Source: Leptolyngbya sp. DLM2.Bin27
GTDB lineage: Bacteria; Cyanobacteriota; Cyanobacteriia; Phormidesmidales; Phormidesmidaceae
Length of the DNA stretch: 53,803 nt
Reading direction: 5' to 3'
Assembly: GCA_007694115.1 (NCBI GenBank)
Contig: RECJ01000191.1
Coordinates: 1 to 53,803 of the forward strand
The stretch's first letter is position 1. Each line of letters opens with the position of its first letter. Positions 1 to 53,803 of the stretch are shown here, one piece after another. The notes under the pieces were generated by a model. That model searched no databases. It had not been told where the DNA came from and was given only the letters and a program-made list of their open reading frames with translations. Both the position numbers and the translations under genes were made by a program.

Positions 1-44
1 TTCTGCCTTCTGCCTTCTGCCTTCTGCCTTCTGCCTTCTGCCTT
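1..44. repeat. Tandem TTCTGCC heptamer repeat
   Basis: Six head-to-tail copies of TTCTGCC fill the left edge and stop seven bases before the stop codon of the methyltransferase gene. Short tandemly repeated heptamers of this kind are common between genes in filamentous cyanobacteria. The array runs off the window, so its full copy number is unknown. Confidence 0.9.
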
Positions 45-50
45 GAAGTA

Positions 51-632
51 CTAGGGGCGTTCGTAGAGATCGAGGCGATAGTTTTCGGTGCGGCCATCGT
101 GCCGATGGTGGAGCTGAGTTGCAGCAAAATCGTGAAACGCAGCGTGGACATCGTCACCCCGCAGGGGATAGCTAGGGGCCTCATGCACCCAGTGCACCAG
201 CAGCAAATGTCCGCCGGGCCGCAGGGAGTTGTAGATCCGCTCCTGGGCCTGGTGGAGATCGGCCCAGCACCAGTAGTAGCCCACCTCAGACAGCAAGACC
301 AGGTCAAAGGTTTCACTGGGGTAGTCGTGGGGCACATTCATGATCTCAAAGCGCACCTGGGGCAGGTGTTGGCAGCGCTGGATCGCCTGGGCCTGGGCCA
401 CGCTGGATAGATCGACCGACAGCAGCGAGTCGCAGCGGGCCGCCAGGTGCTGAGTCAGCACCCCGATAGAGCCGCCGATCTCCAAGGCTGAGGAGTAGCG
501 GGGCCGGGGTAGAGCGGCCAGGGTGGCGGCATATTTGGCGGCCTCGTAGGCGCTGGTGGCAAACCGCCAGGGGTCAGGGTCAGCCCGGTAGAGCTGGTCA
601 AAAAAGTCGGCACCAAGGGAGGGTTGGGTCAT
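51..632 (-). CDS. NodS-like SAM-dependent methyltransferase
   Basis: A 193-residue class I SAM-dependent methyltransferase. The SAM-binding motif I reads EIGGSIGVLT at residues 51-60, and an acidic ribose-binding residue lies in VDLSS near 73-77. The start (FFDQLYRADPDPWRF) and overall size resemble the NodS family, which N-methylates the de-N-acetylated sugar of Nod factors; the true substrate here is unknown. Its ATG overlaps the stop of the PIG-L deacetylase gene by four bases, so it is the third gene of a translationally coupled operon with an acyl-CoA-dehydrogenase-like protein. A sugar whose amine is first exposed by the deacetylase is a reasonable inferred substrate. The family call is good; NodS-type activity is inference. 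Confidence 0.8.
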   Translation of the reverse strand: MTQPSLGADFFDQLYRADPDPWRFATSAYEAAKYAATLAALPRPRYSSALEIGGSIGVLTQHLAARCDSLLSVDLSSVAQAQAIQRCQHLPQVRFEIMNVPHDYPSETFDLVLLSEVGYYWCWADLHQAQERIYNSLRPGGHLLLVHWVHEAPSYPLRGDDVHAAFHDFAATQLHHRHDGRTENYRLDLYERP

Positions 633-1387
633 GGCAGCGGCTCCAAAAAAAATTCCCAGGGGTTGAGAAAATTAGCGATCAGCGCGGGTGAGAGGCGAAA
701 GCCGGTGGGGTCGTCGGCGATCAAGTCGGTGGTTTGGGAGCGGTAGCAGTGGATGGCCTGGCGTTTGAGGGCCACATAGGGGGTGATATCTAACCGCCAG
801 GGCTGGTAGCGGGCGGCTAGGGGCTGGCGCTGCTCGGGGTCCCAGTCCCAAATTGGGTATTCGATCTGGCGGGGCGGCTGATCCAGGGCGGCGATCGCCC
901 CCTGGATCAGGCTCCAGGCTGCCCGGTGGTCACGGTGGGGATCGTAGCGGTAGGGCAGGAAAATGGTGCGGGGGGCCACCTGGGGCAGGTATCGCTGGCC
1001 CAGGGCTAAAGCGGCCTGAGCGTCGGCCTCGGGTGGGCTGGGCGAGTCCCTCAGCGCAGGGACTGAGCCATCGGGCAGCCGCCAAAAGGTGACCTGGTCT
1101 GCCGCGACCCCCAGCAGCGCTAGGGCGCTCAGGGTTTCAGCTTCGCGGACCTGGCGCAGGCGCGGGGCCGGGTACTGCTGCGATCGCGGGTGCGATCGCG
1201 TACCGTCACTGACGACCAGCACCGACACCGGCTGGTTTTGGGCGCGCAGGGCGGCGATCGCACCGCCACAGCCCAGGGTTTCGTCGTCGGGGTGGGGGGC
1301 CACCACCAGCACCGGAGCCTGGGGAAGCTGCGATCGCAGCGGCACCGCTTGCGGGTCGCCCAGGGGAGAGAGGCCAGAGACTACCAT
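629..1387 (-). CDS. PIG-L/LmbE family deacetylase
   Basis: A 252-residue zinc-dependent de-N-acetylase of the PIG-L/LmbE family. The metal-binding signature HPDDE is at residues 32-36, in VVAPHPDDETLGCGG, and a second histidine motif PHRDHRAAW follows in the C-terminal half. Family members remove acetyl groups from N-acetylglucosamine-type sugars such as GlcNAc-PI, MshB substrates and teicoplanin. The ATG at 1387 is chosen because it overlaps the stop of the upstream acyl-CoA-dehydrogenase gene by seven bases. The longer reading frame back to 1567 is low-complexity sequence lying inside that gene. The 3' end overlaps the methyltransferase start by four bases. The substrate is not known. Confidence 0.88.
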   Translation of the reverse strand: MVVSGLSPLGDPQAVPLRSQLPQAPVLVVAPHPDDETLGCGGAIAALRAQNQPVSVLVVSDGTRSHPRSQQYPAPRLRQVREAETLSALALLGVAADQVTFWRLPDGSVPALRDSPSPPEADAQAALALGQRYLPQVAPRTIFLPYRYDPHRDHRAAWSLIQGAIAALDQPPRQIEYPIWDWDPEQRQPLAARYQPWRLDITPYVALKRQAIHCYRSQTTDLIADDPTGFRLSPALIANFLNPWEFFLEPLP

Positions 1388-2595
1388 AGGTCGTGGGCCG
1401 GGGCGGTTTGGGCCAGCACGTAGGCCCCCACCCCGGCGATGGCGGCATCGTAGGCGGGCTGCCGCAGGTAGAGGGTCAGATCGCGCAGCACCCGCTCTAG
1501 GGGGGCCGGTGGCAGCAGCCCCCGGGTGCCCACCGATCGCTGACAGAGCTGCATCGTATCCATGCAAATCTGCTCAACGGCGGTGCGCATCATGTTGGCA
1601 TAGGCCAACAGCTGCGCCTGTCGAGGATTGGAACGCTCGCGTTTACCGGCAAACTGGGCATCGTAGGCGACGATCTGGTCGGCGGCCCCGCGCAGCCACA
1701 GCTGGCCCGTCTCTAGGGCAATTGCCATCTGCCCCAGCCGCTCTTGCTGGTAGGGGTGGTCAACCCGGCCCAGAGACTGCAAATACTGCCGGGTCAGGTC
1801 GAAAATGGCAGCGGCCCCGCCCAGCTGCACCGCCGCAAACCGCACCACCCCGGCGGTCAGCCAGGGCTGGCGCAGGTAGTCTCCCGGCTGACCGATCAGA
1901 TCGCCCGCCCCTAGCTCCACGCCGGTAAAGTCGATTTTGTAGCTGGCGGTGGCCCGCATGCCCATGGGCTGCCACCAGTCGCGATCGCACTGGGTGCTGA
2001 CTTGATCCATCGGCACGATCGCCATTTGCCAGGTGCCGTCGGGCAGTTTGCCATTGACAAAGGGGCGGTTGACGTAGCCCGCCCCCGAGCAAAAGGTTTT
2101 AGCCCCCTGCAAACGGTAGCGACCGCTCCCCAGGGGCACAATGCTCAGCCCCTCGGCATCTTCGGCATTCCAAACCCCAAACAGATGATGGCGATCGCGC
2201 GCTGCTTGACCGTAGCGCTCAAGCTGCTCTGCCGTGCCAAAGGTCTGAATCAGCTGCAGGGCGTTGACGTGGCCCTCATAGACCCGGCCCACCGCTAAAT
2301 TGCCCCGGCCAATGTGCTGGAGCAACCGCAACAGATCGTGGGTTGATGGGGCATCAATGCCCAAACCACAGCCCCCTAGACCGCGTCGCAGCGGGGCCAC
2401 CAAAAACCCTTCTGCGGCTAAGCAGTCAAACGCCTCGACCGGAAACGCACCCGGCTGGTCAACTTCAGCCGCCCGCTGGGCAAACCCCTCGGCCAGGTGG
2501 GCGGCCCGCTGCACCAGGGCCGCCGTAGAGGCCAGGCCAGGCGGTGACAACGGGTCGACGGCGGGGGTCACAGCAGCAGAGAACGACATATCCAA
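1381..2595 (-). CDS. Acyl-CoA dehydrogenase-fold flavoprotein
   Basis: A 404-residue protein of the acyl-CoA dehydrogenase superfamily. It has an N-terminal helical domain with a GLGGCGLGID segment near residue 75, a central beta domain (FGVWNAEDAEG, LQGAKTFCSGAGYVN) and a C-terminal helical domain. The usual C-terminal catalytic YEGT glutamate is not evident: the corresponding stretch reads LRDLTLYLRQPAYDAA. It may therefore be a flavin-dependent oxygenase or hydroxylase on this fold, such as the DszC/HpaB-like branch, rather than a classical dehydrogenase. It is the first gene of a coupled operon with a PIG-L deacetylase and a NodS-like methyltransferase, which points to tailoring of an amino sugar or glycolipid rather than fatty-acid degradation. 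Confidence 0.8.
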   Translation of the reverse strand: MDMSFSAAVTPAVDPLSPPGLASTAALVQRAAHLAEGFAQRAAEVDQPGAFPVEAFDCLAAEGFLVAPLRRGLGGCGLGIDAPSTHDLLRLLQHIGRGNLAVGRVYEGHVNALQLIQTFGTAEQLERYGQAARDRHHLFGVWNAEDAEGLSIVPLGSGRYRLQGAKTFCSGAGYVNRPFVNGKLPDGTWQMAIVPMDQVSTQCDRDWWQPMGMRATASYKIDFTGVELGAGDLIGQPGDYLRQPWLTAGVVRFAAVQLGGAAAIFDLTRQYLQSLGRVDHPYQQERLGQMAIALETGQLWLRGAADQIVAYDAQFAGKRERSNPRQAQLLAYANMMRTAVEQICMDTMQLCQRSVGTRGLLPPAPLERVLRDLTLYLRQPAYDAAIAGVGAYVLAQTAPAHDLW

Positions 2596-2619
2596 TAGCT
2601 CAACATCACTGTTCTGACA

Positions 2620-4104
2620 TCATGACTCTTCCATCGGCACCCACACCGACACCGAACCCGCCTGGCAGCTAAACTCGGCCCAGCCGTCGTCATTGGTGGT
2701 GACAGACTCCTGAATATGCTCAGTGATGTCGTAATAGGTGCAGTTGGATTTTCCTACCTCCATCCACTTGCGGCCGTCGTCGCTGTTGGTGAGCACCACG
2801 GCCATACCGCCGGGGTTGGCCTCGGTGCCAAGCCGAGTCCAGCCAATGGTGTTGGGGTGGTCAAAATAGTCGTACTGGTCACCAAAGGCGTAGGTGCTGC
2901 GGGCATACAAAAACTTGTCGATCAGCCATTTGTGGCTGTCCAGCCAGATCTCGTATTCGCCGCCGTCTTTGCCCTTGTCTTGGTAGTGGGCCCCGTAGTA
3001 GTCGGCGTAGAAAATGCAGGGGTAGCCATCCTGCCGCAGCAAAATCAGGGCGTAGGCCAGGGGTTTAAACCAGGGTTCTACCACCGATTCGAGCGATTGC
3101 AGGGGCTGCGAATCGTGGTTGTCGACTAGGGTGACGGCCAGGGCAGGCTGCTCTTTGACTAGGGTGTTGTCGAAAATGGTGGTGAGGTCGTAGTCGCCCC
3201 CGGCCTGGCTGGCCTCGCTAAAGTTGTAGTGCAGGGGCGCATCAAACAGGTGCACGTCACCATCGGTGACCTCAATAAAGTAGTGCAGTGCCTCAATCTC
3301 GTAAGACCAGTACTCGCCCACCGCAAACAGTCTGCGACCGGCCTCGCGCCGACAGTGCTGTAGCCACTGGGGGAAAAAGCCCGCCCGCACGTGCTTGACC
3401 GCATCGAACCGGAAGCCATCGACCTGGGTAATGTCGGTATACCAGGAGCCCCAGGTCTTGAGGGCGTCGCGCACTTCGTCTGACTCCATGTCGAGATCGC
3501 AGCCCATCAGGTAGTCAAACGCGCCTTTTTCCAGGTCAACATTTTCGTCAAATGACTTACCTTCAAACAGGTAAACAGCGTCGTAGTCAGGATTGTTGTC
3601 GTCGTAGTCGACGGCGTCAAAATGCCACCAGTGCCATTCCATGTCAGAATATTTGCCCTGGCGACCGGGGAATTTAAAGTGGGTCCACACCTTGACTGTG
3701 CGGGGTTGGTCAATGGGTTCATGGCGATTGTCGTGGCTCATCGGGGTGGCCGTGACTTCTTCGAGGGCATCGCCACCCATCATGTGATTAAACACCACGT
3801 CGGCATAGACCCGAATACCCGCCTCTTTAGCGGTCTTGATCGCCTGAAGATATTCGTCTTTAGTGCCGTATTTGGTGCGAACGCTGCTCTTTTGGTCAAA
3901 TTCGCCCAGGTCGTAGAGGTCGTAAACGCTGTAGCCTACATCGTAGCCGCCGGCGTTACCTTTGTAGGCAGGGGGCAGCCAAACGGAGGTGATGCCAGCC
4001 TCTGCCAAGTCTTTTGCGTTGTCGGCCAGTTCATTCCACAGGTTGCCATTGGGTTCAATATACCAATGGAAATATTGCATCATTACGCCATTTGGCTCTG
4101 ACAT
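2620..4104 (-). CDS. Cytoplasmic alpha-amylase, GH13
   Basis: A 494-residue GH13 alpha-amylase that hydrolyses internal alpha-1,4 bonds of glycogen or maltodextrins. All four conserved regions are visible: DVVFNH at 102-107, GFRFDAVKH at 230-238 with nucleophile Asp234, the acid/base Glu264 in FAVGEYWS, and VDNHD at 327-331 with transition-state Asp331. There is no signal peptide, and the opening MMQYFHWYIEPNGNLW is typical of the intracellular GH13_5-type enzymes. A likely role is glycogen turnover inside the cell. It is separated by 24 bases from the upstream end of the divergently functioning flavoprotein operon and may be transcribed independently. Confidence 0.93.
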   Translation of the reverse strand: MSEPNGVMMQYFHWYIEPNGNLWNELADNAKDLAEAGITSVWLPPAYKGNAGGYDVGYSVYDLYDLGEFDQKSSVRTKYGTKDEYLQAIKTAKEAGIRVYADVVFNHMMGGDALEEVTATPMSHDNRHEPIDQPRTVKVWTHFKFPGRQGKYSDMEWHWWHFDAVDYDDNNPDYDAVYLFEGKSFDENVDLEKGAFDYLMGCDLDMESDEVRDALKTWGSWYTDITQVDGFRFDAVKHVRAGFFPQWLQHCRREAGRRLFAVGEYWSYEIEALHYFIEVTDGDVHLFDAPLHYNFSEASQAGGDYDLTTIFDNTLVKEQPALAVTLVDNHDSQPLQSLESVVEPWFKPLAYALILLRQDGYPCIFYADYYGAHYQDKGKDGGEYEIWLDSHKWLIDKFLYARSTYAFGDQYDYFDHPNTIGWTRLGTEANPGGMAVVLTNSDDGRKWMEVGKSNCTYYDITEHIQESVTTNDDGWAEFSCQAGSVSVWVPMEES

Positions 4105-4244
4105 AACCCGTAGAATCCTTTGGGGAAAATAATAGTAGCTCCGAAATTATGGCAGATTAGCAGCTTGGCTTTGGTCTACCTTTTGGAATATTGCAAAATA
4201 AATGTCAGGATACCGGGTATGCCCCTTGAGGTGTCTAAACCATT

Positions 4245-4308
4245 GACTCTCTTGACAACTGGCTCTCTTGACAGCTGGCTCTCTTGACAACTGGCTCTCT
4301 TGACAACA
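4245..4308 (+). repeat. Four tandem 16-bp repeats each containing TTGACA
   Basis: Four consecutive 16-bp units, consensus GGCTCTCTTGACAACT, lie in the roughly 300-bp gap between the divergent amylase and acetyltransferase genes. Each unit carries a perfect sigma-70 -35 hexamer TTGACA (4252, 4268, 4284, 4300), oriented towards the acetyltransferase. No good -10 box sits 16-18 bases beyond the last one, so promoter function is unproven. Confidence 0.85.
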
Positions 4309-4403
4309 ACAGCGCCATGTCGCTTTAGCGGCGGCTGGCCGATCAAGATTGCCTGGCAATCAAGTAATGGCAACCTTCACCCACGTACCCAATCGATCCC
4401 ACC

Positions 4404-4895
4404 GTGCCCACCCCCCCTACCCTCGAAATCCACCCTGTCACCCCCGCCGCCGTGCCCGCCCTGGTGGCCTTGATCCAGGCTCTAGCCGACTACGAAAAGC
4501 TTTCCCATGAGGTCACGGGCAGCCCCGACGATCTGGCCTTCGCCCTGTTTGGCCCTCGCCCCTATGCCGAGGCGGTGCTGGCCTGGGTCGATGGCACCCC
4601 CGTCGGTATGGCCCTGTTCTTTCACAACTTCTCGACCTTTTTAATGAAGCCAGGCATCTATTTAGAAGACATCTTTGTGCAGCCCGACTACCGGGGTCAG
4701 GGCATCGGCAAGGCGCTGCTGGTGCATGTGGGCCAGCTGGCCCTAGAGCGCGGCTGCGGTCGCTTTGAGTGGAGCGTGCTCGACTGGAATACCCCCGCGA
4801 TCGAGTTTTACCAGCGCATGGGGGCCGAAATTAAGCCCGAGTGGCAGACCTGCCGGGTGACGGGGGCGGCGCTGGCGGCGTTTGGAGAGATGTAG
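4404..4895 (+). CDS. GNAT family N-acetyltransferase
   Basis: A 163-residue acetyltransferase of the GNAT fold. The acetyl-CoA pyrophosphate-binding motif A reads QPDYRGQGIGKALL around residues 93-106. YLEDIFV just before it and the closing WNTPAIEFYQRMGAE segment match the diamine/spermidine acetyltransferase-like branch. The substrate is probably a small amine, but this is inference. The start is a GTG at 4404. No neighbouring gene suggests a pathway. The upstream gap holds the TTGACA-containing tandem repeat. Confidence 0.85.
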   Translation: MPTPPTLEIHPVTPAAVPALVALIQALADYEKLSHEVTGSPDDLAFALFGPRPYAEAVLAWVDGTPVGMALFFHNFSTFLMKPGIYLEDIFVQPDYRGQGIGKALLVHVGQLALERGCGRFEWSVLDWNTPAIEFYQRMGAEIKPEWQTCRVTGAALAAFGEM

Positions 4896-4962
4896 GGGTC
4901 TCAGGTGATCCCCTGGTGCGATTCCAGAGATCAACCGTGATGGGGAGCAGACGCCCTTTCAC

Positions 4963-5556
4963 TTACCCCACCCGTAGCCAGCCAAACACCTGTCCTACGG
5001 TGAGCATTAGGGTGGGGGCCAGGCCCGTCATCGTCAACTCGTTGGCTGCTGCTTCTAGCGAGGCGGGTAGCTGGTTAGGCAGATAAACCTGCACCAAATT
5101 TTCATTCGGGTCAATCAGCCAGCCCCCCAGGCCGCCATGGTTGAGACAGTGCAAAATGTTGCTCACCACCCGCGTTGACGACTGCTCAGGGCTGAGAATT
5201 TCAACCGTCCAGTCAGGTGCAGCGCTGAACGTATTGGCAATAGTGCCATCGCCATTGGTGGGCAACCGATCCCAGCGGAACACAGACACATCGGGAATGA
5301 TCGATCGGCCACCAAACGTACAGCGCAGTTCGGGTAGGGCTAGAGCGATGTGATTGTCTTCAGTGACTGCGTTGATGGTATTAATCAGCTTTTGTTGAAT
5401 GCGGCTGTGCTGTCCCTGGGGCATCGGCTTTTGAATAATTTGGCCGTCGATGTATTCGCGCGCGGGCTTGGTCTCTGGCTGTTGCAGAAACTCAGCGAGG
5501 GCAATGATTTTGGCAGGGGTTTGCACCATTGGCCAGGGAGGTTTAATGGTAGCCAT
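4963..5556 (-). CDS. Uma2 family PD-(D/E)XK nuclease-fold protein (DUF820)
   Basis: A protein of about 197 residues of the Uma2/DUF820 family, which is greatly expanded in cyanobacteria and adopts a restriction-endonuclease-like fold. Recognisable segments are REYIDGQIIQKPMPQGQHSRIQQKL in the first third (not a single motif), ELRCTFGGRSIIPDVSVFRWDRLP in the centre, and PDWTVEILSPEQSSTRV with the family's conserved EILSP. The ATG at 5556 (MATIKPPWPM) is preferred over the longer frame from 5604. The cellular role of these proteins is not established. Paralogues are often scattered singly, as here. Confidence 0.85.
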   Translation of the reverse strand: MATIKPPWPMVQTPAKIIALAEFLQQPETKPAREYIDGQIIQKPMPQGQHSRIQQKLINTINAVTEDNHIALALPELRCTFGGRSIIPDVSVFRWDRLPTNGDGTIANTFSAAPDWTVEILSPEQSSTRVVSNILHCLNHGGLGGWLIDPNENLVQVYLPNQLPASLEAAANELTMTGLAPTLMLTVGQVFGWLRVG

Positions 5557-5748
5557 TGTAGACCGCCAGCGATGACTAGGTGCTGATGAAACGGGTGAGA
5601 GCATACACCCGATTGACCGCCATGGCGTAGCATTTTTCTGGGGGCGGGCAAAACCTACCTTTCTCGGTATCCCTAGCCTCCACTTACCCCATTCGCCGCT
5701 ATCATTCTGGCGAGGAATCTACAGAATCTACAATAGAGCTGGGTCAGC

Positions 5749-7107
5749 ATGGCGCAAATTTTCATCTCGGCGGGTCACGGCGGTTTTGAAGATGGGGTGG
5801 TAGACCCCGGCGCGACGCTGCCTGGCACCACCGAGGCGGCGGAGATGATGCAGATTCGCGATTTGGTGGTGGCAGAGCTGAGGTCGCGCAATCTCTCGGT
5901 GCTGTCTGTGCCTGACGATCTCAGTGCCGCCCAAACCCTGGCCTGGATCAACGCCCGCTGCCGCCCCCAAGACGTGGCCTTAGAAATCCACGCCGGGGTC
6001 TTTAGCGACCCGTCGGTACGCGGGTCGACGGTGTTTTATATTGCCAAGAACGATGTGCGCCGCACCCATGCCGAGCTGCTGCTGCTGGCGCTGATCCGGC
6101 GAGTTACCCAGCTGCCCAGCCGAGGCGTCAGACCCGATACCGAGTCGCCCACGGGCATGCTGGCTTTTTGCCGCAACCTGGGCTGTCCCTCTCTCCTGAT
6201 GGAGGTGGGCTTTTTGAGCAACCCCCAAGACCTGGCGATTATCCAGCGGCAGCGGCGCGATGTGGCCCTGGGCATTGCCGACGGTCTGGCCTCCTGGAGT
6301 CGGGCCGTCGGTAGCAGCCCACCCACGGTGCCGGGGGGCACCCTGCCCGAGATTCGGATTAACCTCAACGGCGGCATTTATCCCGAAACCGGGATTATTG
6401 TGAACAACAATGCCTACGTGCCCATTGACCTGGCCGACTTGCTGGGGGTCGATGCCGCCACCGCCCCCAACATCAACCGAGTGCGCTACGCCAACGTGGT
6501 CTATATCAAGGCCGTTGACCTGCAAGCCTACAACGTGTCGGTGGGGTGGGATGCGGCTACTCGCACGGTGCGGCTGCGATCGCGCACGGGCATGCAGTTT
6601 TGCCCCGGTGCCATGGATCGGATCATGGGCATTGGCAGCACCTCGGAGGTGCAGCTCACGTTATTCCTTAAAAATGTCAACGAAGTGGCGGTCAACACCT
6701 ACCGCGACCTGCCCAAGCTCTACCGCGAAGAGGCGGCCATCGAGGGGGTCAACCACGACATTGCCTTTTGCCAAATGCTGGTGGAAACCAACTCGCTCAA
6801 CTTTGGCGGCAGCCTCAACCCGGCCCAAAACAACTTTGGCGGTATTGGTTCGCCGACGGGCGGCATGGAGGGGGCGTCGTTCCCCAGTGCGCGGGTGGGG
6901 GTGCGGGCACAGGTGCAGCATCTCAAGGCCTACGGCAGCGTTGACCCCCTGGTGCAGCGCCAGGTTGACCCTCGGTTTGGGTTTGTGGTGCGCGGCGTGG
7001 CCCCCCTGATTGACCAACTCAGCGGTCGCTGGAGCGCCGACTTAGAATATGGCCGCAAAATTATGGCCTTTATGCGCCGACTCTACGAGTCGGCGGGGCT
7101 GCTGTAG
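5749..7107 (+). CDS. N-acetylmuramoyl-L-alanine amidase with C-terminal glucosaminidase domain
   Basis: A 452-residue peptidoglycan hydrolase with two catalytic modules. Residues 1-185 form an Amidase_3 domain that cuts the bond between MurNAc and L-alanine: zinc ligands are visible as His10 (SAGHGG), Glu29 and His81 (LEIHAG), with catalytic Glu152 in LLMEVGFLSN. Residues 200-290 resemble a copper-amine-oxidase-type substrate-binding module (INLNGGIYPETGIIVNNNAYVPIDLADLLG). Residues 295-450 match a glucosaminidase domain (FCQMLVETNSLNFGG, NNFGGIGS). No clear signal peptide is seen at this start. It sits just upstream of a SpoIID/LytB protein on the same strand, suggesting joint wall remodelling. 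Confidence 0.88.
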   Translation: MAQIFISAGHGGFEDGVVDPGATLPGTTEAAEMMQIRDLVVAELRSRNLSVLSVPDDLSAAQTLAWINARCRPQDVALEIHAGVFSDPSVRGSTVFYIAKNDVRRTHAELLLLALIRRVTQLPSRGVRPDTESPTGMLAFCRNLGCPSLLMEVGFLSNPQDLAIIQRQRRDVALGIADGLASWSRAVGSSPPTVPGGTLPEIRINLNGGIYPETGIIVNNNAYVPIDLADLLGVDAATAPNINRVRYANVVYIKAVDLQAYNVSVGWDAATRTVRLRSRTGMQFCPGAMDRIMGIGSTSEVQLTLFLKNVNEVAVNTYRDLPKLYREEAAIEGVNHDIAFCQMLVETNSLNFGGSLNPAQNNFGGIGSPTGGMEGASFPSARVGVRAQVQHLKAYGSVDPLVQRQVDPRFGFVVRGVAPLIDQLSGRWSADLEYGRKIMAFMRRLYESAGLL

Positions 7108-7131
7108 GGCCACTTTTAGCGCTGGCCCTAC
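7104..7131 (+). terminator. Hairpin at the amidase stop codon
   Basis: A 9-bp perfect inverted repeat, GTAGGGCCA and TGGCCCTAC, around a 10-base loop begins within the amidase stop codon. No T-run follows, so it may be a weak terminator, an RNA-stabilising hairpin or a palindromic repeat. Confidence 0.45.
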
Positions 7132-7264
7132 CTCGGCAACTTTGGGGCCTGGCGGCAGTCATAGGTAGAGATCGGATCCGGTTGTGCCGGGCTAAGCCAT
7201 TGGTGATACCGTAAAGAGCACTTGCCGGTGACCGATTTAGTCCTCTATATGTTTTCGTGAACCG

Positions 7265-8482
7265 ATGACTTTACTTCGCCAACCCCTCGTCTCTGGGCCG
7301 CTGATCAGCCGCCTGCTGATGTTGTTTAAACATGGCCTCAGCCTGTCGGTCATTTGGTGGCTGGTGGCGGTGCCCGCCCTGGCAGTCGAAATGCGGGTCG
7401 CCATTGGCGATCGCCTCAGTCGGGTCACCGTCGGTAGCTCAACTCCAGCCATAGTCAAGAATATGGCGGGCCAGGGGGTGGGGCAAATTCCCCAGGGGCG
7501 ATCGGTGGTGGTCACCCCCGATGGCGGCGGCGTGCGCCTGGCCGACTGGCGGGGGCAGGCCTTTTGGGTTGAGCCCACCAACGGTGGCTATATCTTTATT
7601 AGAGACAGTTGGTACCGGGGGCGGGTGCTGGTGGTGCCCACCGAGGGCGGCATTACCGCCGTTAACTGGGTTGATATCGAAGCTTACCTCTACGGCGTCG
7701 TTGGCAGTGAAATGCCCGCTAGCTGGCCCCATGAGGCGCTCAAGGCCCAGGCGGTGGCGGCGCGATCCTACGCCCTGTACCGGCGCGATCGCACCCGCAA
7801 CCAGCTGTTTGACGTGGGCACCACCACGGCCCACCAGGTCTACAAGGGGCTAGCGTCCGAGGCTCCCTCGGTGCATGCCGCCGTCAACGCTACCCAGGGC
7901 CAGGTGCTCACCCACGGGGGCCGCGTGATTGAGGCGGTGTTTCACTCGTCTTCCGGGGGCCACACTGAGAATTCTGAAGACATTTGGCAGCGACCCACCC
8001 CCTACCTGCGCGGTGTGGCCGACTTTGACCAAGAGGCCCCGGTGTTTCAATGGTCTGAGACTTTCTCCGCCCAGCAGCTGGCCCAGCGCATCACCGGCAT
8101 TGGCCAGCTCCGGTCGGTGGCGACCGAGCGGGCTACCCCCCGAGGCCGAGTGGTCTCTGCCCGTCTCCAGGGCACCCAGGGCAGCCGCACTCTCACCGGG
8201 GTTGAGCTGCGCCAGGCCCTGGGGCTGCGCAGCACGCTAATTTCCTTCAATATCTCAGGCGATACGATTCGCGTTAACGGGCGAGGCTTTGGCCACGGGC
8301 TGGGTATGAGCCAGTGGGGCGCACGCGGGTTGGCTACCCGAGGCCAAAATTATCAGCAAATCTTGACCCACTACTACCAGGGCACGGCACTGTCTAACCT
8401 GCGCCTAGCCACAGCCCAAAAGCAGGATGGGCCTGCGCCGCTGGTGGTTCCGGTGACGTTTGTGCCGGGGTTGGCACGCTGA
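7265..8482 (+). CDS. SpoIID/LytB domain protein, probable peptidoglycan lytic enzyme
   Basis: A 405-residue exported or membrane-anchored protein. A hydrophobic segment at residues 17-40 ends in AVPALAVE, a likely signal peptide. The SpoIID domain core GVVGSEMPASWPHEAL carries the conserved Glu149 that is catalytic in SpoIID lytic transglycosylases. The C-terminal GRGFGHGLGMSQWGARGLA motif is diagnostic of the family. In sporulating Firmicutes SpoIID acts with the amidase SpoIIP; here, in a non-sporulating cyanobacterium, the gene lies 157 bases after an amidase, so a similar division of labour in septal or lateral wall remodelling is inferred. A tRNA gene follows. Confidence 0.9.
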   Translation: MTLLRQPLVSGPLISRLLMLFKHGLSLSVIWWLVAVPALAVEMRVAIGDRLSRVTVGSSTPAIVKNMAGQGVGQIPQGRSVVVTPDGGGVRLADWRGQAFWVEPTNGGYIFIRDSWYRGRVLVVPTEGGITAVNWVDIEAYLYGVVGSEMPASWPHEALKAQAVAARSYALYRRDRTRNQLFDVGTTTAHQVYKGLASEAPSVHAAVNATQGQVLTHGGRVIEAVFHSSSGGHTENSEDIWQRPTPYLRGVADFDQEAPVFQWSETFSAQQLAQRITGIGQLRSVATERATPRGRVVSARLQGTQGSRTLTGVELRQALGLRSTLISFNISGDTIRVNGRGFGHGLGMSQWGARGLATRGQNYQQILTHYYQGTALSNLRLATAQKQDGPAPLVVPVTFVPGLAR

Positions 8483-8526
8483 GGTTGCGATCGCACCGCG
8501 CGATATGCTACTTTTTATGTCTGCCC

Positions 8527-8600
8527 GGACGTATAGCTCAGTTGGTTAGAGCACCACGTTGACATCGTGGGGGTCACTGGTTCGAGTCCAGTTACGTCCA
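8527..8600 (+). tRNA. tRNA-Val (GAC)
   Basis: A 74-base cloverleaf. The acceptor stem pairs GGACGTA with TACGTCC, the D-arm is GCTC-AGTTGGTTA-GAGC, the anticodon stem CCACG/CGTGG encloses the loop TTGACAT with anticodon GAC, and the T-arm contains GGTTCGAGTCC. The discriminator base is A. The 3' CCA is not encoded, as is common in cyanobacteria. Confidence 0.97.
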
Positions 8601-8934
8601 TTCTTTGAAAAGCTTGCCTTTTAAGGTTTTTGTCGCCTGTTCATTGGGTGCGATCGCACCGGCAGTGCCGCTTAGTGCAGGCTAGAGGAAAAGACGGGAT
8701 CGCCTGGCGTTTGTCCTGTATGTCAATGCATCACCCTCTGCGGCGTAGGTCAGCAACGATTCCTGGTCTCTGAGGCAGAAATAAACCCACCAATTAGCGA
8801 ACGCGGCACCCCTGGTATGACATTGAATTCCCTTGCGGCCTGCGGCCTGCTTACTTCTGCCTCAATCTACTAGCCCCTGACCCCTAGCCCCTGCCCCCCT
8901 CAACCAGGGTTGTTATCTATCTGCCCGCCAATAT
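8601..8934. other. Intergenic region with a small TIR-like inverted repeat
   Basis: No coding sequence is evident between the tRNA and the CPBP protease. The region contains a HIP1-type site and a pair of 10-base inverted sequences, TGAGGCAGAA at 8771-8780 and TTCTGCCTCA at 8855-8864, that bracket 74 bases. A low-complexity tract of CTAGCCCCTGACC-like units covers about 8870-8900. It may hold the terminator of the tRNA, but no T-run hairpin is obvious. Confidence 0.6.
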
Positions 8935-9576
8935 CTAGAGGCCCAAGGCGCTGTAGCCGCCGAGAAACAGCAGCCACACCGTCACCACCAGCCAGTGCAT
9001 GGCCGCCACAACCCACAGAGAACCTGACTTCCAGTAGGCGGCAGTGCAGATCAGCCCCAGCAGCGCCGCCGACAGCAAAAACACCGGGTCGGTAAAGGTG
9101 GCAAAGGCCATGGGGTAGAAGGTCATGGCGTTAAGCGGGTGCATGACCACAAACAGGCCCAGCATCGGCAGACCCAAACGCCAGCGCTTGCGATCGCTCA
9201 TGATCTCCGTCGGGTGGGGCAGCACCAGCACCCGCCAAAAGCCCTCTTCAATCAGAGCAGGCACCACCAGTGCCCGCCCCGCCAGCCGCAGCCCATCGCC
9301 CCAGGTGACATCGGCCAGGGTAGGAGTCAAGAAATTGCTGAGCAACCCCACAGGCACAATCACTAACCCCAGCGCCACCGTCAGCCCGGCGGCGATCAGC
9401 CAGTCTTGGCCCTGGGGCCGGGTGGTGATTGCCTGCTGCAACCGATGGCGGGTCAGCCTCAGGGCAATGTAAGCGCGCAGGCGAAGATATTGCAAAACAA
9501 AAATACGGTAGCAGCAATGGGGGACTGGCACTGAGGTCAGAGGTTTTGTGGGTAAAAACCCTCCGGCGTAGGGCAA
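8935..9576 (-). CDS. CPBP family glutamic-type intramembrane protease
   Basis: A protein of up to 213 residues with several hydrophobic segments, including 58-83, 130-160 and 165-205. The CPBP/CaaX-protease motif 1 EEGFWR is at residues 110-115 (EExxxR). A histidine in FVVMHPLNA and another in AAMHWLVV supply the later motifs. Members are membrane-embedded glutamic proteases or related abortive-infection/bacteriocin-immunity proteins; the substrate is unknown here. The first 50 residues are not hydrophobic and the true start may be downstream. It stands alone, converging on the tRNA gene. Confidence 0.85.
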   Translation of the reverse strand: MPYAGGFLPTKPLTSVPVPHCCYRIFVLQYLRLRAYIALRLTRHRLQQAITTRPQGQDWLIAAGLTVALGLVIVPVGLLSNFLTPTLADVTWGDGLRLAGRALVVPALIEEGFWRVLVLPHPTEIMSDRKRWRLGLPMLGLFVVMHPLNAMTFYPMAFATFTDPVFLLSAALLGLICTAAYWKSGSLWVVAAMHWLVVTVWLLFLGGYSALGL

Positions 9577-10021
9577 GCGCTGGCCGATTTCACTAGGACT
9601 ACCCTTCTATAGTAAACAGCTCGCCTCAGGCATAGGGGGGATACAGCCTACGGGCGGCGATGATCTCCTCCCTCTAGCCCCACTGCCAGACCCGGTGCCC
9701 TAGCCAAGGGTGCCGCTGAAACCATAGAGGGGTCGGGCGAGCTGATCTCCAGATTGGCCCCATGGGGGCGGCTGGGAGATGAGACGGCTGGAAAGCCGAC
9801 TGTTCTGGCTGCCTGTCTGGGGCCGCCTGACCCCAGAGCGGGTTGCCATGACCACCAAATTAGCCAATATTGAGAGGAATTAACTCGTCAGCCCTGGGAT
9901 TAATTGGGGCATGCTGACTAAAATCAATAGAGCCTGTTCTATTCTCGGCAATTCTTTTAGACTGCTTCTACACTCTCTGATCGATCCAGAGATTCATCCA
10001 GAAAATTCCTGAACGGTTGTC
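9577..10021. other. Divergent intergenic region upstream of the diguanylate cyclase
   Basis: About 445 bases separate the divergent CPBP protease and GGDEF genes. No open reading frame is credible. Several short palindromic GC-rich stretches occur between 9640 and 9860, compatible with an untranslated leader or small RNA. I could not match the c-di-GMP (GEMM) or cobalamin riboswitch consensus to it. An AT-richer stretch at 9860-10010 is a likely promoter region for the downstream gene. Confidence 0.4.
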
Positions 10022-11893
10022 ATGTCTGCTGCGGCTGAATCAGAGTCAGAACCTAATGCGGCCTATGGGTCTGCGGCAGCCCCTCGCCCCCAAAAGGCTA
10101 GCGCCAATTACCCGATGGCGATCTCTCAGCCAGAGCAAAAGCTGTTTGAGGCGGCCCTTGATGCCATGCTCATTGCCGACAATGAGGGCTACTACGTCGC
10201 AGCTAACCCGGCGGCCTGCGAGCTGTTAGAGCTGCCTCGGCAGGCGATAGTGGGGCGACGATTGGCCGACTTTTTGCCCCCTGAGATTGATTTTGCCACG
10301 CTGTGGCGAGAGTTTTTGGTGGCCGGACAAGAGCGTGGCGAGCAGCAGATCCGGCTCGACAGCGGCAGGGTTAAGCGGGTCGAGTTTTCGGCTACGGCCC
10401 ACGTCTACCCCAACTACCACCTATCGATTTGGCGCGATATTACCGCCCGCCAGCAGGCCGAGGCCGAGCGCGATGCCCTGTCGAGACAGCTAGAGCAGTG
10501 GGTGATCAGCAGCGCTGAAAAGCTGGAGCTAACTGAGTCTGAGCTGCGATCGCAGCAGCAGCGCACCGACAGCATTCTCAACTCCCTAGAGTGCGTCGTG
10601 TGGTCGGTCAACCCCGAAACCCTAGAGACCATCTACGTCAATGCTACCGCCGAGAAACTCTACGGCTATTCGCCAGAGGCGTTTTTAGCCAGTGCTGACC
10701 TGTGGTTTAGAAGTGTTTACCCCGACGATTTGCCGCTGCTGATGGCCGATGTGAGCGCGCTGCCCACAATTGGCAAAACCGACCGTGAGTTTCGGGTGAT
10801 TCGAGCCGATGGCGAAATTCGTTGGGTGCGCGGCCAAGCCCGACTGGTGCGCAACGAGGCGGGCCAACCGATTCGCATTGATGGCACGACCGTAGACATT
10901 AGCGATCGCAAGCGAACCGAGCTAGTGCTCAAAAATCACCAGGCTACCCAGCAGGCCATCTTAACGGCTATCCCCGACCTGCTGATGCGAGTCAACCGCG
11001 ATGGCCAAATTCTCGACTTGATCTCGGGGGGCGAAATCACCCTCTACGGCCCCATCGAGCCCCACAAGCGCCAGTCGATCTATCAAAATTTTCCCAAAGA
11101 CTTAGCCGACCAGCGCATGCACTATATGCAGCTGGCCCTCAAGACCGGCAGCTGCCAGTACTACGAGCACACCATAGAGCTAAACGGCAAACTTTGCTAC
11201 GAAGAGTCTCGGGTGGTGCCCCTCAACGACACCGAGGTGCTGATCATTGTGCGCGACATTACCGAGCGCAAGCAGGCCGAGGCCACCCAGACTGAGCTAA
11301 ATCACAAGCTTCAGATCGTCAACGCCGAGCTCAACCGCCTGGCCACCGTAGACGGGCTCACCCAAATTGCCAACCGCCGCAGTTTTGATCAGGCCCTCGA
11401 CCTGGAGTGGCAGCGGGCCCGCCGTCAGCAAAAACTGCTTGCGCTGATTCTCTGCGACATTGACTACTTTAAGCCCTACAACGACAACTACGGGCACCTA
11501 GCGGGCGATGACTGCCTACGCCAGGTGGCCCAGGTGCTCGGCATGGCCATGCGTCGTTCTGGCGATCTGGCGGCCCGCTATGGGGGCGAAGAATTTGTGC
11601 TGCTGTTGCCCGACACCGACCTCGATGGCGCGTTGCAGGTGGTCGAATCTATTCAAACCACCCTGGCTGAACGTCGCCTGCCCCACGCCTACTCAGAGAT
11701 TGGCCCGGTCTTGACCCTGAGTTTTGGTCTGGTGTGTCACCGCCCTGCGGTCAAAGAGCACTCTCCCCGCGAGTTGGTGCACCGGGCCGATCTGGCGCTC
11801 TACGAGGCCAAGGCCCAGGGGCGCAATCGCTACGTGGTCAGCGCCGCCAACGACGCCAGCGCCACCCCCCCAAGGCGGCCTAAACGGTCTTAA
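10022..11893 (+). CDS. PAS-PAS-PAS-GGDEF diguanylate cyclase
   Basis: A 623-residue soluble signalling protein that should make cyclic di-GMP from two GTP. A first PAS domain covers about residues 35-145 (AALDAMLIADNEGYYVAANPAAC), a glutamine-rich coiled segment follows to 185, a PAS-PAC covers 188-305 (FRVIRADGEIRWVRGQARL), and a third PAS covers 305-425. The GGDEF domain spans 440-600 and its active site is the intact variant GGEEF at 521-525. RSGD at 512-515 is a canonical RxxD inhibitory site five residues upstream, so product feedback is likely. There are no membrane segments, so the sensed signal should be cytoplasmic. The ATG at 10022 was taken as start. Confidence 0.93.
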   Translation: MSAAAESESEPNAAYGSAAAPRPQKASANYPMAISQPEQKLFEAALDAMLIADNEGYYVAANPAACELLELPRQAIVGRRLADFLPPEIDFATLWREFLVAGQERGEQQIRLDSGRVKRVEFSATAHVYPNYHLSIWRDITARQQAEAERDALSRQLEQWVISSAEKLELTESELRSQQQRTDSILNSLECVVWSVNPETLETIYVNATAEKLYGYSPEAFLASADLWFRSVYPDDLPLLMADVSALPTIGKTDREFRVIRADGEIRWVRGQARLVRNEAGQPIRIDGTTVDISDRKRTELVLKNHQATQQAILTAIPDLLMRVNRDGQILDLISGGEITLYGPIEPHKRQSIYQNFPKDLADQRMHYMQLALKTGSCQYYEHTIELNGKLCYEESRVVPLNDTEVLIIVRDITERKQAEATQTELNHKLQIVNAELNRLATVDGLTQIANRRSFDQALDLEWQRARRQQKLLALILCDIDYFKPYNDNYGHLAGDDCLRQVAQVLGMAMRRSGDLAARYGGEEFVLLLPDTDLDGALQVVESIQTTLAERRLPHAYSEIGPVLTLSFGLVCHRPAVKEHSPRELVHRADLALYEAKAQGRNRYVVSAANDASATPPRRPKRS

Positions 11894-11903
11894 ACCTACC
11901 TGG

Positions 11904-12635
11904 TCAGACCCCCTGGGGGGTCTCTTGCCACAGCTGGGTGGTCTGGCGCAGGCTGCGGTAGTCGCCATTGCCGATAATCAGGTGGTCGAGCACCGGCACG
12001 GCTAAAATCTGCGCCCCCTGCAACAGCTGCCGGGTGAGGGAGAGATCGTCTGAAGAGGGCTCTAGATTGCCGCTGGGGTGATTGTGCGCCACGATGCAGC
12101 GCACCGCTCCGTGGCGAATCACTGTCTTAAAAATTTCTCGCGGATGGGCTAGGGTTTCGGTGGCGGTGCCAATGGTAATCACCCGGGTACCGATCAGCCG
12201 ATGGCGCACGTCGAGCAGCACCACGGCAAACCGCTCCTGGGCTTGCCACATCAGTTCGTGGCTGAGGGCTGCAGCTGCGATCGCAGGGTCATCCACCACG
12301 GTTTTTTCTGGTGGAATCGCCTGGAGCACCCGTTTGCCTAGCTCGATGGCGGCTAGTATAGTTGTGGCCTTAGCGGGGCCGACCCCAGAGATTTGCTCGA
12401 GGTCGTGGGCCGACACGTCGCGCAGCGAGGTCAGCGGGTCGCGCTGATTTTGGCCCATCTCTTGCAAAATCAGCTGGCCCAGGCCCACCGCCGACAGTTT
12501 GCCCGGCCCCTGGCCAGTGCCGAGAAGAATGGCGAGTAACTCTGCGGTCGATAGGCTCTTGGCCCCGTAGGACAGCAGCCGTTCCCGGGGACGTTCGCCC
12601 GACGGCAGGTCAAGCACACGGACGTGGTAGGTCAT
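11904..12635 (-). CDS. radC: RadC/JAB-domain DNA repair family protein
   Basis: A 243-residue RadC (UPF0758) protein. The N-terminal region contains a helix-hairpin-helix ([15 protein letters not shown]), and the C-terminal JAMM/MPN metalloprotease-like domain has the full metal signature HNHPSGN with His184, His186 and Asp197 (HxHx10D). The opening [33 protein letters not shown] is characteristic (read here in pieces). The historical link to recombinational repair is weak and the biochemical activity is unsettled. It converges with the diguanylate cyclase, with only ten bases between stop codons, and is divergent from the DUF1824 gene. Confidence 0.94.
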
Positions 12636-12726
12636 AGTGGCACCTCTGACAACTGGGCCAGCGGCCCACTGCTAGTAAGCCCAAAGATTTCCCCGACAAA
12701 ACCACCCCTCTGACAAGCGCCCGCCC

Positions 12727-13269
12727 ATGACACCGCCGACCCCGACCGCCGCTGACATTGTGGCCATCCGCCAGCGACTGAGCCAGTTTAGCCGTCTCAC
12801 CACCCCACCCCACCTCAGCGCCGCTGTTGCCGCCCAGGTGCGAGACGATATTCGCAGCTTTAACGAATGGTCTGACTACCAAACCCTCGGCATCTGCGCC
12901 GATACCCTGGCCGCAGGGCACCAGGCCCTAGAGTTGTTTTTGGCGGCCCTTGGGGTTGCAGTCAGCCTTGACCTGCCCGCCCGCGAAGGGCCGATATACC
13001 TCAAGTTCAACACCCTCAAAGGGGCCTGGTATCTAGATGACTACAGCGGCATGTCGCGGGGCGTGCTGATTACCTTTCACACCTCTGAACCAGAGCTAGC
13101 TGAGCTGGCTGGCACCTACGGGCCATTCTCCTTCGATCTGTTTGCTGACCCACCCACCTACCCATCCACTCTCCCTACCAGCCCCCCGATCCCCACTCGC
13201 GGCTGTGCTCCGGGGCCGATGCAATCGGAATCGCCCGGGGAATATCCTGGATCACCTGCACCTGAATAA
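12727..13269 (+). CDS. DUF1824 family protein
   Basis: A 180-residue cyanobacterial DUF1824 protein. The family core runs to about residue 140 and includes FNEWSDYQTLGICAD and IYLKFNTLKGAWYLDDYSG, ending GPFSFDLFA. The function is unknown. The last 40 residues (PPTYPSTLPTSPP onward) are low-complexity. They are encoded first by an ACCCACCCAC-type intergenic repeat and then by the antisense of the neighbouring AMIN gene, so they look like an accidental extension after loss of the original stop. The gene overlaps the 3' end of that neighbour by 95 bases, tail to tail. Confidence 0.82.
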   Translation: MTPPTPTAADIVAIRQRLSQFSRLTTPPHLSAAVAAQVRDDIRSFNEWSDYQTLGICADTLAAGHQALELFLAALGVAVSLDLPAREGPIYLKFNTLKGAWYLDDYSGMSRGVLITFHTSEPELAELAGTYGPFSFDLFADPPTYPSTLPTSPPIPTRGCAPGPMQSESPGEYPGSPAPE

Positions 13270-15283
13270 TCTGGTTGGGCTCAATCACAACGTGCTGCGG
13301 TGCGGTGCCCACCATGGTGGTGGCTCCGACGATGGCACCGCCCACCAGGCCAATGCCGCTAAAGCCCGTGACTAACAGCAGGGCCAGGGCACCGAGACCA
13401 GCCCCCGCCGCCACCCGAGGCGTAGTGATATCGGGGCTGCCGATCAGATAGTCAGAGGTGGTAGAGAAGGCAACCTGCTGCCCGGCGGGGGCGATCAGCA
13501 TTTTGCTGACCCACTGTTGGCCCCGGGGGGTCGACTCAAACTGGCCGATTAGCTGACTGCCGGCGGGGGCGACAATGCCGTTGGTGATCGGGTCGCGAAT
13601 GTCTTGGGCCAGCAATAGCACCTGGTTTTGGCTGGAGCTGGTGTTTAGATTCAGGGCTTCATTGCCGACGTAGCGCAGCTCTAAGACCGTGCCCGCCGCC
13701 ACCAGGGTGTCGGGCGAAATTGGCCGCTCTGCCGGGGCTGGGTTGAGGGCATCGGGGGAGGCGGGCTGGCCGCCGTTGGGTAGGGGGGTGCCAAAGAGAA
13801 TGGGCTGTCCGGCGGCAGCCACCGTGACGGGGGGCTCAGGGGGTACTACCGTGCCCTGCACCGTGGCGTTGGGGGCAGTGGGCACCGCCAGCCGGTTGGG
13901 GTCGTTCAACTCTACCGGCACGGTGGCTATCGGCGGTGGCTCTTGGTTTAGGACACTGGGGTCGCTGGGCTGCCCTAGCCCAGCGATCTCAGGCTGAGGG
14001 CGGCCCGGTGGGTCAACGGCAATCACCGCTGCCGACTCGCTGGTCGAAGGGGCCGCGACGGGCGGCTCAACGGCGATGGCCTCCGGGCTGGCTTCAGGGC
14101 TGGCCTCAGGCACAGCGGCGGCGGCGGCGGTGGCCGGGGGCTCAACGGCAATTGCCTCAGGCCGTTGATCGGGTGCGATCGCAGGCGACAGTTCTGGGTC
14201 TGCTTCTAGATCGGGGTCTGAAAAAGCTGCTGGGGGGGTCACCGCAATGGGAATCCCGCTGGTTTCAGCATCGATGGTGGCTACGGCCTCTGGTTCGGGG
14301 GCGGCCCGCTCAGGCGGCAATGCCTCTGGTTCTAGGGCTGGGGCCACGGCCACGGTCGGCTCAGGGGGTGCCGAGGCGGGGCCAACGGCCAACGGTGGGG
14401 GTTCTAGGGTCAACACCGCCGATACCCCGGCCGGAGGTGCCTCTGGAGGCAGGGTTGCGATGCCCGCCGCTGGGGGAGTGCTAACCGCTACGGGCGGCTC
14501 TGGCGATGTAGTGGTTGGGGCGGTGGTGGCCACTGGGCCAACCGCCGCGTCTAGCTCAGCCAGACTGGGCACCGTCACCTGCTCGCCAGAACGCCCCAGG
14601 TTAAACGGGTCTAAGGGCAAAGTCTCGGGCAGGTTGGTCAGGTTATTGATATCGCTGGGCAGCATTAGGTTGGCTGCCGAGGTGCTCAGCCGCCCCCTTC
14701 CCGCCGCCGGGAAGCCGAGTCTGGGGTCATTACCGGGCATAACCGGCAGCTCAACAATCATGGGAGAGCTGCCGGGCGCAGCTAAAGCCGGCCCGCCCCC
14801 GGCCACCAGGGCAGTCAAAACCCAGCGAGTTTGATCCGCCGCTGCGATCGGCGCAGCCTGGCCGGCGGGGGCTAACGCCACCAGGCTGGCCCCGTCAGCA
14901 GTCAGCACAGCATTGGGGGCCAACTCTAGCACCACCACGGTGTCGTCATTCACCTGACTGAGGCGCACCTGGCTGACGGCACCGCTGTAGGTCTGCTGGG
15001 GCGTCACCGCCCCCACCTGGGTTTGGGGAATGGTGAGCACAATGCGAGCCGGATTTGTCTCAACGGCATATTGAGGGATAACGCCGCTGGGTAGGGTCAG
15101 GGTCAACTGCTGACTGGCCGGGTCAAACTGCCAGGCGGTGAGGGTGCTGGCCTGGGCAGCGGGGCACATCATGAGCAATGTCGAGGCCATCAGCCCTACC
15201 CCCGCCCAGCCCCCCAGCTGTGGGCTCCCAAAAGCTGGGCCAGCGGTTCGACGTGATGAAAAAACGTGGGTGGGGTGTTCCAT
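13175..15283 (-). CDS. AMIN-domain envelope protein with proline-rich linker and TrbI/VirB10-like C-terminus
   Basis: A 702-residue predicted envelope protein. A signal peptide or anchor is likely at residues 25-46 (VGLMASTLLMMCPAAQAS). Residues 48-130 form an AMIN domain (LTAWQFDPASQQLTLTLPSG, RIVLTIPQT), a module that targets proteins to peptidoglycan or the outer membrane. A Pro/Ala/Glu-rich linker, probably disordered, fills about 190-510. The last 170 residues (TVLELRYVGNEALNL, GIVAPAGSQLIGQFE, then a glycine-rich hydrophobic stretch, then VVIEPNQIIQVQVIQDI) resemble the TrbI/VirB10 channel-domain fold. A structural envelope role, possibly periplasm-spanning, is inferred. No type IV secretion genes are nearby. 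Confidence 0.75.
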   Translation of the reverse strand: MEHPTHVFSSRRTAGPAFGSPQLGGWAGVGLMASTLLMMCPAAQASTLTAWQFDPASQQLTLTLPSGVIPQYAVETNPARIVLTIPQTQVGAVTPQQTYSGAVSQVRLSQVNDDTVVVLELAPNAVLTADGASLVALAPAGQAAPIAAADQTRWVLTALVAGGGPALAAPGSSPMIVELPVMPGNDPRLGFPAAGRGRLSTSAANLMLPSDINNLTNLPETLPLDPFNLGRSGEQVTVPSLAELDAAVGPVATTAPTTTSPEPPVAVSTPPAAGIATLPPEAPPAGVSAVLTLEPPPLAVGPASAPPEPTVAVAPALEPEALPPERAAPEPEAVATIDAETSGIPIAVTPPAAFSDPDLEADPELSPAIAPDQRPEAIAVEPPATAAAAAVPEASPEASPEAIAVEPPVAAPSTSESAAVIAVDPPGRPQPEIAGLGQPSDPSVLNQEPPPIATVPVELNDPNRLAVPTAPNATVQGTVVPPEPPVTVAAAGQPILFGTPLPNGGQPASPDALNPAPAERPISPDTLVAAGTVLELRYVGNEALNLNTSSSQNQVLLLAQDIRDPITNGIVAPAGSQLIGQFESTPRGQQWVSKMLIAPAGQQVAFSTTSDYLIGSPDITTPRVAAGAGLGALALLLVTGFSGIGLVGGAIVGATTMVGTAPQHVVIEPNQIIQVQVIQDIPRAIPIASAPEHSREWGSGGW

Positions 15284-15635
15284 GGGTGCTATTTCCCTCG
15301 GTGCGGTGTGAGTAGCAGTAGCTGCAAAGGCTAGCTTTTGTCAGCAAACGCTAGATGCAGCGGCGGCACCCGGTAAAGCTAGCCTAAATACGGCATCAGC
15401 CTGAAGCATAACTAAGGATACGCACAATTTTTAGAATTGCAAGCGGAATCTCGGGAGTGGATAGATAGGCAATTGGGGAACAAGCGGGATGGCGATCGCG
15501 TCGCGTAGATCAGCACTATTGTCCAGTTGGGGTTAAGCAACGTTACGTCGTGGTCTAGACCACTGCCAATGGGGCACCCTAGGCAAATCGCGCTCGCACC
15601 CCTTGACTTTACCTTGACTTTGGAGACAGCAAACC
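15284..15635. other. Divergent intergenic region between AMIN and COP23 genes
   Basis: About 350 bases hold the promoters of two divergently transcribed envelope-protein genes. A HIP1 octamer GCGATCGC is present near 15492. I could not define convincing -35/-10 pairs, and no ORF is credible. Confidence 0.5.
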
Positions 15636-16355
15636 ATGGGCCGTTCTACGATCACCAACCGCGCCCCATTGCTCATGGGCGGGCTAGCTACCGCTCTTCT
15701 AATTGCGCCCGTGGCGGGGCCAGCGGCCCTGGCCCAGACCCCAGAGGGTAATCCAGAAGCCGCTCCGGCGGAGCCAGCGGCAGACAGCACCGCTCCTCGC
15801 TTTACCTGCCAAATGCACAATGGCCAGTACACCGTAATGTACGCCCCCACTAGCCAGCCGGGGCAGGCCTACCCCTGGGCTGTGCCCCAAGACATGGGCA
15901 GCGCCTGGCCCGCCCAGCGCCGCTGCGCCGAAATTAGCGCCCGCCTAGAGCGCTACCGCCCCGACGGTCTACTGGCCCTAGAGACCTCGGTCGAAAACGG
16001 CTACAACACTGTCTGTGTGACCACCGAAGCCGTCTCCAGCTGCCGCATTGTGTTTACGGTGCCGCCCGGCCAAGATGCCGCCGTCACCCGCGATCTCGTA
16101 TTTGATAACCTGGCCATCGCCGACCGAGGTGACCAAACCCAGGGGGTAACCACCTTTACCGGCGGCAGCGGCAACATACTCGGGCAAATCGGCAATATTT
16201 TGGGTCTGCCCAGTTCCCCTGCGGCGAGGTCTCCCGGTCGTAGCCAAAGCATTAACCTCAAGCCTTTTCTGGATGCTGCCGATGGCGGCACGGGGGCTCG
16301 ATTGAGCGGCGGCAACGCCGGGGGGCGCTCCCTCAACCCCGATGCCTTTCGCTAA
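15636..16355 (+). CDS. COP23-domain secreted protein
   Basis: A 239-residue exported protein. The signal peptide spans residues 1-33 (LLMGGLATALLIAPVAGPAALAQ). The COP23 domain at 50-150 begins FTCQMHNGQYTVMY, contains WPAQRRCAEISARLE and VCVTTEA, and has the conserved pair of cysteines. COP23 is named after a circadian oscillating 23-kDa membrane protein of Cyanothece; its biochemical function is unknown. A C-terminal 80-residue tail rich in Gly, Ser and Asn is not conserved. It is divergent from the AMIN/VirB10-like gene and separated by 67 bases from the downstream hydrolase frame. Confidence 0.85.
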   Translation: MGRSTITNRAPLLMGGLATALLIAPVAGPAALAQTPEGNPEAAPAEPAADSTAPRFTCQMHNGQYTVMYAPTSQPGQAYPWAVPQDMGSAWPAQRRCAEISARLERYRPDGLLALETSVENGYNTVCVTTEAVSSCRIVFTVPPGQDAAVTRDLVFDNLAIADRGDQTQGVTTFTGGSGNILGQIGNILGLPSSPAARSPGRSQSINLKPFLDAADGGTGARLSGGNAGGRSLNPDAFR

Positions 16356-16503
16356 CGGCATGGCACCGGCTCTAGTTCACTTGTCGCCAAAATCATATCG
16401 TTGGAGAGCCTGACGATCGGGCTTGCCAATGGTTTCAGGTGGGCGCTGGTGGGCAAAGGGTGGCCTTTCGTGGTACTCAGAAGGCAGTAACGGTGTGGCT
16501 CCC

Positions 16504-17421
16504 ATGTTTATTCCCCCCGGTTTTGTTCAGCGATCGCAAGTCCTCAGCCAGGGCACGGTGGCCCATGTCGAGGCCGACCCAGCCTTTTGGTCTGCCCCCC
16601 CAGGGTCTGCTTGGCCCCTAGTGTTTATCCACGGCTTTGGCGGCGGGTCATCGAGCTACGAGTGGTCAAAGGTCTACCCTGCCTTTGCCGCCGACTACCC
16701 GGTACTGGCCCCCGACCTAATCGGCTGGGGCCAATCTGACCACCCCGATCGCCCCCTCACCACCGCCGACTACGAGGCCCTGCTAACCGAATTTCTGCAA
16801 ACACTTGGCCCAGAGCCACCTGTAGTCGTGGCCTCTTCGCTCAGCGCCGCCATGGTGGTGCGGGTGGCGATTGCCCACCCCGATTTAATTCGAGGGTTGG
16901 TTTTAGTCGCTCCGGCCGGGCTAGCCGACTTTGGCCAAGATCCTGGCAGTTCTTTGATCAACCAGATTGTCAAACTTCCCCTGGTAGACCAGCTGTTGTA
17001 TCGCGGTGCGATCGCCACCGCCGAGGGCATCAAGTTGTTTTTGACCCAGCGTCAGTTTGCCGACCCCAGCCAGATTTCTGATGAAATGGTCGCCGCCTAC
17101 CTGGCCTCGGCCCAGCAGCCCAACGCCGATGTGGCGGCCCTGGCCTTTGTGCGCGGCGACCTGAGCTTTGATCTAGCGGTTGATCTGCCCCAGCTCACCA
17201 CCCCGACCACTGTGATCTGGGGTGAGGCCGCCCAGATCACCGACATCGCCACGGGGCGTCGCCTGGTCGCCCTCAACCCCACCGCCGTGAGCCGCTTTGA
17301 GGTACTGCCTGGCGTGGGGCTCACCCCGCAGCTAGAGGTGCCCGGCGTCACCATCGGGATCATTCAGCAATGCCTGGCTGATCCTCAATCCCGCATGAAT
17401 ACCCCCGATGTAAGGGCGTAG
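16504..17421 (+). CDS. Alpha/beta hydrolase
   Basis: A 305-residue alpha/beta-hydrolase-fold protein. The oxyanion-hole segment is FIHGFGGGSSSYEW near residue 41. The nucleophile elbow is altered to ASSLSAA, with the usual Gly-x-Ser-x-Gly only partly kept, and the distal region contains VIWGEAAQITD where the catalytic aspartate is expected. Cyanobacterial homologues are annotated only as alpha/beta hydrolases. Because the catalytic histidine is not obvious (LPGVGLTPQLEVPG replaces the usual GH), it may be catalytically unusual or inactive. The ATG at 16504 (MFIPPGFVQRS) is preferred to a TTG 81 bases upstream. Confidence 0.8.
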   Translation: MFIPPGFVQRSQVLSQGTVAHVEADPAFWSAPPGSAWPLVFIHGFGGGSSSYEWSKVYPAFAADYPVLAPDLIGWGQSDHPDRPLTTADYEALLTEFLQTLGPEPPVVVASSLSAAMVVRVAIAHPDLIRGLVLVAPAGLADFGQDPGSSLINQIVKLPLVDQLLYRGAIATAEGIKLFLTQRQFADPSQISDEMVAAYLASAQQPNADVAALAFVRGDLSFDLAVDLPQLTTPTTVIWGEAAQITDIATGRRLVALNPTAVSRFEVLPGVGLTPQLEVPGVTIGIIQQCLADPQSRMNTPDVRA

Positions 17422-17437
17422 CAGGCTACGCCCCTAC
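17410..17437 (+). terminator. Palindrome overlapping the hydrolase stop codon
   Basis: A 9-bp perfect stem, GGGCGTAGC and GCTACGCCC, with a two-base centre forms an almost complete palindrome that includes the TAG stop. It ends in CTACG, like other palindromic repeats in this window, so it may be a dispersed element serving as a bidirectional terminator between the converging hydrolase and WG-repeat genes. Confidence 0.5.
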
Positions 17438-17511
17438 GGATTTTCAGAGACGATGCCGCTAGCGGGGGTCAGTCAATCTCTTTGGCCCTAGACTCTTTCA
17501 ACCCAGACTCT

Positions 17512-18654
17512 TTAAAACCCAGAGCCGCTAAGCAGGTTGCCCTCAGGGTCAATGAAACCCCACTGGTTGCCGATTTGCACCCGACCCCGGCCCTCAGAAA
17601 ATTTCCCGGCGTTGGCGTATTGCGGCTCGATTGCCCATACCCCCTCAGGGGTGATATAGCCGTAGCGGCCTGCCTGTTGTGCTACCGCCAGGCCCTCTGA
17701 AAAGTCGGCGGCGTAGTCAAATTGGGGGGCAATGGCCACCCGTCCGGTGGGGTCGATGTAGCCCCACTGGCCCTCGATCAGCACGGCGGCCAGCCCCTCT
17801 GAAAAATCTGAGGCAAAGGTCAAAGTCGGCTCTACCACCATCGTGCCCTCGGGGTTGACAAAGCCAAAGGTGCGCCCCTGACGCACCCGCGCCAGCCCCT
17901 CCGAAAAGCTAAAGGCTCCATCGTAGCGGGGGGCGATGACCATTTCCCCATTGGTGTCGATGTAGCCGTAGAGCTGATCTACCCGCGCCACCGCCAGCGA
18001 TTCGGCAAAACTCCAGGCGTCTTTTAGAGCCAGCGGTATCACCTGGCGGCCGGCAGGGTCCACATAGCCATAGGTATCCTCCAGCTTCACCAGGGCACGC
18101 CCGTTGACAAAGCGCTCGGCTAGGTCAAACTGCGGCTCGATCACCCATTCTCCCTGGGGGTTAACGTAGCCGTACTTGGTGCCCCCCTGCACCGCCGCCA
18201 ACCCCTCCGAAAAGGATTTAGCCTTGCGAAACTGTACGGGGATGGCCCAGCTGCCGCTGCGATCGAGGTAGCCAAAGAAAGCGCCCGCCTGGGCCATGGC
18301 CAGCCCCTCGGCGTAGTCGGCGGCAACGGTTACATTCTCGTCGGCCACCCGAATGCTCAGCTTGCCGTCGCGGTCGATGTAGGCCAGCTGCGACTTGAGC
18401 CTTACCAGGGCTACCCCTTCAGAAAAGTCTGAAACGCTATCAAAAAGTAGAGGGCTAGTCATGGCGCTGGCCAGAGCAACGGGCTGGGGATTTATGAACT
18501 GTAGCATTGTGGTGACCTGGCGCGGCGGCTGGGCTACTCTCTGGGCTATCCCAGAGAGTAGCCCAGAGCTACAGGCCATGAGAGTAGACAGCCCCAAGCC
18601 GAGGCTCCCCAGGGTGGCCAGCCTCGGTTTGCGCCCGCTGTGCGACATTTTCAT
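17512..18654 (-). CDS. WG repeat lipoprotein
   Basis: A 380-residue protein made almost entirely of nine WG (KWG) repeats of about 34 residues, each containing a G[YF][IVL][DN]xxG turn followed by an EGLAxV segment (for example FSEGLAAVQGGTKYGYVNPQG). The N-terminus has a positively charged start, a hydrophobic run and LSTLMACSS, a plausible lipobox with lipidated Cys29. WG repeats form beta-rich solenoids or propellers thought to bind ligands or proteins, but no catalytic role is known. It is probably an outer-surface or periplasmic lipoprotein. The gene converges with the alpha/beta hydrolase gene. Confidence 0.88.
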   Translation of the reverse strand: MKMSHSGRKPRLATLGSLGLGLSTLMACSSGLLSGIAQRVAQPPRQVTTMLQFINPQPVALASAMTSPLLFDSVSDFSEGVALVRLKSQLAYIDRDGKLSIRVADENVTVAADYAEGLAMAQAGAFFGYLDRSGSWAIPVQFRKAKSFSEGLAAVQGGTKYGYVNPQGEWVIEPQFDLAERFVNGRALVKLEDTYGYVDPAGRQVIPLALKDAWSFAESLAVARVDQLYGYIDTNGEMVIAPRYDGAFSFSEGLARVRQGRTFGFVNPEGTMVVEPTLTFASDFSEGLAAVLIEGQWGYIDPTGRVAIAPQFDYAADFSEGLAVAQQAGRYGYITPEGVWAIEPQYANAGKFSEGRGRVQIGNQWGFIDPEGNLLSGSGF

Positions 18655-18812
18655 CTACCCAGCCCTCGTTAATTAGCTCGACTCTGATTTTGCGACTCTG
18701 GTTTTGCCCGGTTGCCCTCTAAAGGCATCTCTCTATGGGTCACCATGCCCGATTTTTTTGGCATTGGGGTGAACCTGTGAACAAATCCTCACCTTCGGTC
18801 TATGCCCCCTGG

Positions 18813-20000
18813 CTAGGGCAGCTTGAGTGGCAGATCGGCATTGATGGCATCGATCTCTTTTTGCTCTAGCTCGTTGACCTCACTGATGTAGCGGGTTAGC
18901 AGGGTTTGCAGCCTTGGCTCATAGAACCGGTGCAGGCTGTAGTTACCCAGGGCCGGAAAGCCGCGCCGCTTTTTGTGGCGGCCGCCCGCACCGGGGTCAA
19001 ACAGGGTGATGTTGTTGGCGATCGCCCACTCGACCGGCGCGTAGTAGCAGGCATTGAAGTGCAGGTTGCTCATCTCTAGGGTCGAGCCCCAGTAGCGGCC
19101 GTAGAGGCGATCGCCCTTGGTCAGGCAAAACGACATGCCCACTGGGTGGCTGTTGTCATGATTAGCATCATCTTCGCCGTAGGCGGCAAAGAACACCATA
19201 CGGTGGCGATAGTCGTGGTGAATCAGCTGAAAGAACTTGCGGGTCAGGTACTTGCTGCCCCACCAGCCAAACTTGTCGCAGGTGTCGGCGTAGAAGTCGT
19301 ACATCAAATTGCACAGGGGCTTACTGATGGCGTCGCCAGTGACCGCCTCCAGCCTCAAGCCCGCCGTTTCCATCGACTTACGTTCGCGCTTGATGTTGCG
19401 GCGCTGGTTGGCGTTAAACATGCCCAAGTAATCGTCAAAGCTTTGAAAGTTGTGGTTTTGCCACACGTAGCCGTGGTGTAGCCACTCAGAAAAACCCAGC
19501 TGGGTCATGGTGGCCCGCCACTGGGGGTCAACGTAGAGAAAGTGGCAGCCCGAGATGTCGTTGCGATCGCAGAAGGTATCGATCGCCTCCACCATCGCCA
19601 GGGTCACCGCCCGCTCGTCTTCGCCGGGGGCAATCAAAAACTGGTAGCCCTCCGCCGGGGTAAAGGGGGCCATGCCCAACAGCTTGGGATAATACTGCAC
19701 CCCCAGCCGCTCGGCCAGGTCGGCCCACTGGTGGTCAAACACAAACTCGCCGTAGCTGTGACCCTTGAGGTACATGGGCGCGGCCCCCACCAGGGTCTTG
19801 CCGCGATACACCGTCAGGTGGCAGGGTAGCCAACCCGCGTTGGCCCCCACGCTGCCTGAGCGCTCCATATCGTTCAGCCAGCTCCACTCTAAAAACGGAG
19901 TGGCCAGGGGCTGGGCCATCTCATCCCACACCGCCTCAGGCACTTCCTCCATATGGCGAATCCAGGTGGCGGTCAGGGTTGGCGCAGCGGGGTAGCCCAT
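18813..20000 (-). CDS. GNAT family acyltransferase (COG3146, DUF482)
   Basis: A 395-residue protein of the COG3146 family, distantly related to FemX/peptidoglycan-type GNAT proteins. Typical landmarks are TPFLEWSWLNDMERSG near residue 35, YFQFLIAPG-like YQFLIAPGEDE, FNANQRRNIKRERKSME around 200, GRYWGS and NLHFNACYYAPVEWAI, and the terminal DPGAGGRHKKRRGF. The substrate has not been established. It lies upstream of, and on the same strand as, the WG-repeat gene, 158 bases away, without evidence for a shared role. Confidence 0.88.
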   Translation of the reverse strand: MGYPAAPTLTATWIRHMEEVPEAVWDEMAQPLATPFLEWSWLNDMERSGSVGANAGWLPCHLTVYRGKTLVGAAPMYLKGHSYGEFVFDHQWADLAERLGVQYYPKLLGMAPFTPAEGYQFLIAPGEDERAVTLAMVEAIDTFCDRNDISGCHFLYVDPQWRATMTQLGFSEWLHHGYVWQNHNFQSFDDYLGMFNANQRRNIKRERKSMETAGLRLEAVTGDAISKPLCNLMYDFYADTCDKFGWWGSKYLTRKFFQLIHHDYRHRMVFFAAYGEDDANHDNSHPVGMSFCLTKGDRLYGRYWGSTLEMSNLHFNACYYAPVEWAIANNITLFDPGAGGRHKKRRGFPALGNYSLHRFYEPRLQTLLTRYISEVNELEQKEIDAINADLPLKLP

Positions 20001-20068
20001 AGGTGGTTAGCCGGTAGGGGACGGTTATTCTCCAGGGTAAAGGAATTTACCATCCTGTGCAGGATCGC

Positions 20069-20809
20069 TCAAGGTTTACTCCCCTCTCCCCCTGGGCCAG
20101 GGGCTGGGGGGGAGGGCTGCGCCTGGTAATGCAAGAACACCTCGCCGTCTATAACTCGGTGGGATAACAGCCGCCAGCGAGGCGCTGCTGCCGCTAAAAA
20201 TCCCTCGCCCTCCACCGGAGTTGGAGCCGTTGACCCGCCTAAAATCAGCGGACATACCGTGATCAAGATTTCGTGGATGCAGCCCCAGTGCAGCAGTTCT
20301 GCCGCCAGTCCACCGCCGCCCAATAGAGCCAGAGTATGCAGTCCTGCCGCTTTAAACTGGGCCAAAACCCAGGGCCAATCCCAGGGTTGAGTTCTGGCCT
20401 CTGGGACAGGCCAAACGGTATCAAATAGGCCCGACTGTACCCAATCGGCGGCCACCGCCGCCCTCGTCAATAGCCCCCTCGGAATGGGCTGCCGGAAGTA
20501 GCGAAACCCAGGATCTAGATTACCTGAGGGCGACCAGACAATTTGAATCGGCTGCGCTGGCTGGCCCCGCCGCTGCCGCTGGGCAATCAGGTCAGAATTG
20601 CGCACGCTCAAAGTGGTGCCGTAGGCCCGCAGGGTGCCGCCGCCAAACAGCACCCCATCCACTGCTGCCACCTGGGCCTCTAGATGGGCCAGATCTGCCA
20701 CCGACGAAAACCGAGCGGCCCCTCGCTGAGCATCGGCAATCTTGCCGTCTAGACTCATGGCCAGCACCAGGGTGACCTGGGGAATCGGTGGATTGGCAAT
20801 AATCGTCAA
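20069..20809 (-). CDS. RibD C-terminal-like reductase
   Basis: A 246-residue protein of the RibD-C/dihydrofolate-reductase fold. MSLDGKIADAQRGAARFSS at the N-terminus is the substrate/NADPH-binding start typical of the family, followed by DGVLFGGGTLRAYGTTLSVR and TLALLGGGGLAAELL for the dinucleotide site. There is no deaminase domain, so it is a stand-alone reductase that may act on the pyrimidine intermediate of riboflavin synthesis or on a related substrate. The neighbouring genes do not settle this. It is 22 bases downstream of the unrecognised 190-residue gene and may be co-transcribed with it. Confidence 0.88.
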   Translation of the reverse strand: MTIIANPPIPQVTLVLAMSLDGKIADAQRGAARFSSVADLAHLEAQVAAVDGVLFGGGTLRAYGTTLSVRNSDLIAQRQRRGQPAQPIQIVWSPSGNLDPGFRYFRQPIPRGLLTRAAVAADWVQSGLFDTVWPVPEARTQPWDWPWVLAQFKAAGLHTLALLGGGGLAAELLHWGCIHEILITVCPLILGGSTAPTPVEGEGFLAAAAPRWRLLSHRVIDGEVFLHYQAQPSPPAPGPGGEGSKP

Positions 20810-20830
20810 CGGTCAGCGCCCACAATAACT

Positions 20831-21400
20831 CTAGCTTACCGACGCCTGAGCTAAGCAGGGTTGGCCTTCGCCCAGTTCCCAGCTGCTGTGGCATTTCCAG
20901 CTTTGGTTGGTGAGCTGTTGGTAAAACCGCATTTCCCACTGGGTGGGGGTTTCCCAGTCAATAATTTCCTTGGCTTCGGCGACCACAGCCTTAGCCTGCT
21001 TGCGATTGGAGCCATAGACCAGAGGCAGCCCTAGCTCATCCTGAATCCGCAGGGGCATTTTGCGGGTGGGCGACTTGACCGTACAGGCAAAATTCACCAT
21101 CACCTGCTTGAGCCAGGGAGAGGTGATCGCCAGGCCGCTCCACTCGGGTTTCGTGACTAGACCCTCGATGGTGAGCGCCGGAGAGGGCCGGGCTTTGAGG
21201 CCTCGGTTATAGGCGCGATCGAGGCTGCGAGTATACACCGGGGCGGTTCCAGGCTGCTCTTCAAACCCTTCGATCAGCAGGCAGCAGGCATCTGGGCCTT
21301 GCTCCCGGGGGGCTGCTGTTTCTCGGTGCTCAGCTAAAAACCGCTGAATTTGTTCGGCTAAGCTGCCGGTCGGGCAAACATAAATAGCAAATTTTGTCAT
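20831..21400 (-). CDS. Conserved protein of unknown function
   Basis: A protein of about 190 residues that I do not recognise. It starts MTKFAIYVCPTGSLAEQIQRF, has a central GLKARPSPALTIEGLVTKPEWSG segment, and contains WEMRFYQQLTNQSWKCHSSWELGEGQP near the end (not one motif). The regular beta-strand/helix alternation and the opening FAIYVCPTG suggest a compact cytoplasmic alpha/beta domain, perhaps of the 2H-phosphoesterase/cyclic-phosphodiesterase shape, but the HxT/S motifs of that family are missing. The ATG at 21400 is preferred over one at 21460. It is closely followed by the RibD-like reductase (21-base gap). Confidence 0.7.
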   Translation of the reverse strand: MTKFAIYVCPTGSLAEQIQRFLAEHRETAAPREQGPDACCLLIEGFEEQPGTAPVYTRSLDRAYNRGLKARPSPALTIEGLVTKPEWSGLAITSPWLKQVMVNFACTVKSPTRKMPLRIQDELGLPLVYGSNRKQAKAVVAEAKEIIDWETPTQWEMRFYQQLTNQSWKCHSSWELGEGQPCLAQASVS

Positions 21401-21623
21401 ATAACATTCCCAGAGAAACAACAGGCTGGGAAGCACAGAAGGAAGCCTGCTCTCGCCCACCGGCTCAATGCAGACGCTAGGGATAGAGGCAGGACAACGA
21501 CTATACCTCTACATAGCAGCTTAGGCCATATAGACCTGAATGCTGGTGATGGGGCATTATTATTTACTTAAGAATCTGGACTTCAGAATCTGGCTGCTAT
21601 TGTGATCACTGCCTCCTTGTCGC

Positions 21624-22088
21624 CTAGCGCTGGGGCGCATCAAAGGCATTTTCGATATAGTCTTGCAGCATCAGATAGCGACCATCGTCCACGGCTAAAT
21701 ATTTTGCTGGGTTGGGGCTGGCGGCGGCCGTTGGCTGCTGGCCGCTGCGACAGGCCACCAGAGCGATGTCAAAGCGGCAGGTGGCCTCGGCCCACTGCGG
21801 CTGCTTTAGCAAGTAGAGCTGGGCGGCTTTCCACAGTTTGGCCTGCTTGCTGCGGGTAATGGCCATCAGACCATAGGCATCCCAGTTGCCCTGGCTGCGG
21901 GTTTTGACCTCCACAAAGATCAGCTGCCCCCGGCGGTCGGCGGGGCCTTGGGCCATGACTAAATCGAGCTCACCCCAGCGGCAGTGCCACTGGCGATCGC
22001 ACAGTCGCCAACCCTGGCTCTGTAGCCAGTTGGCCACCAGGGTTTCCCCCAGGGTGCCCAGCTCGGTTTTGCTCAGGTCAGTGGTCAT
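21624..22088 (-). CDS. YraN family nuclease-fold protein (UPF0102)
   Basis: A 154-residue YraN/UPF0102 protein. The signature LGTLGETLVANWLQSQGWRLCDRQ begins the domain (read in parts), followed by WGELDLVMA and LIFVEVKTRSQGNWDAYG, which provide the Glu-Asp...Glu-x-Lys residues of a PD-(D/E)XK nuclease-like active site. The family is nearly universal in bacteria, yet its biological role is poorly defined; structure-specific DNA processing is assumed. In the gene order it is followed by the unrecognised gene and preceded by yajQ on the same strand. Confidence 0.93.
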   Translation of the reverse strand: MTTDLSKTELGTLGETLVANWLQSQGWRLCDRQWHCRWGELDLVMAQGPADRRGQLIFVEVKTRSQGNWDAYGLMAITRSKQAKLWKAAQLYLLKQPQWAEATCRFDIALVACRSGQQPTAAASPNPAKYLAVDDGRYLMLQDYIENAFDAPQR

Positions 22089-22132
22089 GGGCAGCGGCTC
22101 GCGAGGGTGATGTCCCTCAGCATGCCCAAAAC

Positions 22133-22624
22133 TTACCGGTAGTTGGTAAACTGCACCGCGACCGGCCAGTCTTCCTGCTTCACCAGCTGCATGGCCTGTT
22201 GAAGGTCGTCTTTAGATTTGCCGGTGACCCGGACTGAATCGCCCTGAATCGAGGCCGTGACTTTCTTTAAATTGTCGCGGATTAGCTTGGTGATCTGTTT
22301 ACCCATCTCCTGTTCAATCCCCTTTTTCAGGGTGATGGGCTGGCGCACCCGAGTGCCGCTGGCGGCTTCCACATCGCCGTAGTCGAAAATCTTGAGGGAC
22401 AAATTGCGCTTGGCCGCCTTTTGATGCAGCAGATCCTTGACCGCGTCTAGGGTCATGTCGCTGGCGGTTTCGATGGTGATGGTGCTGTCCGCTAGGTCAA
22501 TGGTGGTTTTAGTGTCCTTGAGGTCGTAGCGGCTGGTCACATCGCGTCGAGTTTGGTCGAGGGCGTTGACCAGTTCTTGGCGATCAAAATCGCTGACGAT
22601 ATCAAAGGAAAAGCTAGAAGCCAT
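22133..22624 (-). CDS. yajQ: YajQ family nucleotide-binding protein
   Basis: A 163-residue YajQ (UPF0234) protein with two ferredoxin-like halves. It opens [20 protein letters not shown], continues with [14 protein letters not shown] and ends [21 protein letters not shown] (both read in parts). Some homologues bind cyclic di-GMP and act as effectors in virulence regulation, while others bind nucleic acids or GTP; which applies here is not visible from the sequence. The ATG at 22624 matches the family N-terminus, and an upstream ATG at 22651 is less likely. A diguanylate cyclase lies 10 kb away in this window. Confidence 0.93.
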
Positions 22625-22655
22625 GGGTACCGTTGGGTATCTGCTCACCAACAGA

Positions 22656-23072
22656 CTACATCAAGGCCGACCGACAGCTCAAGAAATAGAGGGTAAAGGT
22701 GCTCAGGTTGGCGACAGCAAACATCAGCGATCGCCCAATCGGCACATTGAGAATATAGGCTACCGGGTACAGGGTGCGGGCGATCAGGTAGGCGATCGCA
22801 GCCCCCAGCGCCAGCCCTGAAGTTTGCTGCGTCACGTAGGCCATCAGCGCCGCCGGGGCGTACAAAATGATTGACTCAAAGGCATTCTCATGGGCCCAGG
22901 TGGCCCGCTGGGCATAGGCCGGCAGCTTGGAAAGCATGGCTCGGGGAGCCGCCTGGTCGTAGCCCACCTGAAAGCGCCCGTAGCCCACCACCAAGAATGG
23001 CAGGTACACCAGCAGCGCCGCTAGCCCAATGCTGACCAACAAAAACCCCGGCATAGTAATTACAGATGCCAT
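22656..23072 (-). CDS. MAPEG family membrane protein
   Basis: A 138-residue integral membrane protein with four hydrophobic segments (about 10-30, 65-85, 85-105 and 115-135). It matches the MAPEG family of glutathione- and eicosanoid-metabolism proteins: [21 protein letters not shown] corresponds to the conserved RA..N..E motif, and [15 protein letters not shown] to the later R..Y segment (read in parts). Bacterial members may have glutathione transferase or peroxidase activity, but a substrate cannot be named. It stands 32 bases from yajQ on the same strand. Confidence 0.88.
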
Positions 23073-23150
23073 AACAATCCTTCGGCGACAGTTCTATCGG
23101 GCGAGATTCTGACCCCGGTACCAGGGCTGGAGAATTTAAGCCTCACAGCC

Positions 23151-23675
23151 CTAGTCAAAGTAAAACAAGGTCACGATCTTGCGCTGGTCTTCAGCATCTT
23201 GGCAGGTTTTGAGCAGCGTATGGCTGTCGTGGAAGGCAAAACAGATCAACTGCTGGCAGCGAGAAATAATCTCCTGGTTGCACACAGAGCTAGCCTCCGC
23301 CAGAGCCATAGTGTCGTTGGCGGGGTTTTCGACTAGGTGCATCACCTGCTCTAGCTGGTCGCGCGACTCTTGGGGCTGCCGGGCCAGACTCTGGGGCAAA
23401 ATTACCGTGAGTAGGTTGGGGTCGGCCTGCATCGCGCCCTTGATGGCGGCAGAGTTAGTGCCCGTAGCCCCTGAGGTAATGATGCGATTGCCCCCGAGGG
23501 CAAGGGCATAGGTCATCAGCTCGATCAGTTGTTGATGGGTAATGGGCACATGACGCGACCCCAAAATAGCTACTCGCTTAGAACCCGACTGCTGAATGGC
23601 CGCGAGTTCCTGCAAAAACGTGTCGACTTTAGCGGATTCGAGCGACGCTTCCATGGACTGACTCAAAGGCTGCAC
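23151..23675 (-). CDS. DprA/LOG-like Rossmann-fold protein
   Basis: A 174-residue protein with a DprA/Smf or lysine-decarboxylase-like Rossmann core: SKRVAILGSRHVPITHQQLI, then GGNRIITSGATGTNSAAIKGA (each read in parts), the latter resembling the SGGA-type phosphate-binding turn. A C-terminal VCNQEIISRCQQLICFAF is also typical. Homologues in cyanobacteria are commonly labelled DNA recombination-mediator protein A, but it lacks the SAM and winged-helix domains of true DprA, so involvement in transformation is uncertain. An ATG near 23654 is an alternative start. Confidence 0.72.
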   Translation of the reverse strand: MQPLSQSMEASLESAKVDTFLQELAAIQQSGSKRVAILGSRHVPITHQQLIELMTYALALGGNRIITSGATGTNSAAIKGAMQADPNLLTVILPQSLARQPQESRDQLEQVMHLVENPANDTMALAEASSVCNQEIISRCQQLICFAFHDSHTLLKTCQDAEDQRKIVTLFYFD

Positions 23676-23748
23676 CGAATGCGTGAATAACGCGCTTCAT
23701 TGTATCAGAAGGCGAGGATAAGGCTACAGGCTGATTCTTCACCAGTGC

Positions 23749-24831
23749 TTAACCAGCCGATACGGGTAACCCCAAGTCGAGCAGCTGCATAAGCCGATCG
23801 ATATCACAATGAGCGGCAATCAGCTCTTGAATGCACTGTACTTTGATTGGCTCATGCAGGCGCACCTGGCCAAACAGTTCGTCAATCCGCTCCACCGTAG
23901 AGAGGGTGTCAGAGTCAACCGAGACAATCGGTACCTCCAGGTCGGAGGCTCGCTCTAGAATCTCCGGGGAGGGAGGGATCTGGCCGGTCAGCACCAGGCA
24001 CTGGGTAGAGGTTTCGAGCGCCGCAAACTGAATATCGGTGCGATCGCCCCCGGTCACCACCGCCATGTTGTTGGCCTTGCGGAAGTAGCGCAGCGCCGAG
24101 TTGACATTCATCGCCCCGATGGTCAGGGTTTCGACCATTAAATCAAGGCGATTTTTGCAGCACAGCACCTCAGCGTTGAGCCGGGCCACAATTTCACGCA
24201 CGGTGATGCTGCGCATGATGGGCGATCGCGGCAGCAGCGCCAGCACCGGAATTCCCTGGTTTTCTAGAAAGGGCCGGACCAGATCGGCGCAGGCCTCCAT
24301 CGCCTCCACCGGCACATCATTGATGATCACCCCAATCAGGCGTGACCCCAGCTGGGCCTTAGCCACCAGCAGGCGATCGACCAGCAGCAGCGAATCGTAA
24401 CGAGTCACCAGCAGCACCGCCGCGTCAATCTCAGCCGCAATATTGGCCACCGAAAGATTGAGCAACGTGCCCTCAGTCAAATTGCCGGGGCCTTCTAAGA
24501 GCACCAGCGCCTCGTCTTGGTGTTCGGTATAGCGCTGCAAACTGTAGTGGCTGGGCCCCTGACCGCTGAGGGTCAACCGGTCGGCTACCGTAGCCTCCGT
24601 CAGCGAAACGCAGGGAGGATAGTATCGCGACCCAGACAGCTTCAGCGTTTCAGCAATGAAGTCTAGGTCTGGGTCTTTACCGTCACCATTGGTGGAATTA
24701 CCAATGGGTTTACCAAACCCAATCTCCATGCCCAACCCCTGAAGCTGAAGCCCAATACCCAGTAAAACCGCCGATTTGCCGCTGTATGACTCGGTCGAAC
24801 CAATAACTAAACGCTTTGCTGAACTGGGCAC
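23749..24831 (-). CDS. BioD-like/DRTGG-domain phosphotransacetylase family protein
   Basis: A protein of about 360 residues. The N-terminal half is a BioD-like P-loop ATPase with GSTESYSGKSAVLLGIGLQL near residues 9-28 and a switch region DEALVLLEGPGNL. The C-terminal 110 residues form a DRTGG domain (INVNSALRYFRK-like MNVNSALRYFRKANNMAVVTGGDRTD). The same pair of domains forms the N-terminal regulatory part of long phosphotransacetylases, but the catalytic acetyl/butyryl-transferase domain is absent. A regulatory or ligand-sensing role is inferred. A GTG at 24831 (VPSSAKRL) is chosen because the upstream 22 codons show no family similarity. Confidence 0.85.
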   Translation of the reverse strand: MPSSAKRLVIGSTESYSGKSAVLLGIGLQLQGLGMEIGFGKPIGNSTNGDGKDPDLDFIAETLKLSGSRYYPPCVSLTEATVADRLTLSGQGPSHYSLQRYTEHQDEALVLLEGPGNLTEGTLLNLSVANIAAEIDAAVLLVTRYDSLLLVDRLLVAKAQLGSRLIGVIINDVPVEAMEACADLVRPFLENQGIPVLALLPRSPIMRSITVREIVARLNAEVLCCKNRLDLMVETLTIGAMNVNSALRYFRKANNMAVVTGGDRTDIQFAALETSTQCLVLTGQIPPSPEILERASDLEVPIVSVDSDTLSTVERIDELFGQVRLHEPIKVQCIQELIAAHCDIDRLMQLLDLGLPVSAG

Positions 24832-24992
24832 GCTGTGAGTCCTCCATGGGGCTAACGCACTGATCTCCGACGTCCAAACCCCGGTTCTACAACACAAACC
24901 AGCGATGGATTACATCAGTAGGCACAGTACCACACCCATTCTGCCATTTCAGAGCCGGTCAGCGTCGGCTTTTTCAAAACCCCGGCCTAGCC

Positions 24993-25373
24993 CTATTCAT
25001 CTAGACGCAAGAGCTTGCGATAAAAGTTCTGGGAGAAGTCCGCAGGGCGTTTTTGCCGCAGCGCCACAATTACATCAAACAAAAAGTCAACAAATTCAAA
25101 GGTTGCCATGGTCAATTCGTAGCTGAGATCGTTGTCGGCATCAAACTGCATGCGACAGCGAGTTAGGTCTGCAGGCAGCACTGACACATTCCAGGTGGCG
25201 ACAAAGGCAATGCTCTCGCCCCCCTCGATCTGGCGCTCACCCTCCAAATTACCTTGCTTATAGAGAGAAATAGCGTAGGGCAGAGCGTTGCGCTTGTTGC
25301 CCTGGTAGTAGGGCATGTAAACGCCAATATCCTGCTTGCCTGCGGGCTGAATTGCCTCAAACGTCAAACTCAT
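24993..25373 (-). CDS. ebsA: EbsA-like type IV pilus biogenesis protein
   Basis: A 126-residue small soluble protein with VYMPYYQGNKRNALPYAISLYKQGNLEGERQIEGGE at its centre (characteristic parts: MPYYQGNKR, ALPYAISLYKQGNLEG) and FSQNFYRKLLR at the end. From memory this matches the cyanobacteria-specific EbsA family, first described in Synechococcus elongatus as needed for biofilm self-suppression and for assembly of type IV pilus machinery. It lies divergent to the glycolipid synthase gene and downstream of no pilus gene in this window. Identification is by recalled family resemblance only. Confidence 0.65.
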   Translation of the reverse strand: MSLTFEAIQPAGKQDIGVYMPYYQGNKRNALPYAISLYKQGNLEGERQIEGGESIAFVATWNVSVLPADLTRCRMQFDADNDLSYELTMATFEFVDFLFDVIVALRQKRPADFSQNFYRKLLRLDE

Positions 25374-25658
25374 GGGTCTGGCCTTAGGTCGAGTTTCAAC
25401 AAACGATTATTTCAGCGGTCATCGGAATGAGCTACCCAGGATACAAGATCCTTGCCTGGTCGAGCGATGATACTTGATCCACAGCTATCATTCCCCAGGA
25501 TGGAGTTGGGGACATCATTAAAGTATCTTCCGCAAAATCATTTCCCGCAAAATCGAGGATGATAGACCTAGGCCGGGGCAAGCTTGGGGGTTAAGGTGTA
25601 TTTTCTCCAATGATGGCAGCCTGGCCGCTGCTGTTTGTTCTGCTCCTAACCTGAGTTC
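25374..25658. promoter_or_regulatory. Divergent promoter region between ebsA and the glycosyltransferase gene
   Basis: The 285-base gap must carry promoters for both divergent genes. It contains a close direct repeat, CCGCAAAATCATTT and CCGCAAAATCGAGG, around 25530-25560. I cannot assign -35/-10 elements with confidence. Confidence 0.4.
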
Positions 25659-27068
25659 ATGGCTGATTTTCCTCAACGTTTCTCTCCTAGGCGCTTTTAT
25701 ACTCCGCTGAAGGAGTTAGAAATTAAAGATTTTCCGGGCTATGCCGGTCGGCGCTCTAAAGCTGCCCTCACCCTCAGTCTGCTGTGGGGGGTGACAGTTG
25801 TGCTGCACCTGCTGTCCTGGGGAGGTTGGGTGGTGCTGGGGCTAACCGCGATTCTCACGACCCACGGCCTGCGCATTTTGCTGGCCCGGCCCCTGGCAGC
25901 GGTGGATCCTTTGCCCTCCGCTGCTGAAACCCCTGACGCCCTCAGCGATAGTCTTAAAGACCCCTTAGCCTGGCCCTACATATCGCTGGTAGTAGCCGCC
26001 AAAAACGAAGAAACAGTCATCGAACCGCTGGTGGCGGCCCTGTGTCAACTCGACTACCCTGCCAGCCGCTATGACGTCTGGATTATTGACGACAACAGCA
26101 CCGACGGCACGGCCAAACGCCTGCAAACCCTGGCTGGCCGCTACCCCCAGCTGCGAGTCTTACCCCGTCCCCTCGGTGCCAGCGGCGGCAAGTCGGGAGC
26201 ACTCAACCAAGTATGGCCCGACACCAAGGGCGACATCATCGGCGTGTTCGACGCCGATGCGCGGGTGCCCAGAGACGCGCTGCGCTACATTGTGCCCCTG
26301 TTTGACCAGGGAAACGTGGGAGCGGTGCAAATGCAAAAGGCCGTAGTCAACCGGGCTAGAAACCTTTGGACCCGTGGTCAACAGGCCGAAATGGCCCTCG
26401 ACAGTTATTTTCAGCAGCAGCGCATTAGCCTGGGTGGCGTTGGGGAACTGCGCGGCAATGGCCAGTTTGTGCGGCGAACGGCCCTGGCCCAATGCGGCGG
26501 CTGGAACGAAGAAACGATCACCGACGACCTCGATTTGACCCTGCGCCTGCACTTCAGCGGCTGGGAGATTCACTTTTTGCTGCACCCCGCCGTAGGTGAA
26601 GAAGGGGTCGAACAACCCCTGGCCCTGTGGCACCAGCGCAACCGCTGGGCAGAAGGAGGCTACCAGCGCTATCTCGACTATTGGCGACTGATTGCTCAGC
26701 ACCGTCTGGCTCCTGCCAAAACCTTAGACATGGCTTCGTTTTGGCTGATTCAGTACGGACTGCCCACAGTGGCGCTGCCCGACTTTGTGATGGCGGTGCT
26801 GCGCCACCGGCTGCCGCTGTTTTGGCCCGTTTCTAGCCTGGCGTTGGCCCTATCGATGGTGGGCATGTTTTGCGGGCTGCGGCGCACTCGCCAGCAGCCG
26901 TTGTGGGTCTGCGGCCTGCAAACCCTCTGGGGTAACCTGTACATGCTGCACTGGCTGCTGGTGATTGCCACCATGGCCATGCGTCTATCGGTGCGGCCTA
27001 AGCGGCTGCGCTGGGTTAAAACCACTCACCTGGGCAGCGAAGAAGATCTTCGTGTGGATGTATTCTGA
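25659..27068 (+). CDS. mgdA: Glycosyltransferase family 2, probable beta-monoglucosyldiacylglycerol synthase
   Basis: A 469-residue membrane GT2 enzyme resembling cyanobacterial MgdA (Sll1377), which transfers glucose from UDP-glucose to diacylglycerol in the first step of thylakoid galactolipid synthesis. The N-terminal YAGRRSKAALTLSLLWG and LLSWGGWVVLGLTAIL segments match the family. The catalytic domain shows VVAAKNEE, IIDDNSTDGTA, the DxD motif in GVFDADARVP, TDDLDLTLRLH, and the QxxRW-type motif HQRNRWAEGG. Three or more C-terminal hydrophobic segments follow at about 365-440. Other cellulose-synthase-like GT2 enzymes are the main alternative. Confidence 0.78.
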   Translation: MADFPQRFSPRRFYTPLKELEIKDFPGYAGRRSKAALTLSLLWGVTVVLHLLSWGGWVVLGLTAILTTHGLRILLARPLAAVDPLPSAAETPDALSDSLKDPLAWPYISLVVAAKNEETVIEPLVAALCQLDYPASRYDVWIIDDNSTDGTAKRLQTLAGRYPQLRVLPRPLGASGGKSGALNQVWPDTKGDIIGVFDADARVPRDALRYIVPLFDQGNVGAVQMQKAVVNRARNLWTRGQQAEMALDSYFQQQRISLGGVGELRGNGQFVRRTALAQCGGWNEETITDDLDLTLRLHFSGWEIHFLLHPAVGEEGVEQPLALWHQRNRWAEGGYQRYLDYWRLIAQHRLAPAKTLDMASFWLIQYGLPTVALPDFVMAVLRHRLPLFWPVSSLALALSMVGMFCGLRRTRQQPLWVCGLQTLWGNLYMLHWLLVIATMAMRLSVRPKRLRWVKTTHLGSEEDLRVDVF

Positions 27069-27170
27069 AGATCGTGGCGGGTGTGGGCATGGGGGACAGG
27101 CTTGAGCCCTAAACTTTAACGCCCTCACCCGCCACAGTCATTGAGCCTATATTTTGCTGTTCTACTGCCC

Positions 27171-27437
27171 ATGCCCTGGTTTGTTAAGCTCGAAAGAGGC
27201 ATCGTCAACAAGGCCGTCTTTGACCAGTTTGTGCCCGATCATGTGACCTACGTCAAAGATCTCATCGCCAAGGGCCACGCAGCCAAGACCGGCTACTGGG
27301 CCGAATTTGGGGGTGGTATGCTGTTATTTCAGGCCGATTCTATCGAAGAGGCCCGTGTGATAGTCGCCGCCGACCCGCTGGTTCAAAACCACTGCGTCGA
27401 GTACGAGCTGCACGAATGGCGAGTGGTGGTCGAATAG
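27171..27437 (+). CDS. YciI-like protein
   Basis: An 88-residue protein of the YCII/ferredoxin-like dimeric barrel family, beginning [21 protein letters not shown]. It has an invariant-looking His ([11 protein letters not shown]) and Asp (AADPLV), the pair expected in YciI-like proteins, and the closing [10 protein letters not shown] strand. The function of these proteins is unknown. The ATG at 27171 starts the conserved fold. Its stop codon is twelve bases before the smpB GTG, and the smpB ribosome-binding site AGGAGAA overlaps the stop, so the two genes are probably co-transcribed. Confidence 0.85.
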
Positions 27438-27448
27438 GAGAATGCGCC

Positions 27449-27919
27449 GTGGCCGATTCCAGTGATGGGTATAAAATTGTCAGCGATAACCGCCAGGCCC
27501 GCCACGAGTACGAAATTTTAGAGACCTACGAAGCGGGCCTAGAGCTGATGGGTTCAGAGGTCAAGTCGATTCGCCAGGGCCGGGTCAACCTGCGCGACGG
27601 CTACGCCCTGATTAAAGACGGTGAGCTGTGGCTGCACAACGTGCACATCTCCCCCTACACCATGACCAACAAGGCCTACAACCACGAGGCCAAGCGCGCC
27701 CGCAAGCTGCTACTGCACCGCGACGAAATCCGCAAGCTGATCGGCAAGGTGGAGCAAAAGGGGCTGACCCTAGTGCCGCTCAAGCTCTATCTTCAGCGGG
27801 GCTGGGTCAAGGCCACCATTGCCCTAGGCAAGGGCAAAAAACTCCACGACAAGCGCGAAAGCCTCAAGCGCAAGCAGGAAAGCCGCGAAACGGCTCGCGC
27901 GCTCAGCGGCAGAGATTAG
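27449..27919 (+). CDS. smpB: SsrA-binding protein SmpB
   Basis: A 156-residue SmpB that binds tmRNA and delivers it to stalled ribosomes for trans-translation. Family landmarks are [26 protein letters not shown] (in parts: [16 protein letters not shown]-type GSEVKS), [18 protein letters not shown], the [13 protein letters not shown] helix, [22 protein letters not shown], and a basic C-terminal tail beginning HDKRES. A GTG at 27449 after AGGAGAA is chosen as start. The tmRNA gene itself is not recognised in this window. Confidence 0.96.
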
Positions 27920-27925
27920 CCACCA

Positions 27926-28043
27926 CCAGGGAGTCAACTCCCTGGCTGATAGCAAAAGTCTGCTAAAGCAGCTTGGGGAACTCGCCTCCCTATCCTCTTC
28001 AGAGGATTTCGGCTTTGAGCCTGGGACTAGAAGTCCCAGGCTC
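27926..28043 (+). repeat. Cluster of four consecutive RNA hairpins downstream of smpB
   Basis: Four perfect inverted repeats lie in a row: CCAGGGAGT/ACTCCCTGG (27926-27945), CTGCT/AGCAG (27960-27971), TCCTCT/AGAGGA (27993-28006) and a 12-bp stem GAGCCTGGGACT/AGTCCCAGGCTC with a 3-base loop (28017-28043). The first could terminate smpB. The density of hairpins resembles a structured right end of an IS200/IS605-type element or a small RNA, but no transposase sequence is nearby. Confidence 0.65.
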
Positions 28044-28181
28044 AGCGGTCAACCTGAGGGATCGCCCCCTAAACCTGCTTCACCTTGACAGGACTGCTCT
28101 CAGCAGGGGAATGGGCCAGAATATCGCTAGACTTGAAGAGCGTCTAATATAAAATCCTGCTTGGCTATCCCCGATCCCCCT

Positions 28182-28205
28182 GGGCGAACCGCCGTTCGCC
28201 CCTAC
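28182..28205. repeat. Palindromic repeat, GGGCGAAC-type
   Basis: GGGCGAAC, four bases, GTTCGCCC and then CTAC. On the opposite strand this reads as a GTAGG-led palindrome. A close relative with GGGCAAAC/GTTTGCCC is at 36627-36650, so this is one copy of a dispersed family. Similar palindromes are common in cyanobacterial genomes. Confidence 0.7.
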
Positions 28206-28279
28206 AGGTTGGCCGATTGGCCATCGGGGGTAGGGAATTCGGATTTGGTATAAGTCGACAAAATTTATTCAATATCACC

Positions 28280-29968
28280 TTACTCAATACTCACGCCACC
28301 AAAGGTTTCGGCCTGTTTGCCGGGGCTAGCGGGGGCGGCCTTTTCGAGCTGACGGGCCTGCTGTCGGTGGCTCTGAAAGTGGCTCAGCCAGGCCTCGGGG
28401 GCGTTCATGGTTTCGCCGCCGTGCTTGGTCAGGCGCTGGCGTACCTGGCAGAGCACCGGGGTGTTGACGCAGGCCCCAGAGACAATCACCTGGCCCTTAG
28501 TGAGCGAGGGCAATTCTTTGAGCAGATCGCGCCCGGCGGCTTCGACCCCGTACTTGAGGCTGTCTTGGTCGACCGGATTGACAATGCGCATGAGAAACTG
28601 GCTCATGCACTGGCTGAGCACGTCGGAGTCGAGTTTGCCGGGCCGCTGGGTAATCAGCCCCACCCCCATGCCAAACTTGCGGCCCTCACTGAGGATCGTG
28701 CGCAGCACCTGCTTGCAGCGGGCTGGTTCGTTGGCGGGGGCAAAGCGGTGGGCCTCTTCGATCAAAATAAACACCGGGTAGGGCAGATAGTTTTCGTCGT
28801 TGGGGGCGATTTTGTCTTTGGCGGTGTTGATCCGGGCCTGGTAGCTCTGGCGCAGCACGGCGGCGCAGATCACCTGCTGCTCTTCCTGGCTGATCTCATT
28901 CATTTGCAGCACGGTGACTTGACCGGGGGCAAAGAGATCCTTGGGGGCCAGGTGCTCCATGCGGTGGAAGTAGTCAGAGCGCTCTAGCTTGCCCAGCTTC
29001 CATTCCAGGGCCGGGGCCGAGGAGCCGGTTTTCTCGTTGCCTTCGTCATCGGTGCTGCGGTCTGACTCGTAGCAGGCCGAGATCAGATCCTGCACGTCCC
29101 AGCGGTGCTCACCAAACTTGTGCTTGCCCAGCAGGCTAAAGGCTTTGTTGAGAATGGCCTGCTGGCGATCGCTCATATCGGGCAGGAGCGTCAGAATGTC
29201 GTAGTAGTCGAGCGACGACATGCGAATGCGAATGTCGTCGGGGGTGAGCAGCTTGACCTCGGGGCTGTAGCCGTCGTCGCTGGCAAAGCTGGGATGGCCG
29301 CGCATGTCGGCCAGGGTGCCGTACTCGCCGTGGGGGTCAAAGATCAGCACCGCCGCCCGGTTGTAGGGGCTGAGCAATTCTTCGATCAGCACGCCCGCCG
29401 TGTAGCTTTTGCCAGAGCCAGTGCCTGCCAAGATCGCCATGTGGGTGCTCACCAGTTCCTTCACATCCAGGGTCACGGGCACCCGCCCGCCGGGGCGCAG
29501 CAGCAGGGAGCCGATTTCGGCAGATCCCACCTCTTTAGGTTGTTTTTTATTGATAATTTTCCGCAGGCTCGCGTCGTCGGCCAGGGTGACCTTGGCCCCT
29601 GGGTCGGGGGCAATGCGGGGGTTCATAAACCCCAGGGCGGGGTGAAAGTGGCCCACCACGTCGACGGTGACTGCGTAGATTTCGGGGTGGGGGTGGGCAA
29701 AGCCCACGAGGGCGGCGATCGCCTCGGGGTCGATGTCAGGGTCGGCAAAGATGCGATCGGGCAGGTGGTCAATCAGTCGGCGATCGGAAATTTTGCCCAA
29801 AATTTGGGCGCTGGACTGGTCAGGCAGATCGACTGAGTAGTAGACAAACTCGCCGATTTTGACCTGGCGGTTGTCGGCAGTGATGAACACGTACTGGTTG
29901 CCGTCTTCTCCTGGCCCCTTGACAGTGCCAATGATGGGAGATGTCGCAGGCTTGGGTGACGGTGCCAT
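28280..29968 (-). CDS. herA: HerA-like ATP-binding protein (DUF87 helicase)
   Basis: A 562-residue FtsK/HerA-superfamily ATPase. An N-terminal HAS-barrel covers residues 10-100 (GTVKGPGEDGNQYVFITADN). The Walker A motif is AGTGSGKSYTAG near residue 190, Walker B is YPVFILIEEAHRFAP, and an arginine-finger region contains LRTILSEGRKFGMGVGLITQRP. In archaea HerA translocates on duplex DNA with the nuclease NurA in end resection, and bacterial homologues work with diverse nucleases. No nuclease partner gene is adjacent. An ATG at 29989 is an alternative start. Confidence 0.88.
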   Translation of the reverse strand: MAPSPKPATSPIIGTVKGPGEDGNQYVFITADNRQVKIGEFVYYSVDLPDQSSAQILGKISDRRLIDHLPDRIFADPDIDPEAIAALVGFAHPHPEIYAVTVDVVGHFHPALGFMNPRIAPDPGAKVTLADDASLRKIINKKQPKEVGSAEIGSLLLRPGGRVPVTLDVKELVSTHMAILAGTGSGKSYTAGVLIEELLSPYNRAAVLIFDPHGEYGTLADMRGHPSFASDDGYSPEVKLLTPDDIRIRMSSLDYYDILTLLPDMSDRQQAILNKAFSLLGKHKFGEHRWDVQDLISACYESDRSTDDEGNEKTGSSAPALEWKLGKLERSDYFHRMEHLAPKDLFAPGQVTVLQMNEISQEEQQVICAAVLRQSYQARINTAKDKIAPNDENYLPYPVFILIEEAHRFAPANEPARCKQVLRTILSEGRKFGMGVGLITQRPGKLDSDVLSQCMSQFLMRIVNPVDQDSLKYGVEAAGRDLLKELPSLTKGQVIVSGACVNTPVLCQVRQRLTKHGGETMNAPEAWLSHFQSHRQQARQLEKAAPASPGKQAETFGGVSIE

Positions 29969-30160
29969 AGAAACCCCGCTAAAAACCATGGGTAGCTCGG
30001 CCAGGGCATAGTTGTCTTGGCTCAGGCTTAATCAATACTAATGTCCTGCTGAAAATTAGGGTAGGGGCAGTCGCTACCCTCGACTGGCAGCGACGGGTGG
30101 CCCTGGGGCTGATTCAACCAACTGTAGGTCTATCACCGCCCAGGGCTTGGCCTCACTGGC

Positions 30161-30391
30161 ACAAGGGACTGGCCGAGCTATGTCGATTTTCTCAGCCCCC
30201 TCAACCACGAGCTGCGTACCCCCTGACCAGTATGATGCTGGCTATTCGAATGCTGCGCCGCCTTGATCTGACTCCAGAGCGAATTGCTGGTGCTGGCTCT
30301 GGTGTATGGGAGCGTGAAGCAACTGGGGGGCACTATAGAGGTATCGAGCCAGCCCGGCGCTGCCCAGCTGTGGCAGACATGTTTTACCTGA
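30161..30391 (+). pseudogene. Remnant of a sensor histidine kinase
   Basis: Broken pieces of a histidine kinase remain in two frames. One frame reads DFLSPLNHELRTP, an intact H-box with its phospho-accepting histidine, and then hits TGA. Moving one base, as after loss of a C in the C-run at 30220-30223, continues it as LTSMMLAIRMLRRLDLTPE. A little further, in the first frame again, comes LALVYGSVKQLGGTIEVSSQPG, the G2-box end of a HATPase domain, followed by a stop at 30389-30391. The N, G1 and most of the HATPase are missing, so a large internal deletion joined the two ends. No functional product is expected. Confidence 0.75.
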
Positions 30392-30521
30392 GGGTTTGAG
30401 CACCATGACAAATTTATCCCCAATTCCTAGGGGCCACACCATGCCACCAAATTTTGCTGGTATTCTGGGCACAGGCACGGCGGCCTGGCTAGACTACACC
30501 GTTGACGGCTGGTTTTAACCC

Positions 30522-31115
30522 ATGACTGCAAACCCTCCCAATTTTTCTAACTTTGAGGCAGCGCCCCTGGGCGCTGGTGGCTCTGCTGGGTCAATGACAG
30601 CGAGTGGGGTTGTTTCAGCGGCTGATGTGATAGTCGAAACTGAGAAGCTGGGCGGGCAACAGCGCCGCATTTTGGCCTTTACCGATATCTCTGCCAGCGT
30701 TGATCAGGTGTGGCAGGTGCTCACTGACTACGACAACCTGGCCAGCTTTATTCCCAACCTGGCCTACAGTAAACGGCTAAGTCACCCCGAGGGGGGGATT
30801 CGGCTAGAGCAAATGGGGGCTCAGTGCTTTCTCAACATCAAGTTTTGTGCCCGGGTCGTGCTCGATATGGTCGAAGCTTTTCCCCAAGAGCTGCGTTTCT
30901 CGATGGTGGAAGGCGACTTTCGCCAGTTTGAGGGCAAATGGACGCTTGAGCCACTGGCCGAGGCCCCGAAACCGATGGTGCGCCTGGGCTATGATCTGGT
31001 GATTCAGCCCCCCCGAGCAATGCCGGTGGGGCTGATTGAACGGCATATTCGCCATGATTTGAGCAGAAATTTGCGGGCAATTAGCGATCGCACGACCACC
31101 CTATCGCTGGCTTAG
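30522..31115 (+). CDS. SRPBCC/START-like cyclase-dehydrase family protein
   Basis: A 197-residue protein whose last 150 residues form an SRPBCC (polyketide cyclase/COQ10-like) lipid-binding fold: RILAFTDISASVDQVWQVLTDYDNLASFIPNLAYSK (in parts: VWQVLTDYDNLASFIPN), LEQMGAQCFL, and GLIERHIRHDLSRNLRAI at the C-terminal helix. Cyanobacterial and plastid relatives bind hydrophobic molecules such as quinones or tetrapyrroles; the ligand cannot be predicted. The first 45 residues are Ser/Gly-rich and probably disordered. It converges with a methyltransferase gene, and the two stop codons overlap by four bases. Confidence 0.85.
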   Translation: MTANPPNFSNFEAAPLGAGGSAGSMTASGVVSAADVIVETEKLGGQQRRILAFTDISASVDQVWQVLTDYDNLASFIPNLAYSKRLSHPEGGIRLEQMGAQCFLNIKFCARVVLDMVEAFPQELRFSMVEGDFRQFEGKWTLEPLAEAPKPMVRLGYDLVIQPPRAMPVGLIERHIRHDLSRNLRAISDRTTTLSLA

Positions 31116-31786
31116 CCCTTCTCTGCTGACTGCACTAAGGGCTGCATACGTTCAGCGATTACAGCGTAGAAGGGGTCGCCGCCGGGCAGGCCCAGCATTT
31201 GCAGAATGGCAGGCACACTGGGGGCACGGGCAATCACCTCTGGGGTGCCAAAGCCCGGCACCGAGCCAAAATAGCTCTTCACCAGGTTGACCCGGCGGGT
31301 TTCGCTGCCGTCGCGCCAGGCGGCGATTGCCTTTTGGTAAAACATGCGATTTGAGAAACTCACAATCGCAATGCCGCCGGGCTTAAGAATCCGGTAAATT
31401 TCCCCAAACACCACCTCGGGCTGCTGGAGGTACTGCACCGACACGGTATTGAGCACCGCGTCAAAGGAGGCATCCTCCAGGGGCAGTTTGGGATTTTCGT
31501 TGAGATTTTGCACGAAAAAATGGTCTAGGCGCGGGTTTTTGGCCAACTCTTCGGGGTTCATGCCGTGGCCCTCAATGTGGTCAAACGCCATATCGGCTGG
31601 TAGGTGCGACACCCAGCTGCTCATCATGTCAAAAATGCGGCATTGGGGCGTGAGCCGTTCTCGATATAGCTCGGTGAGCTGCTGAATAAACCCATCGTCG
31701 ACGTGGGTGACAAAGCGGGGCACGTCGTAGAAAAAGGTGTCGCTAGAGGCATCTAGCTTGGTGCGTTGGTCGGGCTGAAGCAGCAT
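31112..31786 (-). CDS. Class I SAM-dependent methyltransferase
   Basis: A 224-residue methyltransferase of the Methyltransf_11 type. Visible motifs are CRIFDMMSSWVSHLP in place of a classical glycine-rich motif I, FDAVLNTVSVQYLQQP for motif II/post-II, and YRILKPGGIAIVSFSNRMF for motif III. The degenerate motif I (no GxGxG) is unusual and could mean altered SAM binding, but it is shared, as far as I recall, by cyanobacterial and plant proteins of this kind. The substrate is unknown. The 3' end overlaps the SRPBCC gene by four bases in convergent orientation. Confidence 0.85.
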   Translation of the reverse strand: MLLQPDQRTKLDASSDTFFYDVPRFVTHVDDGFIQQLTELYRERLTPQCRIFDMMSSWVSHLPADMAFDHIEGHGMNPEELAKNPRLDHFFVQNLNENPKLPLEDASFDAVLNTVSVQYLQQPEVVFGEIYRILKPGGIAIVSFSNRMFYQKAIAAWRDGSETRRVNLVKSYFGSVPGFGTPEVIARAPSVPAILQMLGLPGGDPFYAVIAERMQPLVQSAEKG

Positions 31787-32024
31787 GGGTGAGAGGGGTA
31801 GAGAGGTTTTCTAGAGTGTAAACAAATCCTAAGACCAGAGCTACTATGGGCTTAGCCCTGGCTCGCAACCTCGCTGCTTTCCTAGGGATATCTTCTAAGC
31901 AGCTGATCCCGCCAGTTTTAGCCGAGAGTCAAGCAGGTGGGGATATCCGTCTGGGGAGCGGCGTAGAACCCTGCTCTATCCCGCGTTACACTGTTAAAAA
32001 CCCGTATTTGGGCGTCTTCGGTCT

Positions 32025-32708
32025 ATGAGTTTAGAGATTAAAGCCGTGCAGGCACCGTATGGCGACGCGATGTACCGCACGCCGCCCCCAGATCTGCCCT
32101 CCCTGCTGCTCAAGGAGCGGATTGTGTATCTGGGCTTGCCCCTATTCTCGGGGGATGACGTGAAACAGCAGGTGGGCATTGATGTCACCGAGCTGATTAT
32201 TGCTCAGCTGCTTTTCTTGCAGTTTGACGACCCCGACAAGCCCATCTTCTTCTACATCAACTCCACCGGCACCTCCTGGTATGACGGCAACATGATCGGC
32301 TACGACACCGAAGCCTTTGCCATCTGCGACACCATGAACTACATCAAGCCCCCCGTCCACACCATCTGCATTGGGCAGGCCATGGGGTCGGCAGCGGTGA
32401 TTTTGGCCGCAGGCACCAAGGGCTATCGGGCCAGCTTGCCCCATGCCCGCATTGTGCTCAACCAGCCCCGCAGCGGTGCCCAGGGGCAGGCCAGCGACAT
32501 CGAAATTCGGGCTAAGGAAGTGCTCGACAACAAGCGCTCGATGATGGATATTTTGTCCAAGAGTACTGGCAAAACCGCCGAGCAGCTGATGCGCGATTCT
32601 GACCGCATGTTCTACATGAAACCCGAAGAAGCCATGGAATACGGCATCATCGACCGGGTGCTGTCGAGCCGCAAAGAGTTGCCCATGCCTGCACCCATCG
32701 GGGTTTAG
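32025..32708 (+). CDS. clpR: ClpR, inactive ClpP-like protease subunit
   Basis: A 227-residue ClpP-family subunit without a catalytic triad. Aligned with the downstream ClpP, the nucleophile serine is Gly121 (IGQAMGSAAV) and the catalytic histidine is Asn146 (RIVLNQP). This is the hallmark of ClpR, which in cyanobacteria assembles with ClpP3 into the mixed-heptamer core of the essential Clp protease that works with ClpC. The N-terminal extension before LLLKERIVYLG is longer than in ClpP. It is followed 95 bases later by clpP3 on the same strand, the expected bicistronic arrangement. Confidence 0.93.
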   Translation: MSLEIKAVQAPYGDAMYRTPPPDLPSLLLKERIVYLGLPLFSGDDVKQQVGIDVTELIIAQLLFLQFDDPDKPIFFYINSTGTSWYDGNMIGYDTEAFAICDTMNYIKPPVHTICIGQAMGSAAVILAAGTKGYRASLPHARIVLNQPRSGAQGQASDIEIRAKEVLDNKRSMMDILSKSTGKTAEQLMRDSDRMFYMKPEEAMEYGIIDRVLSSRKELPMPAPIGV

Positions 32709-32803
32709 ACCCAGGTTGTCTTAGGTTTTCAGGGCGTTTGCCCCTCAAAGTCATCTTTAACTATTCCACCTCTGTTGTTTTGTTTTTAGGTTGAAAGAGC
32801 ACT

Positions 32804-33439
32804 ATGCCCATCGGCACTCCCAAGGTTCCCTATCGTTTGCCCGGCAGCCAGTACTCCCAGTGGGTTGACATCTACACCCGCCTGAATCAGGAGCGAATTA
32901 TCTTCTTGGGCCAAGAGGTGACTGATACCTTGGCTAACTCCATTGTGGCGGCCCTGCTTTACCTCGATTCTGACGACAACAGCAAGCCTATCTACCTATA
33001 CATCAACTCGCCTGGCGGGTCGGTGACGGCGGGCATGGCAATCTACGACACGATGCAGTACATCAAGTCTGATGTGGTCACCATCTGCCTAGGTCTGGCC
33101 GCCTCCATGGGGGCGTTTTTGCTGGCGGCGGGCAGCCACGGTAAGCGAGTTGCCCTGCCTCACTCGCGGATTATGATTCACCAGCCGATGGGGGGCACGG
33201 GGCGACAGCGCCTCCAGGCCAGCGACATTGCCATTGAGGCCAAAGAAATTCTGCGAGTTCGCCAAGAGCTCAACGAAATGATGGCCCGCCACACCGGACG
33301 CTCGATTGAACAGATTCAAAAAGACACCGACCGCGACTACTTTATGTCAGCCGAAGAAGCCGTAGCCTACGGTCTGATTGATCGAGTGATTGAAGAGCGC
33401 ACCCAAGAGTTGGTTACCTCTGCACCAGCAGCGGTGTAG
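32804..33439 (+). CDS. clpP: ClpP3, ATP-dependent Clp protease catalytic subunit
   Basis: A 211-residue serine peptidase. The catalytic triad is complete: Ser101 in [14 protein letters not shown], His126 in SRIMIHQP, and Asp178 in [13 protein letters not shown]. The hydrophobic-groove and head-domain sequences are standard. Its position after clpR identifies it as the ClpP3-type partner of the ClpP3/R core. The N-terminal [15 protein letters not shown] lacks a long propeptide. Together the two subunits degrade unfolded and regulatory proteins delivered by ClpC. Confidence 0.94.
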
Positions 33440-33584
33440 TTAAACCCCGCCTAAGTTCATAAGTTGGGCTTTGTCTGGGGAAACCGACAAAGCTCAAGCT
33501 GAACTCGATATAGCTGCGCCATTTTGGCCTAAAGTTGGCAAGATAAGAGCAATCTACGTATCCCCTGCTCAAGAGTTGGCAACC

Positions 33585-34247
33585 ATGGCGCTGGCGCACT
33601 ACTACCGCTTACTAGGGCTAAGAACCGGGGCCAGCTTTGGCGATGTCAAGCTGGCCTATCGCAATTTGGCCCGGCTATATCACCCCGACGTCAACCCCGG
33701 CGATCAGCTGGCGAAGGAAAAGTTTATCCAGGTTACCCAGGCCTACCAGGCCCTAGTCGATGCCCTACCCGCTGCAGCGGTTACGGTGGCGCGAGCGGCT
33801 GATCCTAAAACCCAGCCCGTTGTCGTGCCCCACCCTAGTCCTGCCCAAGCGGCCCGACCTCAGCCAGTTTCGCCCCCCGTCGAGGAGATTGAACTGACCC
33901 TCAGCCCTACCCCGGGCGGGTCTGAAGCCGATCAAAAGCTGAAGGTCAATAGCTTTAAGCAGCTGCGAGGCTTTTTTCAAGAGCAGCGCTTTCCTCGGGC
34001 GGTGGCCCTGGTGGAAGGGCTGGTGCAGCGGTTTCCAGCAGACCCTGAAATTTGTCAGTGGCATGCGCTCACCTACTACCGCTGGGGCCATGACTTGCTA
34101 AATAACGGCAACCTCAACAAAGCCGAGGCCTGCTTAAAAAAAGCGTGGCGAGTTGACCCCTATAACAAGTCGCTGCGGCAGGCGCTGCAGCTCGATTTTC
34201 GGCGGCTAGAGCAGCTCAATCAGCCCCCGATGCCCCAGGCCCAGTGA
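33585..34247 (+). CDS. J-domain (DnaJ-like) protein
   Basis: A 220-residue protein. Residues 3-65 form a J domain (HYYRLLGLRTGASFGDVKLAYRNLARLYHPDVNPGD, read in parts) with an intact HPD motif, so it should stimulate a DnaK ATPase. A Pro/Ala linker at 75-120 joins it to a C-terminal helical region (residues 135-215; LVEGLVQRFPADPEICQWHALTYYRWG) that resembles a tetratricopeptide-type repeat. There is no zinc-finger or substrate-binding DnaJ domain, so this is a type III J protein with a specific client or location. The ATG at 33585 (MALAHYYRLLGL) is chosen over the long upstream frame. Confidence 0.9.
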   Translation: MALAHYYRLLGLRTGASFGDVKLAYRNLARLYHPDVNPGDQLAKEKFIQVTQAYQALVDALPAAAVTVARAADPKTQPVVVPHPSPAQAARPQPVSPPVEEIELTLSPTPGGSEADQKLKVNSFKQLRGFFQEQRFPRAVALVEGLVQRFPADPEICQWHALTYYRWGHDLLNNGNLNKAEACLKKAWRVDPYNKSLRQALQLDFRRLEQLNQPPMPQAQ

Positions 34248-34248
34248 G

Positions 34249-35316
34249 CTAGGCCACGATGGCCTCAAACCACTGCTCAAACCGAGCCGCGAGGGCGGCA
34301 AGGGAAAAGTCGGTTTCGGCCTGGAGTCGGCAGGCATGGCGATCGAGGTGGTCAATGGCTGCGATCGCACTCACTAGCCCCTGCACATCGTCGGGTGGCA
34401 CCAGCCAGCCGGTCTGACCCGGCTGCACAATTTCGGCGGGGCCACCCCGGGCATAGGCAATCACCGGCACGCCGCAGGCCAGGGCCTCGATGGCGACATT
34501 GCCAAAGGCCTCAACCCAACGCGGGGTCATGATCAGGGCACGGCACTGGCGCAGCACCTGCTGAAGCTCGGCGGTGGGCAAAAAGCCCACGTAGGCTTGG
34601 CTGGCCTGGGGAAAGCGATCGCAGAGTCGCTGCCAGTAGGCACCATCTTCTAGCTTACCCAGAATTTTGAGCGGCACCTGGGCGATTTCAGCCGCCTCTA
34701 GGGCGTCTTCTAGCCCCTTCTCAGGGGAGATCCGGCCCAGCCAGGCCAGGGCCTCGCCCGGGGCCGGGCAAAACTCGTACAGGTCTAGATCAATGGCGCT
34801 ACCCAAAATTTCAAAGCTGTCGGGCCAGCCAAAGGTTTCGGCCTGGGTGCGAGTGTAGGCTCCTAGACGGCGGTGAAACTGTTGGCCGACCTGCTGCACC
34901 ACGCCATCCATCGCGTCGCTGAGGGAGCCCATGGTGACAAAGTGGGCCACGGGGGTGCGAAAAAATGCTGTGAGGTAGAAGGGCAGCCAGTCGTAGGCAA
35001 AATTGACAATCACATCAAACCGCCGCTGGTGCTGCTGGGCGTAGTGCCACAAATTACCCAGCACGCTATCGCTGGGCAAAATTATCGGCGCGCTGCGCCC
35101 CTGGGTGTGGGCCGTGGGCTGAAGCTGTCCAGCAATTTCTACCACGGGGATCTCTCCAAGGCTCGAGCCGACAGGGGCCAGCACCGTGACCTCATGCCCC
35201 CTGGCCCTGAGCCCCTGGGAGAGATTGAGCAGAGTTAGTTCGACGCCGCCGCCGAGGCCAGATCCCAATGGCCCTACGGGAGTTGAGATGAAGAGCAGGC
35301 GGAGGGAGGAGGGCAT
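34249..35316 (-). CDS. Family 4 glycosyltransferase
   Basis: A 355-residue GT-B fold glycosyltransferase of family GT4. The N-terminal acceptor domain starts LLFISTPVGPLGSGLGGGVE, with the glycine loop typical of GT4 enzymes. The donor domain includes LAWLGRISPEKGLEDALEAA, YVGFLPTAELQQVLRQCRAL, and the C-terminal nucleotide-sugar motif WVEAFGNVAIEALACGVPVIAY with the conserved EAFG...E residues (read in parts). The acceptor cannot be predicted and no polysaccharide cluster surrounds it. It converges with the J-protein gene, with a single base between the stop codons. Confidence 0.9.
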   Translation of the reverse strand: MPSSLRLLFISTPVGPLGSGLGGGVELTLLNLSQGLRARGHEVTVLAPVGSSLGEIPVVEIAGQLQPTAHTQGRSAPIILPSDSVLGNLWHYAQQHQRRFDVIVNFAYDWLPFYLTAFFRTPVAHFVTMGSLSDAMDGVVQQVGQQFHRRLGAYTRTQAETFGWPDSFEILGSAIDLDLYEFCPAPGEALAWLGRISPEKGLEDALEAAEIAQVPLKILGKLEDGAYWQRLCDRFPQASQAYVGFLPTAELQQVLRQCRALIMTPRWVEAFGNVAIEALACGVPVIAYARGGPAEIVQPGQTGWLVPPDDVQGLVSAIAAIDHLDRHACRLQAETDFSLAALAARFEQWFEAIVA

Positions 35317-35319
35317 GGG

Positions 35320-35380
35320 GGAATGAGGAGTGGGTAAGTGAGTGGGTGGGTGAGTGGGCAGGTGGGTGAGTGGCGGGCGG
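35320..35380. repeat. GTGAGTGGGTGGGTGAG low-complexity repeat
   Basis: A tract of irregular GTGAGTGGGTGGG units lies just upstream of the glycosyltransferase ATG. Near-identical tracts occur at 13142-13175, 36553-36575, 43864-43895, 46806-46830, 46908-46945 and 49050-49108 (some as the complement), usually within a few bases of a gene end. Confidence 0.8.
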
Positions 35381-35460
35381 TGTTCAGAGTTGCTTGAGCA
35401 GACTGGATAAGACCAAAATTGATCATCGTAAGATCTAAACCTGAAGATCTAAACCTGAGG

Positions 35461-36480
35461 CTAGCTGGGGGGGAGGCGATGGCCCTCACTATCGGCGGCA
35501 GCGTCTAGGGTGGCCGCCTGGGTGGGATAGGTAGCAGCGGGGATGCGGTTGAGCTGGTTCAGTGCCCACTGGGCCGTTTCCTGGACGCCGGGATCGGGGT
35601 CTTGGCTAGCGTGGGCCAGCATGTGGCTGAGCTGCACCACCGTATCGTAAACCCGACTGAGGTCGCGAATGGCGTTTTTGCGCACCTCGGGGCTGGGGTC
35701 TTGGAGCCCCAGGGCCAGGGCGCGGTGCATGGGTTTGAGGCTGCGGCTGCTGATTTCGGCCAGGGCGGCGAGAATCAGGCTTTTTTCTTGGGAGTCGGCC
35801 TGGAGCAGGCCGTTGACTAGGGGCTGAATGGCGTCGGAGTTGCCCCGCTGACCCAGTTCCCAGATGGCGTGGCGACGGGCGGCACCATCGGCGCTGGTCA
35901 ACTCGTTGACCAAAGAATCGACGATATCGACCGGGGTAAGGCGGGTGGTGGCCTCTAGGGGCAGGTCGGCTGCCAGGGCGTCGCTGGGGGGCGAGGCGGT
36001 TAGGGTCGGCCTGCCTGCCGATGCCAGGCCAGGAGGCAGGGGCTCGGGGTCTGCGGGCACCGTGGCTCTGTTCGGGGGGCGCTGTTTACCTTGACCCCAC
36101 AGCCGCCAGCCGCCGAGGCTGGCGAGCAGGGCTAAGCTGCCCACCAGCCACCAACCGAGGCGACCACCGCCATCCACCGCAGCGGGCGGCCTGGGGGCAG
36201 CGTCTGGAGCGGCGTCTGGGGCGGTCACCTCTGGCTCGGGGGCCATATCTGCGATCGCAATTGCCGGAGTCAGGGGCGCTATATGAGTGGCCCTGGACTG
36301 AAGCAGCACTGGGTTGAGATCAGCAACGTAGGCTGGGGAACCAGGTGCCAGCCAGGCCACCGTGGCTGCGGCCCCCCAGGTTGGTGCGCCAATAGCTAGC
36401 AGACCTGCAGCCAGAGTCAGGCCCGCTCGCCCCAGTCCCACGTTTGCCCTCGGGTTTGATCTCTCAATTGGCGATGACAT
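35461..36480 (-). CDS. HEAT-repeat protein with N-terminal membrane anchor
   Basis: A protein of about 339 residues. A hydrophobic segment at 17-40 (AGLTLAAGLLAIGAPTWGAAATVAWL) may be a signal or anchor, and a second one at about 108-125 (GWWLVGSLALLASLGGW, followed by basic residues) is a probable membrane span. Proline/alanine-rich stretches flank it. The C-terminal 150 residues hold three to four HEAT repeats of the PBS lyase type (DGAARRHAIWELGQRGNSDAIQPLVNGL, read in parts). These repeats usually mediate protein-protein contacts; similarity to phycobilin lyases CpcE/F is generic. The repeats should face the cytoplasm if the second span is real. Confidence 0.8.
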   Translation of the reverse strand: MSSPIERSNPRANVGLGRAGLTLAAGLLAIGAPTWGAAATVAWLAPGSPAYVADLNPVLLQSRATHIAPLTPAIAIADMAPEPEVTAPDAAPDAAPRPPAAVDGGGRLGWWLVGSLALLASLGGWRLWGQGKQRPPNRATVPADPEPLPPGLASAGRPTLTASPPSDALAADLPLEATTRLTPVDIVDSLVNELTSADGAARRHAIWELGQRGNSDAIQPLVNGLLQADSQEKSLILAALAEISSRSLKPMHRALALGLQDPSPEVRKNAIRDLSRVYDTVVQLSHMLAHASQDPDPGVQETAQWALNQLNRIPAATYPTQAATLDAAADSEGHRLPPS

Positions 36481-36492
36481 GCTCGCTCCCAC

Positions 36493-36680
36493 CTATGTCC
36501 GTAGCGGACGGCACGGCTACCCAGTTAGATGTCCTCCTAAGTTAACCTACCCCACGACGGGTGGATGGGTAGATGGTGCATGGCAATCGCTCTTGCCCGC
36601 CTCATCCCCTGGGGCATCAGTCGACCGTAGGGGCAAACGGTGGTTTGCCCATTGCCGGGAAGTTCTTTTCGAGCCATGGC
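36493..36680. repeat. Intergenic repeats between HEAT and EamA genes
   Basis: This gap holds a GGTGGATGGGTAGATGG tract at about 36557-36575 and a palindrome GGGCAAAC-GGTG-GTTTGCCC at 36631-36650 preceded by GTAG, the second copy of the family seen at 28182-28205. No ORF is credible. Confidence 0.65.
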
Positions 36681-37682
36681 TTAATCTAACTTCGCTGGAG
36701 TCGCCGCCCCGGAACTGGCGCTCCACTGGCGCAGCTTTTGGGTGATGGCGTCGCGCTGGTTAATCAGATAAATGCTGACCAAGGTAAAGCTGACCCCTAC
36801 CCACTGCAAGGAACTCAGGGTTTCACCCAAAAATAGGTTGCCAAACAGCAGGGCAAACACGGGGGTTAGAAACGTCAGGGCGCTGAGGCTGGTGAGGTTG
36901 CCCTGGGCCGCCAAGAAGAAGAAAATACCGTAGGCCAGGGCGCTACCAAAGACCGTGGCATAGGCGATCGCACCCCAGTCTAGCCCAGTCAACCCCTGCC
37001 AGGGTTGCCCTTCCCCCAGGGCCGACAGCCCAAACAGCGGCAGCCCCCCCAGCACCATGTGCCAGCCCGTGGCCACGACCGGGTCAGCGTAGCGGCACAC
37101 ATAGCGAATCAAAATTGTGCCCGTCGCCATCGACAGGGCCGCCAGCAGCATCAACCATTCGCCCCCCTGAAGGAGGGTGTTGAGGGCGGTGCCCCCGGTC
37201 AGCCAGGCGGTGTCACCGTGGAGCAGTGACAAGATCCACTCATCGGGCAGACCCAGCAGGCTAATGCCTGCAATCCCCCACAGCAGGCCAATCCAGCCCA
37301 GGGCACCAATGTATTCGCCAAACAGACCCCGCGCCATCACCGCCACCGCCAGGGGCTGAGAGTCGATCATCACCGACCCCAGGCCAGCCCCAGTGCGCTG
37401 CAAGCCCGCCGCCAAAAAGCCCTGAAACAGGGCTCCATCCACCAGGGCAAAGAGCGCTATCCAAAGCCACCCTCGTCGACTGATGGCCTGGGGGCGGCGC
37501 AGCAGCAGCCCGGCCAGCAGCACTAGCAGCCCAGCGGGCACCAGCCGCACCCCAGCCATAAAAAACGGCTCCGTATGGGGCATGGCCCCCTTCATCGCCA
37601 CCATGGCTGTGCCCCAGAGAAAGAAGGGGGCAATCAGCACCAGCGGGCTGCGAGGGGCGGATTGGGGAGCAGCGGGATCCAT
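36681..37682 (-). CDS. EamA/DMT family transporter
   Basis: A 333-residue membrane protein with ten hydrophobic segments, two tandem EamA repeats of about 140 residues. PFFLWGTAMVAMKGAMPHTEP opens repeat one, and LTFLTPVFALLFGNLFLGETLS closes repeat two with the family's conserved PVFA.L.G...LGE motif (read in parts). DMT transporters export amino acids, metabolites or nucleotide sugars; the substrate is not predictable here. The C-terminus is cytoplasmic and basic/Ser-rich. The gene is divergent from sppA. Confidence 0.9.
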   Translation of the reverse strand: MDPAAPQSAPRSPLVLIAPFFLWGTAMVAMKGAMPHTEPFFMAGVRLVPAGLLVLLAGLLLRRPQAISRRGWLWIALFALVDGALFQGFLAAGLQRTGAGLGSVMIDSQPLAVAVMARGLFGEYIGALGWIGLLWGIAGISLLGLPDEWILSLLHGDTAWLTGGTALNTLLQGGEWLMLLAALSMATGTILIRYVCRYADPVVATGWHMVLGGLPLFGLSALGEGQPWQGLTGLDWGAIAYATVFGSALAYGIFFFLAAQGNLTSLSALTFLTPVFALLFGNLFLGETLSSLQWVGVSFTLVSIYLINQRDAITQKLRQWSASSGAATPAKLD

Positions 37683-38026
37683 AGACTAGAAGCGGGAGAT
37701 CAGAAACGGGACGAGAATTGAGCATCGACCCAGAGGGCACGACTAGAAGGCGGCTAGATCAACCTGCCAGCCGGATCAGCCGAAGGGCCAAGGAGCCAAT
37801 CAAAACTTGGTTGAAGAAATGTTAACGCAGTTCGGCGATCGGTGCCGTTCTGGCCCGAATCCAGCTCAAATCTCACTGGAACCCCTCAGGGTCTTTGAGC
37901 CCGCAGCTGACCTGCAGCGGCCCTCTGGCCCGATCAGGGTGGGAGTGGCCCCAGTTAGATTGGCTACAATGGAGAGCGGCCTTGGCATTGCTAGGGCCGT
38001 TTTCCATTTACGCATGTTTGCACCCT

Positions 38027-38884
38027 ATGGTCTGGCCGTTTTCTCTCTCCCCACGTAAGTCGATCGCCCGCATTGAAGTGACCGGCGTCATTGCTGCCGC
38101 CACCCGCAAGCGCCTGCTTGAGGCCCTCAAAGAGATTGAGGAAAAGCGATTTCCGGCCCTGCTGCTGCGGATTGATAGCCCTGGTGGCACCGTAGGCGAC
38201 TCCCAAGAAATCTACACCGCGCTCAAACGGCTGAAAGACAAGCTCAAAATTGTGGCTAGCTTCGGCAATATCTCCGCCTCTGGTGGGGTCTACATCGGCA
38301 TGGGGGCCAACTACATCATGGCCAACCCCGGCACCATCACCGGCAGCATTGGGGTGATTTTGCGGGGCAACAACCTAGAGCGGCTGCTTGACCGGGTGGG
38401 CGTTTCATTCAAAGTGATTAAATCTGGCCCCTACAAAGACATTCTTGCCTTTGATCGAGAGCTGACCGACTCCGAAAAGACAATTTTGCAAGAATTGATT
38501 GACGTCAGCTACGGTCAATTTGTCCAGACCGTAGCGGAAGCCCGCAACCTCAGCGAAGCGACCGTGCGCAGCTTCGCCGACGGGCGCATTTTTACCGGCG
38601 AACAGGCGGTACAGCTGGGGGTGGTAGATCGCCTGGGCAGCGAAGATGAAGCCCGCCGCTGGGCCGCTGACCTGGTGGGCCTTGACCCCGACAAGACCGA
38701 GTGCATCACCTTTGAAGAAAAGAAACCCCTAGTGCGCCGCCTGGTGCCCGGCAACAGCAATGCCAACCTCTACCCTGGTCTATCGGCTTCTGGCTTAGGG
38801 GTGCCTGCCCTCAACGCCACCCTAGAGTGGCTGGAGTTTGAGCGGACAACCAGTGGTCTGCCCCTGTGGCTGTATCGCCCCTAG
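38027..38884 (+). CDS. sppA: Signal peptide peptidase SppA-like S49 peptidase
   Basis: A 285-residue short-form S49 peptidase. The domain begins SIARIEVTGVIAAATRKRLL, the catalytic serine is in GNISASGGVYIGMGANYI, and the general-base lysine lies in KSGPYKDILAF, the Ser-Lys dyad of SppA (read in parts). PGTITGSIGVI is also conserved. It lacks the N-terminal half of long SppA and has no clear membrane anchor, which fits cyanobacterial SppA2/SohB-type enzymes. It may trim residual signal peptides or act on thylakoid light-harvesting proteins. The ATG at 38027 is preferred to earlier in-frame starts. Confidence 0.9.
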   Translation: MVWPFSLSPRKSIARIEVTGVIAAATRKRLLEALKEIEEKRFPALLLRIDSPGGTVGDSQEIYTALKRLKDKLKIVASFGNISASGGVYIGMGANYIMANPGTITGSIGVILRGNNLERLLDRVGVSFKVIKSGPYKDILAFDRELTDSEKTILQELIDVSYGQFVQTVAEARNLSEATVRSFADGRIFTGEQAVQLGVVDRLGSEDEARRWAADLVGLDPDKTECITFEEKKPLVRRLVPGNSNANLYPGLSASGLGVPALNATLEWLEFERTTSGLPLWLYRP

Positions 38885-38996
38885 GGACAGATACAAGCCT
38901 GGTAGGATTAAGCGGTAAAATGCAGTCTATTCTCTGCCTGGGTGGCCCTGCGGGTTGCTACCCAGGACAAGAGGCTTGACTTTTGGAGGTTTCAGC

Positions 38997-39374
38997 GTGG
39001 ACTGGCGAATGTGGGCAATTCGGGGAGCGGTGACGGTACCAGAAAATACCGAGGCGGCCATTGGTGAGGCGGTGACAGAGCTATTAGATGCCCTGGAGGA
39101 ATGTAACCAGCTTGACTCTAACTGCATTATTAGTGCCACGTTTTCTGTCACCCGCGACCTAGATGCGGTGTTTCCGGCGGCAATCGCCCGTCAGCGCCCT
39201 CACTGGGAGAACGTTGCGCTGCTCGACGTGCAACACATGCATGTTGAGGGCAGTCTGCCCTGCTGCATTCGGATACTAATGCATGTGCAGCTGCCCGCGC
39301 TCCACGGTGAGGTGCAGCATATTTATCTGCGCGGTGCCCGCAGTCTGCGGCCCGACTTGGTGGTTACAGGCTAA
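38997..39374 (+). CDS. aroH: Chorismate mutase, AroH type
   Basis: A 125-residue monofunctional chorismate mutase that converts chorismate to prephenate for phenylalanine and tyrosine synthesis. The AroH-fold features are MWAIRGAVTVPENT with active-site Arg at the strand end, LDALEECNQLDSNCIISATFSVTRDLDAVFPA (in parts: FSVTRDLDAVFPA), and LDVQHMHVEGSLPCCIRILMHV with the conserved Arg. It starts at a GTG at 38997 with the strong ribosome-binding site GGAGGT eight bases earlier. It is followed by a strong hairpin terminator. Confidence 0.94.
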   Translation: MDWRMWAIRGAVTVPENTEAAIGEAVTELLDALEECNQLDSNCIISATFSVTRDLDAVFPAAIARQRPHWENVALLDVQHMHVEGSLPCCIRILMHVQLPALHGEVQHIYLRGARSLRPDLVVTG

Positions 39375-39377
39375 ACC

Positions 39378-39420
39378 GTGAGCAGTTGGGTAGGTGATCG
39401 ACACCTACCCAACTGCTCAC
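39378..39420 (+). terminator. Perfect 19-bp hairpin after aroH
   Basis: A perfect 19-bp inverted repeat (39378-39396 and 39402-39420, beginning GTGAGCAGTTGGG) around the five-base loop ATCGA, four bases after the aroH stop codon. No long T-run follows on either strand, but the position fits a transcription stop or 3' stabiliser. Confidence 0.75.
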
Positions 39421-39557
39421 CCTAGGATCTGAATACCACATTCAAATCACCTCACCCCGATTTCCGCCAGGCCAAGCAGTAGGGGTGTTGGCGTGCCAAG
39501 CCAGAGGCTCTAGGGCATTCGCCCGATTGAATCGGGGTAAATAAGCAGGATTTAGGA

Positions 39558-40445
39558 TCAGTGTTTCTTCAGCCGGATGCCGAGGAAGAGATCGTAGAGA
39601 AATCCGAAGAAGTCTTTCATCTTCAGTAGCCCTAGGGACTGGGGCGATCCCTTTTCGTCAAGCAGGGGGCGCATTACCTCGTAGGTGGGCTGGTACTTGT
39701 ACCAGGGCACCGAGGGCCACAGGTGGTGCACTAGGTGGTAATTTTGCCCCATGATCAGCAGGTTGAGAATAGGGCTGGGGTACACCCGCGCATTCTTCCA
39801 GCGATCGCGGTCTTTAAAGGGGCGGTGGGGGAGATAGTCAAAGAAGAGACCAAGGGCGATGCCTACCACTAGGGCCGGGGAAAACCAGTAGTCAAAGATG
39901 TAGCCCAAAAAATCGAATCGCCAGGCCGCCAGCACCAGCAACCCCACGGCGAGGCGGCCTAAAAACCACTCCAGCAGTTCGTAGTTGCGCCACAGGCGAC
40001 GCTTAAAAAAGTAGATCTCGTGGTAAAAGAAGCGGGCCGCAATCAGCCACAGGGGGCCGCCAGTGGAGACGAAGTGGTCGGGATCATTTTCGGGATCGTT
40101 GACGTGGGCGTGATGCTGCAAGTGCACCCGCGTAAACACTGGAAATGAAAAGCCCAGGATCAATGCACTGCCGTGACCCAGCAGGGCATTGACCACTCGA
40201 TTGCGGTGGGCCGAGTTGTGGCTGGCATCGTGAATCACCGTACCCGACAGGTGTAGGGACAGCACATTCATCAAAAATACACACCAGCCGGCCCAGTGCC
40301 AGCAAAAGTAACCCACTGTGGACAGACAGATCAGTCCGACAGAGGTCATGAACATGAGAAAATTCAGGCTTAACCCGCCCTCAGTTTTAAGTAACTCAAG
40401 GGGAACCGTTTTACGTATCGTCAGGGCTTCAGTTGCCACCGACAT
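39558..40445 (-). CDS. crtR: Beta-carotene hydroxylase CrtR
   Basis: A 295-residue membrane di-iron hydroxylase of the fatty-acid-desaturase-like CrtR family, which adds 3-hydroxyl groups to beta-ionone rings to make zeaxanthin. The histidine boxes are intact: HDASHNSAH at 72-80, HLQHHAH at 108-114 and NYHLVHH at 235-241. Hydrophobic segments at about 28-66, 92-104, 165-180 and 188-203 provide the membrane part. The LWPSVPWYKYQPTYE tail is typical of cyanobacterial CrtR. Other desaturases are less likely. It is divergent from pyruvate kinase. Confidence 0.9.
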   Translation of the reverse strand: MSVATEALTIRKTVPLELLKTEGGLSLNFLMFMTSVGLICLSTVGYFCWHWAGWCVFLMNVLSLHLSGTVIHDASHNSAHRNRVVNALLGHGSALILGFSFPVFTRVHLQHHAHVNDPENDPDHFVSTGGPLWLIAARFFYHEIYFFKRRLWRNYELLEWFLGRLAVGLLVLAAWRFDFLGYIFDYWFSPALVVGIALGLFFDYLPHRPFKDRDRWKNARVYPSPILNLLIMGQNYHLVHHLWPSVPWYKYQPTYEVMRPLLDEKGSPQSLGLLKMKDFFGFLYDLFLGIRLKKH

Positions 40446-40789
40446 GATGCATCGCTCCTACACCAGTGCCTTCGGTAGTATAAGCTACGACGCATCAAGA
40501 ATAAAGTTTTGTGACATGGCCTAAGGATTTGGGCTCCACCGCCACGGTTGAAACCACGGTTGAAACCACGCCCGATTGAAGGCGTTAAAACCAGACGCTG
40601 CACCCCAGACTGGAACGCCCGCGCTGCGCCACAGATCTACGCCACAACGTTGAAATTCTGTCTGGTTTTGGGGTGGAGCGTAAAGCCTATGGGCATTTGT
40701 GCTACTATCCCTGTGCTTTATAGCTATCGGCCTACGGACTGAATTGAGGTTCGACTCTGGTAGCGCTTACTCCCCTGTAGAGGTCGTTT
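40446..40789. other. Divergent intergenic region between crtR and pyk
   Basis: About 340 bases without a credible gene. It contains two and a half copies of a 12-base unit CCACGGTTGAAA at roughly 40540-40568, then unrelated sequence leading to the candidate pyk promoter. Reading frames here are short and not conserved-looking. Confidence 0.6.
40700..40708 (+). promoter_or_regulatory. Candidate extended -10 promoter of pyk
   Basis: TGCTACTAT is an extended -10 element (TGn followed by TACTAT), about 80 bases upstream of the pyk ATG. No strong -35 hexamer lies 17 bases upstream, as is common for extended -10 promoters. Confidence 0.35.
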
Positions 40790-42577
40790 ATGCCCCTGCG
40801 CAACTCCGTCCGGCGGGCCAAGATTGTGGCTACCATCGGCCCTGCCACCCAAGACCCCGACGTGCTGCGATCGCTCATCGAAGCTGGGGCCACCACCCTG
40901 CGGCTCAATTTTTCCCACGGTAGCCACGACGACCACCAGCGCAGCATTCGGCTGATTCGCCAGATCTCCTTTGAACTCAACCAGCCGGTGGGTATTTTGC
41001 AAGACTTGCAGGGGCCGAAGATTCGCCTGGGCAAGTTTGAGCAGGGTTCGATTGTGCTTGAAAAGGGCGATCCCTTTGTGCTGACCAGCGAGATCATTGT
41101 GGGCAACCATGAGCGAGCCTGTGTCACCTACGACAAACTGGCCCCGGAGGTGCCCGCCGGGGCCACCATTTTGCTCGATGACGGCAAGGTGGAAATGCAG
41201 GTGGAGTCGGTCAATCTCGAGACCCAGGAGCTGCACTGCCGAGTGGTGGTCGGCGGCACCCTGTCGAACAACAAAGGGGTTAACTTTCCGGGGGTATATC
41301 TCTCGGTCAAGGCACTCACCGACAAAGACCGCGAAGATTTAGTCTTTGGCCTCAACCAGGGGGTTGACTGGGTGGCTTTGAGCTTTGTGCGCAACCCCCA
41401 GGATGTGCTGGAGATCAAAGAAATCATCGCCGCTGCGGGTAAGCATGTGCCGGTGATCGTCAAAATTGAAAAGCACGAGGCAATCGAGCAGATGGAGGCG
41501 ATTTTGTCGCTGTCTGACGGGGTGATGGTGGCCCGGGGCGACCTGGGGGTTGAGCTACCCGCCGAGGTGGTGCCAATTCTGCAAAAGCGCCTGATTGCCA
41601 CCGCCAACGCCCTGGGCATTCCGGTGATTACGGCCACCCAAATGCTCGACAGCATGGTGTCTAACCCGCGCCCCACCCGCGCTGAGGTGTCTGACATTGC
41701 CAACGCCATTCTCGACGGTACCGACGCGGTGATGCTCTCGAACGAAACCGCCGTGGGCAAGTTTCCGGTGGAGGCGGTGGCGACCATGGCCCGGGTGGCC
41801 GAGTGCACCGAGCAGGAGGGGCTGGCCCTAGGCGATCGCCGAGAAGTGGGGGCGCGCTCGATTCCCAACGCGATTAGCCAGGCGGTGGGCCGGATTGCGG
41901 CCCAGCTCGACGCCGCTGCAATCATGACCCTGACCAAGTCAGGGGCCACCGCCCGCAACGTGTCAAAGTATCGGCCCGAGACCCCGATTTTGGCGGTGAC
42001 GCCCCATGTGCACGTGGCCCGTCAACTCCAGCTGGTGTGGGGGGTGAGGCCGCTGTTGGTGCTCGACCTGCCCTCTAGTACCCAGACCTTTCAGGCGGCG
42101 ATGAGCGTGGCTCAAGAAAAAAGCCTGCTCAATGACGGCGACTTGGTGGTGCTGACAGCGGGCACCCTACAGGGGATCTCAGGCTCCACTGACTTGATCA
42201 AAGTGGATGTGGTGACGGCGGTGCTGGGTCGGGGCACAGGCGTGGGCGAGGCCTCGGTGAGCGGCCGGGCTCGGGTGGCCAGCAACAGCCTAGAGGTCAA
42301 TGATTTCAACGATGGCGAAATTTTGGTGGTGCCCCGCACCAGCGCCGACTTTGTGGATGTGATTCGCCGGGCCGGGGGGATTGTCACCGAAGACGACAGC
42401 CTCACCAGCCACGCGGCGGTGATTGGGCTACGCCTGGGGGTGCCGGTAATTGTCGGGGTCAAAAATGCCACCGAGATCATCCGCGACGGCAGCATTCTCA
42501 CCCTCGATACCCGGCGGGGGCTGATCTATTCTGGCGCGCTAGGGCCAGTCAAAAACGAGCCGGCCATGAGTCTGTAG
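40790..42577 (+). CDS. pyk: Pyruvate kinase with C-terminal PEP-utilising domain
   Basis: A 595-residue pyruvate kinase catalysing phosphoenolpyruvate plus ADP to pyruvate plus ATP. The start RRAKIVATIGPATQDPDVLRSLIEAGATTLRLNFSHG (in parts) and the active-site segment VIVKIEKHEAIEQMEAI, with GVMVARGDLGVELP and ITATQMLDSM, are canonical. After the allosteric C domain, an extra module at about 480-590 contains GGIVTEDDSLTSHAAVIGLRLGVPVIVG, a PEP-utiliser mobile domain whose TSHAAV has the histidine. This longer form is seen in Bacillus and many cyanobacteria. Its function in pyruvate kinase is not fully understood. Confidence 0.96.
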   Translation: MPLRNSVRRAKIVATIGPATQDPDVLRSLIEAGATTLRLNFSHGSHDDHQRSIRLIRQISFELNQPVGILQDLQGPKIRLGKFEQGSIVLEKGDPFVLTSEIIVGNHERACVTYDKLAPEVPAGATILLDDGKVEMQVESVNLETQELHCRVVVGGTLSNNKGVNFPGVYLSVKALTDKDREDLVFGLNQGVDWVALSFVRNPQDVLEIKEIIAAAGKHVPVIVKIEKHEAIEQMEAILSLSDGVMVARGDLGVELPAEVVPILQKRLIATANALGIPVITATQMLDSMVSNPRPTRAEVSDIANAILDGTDAVMLSNETAVGKFPVEAVATMARVAECTEQEGLALGDRREVGARSIPNAISQAVGRIAAQLDAAAIMTLTKSGATARNVSKYRPETPILAVTPHVHVARQLQLVWGVRPLLVLDLPSSTQTFQAAMSVAQEKSLLNDGDLVVLTAGTLQGISGSTDLIKVDVVTAVLGRGTGVGEASVSGRARVASNSLEVNDFNDGEILVVPRTSADFVDVIRRAGGIVTEDDSLTSHAAVIGLRLGVPVIVGVKNATEIIRDGSILTLDTRRGLIYSGALGPVKNEPAMSL

Positions 42578-42610
42578 GCCGTTTGTAGGGTTAGGATCGG
42601 GGGTTGTCAT

Positions 42611-42650
42611 AGTCAAAGGGGGCAGAGACTCGTCTCTGCCCCCTTTGACT
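42611..42650. terminator. 19-bp perfect hairpin between pyk and psaM
   Basis: A perfect inverted repeat starting AGTCAAAGGGGGCAGAGAC closes on itself with a two-base centre (42611-42629 and 42632-42650). It lies 34 bases after the pyk stop and can work for both convergent genes. Confidence 0.75.
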
Positions 42651-42666
42651 GGAGCTATCAGGGTAA

Positions 42667-42704
42667 GCTGAGGACAGGGCGTTAGAGGACGCCCCGCCCT
42701 CAGC
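42667..42704. terminator. Imperfect hairpin next to the psaM stop
   Basis: GCTGAGG, GGGCGT, a six-base loop, ACGCCC and CCTCAGC form a bulged stem twelve bases beyond the psaM stop codon on the minus strand. It is likely the psaM terminator or a backup for pyk. Confidence 0.55.
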
Positions 42705-42715
42705 CCCGAACCAAG

Positions 42716-42811
42716 CTACTTGTAAAGCTCAGTGGATAGACGGAACGCCAGAATACCTGGCAACAGAGCTAGGGCCAAGGCCACAAAAATCTGCGTGTCT
42801 GAAAGGGGCAT
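42716..42811 (-). CDS. psaM: Photosystem I subunit XII, PsaM
   Basis: A 31-codon gene below the usual ORF size cut-off. The product starts [19 protein letters not shown] and ends [12 protein letters not shown], the single transmembrane helix and conserved FRLxTELYK end of PsaM. PsaM sits at the trimer interface of cyanobacterial photosystem I and helps stabilise the trimer. The ATG is preceded by AAGGAG seven bases upstream. It is transcribed towards pyk, the two separated by two hairpins. Confidence 0.95.
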
Positions 42812-43196
42812 AAAAATACTCCTTGAAGGCTGGGTGAATAACGCACGATGAGATAATGCCTGATGTCAGGACATTTTATCTAGGTAGATTGTTAACTAAG
42901 ATGGGGACTTGGGTAAGGTCTTCAGGCCTAACTGTTACAGAGCTTAATGGGAGCCTGGCATGCTGCCAACCCCAATGACGGGGCATTGGGGTTTACGGCT
43001 CATGGCTCACGGCAGGCCTTAGATCATAAACCGCAGAACATAATCACATTAGCCCAGTACCAGAGCCCAGTACCAGAGCCCAGTACCAGAGCCCAGTACG
43101 AGGCTGGCGGTACAGGTTTTTTAATTTGAAGCTGACTGGCCTGGGCTGGTAGGCTAGAGACCCTCAGCGGCTGCCCCTTTCACTTGGTGTGCCTCA
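42812..43196. other. Intergenic region upstream of psaM and phoU
   Basis: About 385 bases hold the divergent upstream regions of psaM and phoU. A TAAAAT-like -10 for psaM may lie near 42878-42885 on the minus strand, with no convincing -35. A 13-base tandem repeat occupies 43051-43102. No gene is credible. Confidence 0.5.
43051..43102. repeat. Four tandem 13-bp repeats AGCCCAGTACCAG
   Basis: Four head-to-tail copies of AGCCCAGTACCAG, the last with one substitution (GTACGAG), about 95 bases upstream of phoU. Thirteen is not a multiple of three, so this is not coding. Confidence 0.9.
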
Positions 43197-43865
43197 GTGA
43201 TGACAGATACAGATACGACTCAGCCGGTACGCGGCAATTTTGAACGGCAGATTTTGCGGGTACAGCGTGACCTACTGCGGATGGGTGCCCTGGTCGAAAA
43301 TTCCTGCGTGCTGGCCCGAGATGCTCTGTGCGATCACAACCTCGACGCCGCCCAAAAGCTCAAGGCCCACGACAAACAAGTTGACCAATTTTACCGACAG
43401 ATCGAACTCGACTGTATGCATCTGTTTACCCTGGAACCGTCTGGGGCCAAAGACCTGCGGCGAGTTGGGGCATTTATGCAGATGGTGCGCGACCTAGAGC
43501 GCATCGGCGACTACGCTGAAGATCTAGGCGAGGTCGCGATCAAGCTGTTTCCCTACCCAGTGCACCCGCTGATGGGGCGAGTGCAGATCATGCTCGACCG
43601 CTGCCGCTCGATGGTAGCCATGAGCCTGCTGGCGGTGTCTAACCTAGACGCCAAGAGTGGCCTAGAGATCAAGCAAAAAGACGACGCCATCGACACCGAC
43701 TACGAAGAACTCTATGCCCTGTTGGCCAACCAGACCAACTTAACAGGCTCAGTAGAACCCACCGTGCTGCTGGTGCTCTCCATTCGCTACCTAGAGCGCA
43801 TCGCCGACCACGCCACTAATATTGGTAAGCGAGTTGCCTATATTGTGACTGGCGAGAGGACGTGA
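43197..43865 (+). CDS. phoU: Phosphate signalling complex protein PhoU
   Basis: A 222-residue PhoU with two three-helix bundles. Each half carries the metal-binding-type motif: DRQIELDCMHLF-like FYRQIELDCMHLFTLEPSGAKDLRRV and later IDTDYEELYALLANQ with LSIRYLERIADHATNIGKRVAY (in parts: LERIGDYAEDLGE, LERIADHATNIGKR). PhoU links the Pst phosphate transporter to the SphS-SphR (PhoR-PhoB type) two-component system and represses the Pho regulon when phosphate is plentiful. No pst or sph genes are adjacent. A GTGAGTAGATAG repeat begins right at the stop codon. Confidence 0.94.
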   Translation: MMTDTDTTQPVRGNFERQILRVQRDLLRMGALVENSCVLARDALCDHNLDAAQKLKAHDKQVDQFYRQIELDCMHLFTLEPSGAKDLRRVGAFMQMVRDLERIGDYAEDLGEVAIKLFPYPVHPLMGRVQIMLDRCRSMVAMSLLAVSNLDAKSGLEIKQKDDAIDTDYEELYALLANQTNLTGSVEPTVLLVLSIRYLERIADHATNIGKRVAYIVTGERT

Positions 43866-44427
43866 GAGAGAGTGGGTGGGTGAGTAGATAGAGGTCGAGC
43901 GGTGGAAAGATTCGCCCTAAAACTCAACCCTTGACACCCAACCCCTAAAACCCAACCCCTGAAACCTAAGACCCAGACTAAGACCCAGAACCCAATACTC
44001 AAAACCCAATACCCTTTACAAAACGTTGCCTATCATTGACAAAAAGGTTTGACAGCGTCCCGTTTCCTGAGAAACTGTAGGGGATGGTGCGCCTCTGTCG
44101 ATGGGACGACTCTGGTTATGGGTCTGCCTGGGACGGTGGTTGTCGCCCTGAGTTAGGTCGATCTACGGCTGTAGCCGTTACACTTGAACGCTGGCTGTTT
44201 GCTGAGGCCATACGCGGGGGGTGAAACCGGCACCTGGTATCTGACACCTTCCTTGAGAAATGCGGTCTAGGGTCGGTTTTAGCTACAGCATCACCTCCAA
44301 CTCCGGTTGTGGTTTTGCCTCGTTGCCACAGGCAGAACAGCGCAACTGTAAGACCCTGACTCTCGCAGGTATAACGACCTGGCCCAGGGCACCCCAGTCA
44401 TGAATAGTTTTAGGAACCATTCGCTAC
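43866..44427. other. Long intergenic region upstream of RNase R
   Basis: About 560 bases without a credible gene. The left part has a GGGTGGGTGAGTAG repeat, then an ACCC-rich tract (43920-44015) made of words such as AACCCAACCCCTAAA and AAGACCCAG. A TTGACA at about 44036 and TTTGACA at 44048 are possible -35 elements. The remaining 370 bases could be the rnr leader or hide a small RNA; I could not match known RNA families. Confidence 0.4.
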
Positions 44428-46815
44428 ATGGAACTCTCGATCGCGGCCCTATTGGCAAGCTTCGCCAAAGAAAAGACGCACACCCTTAAATCCCTAGAGA
44501 AAAAGCTGCACTGCAATGACGACGACAGTCAGCGCAACTTGCAGATTGCCGTCGATGCCCTAGAGCGCATGGGAGTGCTGATCAAAGAGCGGGGCAAGTA
44601 TCGCCGCGATCTGGCCGAAGATGTGGTGGAGGGCAAGCTGCGCTGCTCTAGCAAAGGATTTTGCTTTGCCATTCAAGACGAGGAGGGGGCCGACGATATC
44701 TACGTGCGCGAAAGCCAGCTCAATACGGCCTGGAACGGCGATCGCGTGCTGGTCAAAGTCACCAAAGAGGGCAGCCGTCGCCGCAGTCCTGAAGGGGAAG
44801 TACAGCTGATTTTAGAACGGGCCAACGCCTCGGTGCTGGCCCGAGTGAAGCAGGAATCGGAAGCCTATCACGCCGTCCCCCTCGACGACCGACTGCTGTT
44901 TGAGCTGGCCCTGATTGAAAACGGTGCCCCCCTGGCCGAGGCGGTCGATCAGCTGGCCCATGTCGAAATTGTGCGCTATCCCCTGGGGCAGCATCCGCCC
45001 CTGGGCCGGGTGGCCCAGGTCTTGGGCAGCGATGCCGAAGCCGCCGCCGATATCGATATTGTCTACTGCAAGCACGACCTGCCGCGCAAATTTTCTGAGG
45101 CGGTGCTGACCGCTGCCCAAGACCTGCCTACCCGCGTGCGCAAAGTTGACCTCAAAGATCGCCTCGATCTGCGGGCGGCGCTGACAGTGGCCATCGACGG
45201 CCCCAATGCCCAAGTGATTGACGATGCCCTCACCCTAGATCGCACCGATGCGGGCCAGTGGCGGCTGGGCATTCACATCTCCGATATTTCTCACTACGTG
45301 GCAGCCCACTCGCCCATCGACCAAGAAGCGGCTAAGCGTGGCACCTCGGTGTACCTGGGCGACGAAGTGATTCCGATGCTGCCGCCGCCGCTGTCGGGGT
45401 CGCTGGGGTCGCTGCTGGCAGGCAAAGATCGGCTGGCCATTTCGGTGCTGGTGACGCTGGATGACACGGGCGCGGTGCTGGAGTACGAGGTGCAGCCCAC
45501 GGTGGTTACCGTCGATCACCAGATTTCTTACCAAGAAGCCCAGGCGGTGCTAGAGCGCGACAATTCCGATCTGATTAAGAGCCTGGGCATTAAGCCCAAG
45601 ACCATCAAGGCCCTAGAGCCGGTCTACGACCTGATGGATAACCTGCTTTACCTGAGCCAGGCAATCAAGCGCCAGCGCCTGCATCGGGGGTCTTTTGAGC
45701 TCAACTTGCCAGAGTACGATTTTCCCGCCGATGCCGGTGAAACCCTGGCCCACTACCGCTCGCCCAAGTTTCAGTACGACGATGAGGGCCTGCTAGGGGT
45801 GATGGTGACGGCCCCTAGCCTGCCTTCGCGCCAGATTGTCACCGAGTGTATGCTGCTGGCTAATCAGCTGATTGCCCAGCAGCTCAAGGCGTTGGGGGTA
45901 CCCGCCATCTATCGGCTGCACCGCGCCCCTGACGCCAGCGATGTGCAAGAGCTAGTCAAGCTGGCCGAAAACATGGAAATTCAGCTGACGCTGGAGGACG
46001 AAACCACCCCTCAACCCAAGGACTACCAGCGGTTTGTGGAAAAAATTGCTGACTCGGGGGCCGAGAAAATTCTCACCTACCTGCTGCTGGAAACGATTCA
46101 GCCTGCTTTATACAGCATCCACGCCGATCTGCACTTTGGCCTGGCGCTGACCGATGGCTATACTCACTTCACCTCGCCTTCGCGCCGCTACGCAGATTTG
46201 CTGGTGCACCGCATTTTGCACGCAGTGTTTGAGTCGGGGCGCGATCGCCGCTCGACTCGGTCTAAAGACCCGGTCAACCTGCGCCATAGCTCCTGCCAGG
46301 GCCAGGTTAACTGGAACGTGCTGCCCCCTGAGATTCAGCACGAGCTAGAGGACGACCTGCCTCGTGTCGTTATTCACCTGACCGAGCGCGAGCGCTTAGC
46401 CCAGGAGGCCGAGTCAGACCTAGAGGGGCTGAAGAAGGCAGAGTTTATGCGATCGCACACCGGCGAAGTCTTCCACGGGCTGATCACCGGCGTGCAGTCC
46501 TACGGCTTCTTTGTCGAAATCGAAGAGCTGCTGGTGGAAGGTCTCGTCCACGTCAGTTCCCTCAAAGACGACTGGTACGAGTACCGCGCCCGCCAGCAAA
46601 AACTCGTAGGCCGCAAAAACCGCCAGCAGTATCGCCTGGGCGACAAGGTTGATGTGCAGGTCAAGAGCGTTGACTACTACCGCCAGCAGATTGACCTAGT
46701 GGCCGTTGGCGGCGGCAGCCAGGCCCCCGAAGACGAAGACAACAACTACAGCGAAGACGACAACGGCGATCGGATTGACGACGACCGCAATGGCGGGCGG
46801 GATGAGAGTGAGTAG
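44428..46815 (+). CDS. rnr: Ribonuclease R (RNB/S1 exoribonuclease)
   Basis: A 795-residue RNase II/R-family 3'-to-5' exoribonuclease. An N-terminal winged-helix/cold-shock region (residues 1-120, KGFCFAIQDEEGADDIYV) precedes the RNB catalytic domain, with the metal-binding DDALTLDRTDAGQWRLGIHISDISHYV (DxxxxD around residue 265; read in parts) and SPSRRYADLLVHR at about 585. A C-terminal S1 domain is clear (GEVFHGLITGVQSYGFFVEIEELLVEGLVHVSSL, read in parts). The tail after residue 765 is very acidic and probably disordered. RNase R degrades structured RNAs and trans-translation substrates; smpB is also in this window. Confidence 0.93.
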   Translation: MELSIAALLASFAKEKTHTLKSLEKKLHCNDDDSQRNLQIAVDALERMGVLIKERGKYRRDLAEDVVEGKLRCSSKGFCFAIQDEEGADDIYVRESQLNTAWNGDRVLVKVTKEGSRRRSPEGEVQLILERANASVLARVKQESEAYHAVPLDDRLLFELALIENGAPLAEAVDQLAHVEIVRYPLGQHPPLGRVAQVLGSDAEAAADIDIVYCKHDLPRKFSEAVLTAAQDLPTRVRKVDLKDRLDLRAALTVAIDGPNAQVIDDALTLDRTDAGQWRLGIHISDISHYVAAHSPIDQEAAKRGTSVYLGDEVIPMLPPPLSGSLGSLLAGKDRLAISVLVTLDDTGAVLEYEVQPTVVTVDHQISYQEAQAVLERDNSDLIKSLGIKPKTIKALEPVYDLMDNLLYLSQAIKRQRLHRGSFELNLPEYDFPADAGETLAHYRSPKFQYDDEGLLGVMVTAPSLPSRQIVTECMLLANQLIAQQLKALGVPAIYRLHRAPDASDVQELVKLAENMEIQLTLEDETTPQPKDYQRFVEKIADSGAEKILTYLLLETIQPALYSIHADLHFGLALTDGYTHFTSPSRRYADLLVHRILHAVFESGRDRRSTRSKDPVNLRHSSCQGQVNWNVLPPEIQHELEDDLPRVVIHLTERERLAQEAESDLEGLKKAEFMRSHTGEVFHGLITGVQSYGFFVEIEELLVEGLVHVSSLKDDWYEYRARQQKLVGRKNRQQYRLGDKVDVQVKSVDYYRQQIDLVAVGGGSQAPEDEDNNYSEDDNGDRIDDDRNGGRDESE

Positions 46816-46949
46816 GTGAGTAGATGGGTGAGGGGCAGAGGTTAGCTTCAAAGCCCTGGGCTCGTTAGGATGAAGAGGGCAAAATCGTTAACCAAAGCGA
46901 TCGCCTTCAACCCACCCACTGCCCCGTCCACTCATCCACTCCCTGACTC

Positions 46950-47588
46950 ATGCCTTCTACCGACTCCCCCGCCCTCACCCGTCCCCTGATCGTGGGTGTC
47001 ACCGGGGCTTCGGGATTGATCTACGCCGTCCACACCCTTAGGCATGTGCTCAACGCCGACGGCGTGGTCGATCTGGTGGCCTCTAAGGCCTGTCAAATGG
47101 TGTGGCAGGCTGAGGCAGGCATCCACATGCCCCTCGACCCTGAAAAGCAAGAATTGTTTTGGCGCAACCAGGCGGGGGTGCCCACCGCTGGCAAACTGCG
47201 CTGCCACCCCTGGGGTGACGTGGGGGCCACCATCGCCAGCGGGTCCTACCGGGCGGCCGGGATGGTGGTGATCCCCTGCAGCATGAGCACCGTGGGGCGG
47301 CTGGCGGCGGGGCTGAGCTCTGACCTGCTAGAGCGAGCCGCCGATGTGCAGCTAAAAGAGGGCCGCAAGCTGGTGGTGGTGCCGCGCGAGACCCCCTTCA
47401 GTCTGATTCACCTGCGCAACCTGACCACCCTGGCCGAGGCTGGAGCGCGCATTGTGCCCGCCATCCCGGCCTGGTACCACCAGCCCCAGACCATCGACGA
47501 CCTGGTTGACTTTGTCGTCGCCCGCGCCCTCGACCAGCTCGATATCGACTGTGTGCCGATGAATCGCTGGCAGGGTCATCTCGAGTAG
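46950..47588 (+). CDS. ubiX: Flavin prenyltransferase UbiX
   Basis: A 212-residue UbiX that makes prenylated FMN from FMN and dimethylallyl phosphate, the cofactor of UbiD decarboxylases. The FMN-binding start is PLIVGVTGASGLIYAVHTL. Conserved IIPCSM-type MVVIPCSMSTVGRLAAGLS and LKEGRKLVVVPRETPFSLIHLRNLTTLAEAG are canonical (read in parts), as is IPAWYHQPQTIDDLVDF. It contributes to plastoquinone-type quinone synthesis in cyanobacteria together with a UbiD homologue elsewhere. A long inverted repeat starts at its stop codon. Confidence 0.95.
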   Translation: MPSTDSPALTRPLIVGVTGASGLIYAVHTLRHVLNADGVVDLVASKACQMVWQAEAGIHMPLDPEKQELFWRNQAGVPTAGKLRCHPWGDVGATIASGSYRAAGMVVIPCSMSTVGRLAAGLSSDLLERAADVQLKEGRKLVVVPRETPFSLIHLRNLTTLAEAGARIVPAIPAWYHQPQTIDDLVDFVVARALDQLDIDCVPMNRWQGHLE

Positions 47589-47652
47589 GTATACGGTGCA
47601 AGGTATACGGTGCAAGGCAAAGCCGCAAACCGTATACCTTGCACCGTATACC
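47588..47652 (+). repeat. 23-bp perfect inverted repeat with internal duplication
   Basis: The arms at 47588-47610 and 47630-47652 are perfectly complementary around a 19-base loop and begin at the last base of the ubiX stop. Each arm contains GGTATACGGTGCAA-type unit repeats, so it is a duplicated short word copied in both orientations. A strong terminator or RNase III-type stem is possible. Confidence 0.8.
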
Positions 47653-47706
47653 CGACACCCGACACCACCGCGATAGGATGAGCAAGACGGCATTTTAGGT
47701 CGATCT

Positions 47707-48897
47707 ATGGCTACCGTGCGGCTGATTGTGGTCTTGCTAGTGTTGGGGATAGTGGTGCTGCTGGGGGCACAAAACCTAGCTACAACTATTCCTCTAGTCT
47801 TTTTTGGGGGCAGCACCCAGGCGTTGCCCCTGGGGGTGTGGCTGGTGAGTGCGATCGCCCTCGGGGCCATCACCACCCTGGGGCTGACCGCTCTGCTCAG
47901 AACCGGGGGCAGCGGCGCGAGAAACCGATCGGCAGCGTACAAATATCGGCCCCAGTCTTTCTACGAGCCGACCGCCCCTGGGGCTGGTTCTAGGGCTGCC
48001 ACCAGCGAGGGGCGGGGCCAGCCGCCGCCACGCCCAACACCGGGTACCAGCCGGAGGGGGGCACCCGCCAGCGCCAGCGGCCCCGGCGATGACGATCCCA
48101 CCTGGCGAGCCTGGACTAACTTCCAAGCTCCTGGCCAATGGAACGATTGGGAATCGCTCAGCCAGCCCTCAAACCCCGAAACTACCCCGGCTACCTCGAC
48201 TGCCTCGGGCATTATCGACGGTGTGACCACCTGGTTTAGCAGCAGCAAACAGCGGGCCAAGCAGCAGCAAAAAATTAATGAGTCGCTGCAGGAGCTAGAC
48301 GGCGACTGGGGCGACATGCAAAATCGTCCCTACAGAGCCCCCGGCGTCAGCCCAGTGCAGGATAGCCTCGATGACATCACCCAGGGCTGGGAGGCCAGTG
48401 CCCCGGCTCGCGACTCTAACCCCGATCCCCGGCGCGATCCCAAGCGCGACTTCGAGGCATCCCAGGCTCCTCGGCGGGTCTACCGAGACGGGTCAATCTA
48501 TTCCTACAGCTACCGCGATCAGCCAGAGCCCGCCCCCAGCGATGGCCAGGTCGACAATATCTACGCTCCCCCCGACGACGCCATCTATGGCGATGATGGC
48601 GATCCCTACGATGCCGCTGCCGAGGCTGGTTATGCCTCTGGCCAGGCCCCAGATCAGGCTGCCTATCAGAACGCCAGAGCCGACGACTATGACGACAACT
48701 ATGACCTAGAGGCGGACAATGACACCCGGCTGGGTGAACCTGAGATCGCCGAAGACGGTGTTGTCGATGCCGACTACCGGGTGATTGTGCCCCCCTACAC
48801 CGCCGCTGCCGAAGCCGCCGCTGAAACCTGGGTCGACGTCAGCCCCGGCAATGCCAATGACGACTGGGACGACGCCGACGATGCGCTGACCCCCTAG
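47707..48897 (+). CDS. LapA-domain (DUF1049) membrane protein with long acidic tail
   Basis: A 396-residue protein. Residues 1-65 form a LapA/DUF1049 domain with two membrane helices (VRLIVVLLVLGIVVLLGAQN and LGVWLVSAIALGAITTLGL). The remaining 330 residues are hydrophilic, rich in Pro, Asp, Ala and Gly and probably disordered, with runs such as DDYDDNYDLEADND. LapA-type proteins assist lipopolysaccharide assembly in enterobacteria, but cyanobacterial versions with long tails have no assigned role. The topology suggests both helices in the inner or thylakoid membrane and a cytoplasmic tail. Confidence 0.8.
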   Translation: MATVRLIVVLLVLGIVVLLGAQNLATTIPLVFFGGSTQALPLGVWLVSAIALGAITTLGLTALLRTGGSGARNRSAAYKYRPQSFYEPTAPGAGSRAATSEGRGQPPPRPTPGTSRRGAPASASGPGDDDPTWRAWTNFQAPGQWNDWESLSQPSNPETTPATSTASGIIDGVTTWFSSSKQRAKQQQKINESLQELDGDWGDMQNRPYRAPGVSPVQDSLDDITQGWEASAPARDSNPDPRRDPKRDFEASQAPRRVYRDGSIYSYSYRDQPEPAPSDGQVDNIYAPPDDAIYGDDGDPYDAAAEAGYASGQAPDQAAYQNARADDYDDNYDLEADNDTRLGEPEIAEDGVVDADYRVIVPPYTAAAEAAAETWVDVSPGNANDDWDDADDALTP

Positions 48898-49110
48898 AAT
48901 GTCTAATGCCCTAGAACGTCGGTCGCGCTGGGAGGAAGCTCTTGTCCACCAGGCTAAATTAACGCTTGATCGAATGGCACTGACCTAGGGCTAGTAGGCA
49001 CTGCCCACCCTACGGTAAATCAAAGCTCTCAGCGATCCGTAGCGGCTTACATCCACCCATCCACCCATCCACTCACCCACCCATCTACTCACCCACCCAT
49101 CCACTCCCCC
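48898..49110. other. Repeat-rich gap upstream of shikimate kinase
   Basis: No gene is evident. A TGCCCACCCTACGGT word at 49002-49016 recurs at 49778-49792, and a dense CATCCACCCATCCACTCACCC-type tract (partly degenerate) runs from about 49050 right up to the aroK ATG at 49111. Confidence 0.6.
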
Positions 49111-49674
49111 ATGACTCTGATCGATCGCCTCAACGGCATAAACCTCTACCTCATCGGCATGATGGGGGCTGGCAAAAGCAGTACTGGGGCTGAGTTAGCC
49201 CAGGCGTTGGGGTATCAGTTCTTTGACACCGATGCAGTGGTCGAGGCGGCGGCAGGCAAACCCATCGCCGAGATTTTTGCCGATCAGGGCGAGGCGGCCT
49301 TTCGCCAGCTTGAGACTCAGGTGCTGGCTGAGCTGGCCACCTATCGGCGGCTAGTGGTGGCTACGGGCGGCGGCATTATTACCCAGCAGCAAAACTGGAG
49401 CTACCTGCACCACGGCATTGTGGTGTGGCTAGACGCGCCGCCGACCTTGCTGCAGAGCCGCCTGGCGGGCGATCAAGACCGTCCCCTGCTGCAAGCCCCC
49501 GACTGGAAGACCCAGCTCACCCAACTGCTGGGTCAGCGGCAGCCCCTCTACGCCCAGGCCGATGTGCGGGTATGGGTGGCGGCAGAGGACAGCGTCGGCG
49601 CTATTGTGGCCCGCATTCTAGCCTCAGTGGAAGAAAGAGTTTGCGCTAAGGCTGATTCTGCCCGGCTCAATTGA
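49111..49674 (+). CDS. aroK: Shikimate kinase
   Basis: A 187-residue shikimate kinase that phosphorylates shikimate in the chorismate pathway. The P-loop is LIGMMGAGKSSTGAELA at residues 12-28, the shikimate-binding DTDAVVE follows, then FRQLETQVLAEL, TGGGIITQQQNW, and an adenine-binding/lid region AGDQDRPLLQ. The start ATG follows immediately after an intergenic CCCATCCACTC repeat, so the ribosome-binding site must lie in or have been displaced by the repeat. Chorismate mutase is also in the window but is 10 kb away. Confidence 0.94.
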   Translation: MTLIDRLNGINLYLIGMMGAGKSSTGAELAQALGYQFFDTDAVVEAAAGKPIAEIFADQGEAAFRQLETQVLAELATYRRLVVATGGGIITQQQNWSYLHHGIVVWLDAPPTLLQSRLAGDQDRPLLQAPDWKTQLTQLLGQRQPLYAQADVRVWVAAEDSVGAIVARILASVEERVCAKADSARLN

Positions 49675-49768
49675 TACACTACTGGCAACCTACCTCCAGT
49701 TCAGCCCCGGTGCCGGGAAATTTTTCCAAAAAGTTCCAAGGTGACTTCTTGAAAACTTTTTCCCTAAT

Positions 49769-49792
49769 GGTGGGCAGTGCCCACCCTACGGT
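49769..49792. repeat. Palindrome GGTGGGCA-G-TGCCCACC plus shared tail
   Basis: An 8-bp palindrome with a single central base, followed by CTACGGT. The TGCCCACCCTACGGT part is identical to 49002-49016, so these are two copies of a dispersed repeat flanking aroK. Confidence 0.7.
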
Positions 49793-49927
49793 GGCTACAG
49801 TCGCTGCATAAAGCAGGGATCTGCTTTTCTAGAAATCTGCCAAACAGTTCTGCGGCTAGGCTGGGCTGAGGGTCGATCTTTGCCAACTCTGTCTATGTCG
49901 ATCTTTCCCAACTCTATCCATAACGCC

Positions 49928-50833
49928 ATGGTTCAGTCTCCTTCTTCTCAATCGGGCAGCATTAGCGAGGCCGAGGCCACGCGTGTACAAATTCTCAGTG
50001 AGGCGTTGCCCTACATTCAGCAGTTTCGCGGCCGCACGGTGGTAGTGAAGTACGGCGGCGCGGCGATGAAAGATGGTCGCCTCAAGGCCGACGTGGTGCG
50101 CGACATTGTGTTTATGGCCTGCGTCGGCATTCGCCCGGTGGTGGTGCATGGCGGTGGCCCTGAGATCAATATTTGGCTGGGTAAGCTGGGCATTGAGCCG
50201 CAGTTTAAAGATGGTCTACGGGTGACCGATGCCCCCACCATGGACGTGGTGGAAATGGTGCTGGTGGGCCGGGTCAACAAAGAACTGGTGGGGCTGATCA
50301 ACCAGGCCGGGGGCAAGGCCGTCGGTCTCTGTGGCGTCGATGGCAACTTGATCACCGCCCGCCCCCAGGGGGCTGAGGGGGTGGGGTTTGTCGGCGAAGT
50401 CAGCGGCATTGACTCGGGCATTTTGAAGTCGTTGGTGGAAGCGGGCTATATTCCCATCGTGTCGAGCGTGGCTAGCGATGAGACGGGCCAGGCCTATAAC
50501 ATCAACGCCGATACGGTGGCGGGAGAAATCGCCGCCGCCCTAGGGGCCGAAAAGCTGATCTTGCTCACCGACACCAAGGGTATTCTCGAAGACTACAAAG
50601 ACCCTTCGACCCTGTTGCCCAAGCTCGATATTCAGCAGGCCCGCCAGCTGATCGAGACCGGGGTGGTGGCCGGGGGGATGATTCCAAAGGTGAACTGCTG
50701 TGTGCGATCGCTAGCCCAGGGGGTCGGTGCCGCCCACATTCTCGATGGTCGAGTGCCCCACGCCCTGCTACTGGAGATCTTTAGCGATCTGGGCATCGGC
50801 TCGATGATTGTGGCGTCAGAGTTTCGGGGGTAG
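49928..50833 (+). CDS. argB: Acetylglutamate kinase
   Basis: A 301-residue N-acetylglutamate kinase, second step of arginine synthesis. Core features are [10 protein letters not shown] near residue 33, the substrate loop [64 protein letters not shown], and [11 protein letters not shown] near the C-terminus, which belongs to the arginine-sensitive class with an N-terminal kinked helix (read in parts). In cyanobacteria this enzyme is activated by the PII protein, and this is expected here too. The ATG at 49928 is preferred to an upstream ATG at 49880. Confidence 0.95.
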
Positions 50834-50977
50834 GGCAGGGGGCGCTGGCTCTCTCTGCTGCTGATGGGGCAATGGCCACCTGCCCTGGCTAATCTAACGA
50901 CAAAAAACTCTACAACTTAACCATGACTGCCAGACAAATGCTTACTCTGGAACAGCAGAGATAGCGATCGCAGCACG

Positions 50978-52141
50978 ATGACTAGATCTTTTCTCAGGCC
51001 TAGGCTTTGGACAGCGGTGGGGCTGGTGACAGTGGGTGGGCTATTGCAGGTGGCGGTCGATTGGCGACTGCTGGTGCGATCGCTCACCTACCCCAAAAAC
51101 CCAATCACCGCCGCCCATTGGTATCAGCCCCAGCAAACGGTTCCCGGTGTTCGATCCCCGGTGCCGCTGGCCAAGGCCGAGACTACGGAGATTTCCCCGG
51201 TGGCGCTGCAAACGGCGGTAGAGTTTGCCGAAATGCAAAATTCGGTGGCGCTGCTGGTGATGCACCGCGATCGCATCGTGCTCGAAAAATACTGGCAGGG
51301 GCACCAGGCTAGCGACCCAGTCAACTCGATGTCGATGGTGAAAACCCTGCTGGCGCTGCTGATCGGCGTGGCGATCGACGAAGGCCACATTGGCAGCCTT
51401 GACGATCCCGCAGGCGTTTACCTACCAGAATGGGCCGACGACCCTCGGGGCGAGATCACCCTGGCCGACCTGCTCTACATGCAGTCGGGCCTGCGCAACG
51501 ACGATCGCATTGACACCCTAGCCTCTGACCTGGTGAAGCTCTACGGCGGCTCCGATGCCGCCAAACTGGCCCTGGGCATTCCCCTAGAGAGCCGCCCCGG
51601 CCAGGCCTTTGACTACAACAATGTCAACTCACAGCTGCTCAGCCTAGTGCTAGAGCGAGCCACAGGAGAGGCCTTTGGCGACTATCTAAACAGCCGCCTG
51701 TGGCAGCCGCTGGGGGCCGGGGCAGGCTTTCTCTGGCTCGACCGGCCCAGGGGCCGAGCCAAGCCCTTTTGCTGTTTCTTTGCCACGGCCCCAGACTGGG
51801 TGCGGCTGGGGCAACTGCTGCTGCACAACGGCCAGGTAGAAGGCAAGCCAGTCGTGCCCGCTACCTGGATGCAGCAAATGCTGATCGAGTCACCCCTAGA
51901 GCCGACCTTTGGGCTGCACATCTGGATCAAGGCGCGCACCGCTGACTACCCCCAGGTCAACCAGGCATCATCGGCCCCCTTTGTGGCCAGCGACACATTC
52001 TATCTCGATGGCCGCCACCACCAGCGGGTATACGTGATTCCCTCCGAAGAGCTGGTGATTGTGCGCCTTGGCGAACACCCCCCGGCCTGGAACGACGCCG
52101 TGATCCCCAATGCGATCGTGACGGGGCTGCGGCGGCCCTAG
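50978..52141 (+). CDS. Serine hydrolase of the beta-lactamase/class C family
   Basis: A 387-residue penicillin-binding-protein-like hydrolase. A hydrophobic N-terminal segment (VGLVTVGGLLQVAVDW) suggests export or a membrane anchor. The catalytic SxxK motif is SMVK in VNSMSMVKTLLALLIG, with serine nucleophile near residue 120, and the YxN motif is YNN in FDYNNVNSQ. RVYVIPSEELVIVRLG near the end is the usual last strand. Members include 6-aminohexanoate-dimer hydrolases, esterases and D-aminopeptidases, so the substrate is open. It lies between argB and an HNH protein on the same strand but with clear gaps. Confidence 0.9.
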   Translation: MTRSFLRPRLWTAVGLVTVGGLLQVAVDWRLLVRSLTYPKNPITAAHWYQPQQTVPGVRSPVPLAKAETTEISPVALQTAVEFAEMQNSVALLVMHRDRIVLEKYWQGHQASDPVNSMSMVKTLLALLIGVAIDEGHIGSLDDPAGVYLPEWADDPRGEITLADLLYMQSGLRNDDRIDTLASDLVKLYGGSDAAKLALGIPLESRPGQAFDYNNVNSQLLSLVLERATGEAFGDYLNSRLWQPLGAGAGFLWLDRPRGRAKPFCCFFATAPDWVRLGQLLLHNGQVEGKPVVPATWMQQMLIESPLEPTFGLHIWIKARTADYPQVNQASSAPFVASDTFYLDGRHHQRVYVIPSEELVIVRLGEHPPAWNDAVIPNAIVTGLRRP

Positions 52142-52222
52142 CGGGGCGGGGCTCTTTGGCCCCATGGCTGGCGGAGGGATTGCGTAAGAATAGAAGGGCT
52201 GACTCTCGCCCCGCCCCTTGCC

Positions 52223-52510
52223 ATGCCCTGCCAAGCTATGCCCTGCCAGCTGTGCGATCGCACCCTAGACGATCTAACCGAGCACCACCTGGTGCCGCGC
52301 CAATATACCCGGCGGCGCAAACTGCCCACCAGCGCCACAGTGCTGCTCTGTCGCCCCTGTCACAAGCAAATTCACACCCTGTTTGACAACGCCACCCTGG
52401 CCCGAGAGTTAAACACCCTAGCACAGCTGCAAAGTGAACCCAGGCTACAAAAATTTGTGGCCTGGGTGCGCAAGCAGCAACCCCATAAGCGGGTCAGAAG
52501 CTATCGGTAG
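52223..52510 (+). CDS. HNH endonuclease-like small protein
   Basis: A 95-residue HNH protein. The zinc-binding CxxC pair CQLCDRT, the HNH core TEHHLVPRQYTRRRKLP, and CRPCHKQIHTLF with the second CxxC and catalytic histidine are present. Small orphan HNH proteins of this size are common in cyanobacteria and may be nicking or structure-binding proteins; they need not be toxic. Two in-frame ATGs (52223 and 52238) sit in a local duplication that encodes MPCQ twice, and the second is a plausible start. Confidence 0.82.
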   Translation: MPCQAMPCQLCDRTLDDLTEHHLVPRQYTRRRKLPTSATVLLCRPCHKQIHTLFDNATLARELNTLAQLQSEPRLQKFVAWVRKQQPHKRVRSYR

Positions 52511-53038
52511 CTAGGCGCTGGTGCTAGCGGCAGCCGCTGTGGGGAGAGGGGTTTGGCCGGGCTGATGGTGCACCACCATCACCGAGCATTTGGCATGGTG
52601 CATGACGTAGTTGCTGACGCTGCCCAGCAGCAGTTCGCTCAGGCCTCGCCGTCCGTGGCTGCCGACCATAATCAAGTCGGCTCCCCACGAGTCAGCCACG
52701 CTGCAAATGGTAGGGGCTGGTTCTCCAGAACTCTGGGAAAACTCAGCCTCGACGCCGATGCTGCGGGCGATATCGAGTTCTTGGCGCAGTTGGGCCATGC
52801 TCTGGGCCTCAAACTCCTCCCAGTGCTTTTGGTAAAGCCGCCAAGTTGAGTCTTCGAGCACCGGGTAGTAGGCCTGGTATGAACGAATGGGAATACCAGG
52901 ACTGCCCTCTTCGTAGGCCGAAAGCACATGGCACAGCATCAGGCTGGCCTGGGTGGCTTGGGCGAGGTTCAACGCCTGGGCCAGCACCTCTTGCCGGTGG
53001 GCAGAGTTATCGAGAGCGACCAGAATTTTTTTGAACAT
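52511..53038 (-). CDS. Universal stress protein (UspA family)
   Basis: A 175-residue UspA-fold protein. It begins MFKKILVALDNSAHRQEVLAQALNLAQ (in parts), has a long central insertion (SYQAYYPVLEDSTWRLYQKHWEE), and carries the ATP-binding motif G-x2-G-x9-G-S in GSHGRRGLSELLLGS, followed by VMHHAKCSVMVVH. It should therefore bind ATP and may dimerise. The signal it answers is not known. Its 3' end abuts the HNH gene in convergent orientation with no gap. An alternative start at 53068 is less likely. Confidence 0.92.
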   Translation of the reverse strand: MFKKILVALDNSAHRQEVLAQALNLAQATQASLMLCHVLSAYEEGSPGIPIRSYQAYYPVLEDSTWRLYQKHWEEFEAQSMAQLRQELDIARSIGVEAEFSQSSGEPAPTICSVADSWGADLIMVGSHGRRGLSELLLGSVSNYVMHHAKCSVMVVHHQPGQTPLPTAAAASTSA

Positions 53039-53652
53039 GGCGGTGAGTCTCCTGTTTTGCAGGCCCACGTTTTTGGCTCTCTAGGTCACGGTTTTGGAGG
53101 GCGTAGCGATAGAGTCAGTGATGGAGCCAGGCCAGGGGCGATCGGCTACGGTTCTATTATAAAAAAGTGCGCTGCCCAAAGCTCTTGACCGTAACAATAG
53201 CTTACGGTCAGGTCATTGATCGGCATGGTTTTCTAGCGCTACAGTTCTATGGGTGGGGCCATCAGGCAGCTCTAAACATGTTTCCACGGCTGGATGCTTA
53301 AACGTTTCATCGGCACCTTGATCCTGAAAATGTTTCCATCAGACCGGCCCCAGCAATAACAAAAAAACTCTTCCGTTGAGTCATGCAAATGAGTCACGCA
53401 AAAAGTCAGTTATGTCAAAACATGATGTAACCTGAGTAACCAACTTGGGGATGCGTTTACCCATTGCGTTGTGCTCAAGCAAGTAGCGATACAGCTGCCA
53501 AATTATTGACAGAGATCTATTAGCTCTACCGGAATATCTCTTTGGCTAGAGTGACGCTGATTGGCCTGCCAAAATATAGCGATGGTCACCACTACCCTGG
53601 CAAAAATCAGGCATCATGAAGAAACGTAATAGTGTCTTTGTTCTGCTGACCC
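53039..53652. other. Intergenic region between the usp and uvrB genes
   Basis: About 610 bases, AT-richer than the flanking genes. A strong -10-like TATAAT on the minus strand at 53156-53161 may serve the usp gene with a weak -35. A palindrome TGACCGTAA-N7-TTACGGTCA lies at 53186-53210. TTGACA near 53505 could belong to a uvrB promoter, but its -10 is not clear. No credible gene is present. Confidence 0.5.
53186..53210. promoter_or_regulatory. 9-bp palindrome TGACCGTAA-N7-TTACGGTCA
   Basis: A perfect 9-bp inverted repeat with a 7-base spacer lies about 30 bases upstream of a minus-strand TATAAT. It could be the operator of a dimeric regulator or an RNA hairpin. It is not an NtcA site, since GTA and TAC are nine bases apart rather than eight. 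Confidence 0.4.
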
Positions 53653-53803
53653 ATGGGCGACTTCAACATTCAGGCTCCCTTTGAACCCACCGGAGACCAG
53701 CCCAAGGCAATTGCCGGACTGACCCAGTTTCTCAGCGAGCAAACCAAATACCAGACCCTGCTGGGGGCCACGGGCACGGGCAAAACCCACACCGTCGCCC
53801 GCG
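53653..53803 (+). CDS. uvrB: UvrABC system protein B, 5' part
   Basis: The first 50 codons of uvrB run off the right edge. The product starts MGDFNIQAPFEPTGDQPKAI and continues to LLGATGTGKTHTVAR, the Walker A motif of the UvrB helicase. UvrB verifies DNA damage with UvrA and recruits UvrC in nucleotide excision repair. The ATG follows the promoter region without a strong Shine-Dalgarno sequence. Confidence 0.95.
   Translation, partial: MGDFNIQAPFEPTGDQPKAIAGLTQFLSEQTKYQTLLGATGTGKTHTVAR

Follow-up and report, generated by a model that had tools for sequence, protein, structure and literature searches.

Three overlapping genes lie at one end of a contig of the cyanobacterium Leptolyngbya sp. 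DLM2.Bin27, and they raise the question of what their products make together. A preliminary description had read them as a Nod-factor-like tailoring operon in which a sugar amine is exposed and methylated and a flavoprotein oxidizes an acyl or amine group. We analyzed the window, a stretch of 53,803 nucleotides that constitutes one entire contig of a 4.28-Mb assembly of 322 contigs, together with related loci of other bacteria. We propose that the triad and a convergent GT2 glycosyltransferase gene form a portable four-enzyme cassette making an N-modified amino sugar, an interpretation to which we give about an even chance of being correct. The features concerned are as follows.

1-44, no strand: 7-bp tandem repeat TTCTGCC at the contig end, probable assembly break
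51-632, minus strand: predicted NodS-like class I SAM N-methyltransferase, ATG start, 193 aa
629-1387, minus strand: predicted PIG-L (LmbE, CE14-type) de-N-acetylase, ATG start, 252 aa
1381-2595, minus strand: predicted group D-type flavin monooxygenase with an acyl-CoA dehydrogenase fold, 404 aa, first gene of the triad
2620-4104, minus strand: GH13 alpha-amylase, 24 bp upstream of the flavoprotein gene and on the same strand
Contig C258, 274-1572, minus strand: GT2 glycosyltransferase, outside the window in the same genome

The sequence and reading frames confirmed the three minus-strand genes at 51-2595, with the flavoprotein stop and the PIG-L start overlapping by seven bases (1381-1387) and the PIG-L and methyltransferase genes by four (ATGA, 629-632). 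The flavoprotein starts at TTG 2595, and ATG 2589 is an alternative in-frame start. Pfam searches matched the three proteins to Acyl-CoA_dh_2 (2e-9), PIG-L (6e-26), and NodS (2e-15), respectively. Only the closest relatives (L099, L100/L002, and L101) had a homologue of the GH13 alpha-amylase (89-91% identical) in this position, and the closest named one in the comparison set was Nodosilinea sp. LEGE 07298 (L002); the alpha-amylase gene is a clade-specific neighbor and not a core member of the cassette.

The PIG-L protein was scanned against genome contigs and 80 loci were kept. In 52 of them all three triad genes were close together, and adding the window and ten relatives from the same genus or class gave 63 triad loci. 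The order flavoprotein, PIG-L, and methyltransferase on one strand was retained in 61 of the 63, a fraction that differs from prevalence because the loci were chosen by PIG-L similarity, and the median gaps were −7 and −4 bp. Such conservation of order indicates that the arrangement did not arise by chance, and the triad held up as the unit that had been proposed. The adjacent GT2 gene (PF00535) that had been predicted was also found, beside 51 of the 63 triad loci; 39 of these genes are downstream on the opposite strand, nine are upstream on the same strand, and three are arranged otherwise. Collinear operons of GT2, flavoprotein, PIG-L, and methyltransferase genes were present in Methylobacterium, Aureimonas, Sphingomonas, and Rhodanobacter. 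In Deinococcus proteolyticus (L121:10887-13308), the cassette methyltransferase and GT2 genes were followed by genes for a GT1-type glycosyltransferase and UDP-galactopyranose mutase.

The triad loci belonged to Cyanobacteriota, Bacteroidota, Verrucomicrobiota, and Pseudomonadota, and plasmid records added Deinococcota and Actinomycetota. Counting the center genome each time, the methyltransferase was encoded in 12 of 24 same-genus genomes and two of 15 other genomes of the class, as well as in three of 143 alphaproteobacterial and two of 140 gammaproteobacterial genomes. Plasmid-borne cassettes were found in Deinococcus, Bradyrhizobium, Novosphingobium, Roseomonas, Acinetobacter, Pandoraea, Cupriavidus, Sulfitobacter, Kitasatospora, and Rubrobacter. 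This patchy distribution, together with plasmid carriage, suggests horizontal spread of the cassette. The open-licence papers that we searched contained no description of it, an absence that carries little weight.

The contig of the window ends 50 bp past the methyltransferase stop, within the 7-bp tandem repeat, and the gene following the methyltransferase therefore cannot be seen here. A single GT2 homologue was found in the genome, at 280-1527 of contig C258, where it is located at the contig end and points toward it; it shares 78% identity with its cassette-linked counterpart in L002, and all four genes are together in nine relatives. Exact 27-mer matches to the repeat numbered 122 across the genome, many of them at contig ends; the repeat apparently fragments the assembly, and a break between the methyltransferase gene and a convergent GT2 gene is probable. 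A direct join of the window to C258 through the repeat was considered and weakened by how common the repeat is. As 52 bp of unrelated sequence also precede the repeat in C258, linkage at this locus rests on synteny and not on sequence overlap. The structural model of the GT2 showed a soluble GT-A fold in which no membrane helices were apparent, and its catalytic half matched polysaccharide and teichoic-acid GT2 enzymes.

The PIG-L protein scored 91.9 bits against PF02585 (cut-off, 28.2), which places it in the family, and the metal-binding and catalytic motifs AHPDDE and HxDH were invariant across 36 PIG-L relatives. Its nearest profile matches in the PDB were diacetylchitobiose deacetylase (2e-23) and BshB1 (3e-18). 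Members of the family remove acetyl groups from GlcNAc-containing substrates, and these data suggest that the PIG-L protein of the window, with its catalytic motifs intact, is a de-N-acetylase.

For the methyltransferase, searches of Pfam, NCBIfam, and PDB profiles all pointed to NodS as the closest characterized relative, and the protein did not group with non-sugar methyltransferases. The PDB search ranked 4isc first (6e-49), NodS second (6e-30), and phosphoethanolamine N-methyltransferases thereafter. The DPW and SEVxYY motifs were common to the methyltransferase and NodS, and the two are only remotely similar, with 33% across two thirds of the length. Against the NCBIfam NodS model NF041650, the methyltransferase scored 64.8 bits, below the equivalog cut-off of 300, whereas true NodS proteins scored 342 and 353 bits. 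A midpoint-rooted tree placed NodS and a trifunctional protein of Gloeothece on one side and all cassette methyltransferases with 4isc on the other (support of the separating branch, 95/75). Judged from sequence, this split makes the cassette methyltransferases a sister family of NodS. Since 4isc, a structural-genomics methyltransferase without assigned function, fell inside the cassette clade, a solved structure exists for the family.

A Nod-factor-like lipochitooligosaccharide pathway, with the flavoprotein desaturating an acyl chain, would explain why a NodS-like methyltransferase, a deacetylase, and a GT2 co-occur, but we regard it as very improbable. Real NodS occupies a separate long branch of the tree, and its gene adjoins nodABC in nodABCSU operons, whereas the neighbors of the cassette methyltransferase gene encode PIG-L, the flavoprotein, and GT2. 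No NodA-type N-acyltransferase was seen in the annotated cassette neighborhoods, the GT2 model has none of the membrane segments of a NodC-like synthase, and the flavoprotein is devoid of the acyl-CoA dehydrogenase base, as detailed below. Together with a score of 65 bits where the NodS cut-off is 300, these findings speak against a Nod-factor pathway. What survived of the parallel with NodB and NodS in the preliminary description is the chemistry: as NodS is the nearest family and the triad is conserved with a GT2, deacetylation followed by N-methylation of a sugar amine is the best reading. Like NodB, NodC, and NodS, the cassette would combine a glycosyltransferase, a de-N-acetylase, and a NodS-type N-methyltransferase acting on an amino sugar. 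It differs in that its deacetylase is PIG-L instead of NodB (except in Rubrobacter), its GT2 is predicted to be soluble and is not NodC, NodA, NodU, and NodIJ are missing, and a flavin monooxygenase is added.

Fusions and replacements among the homologous loci support this putative sugar-amine chemistry. A plasmid of Gloeothece encodes a protein of 1158 aa (L127:1964-5440) that unites a GT2, a NodS-like, and a CE4 polysaccharide deacetylase domain. On a Rubrobacter plasmid, a CE4 deacetylase of the NodB superfamily (PF01522, 4e-26) takes the position of PIG-L and adjoins the flavoprotein, methyltransferase, and GT2. PIG-L and the methyltransferase are fused in one frame in Gloeobacterales (L028), and six Methylobacterium loci carry PIG-L, methyltransferase, and glycosyltransferase genes in this order without the flavoprotein gene. 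Collectively, the fusions, the CE4 replacement, and the flavoprotein-less loci argue for a core of glycosyl transfer, de-N-acetylation, and methylation, to which oxidation is a frequent but dispensable addition.

Several other variants were observed. Long frames resembling the Gloeothece trifunctional protein were present in G340 and G343. Methyltransferases of the Nostoc type are fused to an HAD phosphatase domain at the N terminus, confirmed by Pfam in L007:8720-10036, and similarly long N-terminal extensions were seen in L009, L010, L012, L013, L014, and L020. In Methylobacterium, a frame of 330 codons upstream of PIG-L (L036:6684-7676) is conserved in approximately ten loci; it gave no Pfam, NCBIfam, or flavoprotein match and may not be a real gene.

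The predicted structure of the flavoprotein (pLDDT 92.5) was most similar to FMN-bound DszC (Z 42.4, rmsd 2.1, 365 aligned). True acyl-CoA dehydrogenases followed with a Z of approximately 40, so that the fold alone does not discriminate between a monooxygenase and a dehydrogenase. Sequence decided the assignment. The best NCBIfam match was dibenzothiophene monooxygenase (7e-22), and the PDB profile search returned DszC (9e-33), MsuC (4e-28), KijD3 (1e-18), DnmZ (4e-16), and nitrososynthase (1e-15). The catalytic glutamate of acyl-CoA dehydrogenases was absent at the C-terminal base position, the base motif being replaced by a conserved RDLxxYLRQP (RQP, rarely KQP or RQA, at the base position). 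In our own motif alignment, the alternative base position in helix G coincided with an invariant glycine. With an acyl-CoA dehydrogenase fold and with DszC, MsuC, and KijD3 as its closest relatives, the flavoprotein resembles group D monooxygenases and is predicted to act as one.

This resemblance and the missing base bear on the earlier suggestion that the flavoprotein oxidizes an acyl or amine group: the acyl alternative lost ground, and amine N-oxidation appears the likelier. Since DszC and MsuC are sulfur oxidizers, an atom other than nitrogen may be oxidized, which makes the site of oxidation the least certain part of the proposed pathway. KijD3, DnmZ, and the ORF36-type nitrososynthase likewise place a monooxygenase on an acyl-CoA dehydrogenase fold, as would be expected beside amino-sugar enzymes, but they use dTDP-deoxyamino sugars in antibiotic pathways, and the cassette flavoprotein is nearer to DszC and MsuC. 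The N-oxygenase ChmG shares the fold, is without the usual base, and resembles KijD3 (PMC10849742), and N-hydroxylation has been reported for group D enzymes (PMC6165268). Group D monooxygenases rely on a separate enzyme to reduce their flavin, which then forms a C4a-hydroperoxide. A flavin reductase gene was not part of the cassette in most loci, and an adjacent pyridine nucleotide-disulphide oxidoreductase was found only in the Rubrobacter cassette.

The flavoprotein of Deinococcus radiodurans (L109:1175-3514) was fused to an N-terminal glycoside-hydrolase-like domain; we had considered a fusion of GT2 and flavoprotein there and rejected it once the extra N-terminal part proved to be this domain. 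Stand-alone homologues of the domain (37-39% identity) were located upstream of PIG-L in Dyadobacter (L030 and L031), where they adjoin a TuaH-like glycosyltransferase.

The same enzymes might act in another order or at another position. Oxygenation could come first and give an N-hydroxy or nitroso sugar that is then O-methylated, or the flavoprotein could hydroxylate a carbon of the acceptor; gene order does not fix the order of the steps, and group D enzymes also hydroxylate carbon (PMC6165268). We consider these variants conceivable but unlikely, given that the methyltransferases closest in the profile searches are N-methyltransferases and that the cassettes without the flavoprotein keep the methyltransferase beside PIG-L, which fits methylation of a bare amine.

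Outside the cyanobacteria, the cassette is often found beside stress-survival genes. Among 50 cassette-carrying genomes, catalase was encoded within 10 kb of the cassette in four cases (0.28 expected) and within 20 kb in six (0.56 expected), and LigD within 10 kb in three (0.10 expected), where two of the catalase cases are both from Dyadobacter and thus not fully independent, and the expectation ignores the operon clustering of accessory genes. On plasmids, catalase directly followed the cassette in Sulfitobacter, and nearby genes encoded catalase and LigD in Novosphingobium, catalase and GlgE in Cupriavidus, Ku and LigD in Bradyrhizobium, OtsA in Acinetobacter, and OtsB with GH65 in Legionella. 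Such neighbors were not seen in cyanobacteria, where neither catalase nor LigD was found within 20 kb of the loci examined, and the link to stress may thus not apply to the organism of the window.

Oxidative-stress neighbors such as catalase would also suit a pathway for a low-molecular-weight thiol or its conjugates, in which the flavoprotein would oxygenate sulfur, the methyltransferase would methylate it, and PIG-L would work as a deacetylase or amidase of the BshB/Mca type. The closeness of PIG-L to BshB1 and the sulfur oxygenases among the NCBIfam matches of the flavoprotein agree with such a pathway. Mycothiol and bacillithiol synthesis (MshA/MshB and BshA/BshB) likewise couples a glycosyltransferase to a PIG-L de-N-acetylase that then acts on a small glycoside. 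Those syntheses differ, however, in using a GT4 and not a GT2, in having a cysteine ligase, and in having no methyltransferase or monooxygenase. The cassette encodes no cysteine-adding enzyme (BshC or MshC), its methyltransferase is NodS-like, and both the CE4 enzyme replacing PIG-L and the fusion of GT2, NodS-like, and CE4 domains favor a glycan amine. A thiol pathway for redox buffering or detoxification therefore seems improbable to us.

In the four-enzyme pathway that we prefer, the soluble GT2 would transfer an N-acetylamino sugar to an acceptor. PIG-L, by virtue of its intact motifs, would strip the N-acetyl group and expose the amine, which the NodS-like enzyme, as its family suggests, would N-methylate with SAM. 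The group D flavin monooxygenase, with its acyl-CoA dehydrogenase fold and lost base, would oxygenate the substrate, most likely at the same nitrogen, with reduced flavin supplied by a reductase encoded elsewhere. The gene order, families, motifs, fusions, replacement, and neighborhood statistics were observed; we infer every substrate and the reaction order. The product probably helps cells to survive stress on exposed surfaces. More specifically, and tentatively, the cassette may represent a horizontally spread pathway unrelated to symbiosis that yields an N-methylated and N-oxidized amino-sugar glycoside acting as a stress protectant or redox-active molecule in cyanobacteria, Deinococcus, Hymenobacter, Methylobacterium, and others. 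An N-hydroxy-N-methyl glucosaminide would be one possible, if speculative, example.

If our interpretation is correct, sugar-amine deacetylation combined with N-methylation, as in rhizobial Nod factors, would be a general bacterial trait of six phyla, with genes that are frequently plasmid-borne and adjoin those for catalase, NHEJ, and trehalose. Primary or stress physiology would also gain an amine-oxidizing flavoprotein with an acyl-CoA dehydrogenase fold, a kind of protein whose genes are routinely misannotated there as encoding fatty-acid enzymes. For D. radiodurans and for phyllosphere and terrestrial bacteria, it would provide a biochemical hypothesis for the cassette, with the 4isc structure at hand for its methyltransferase.
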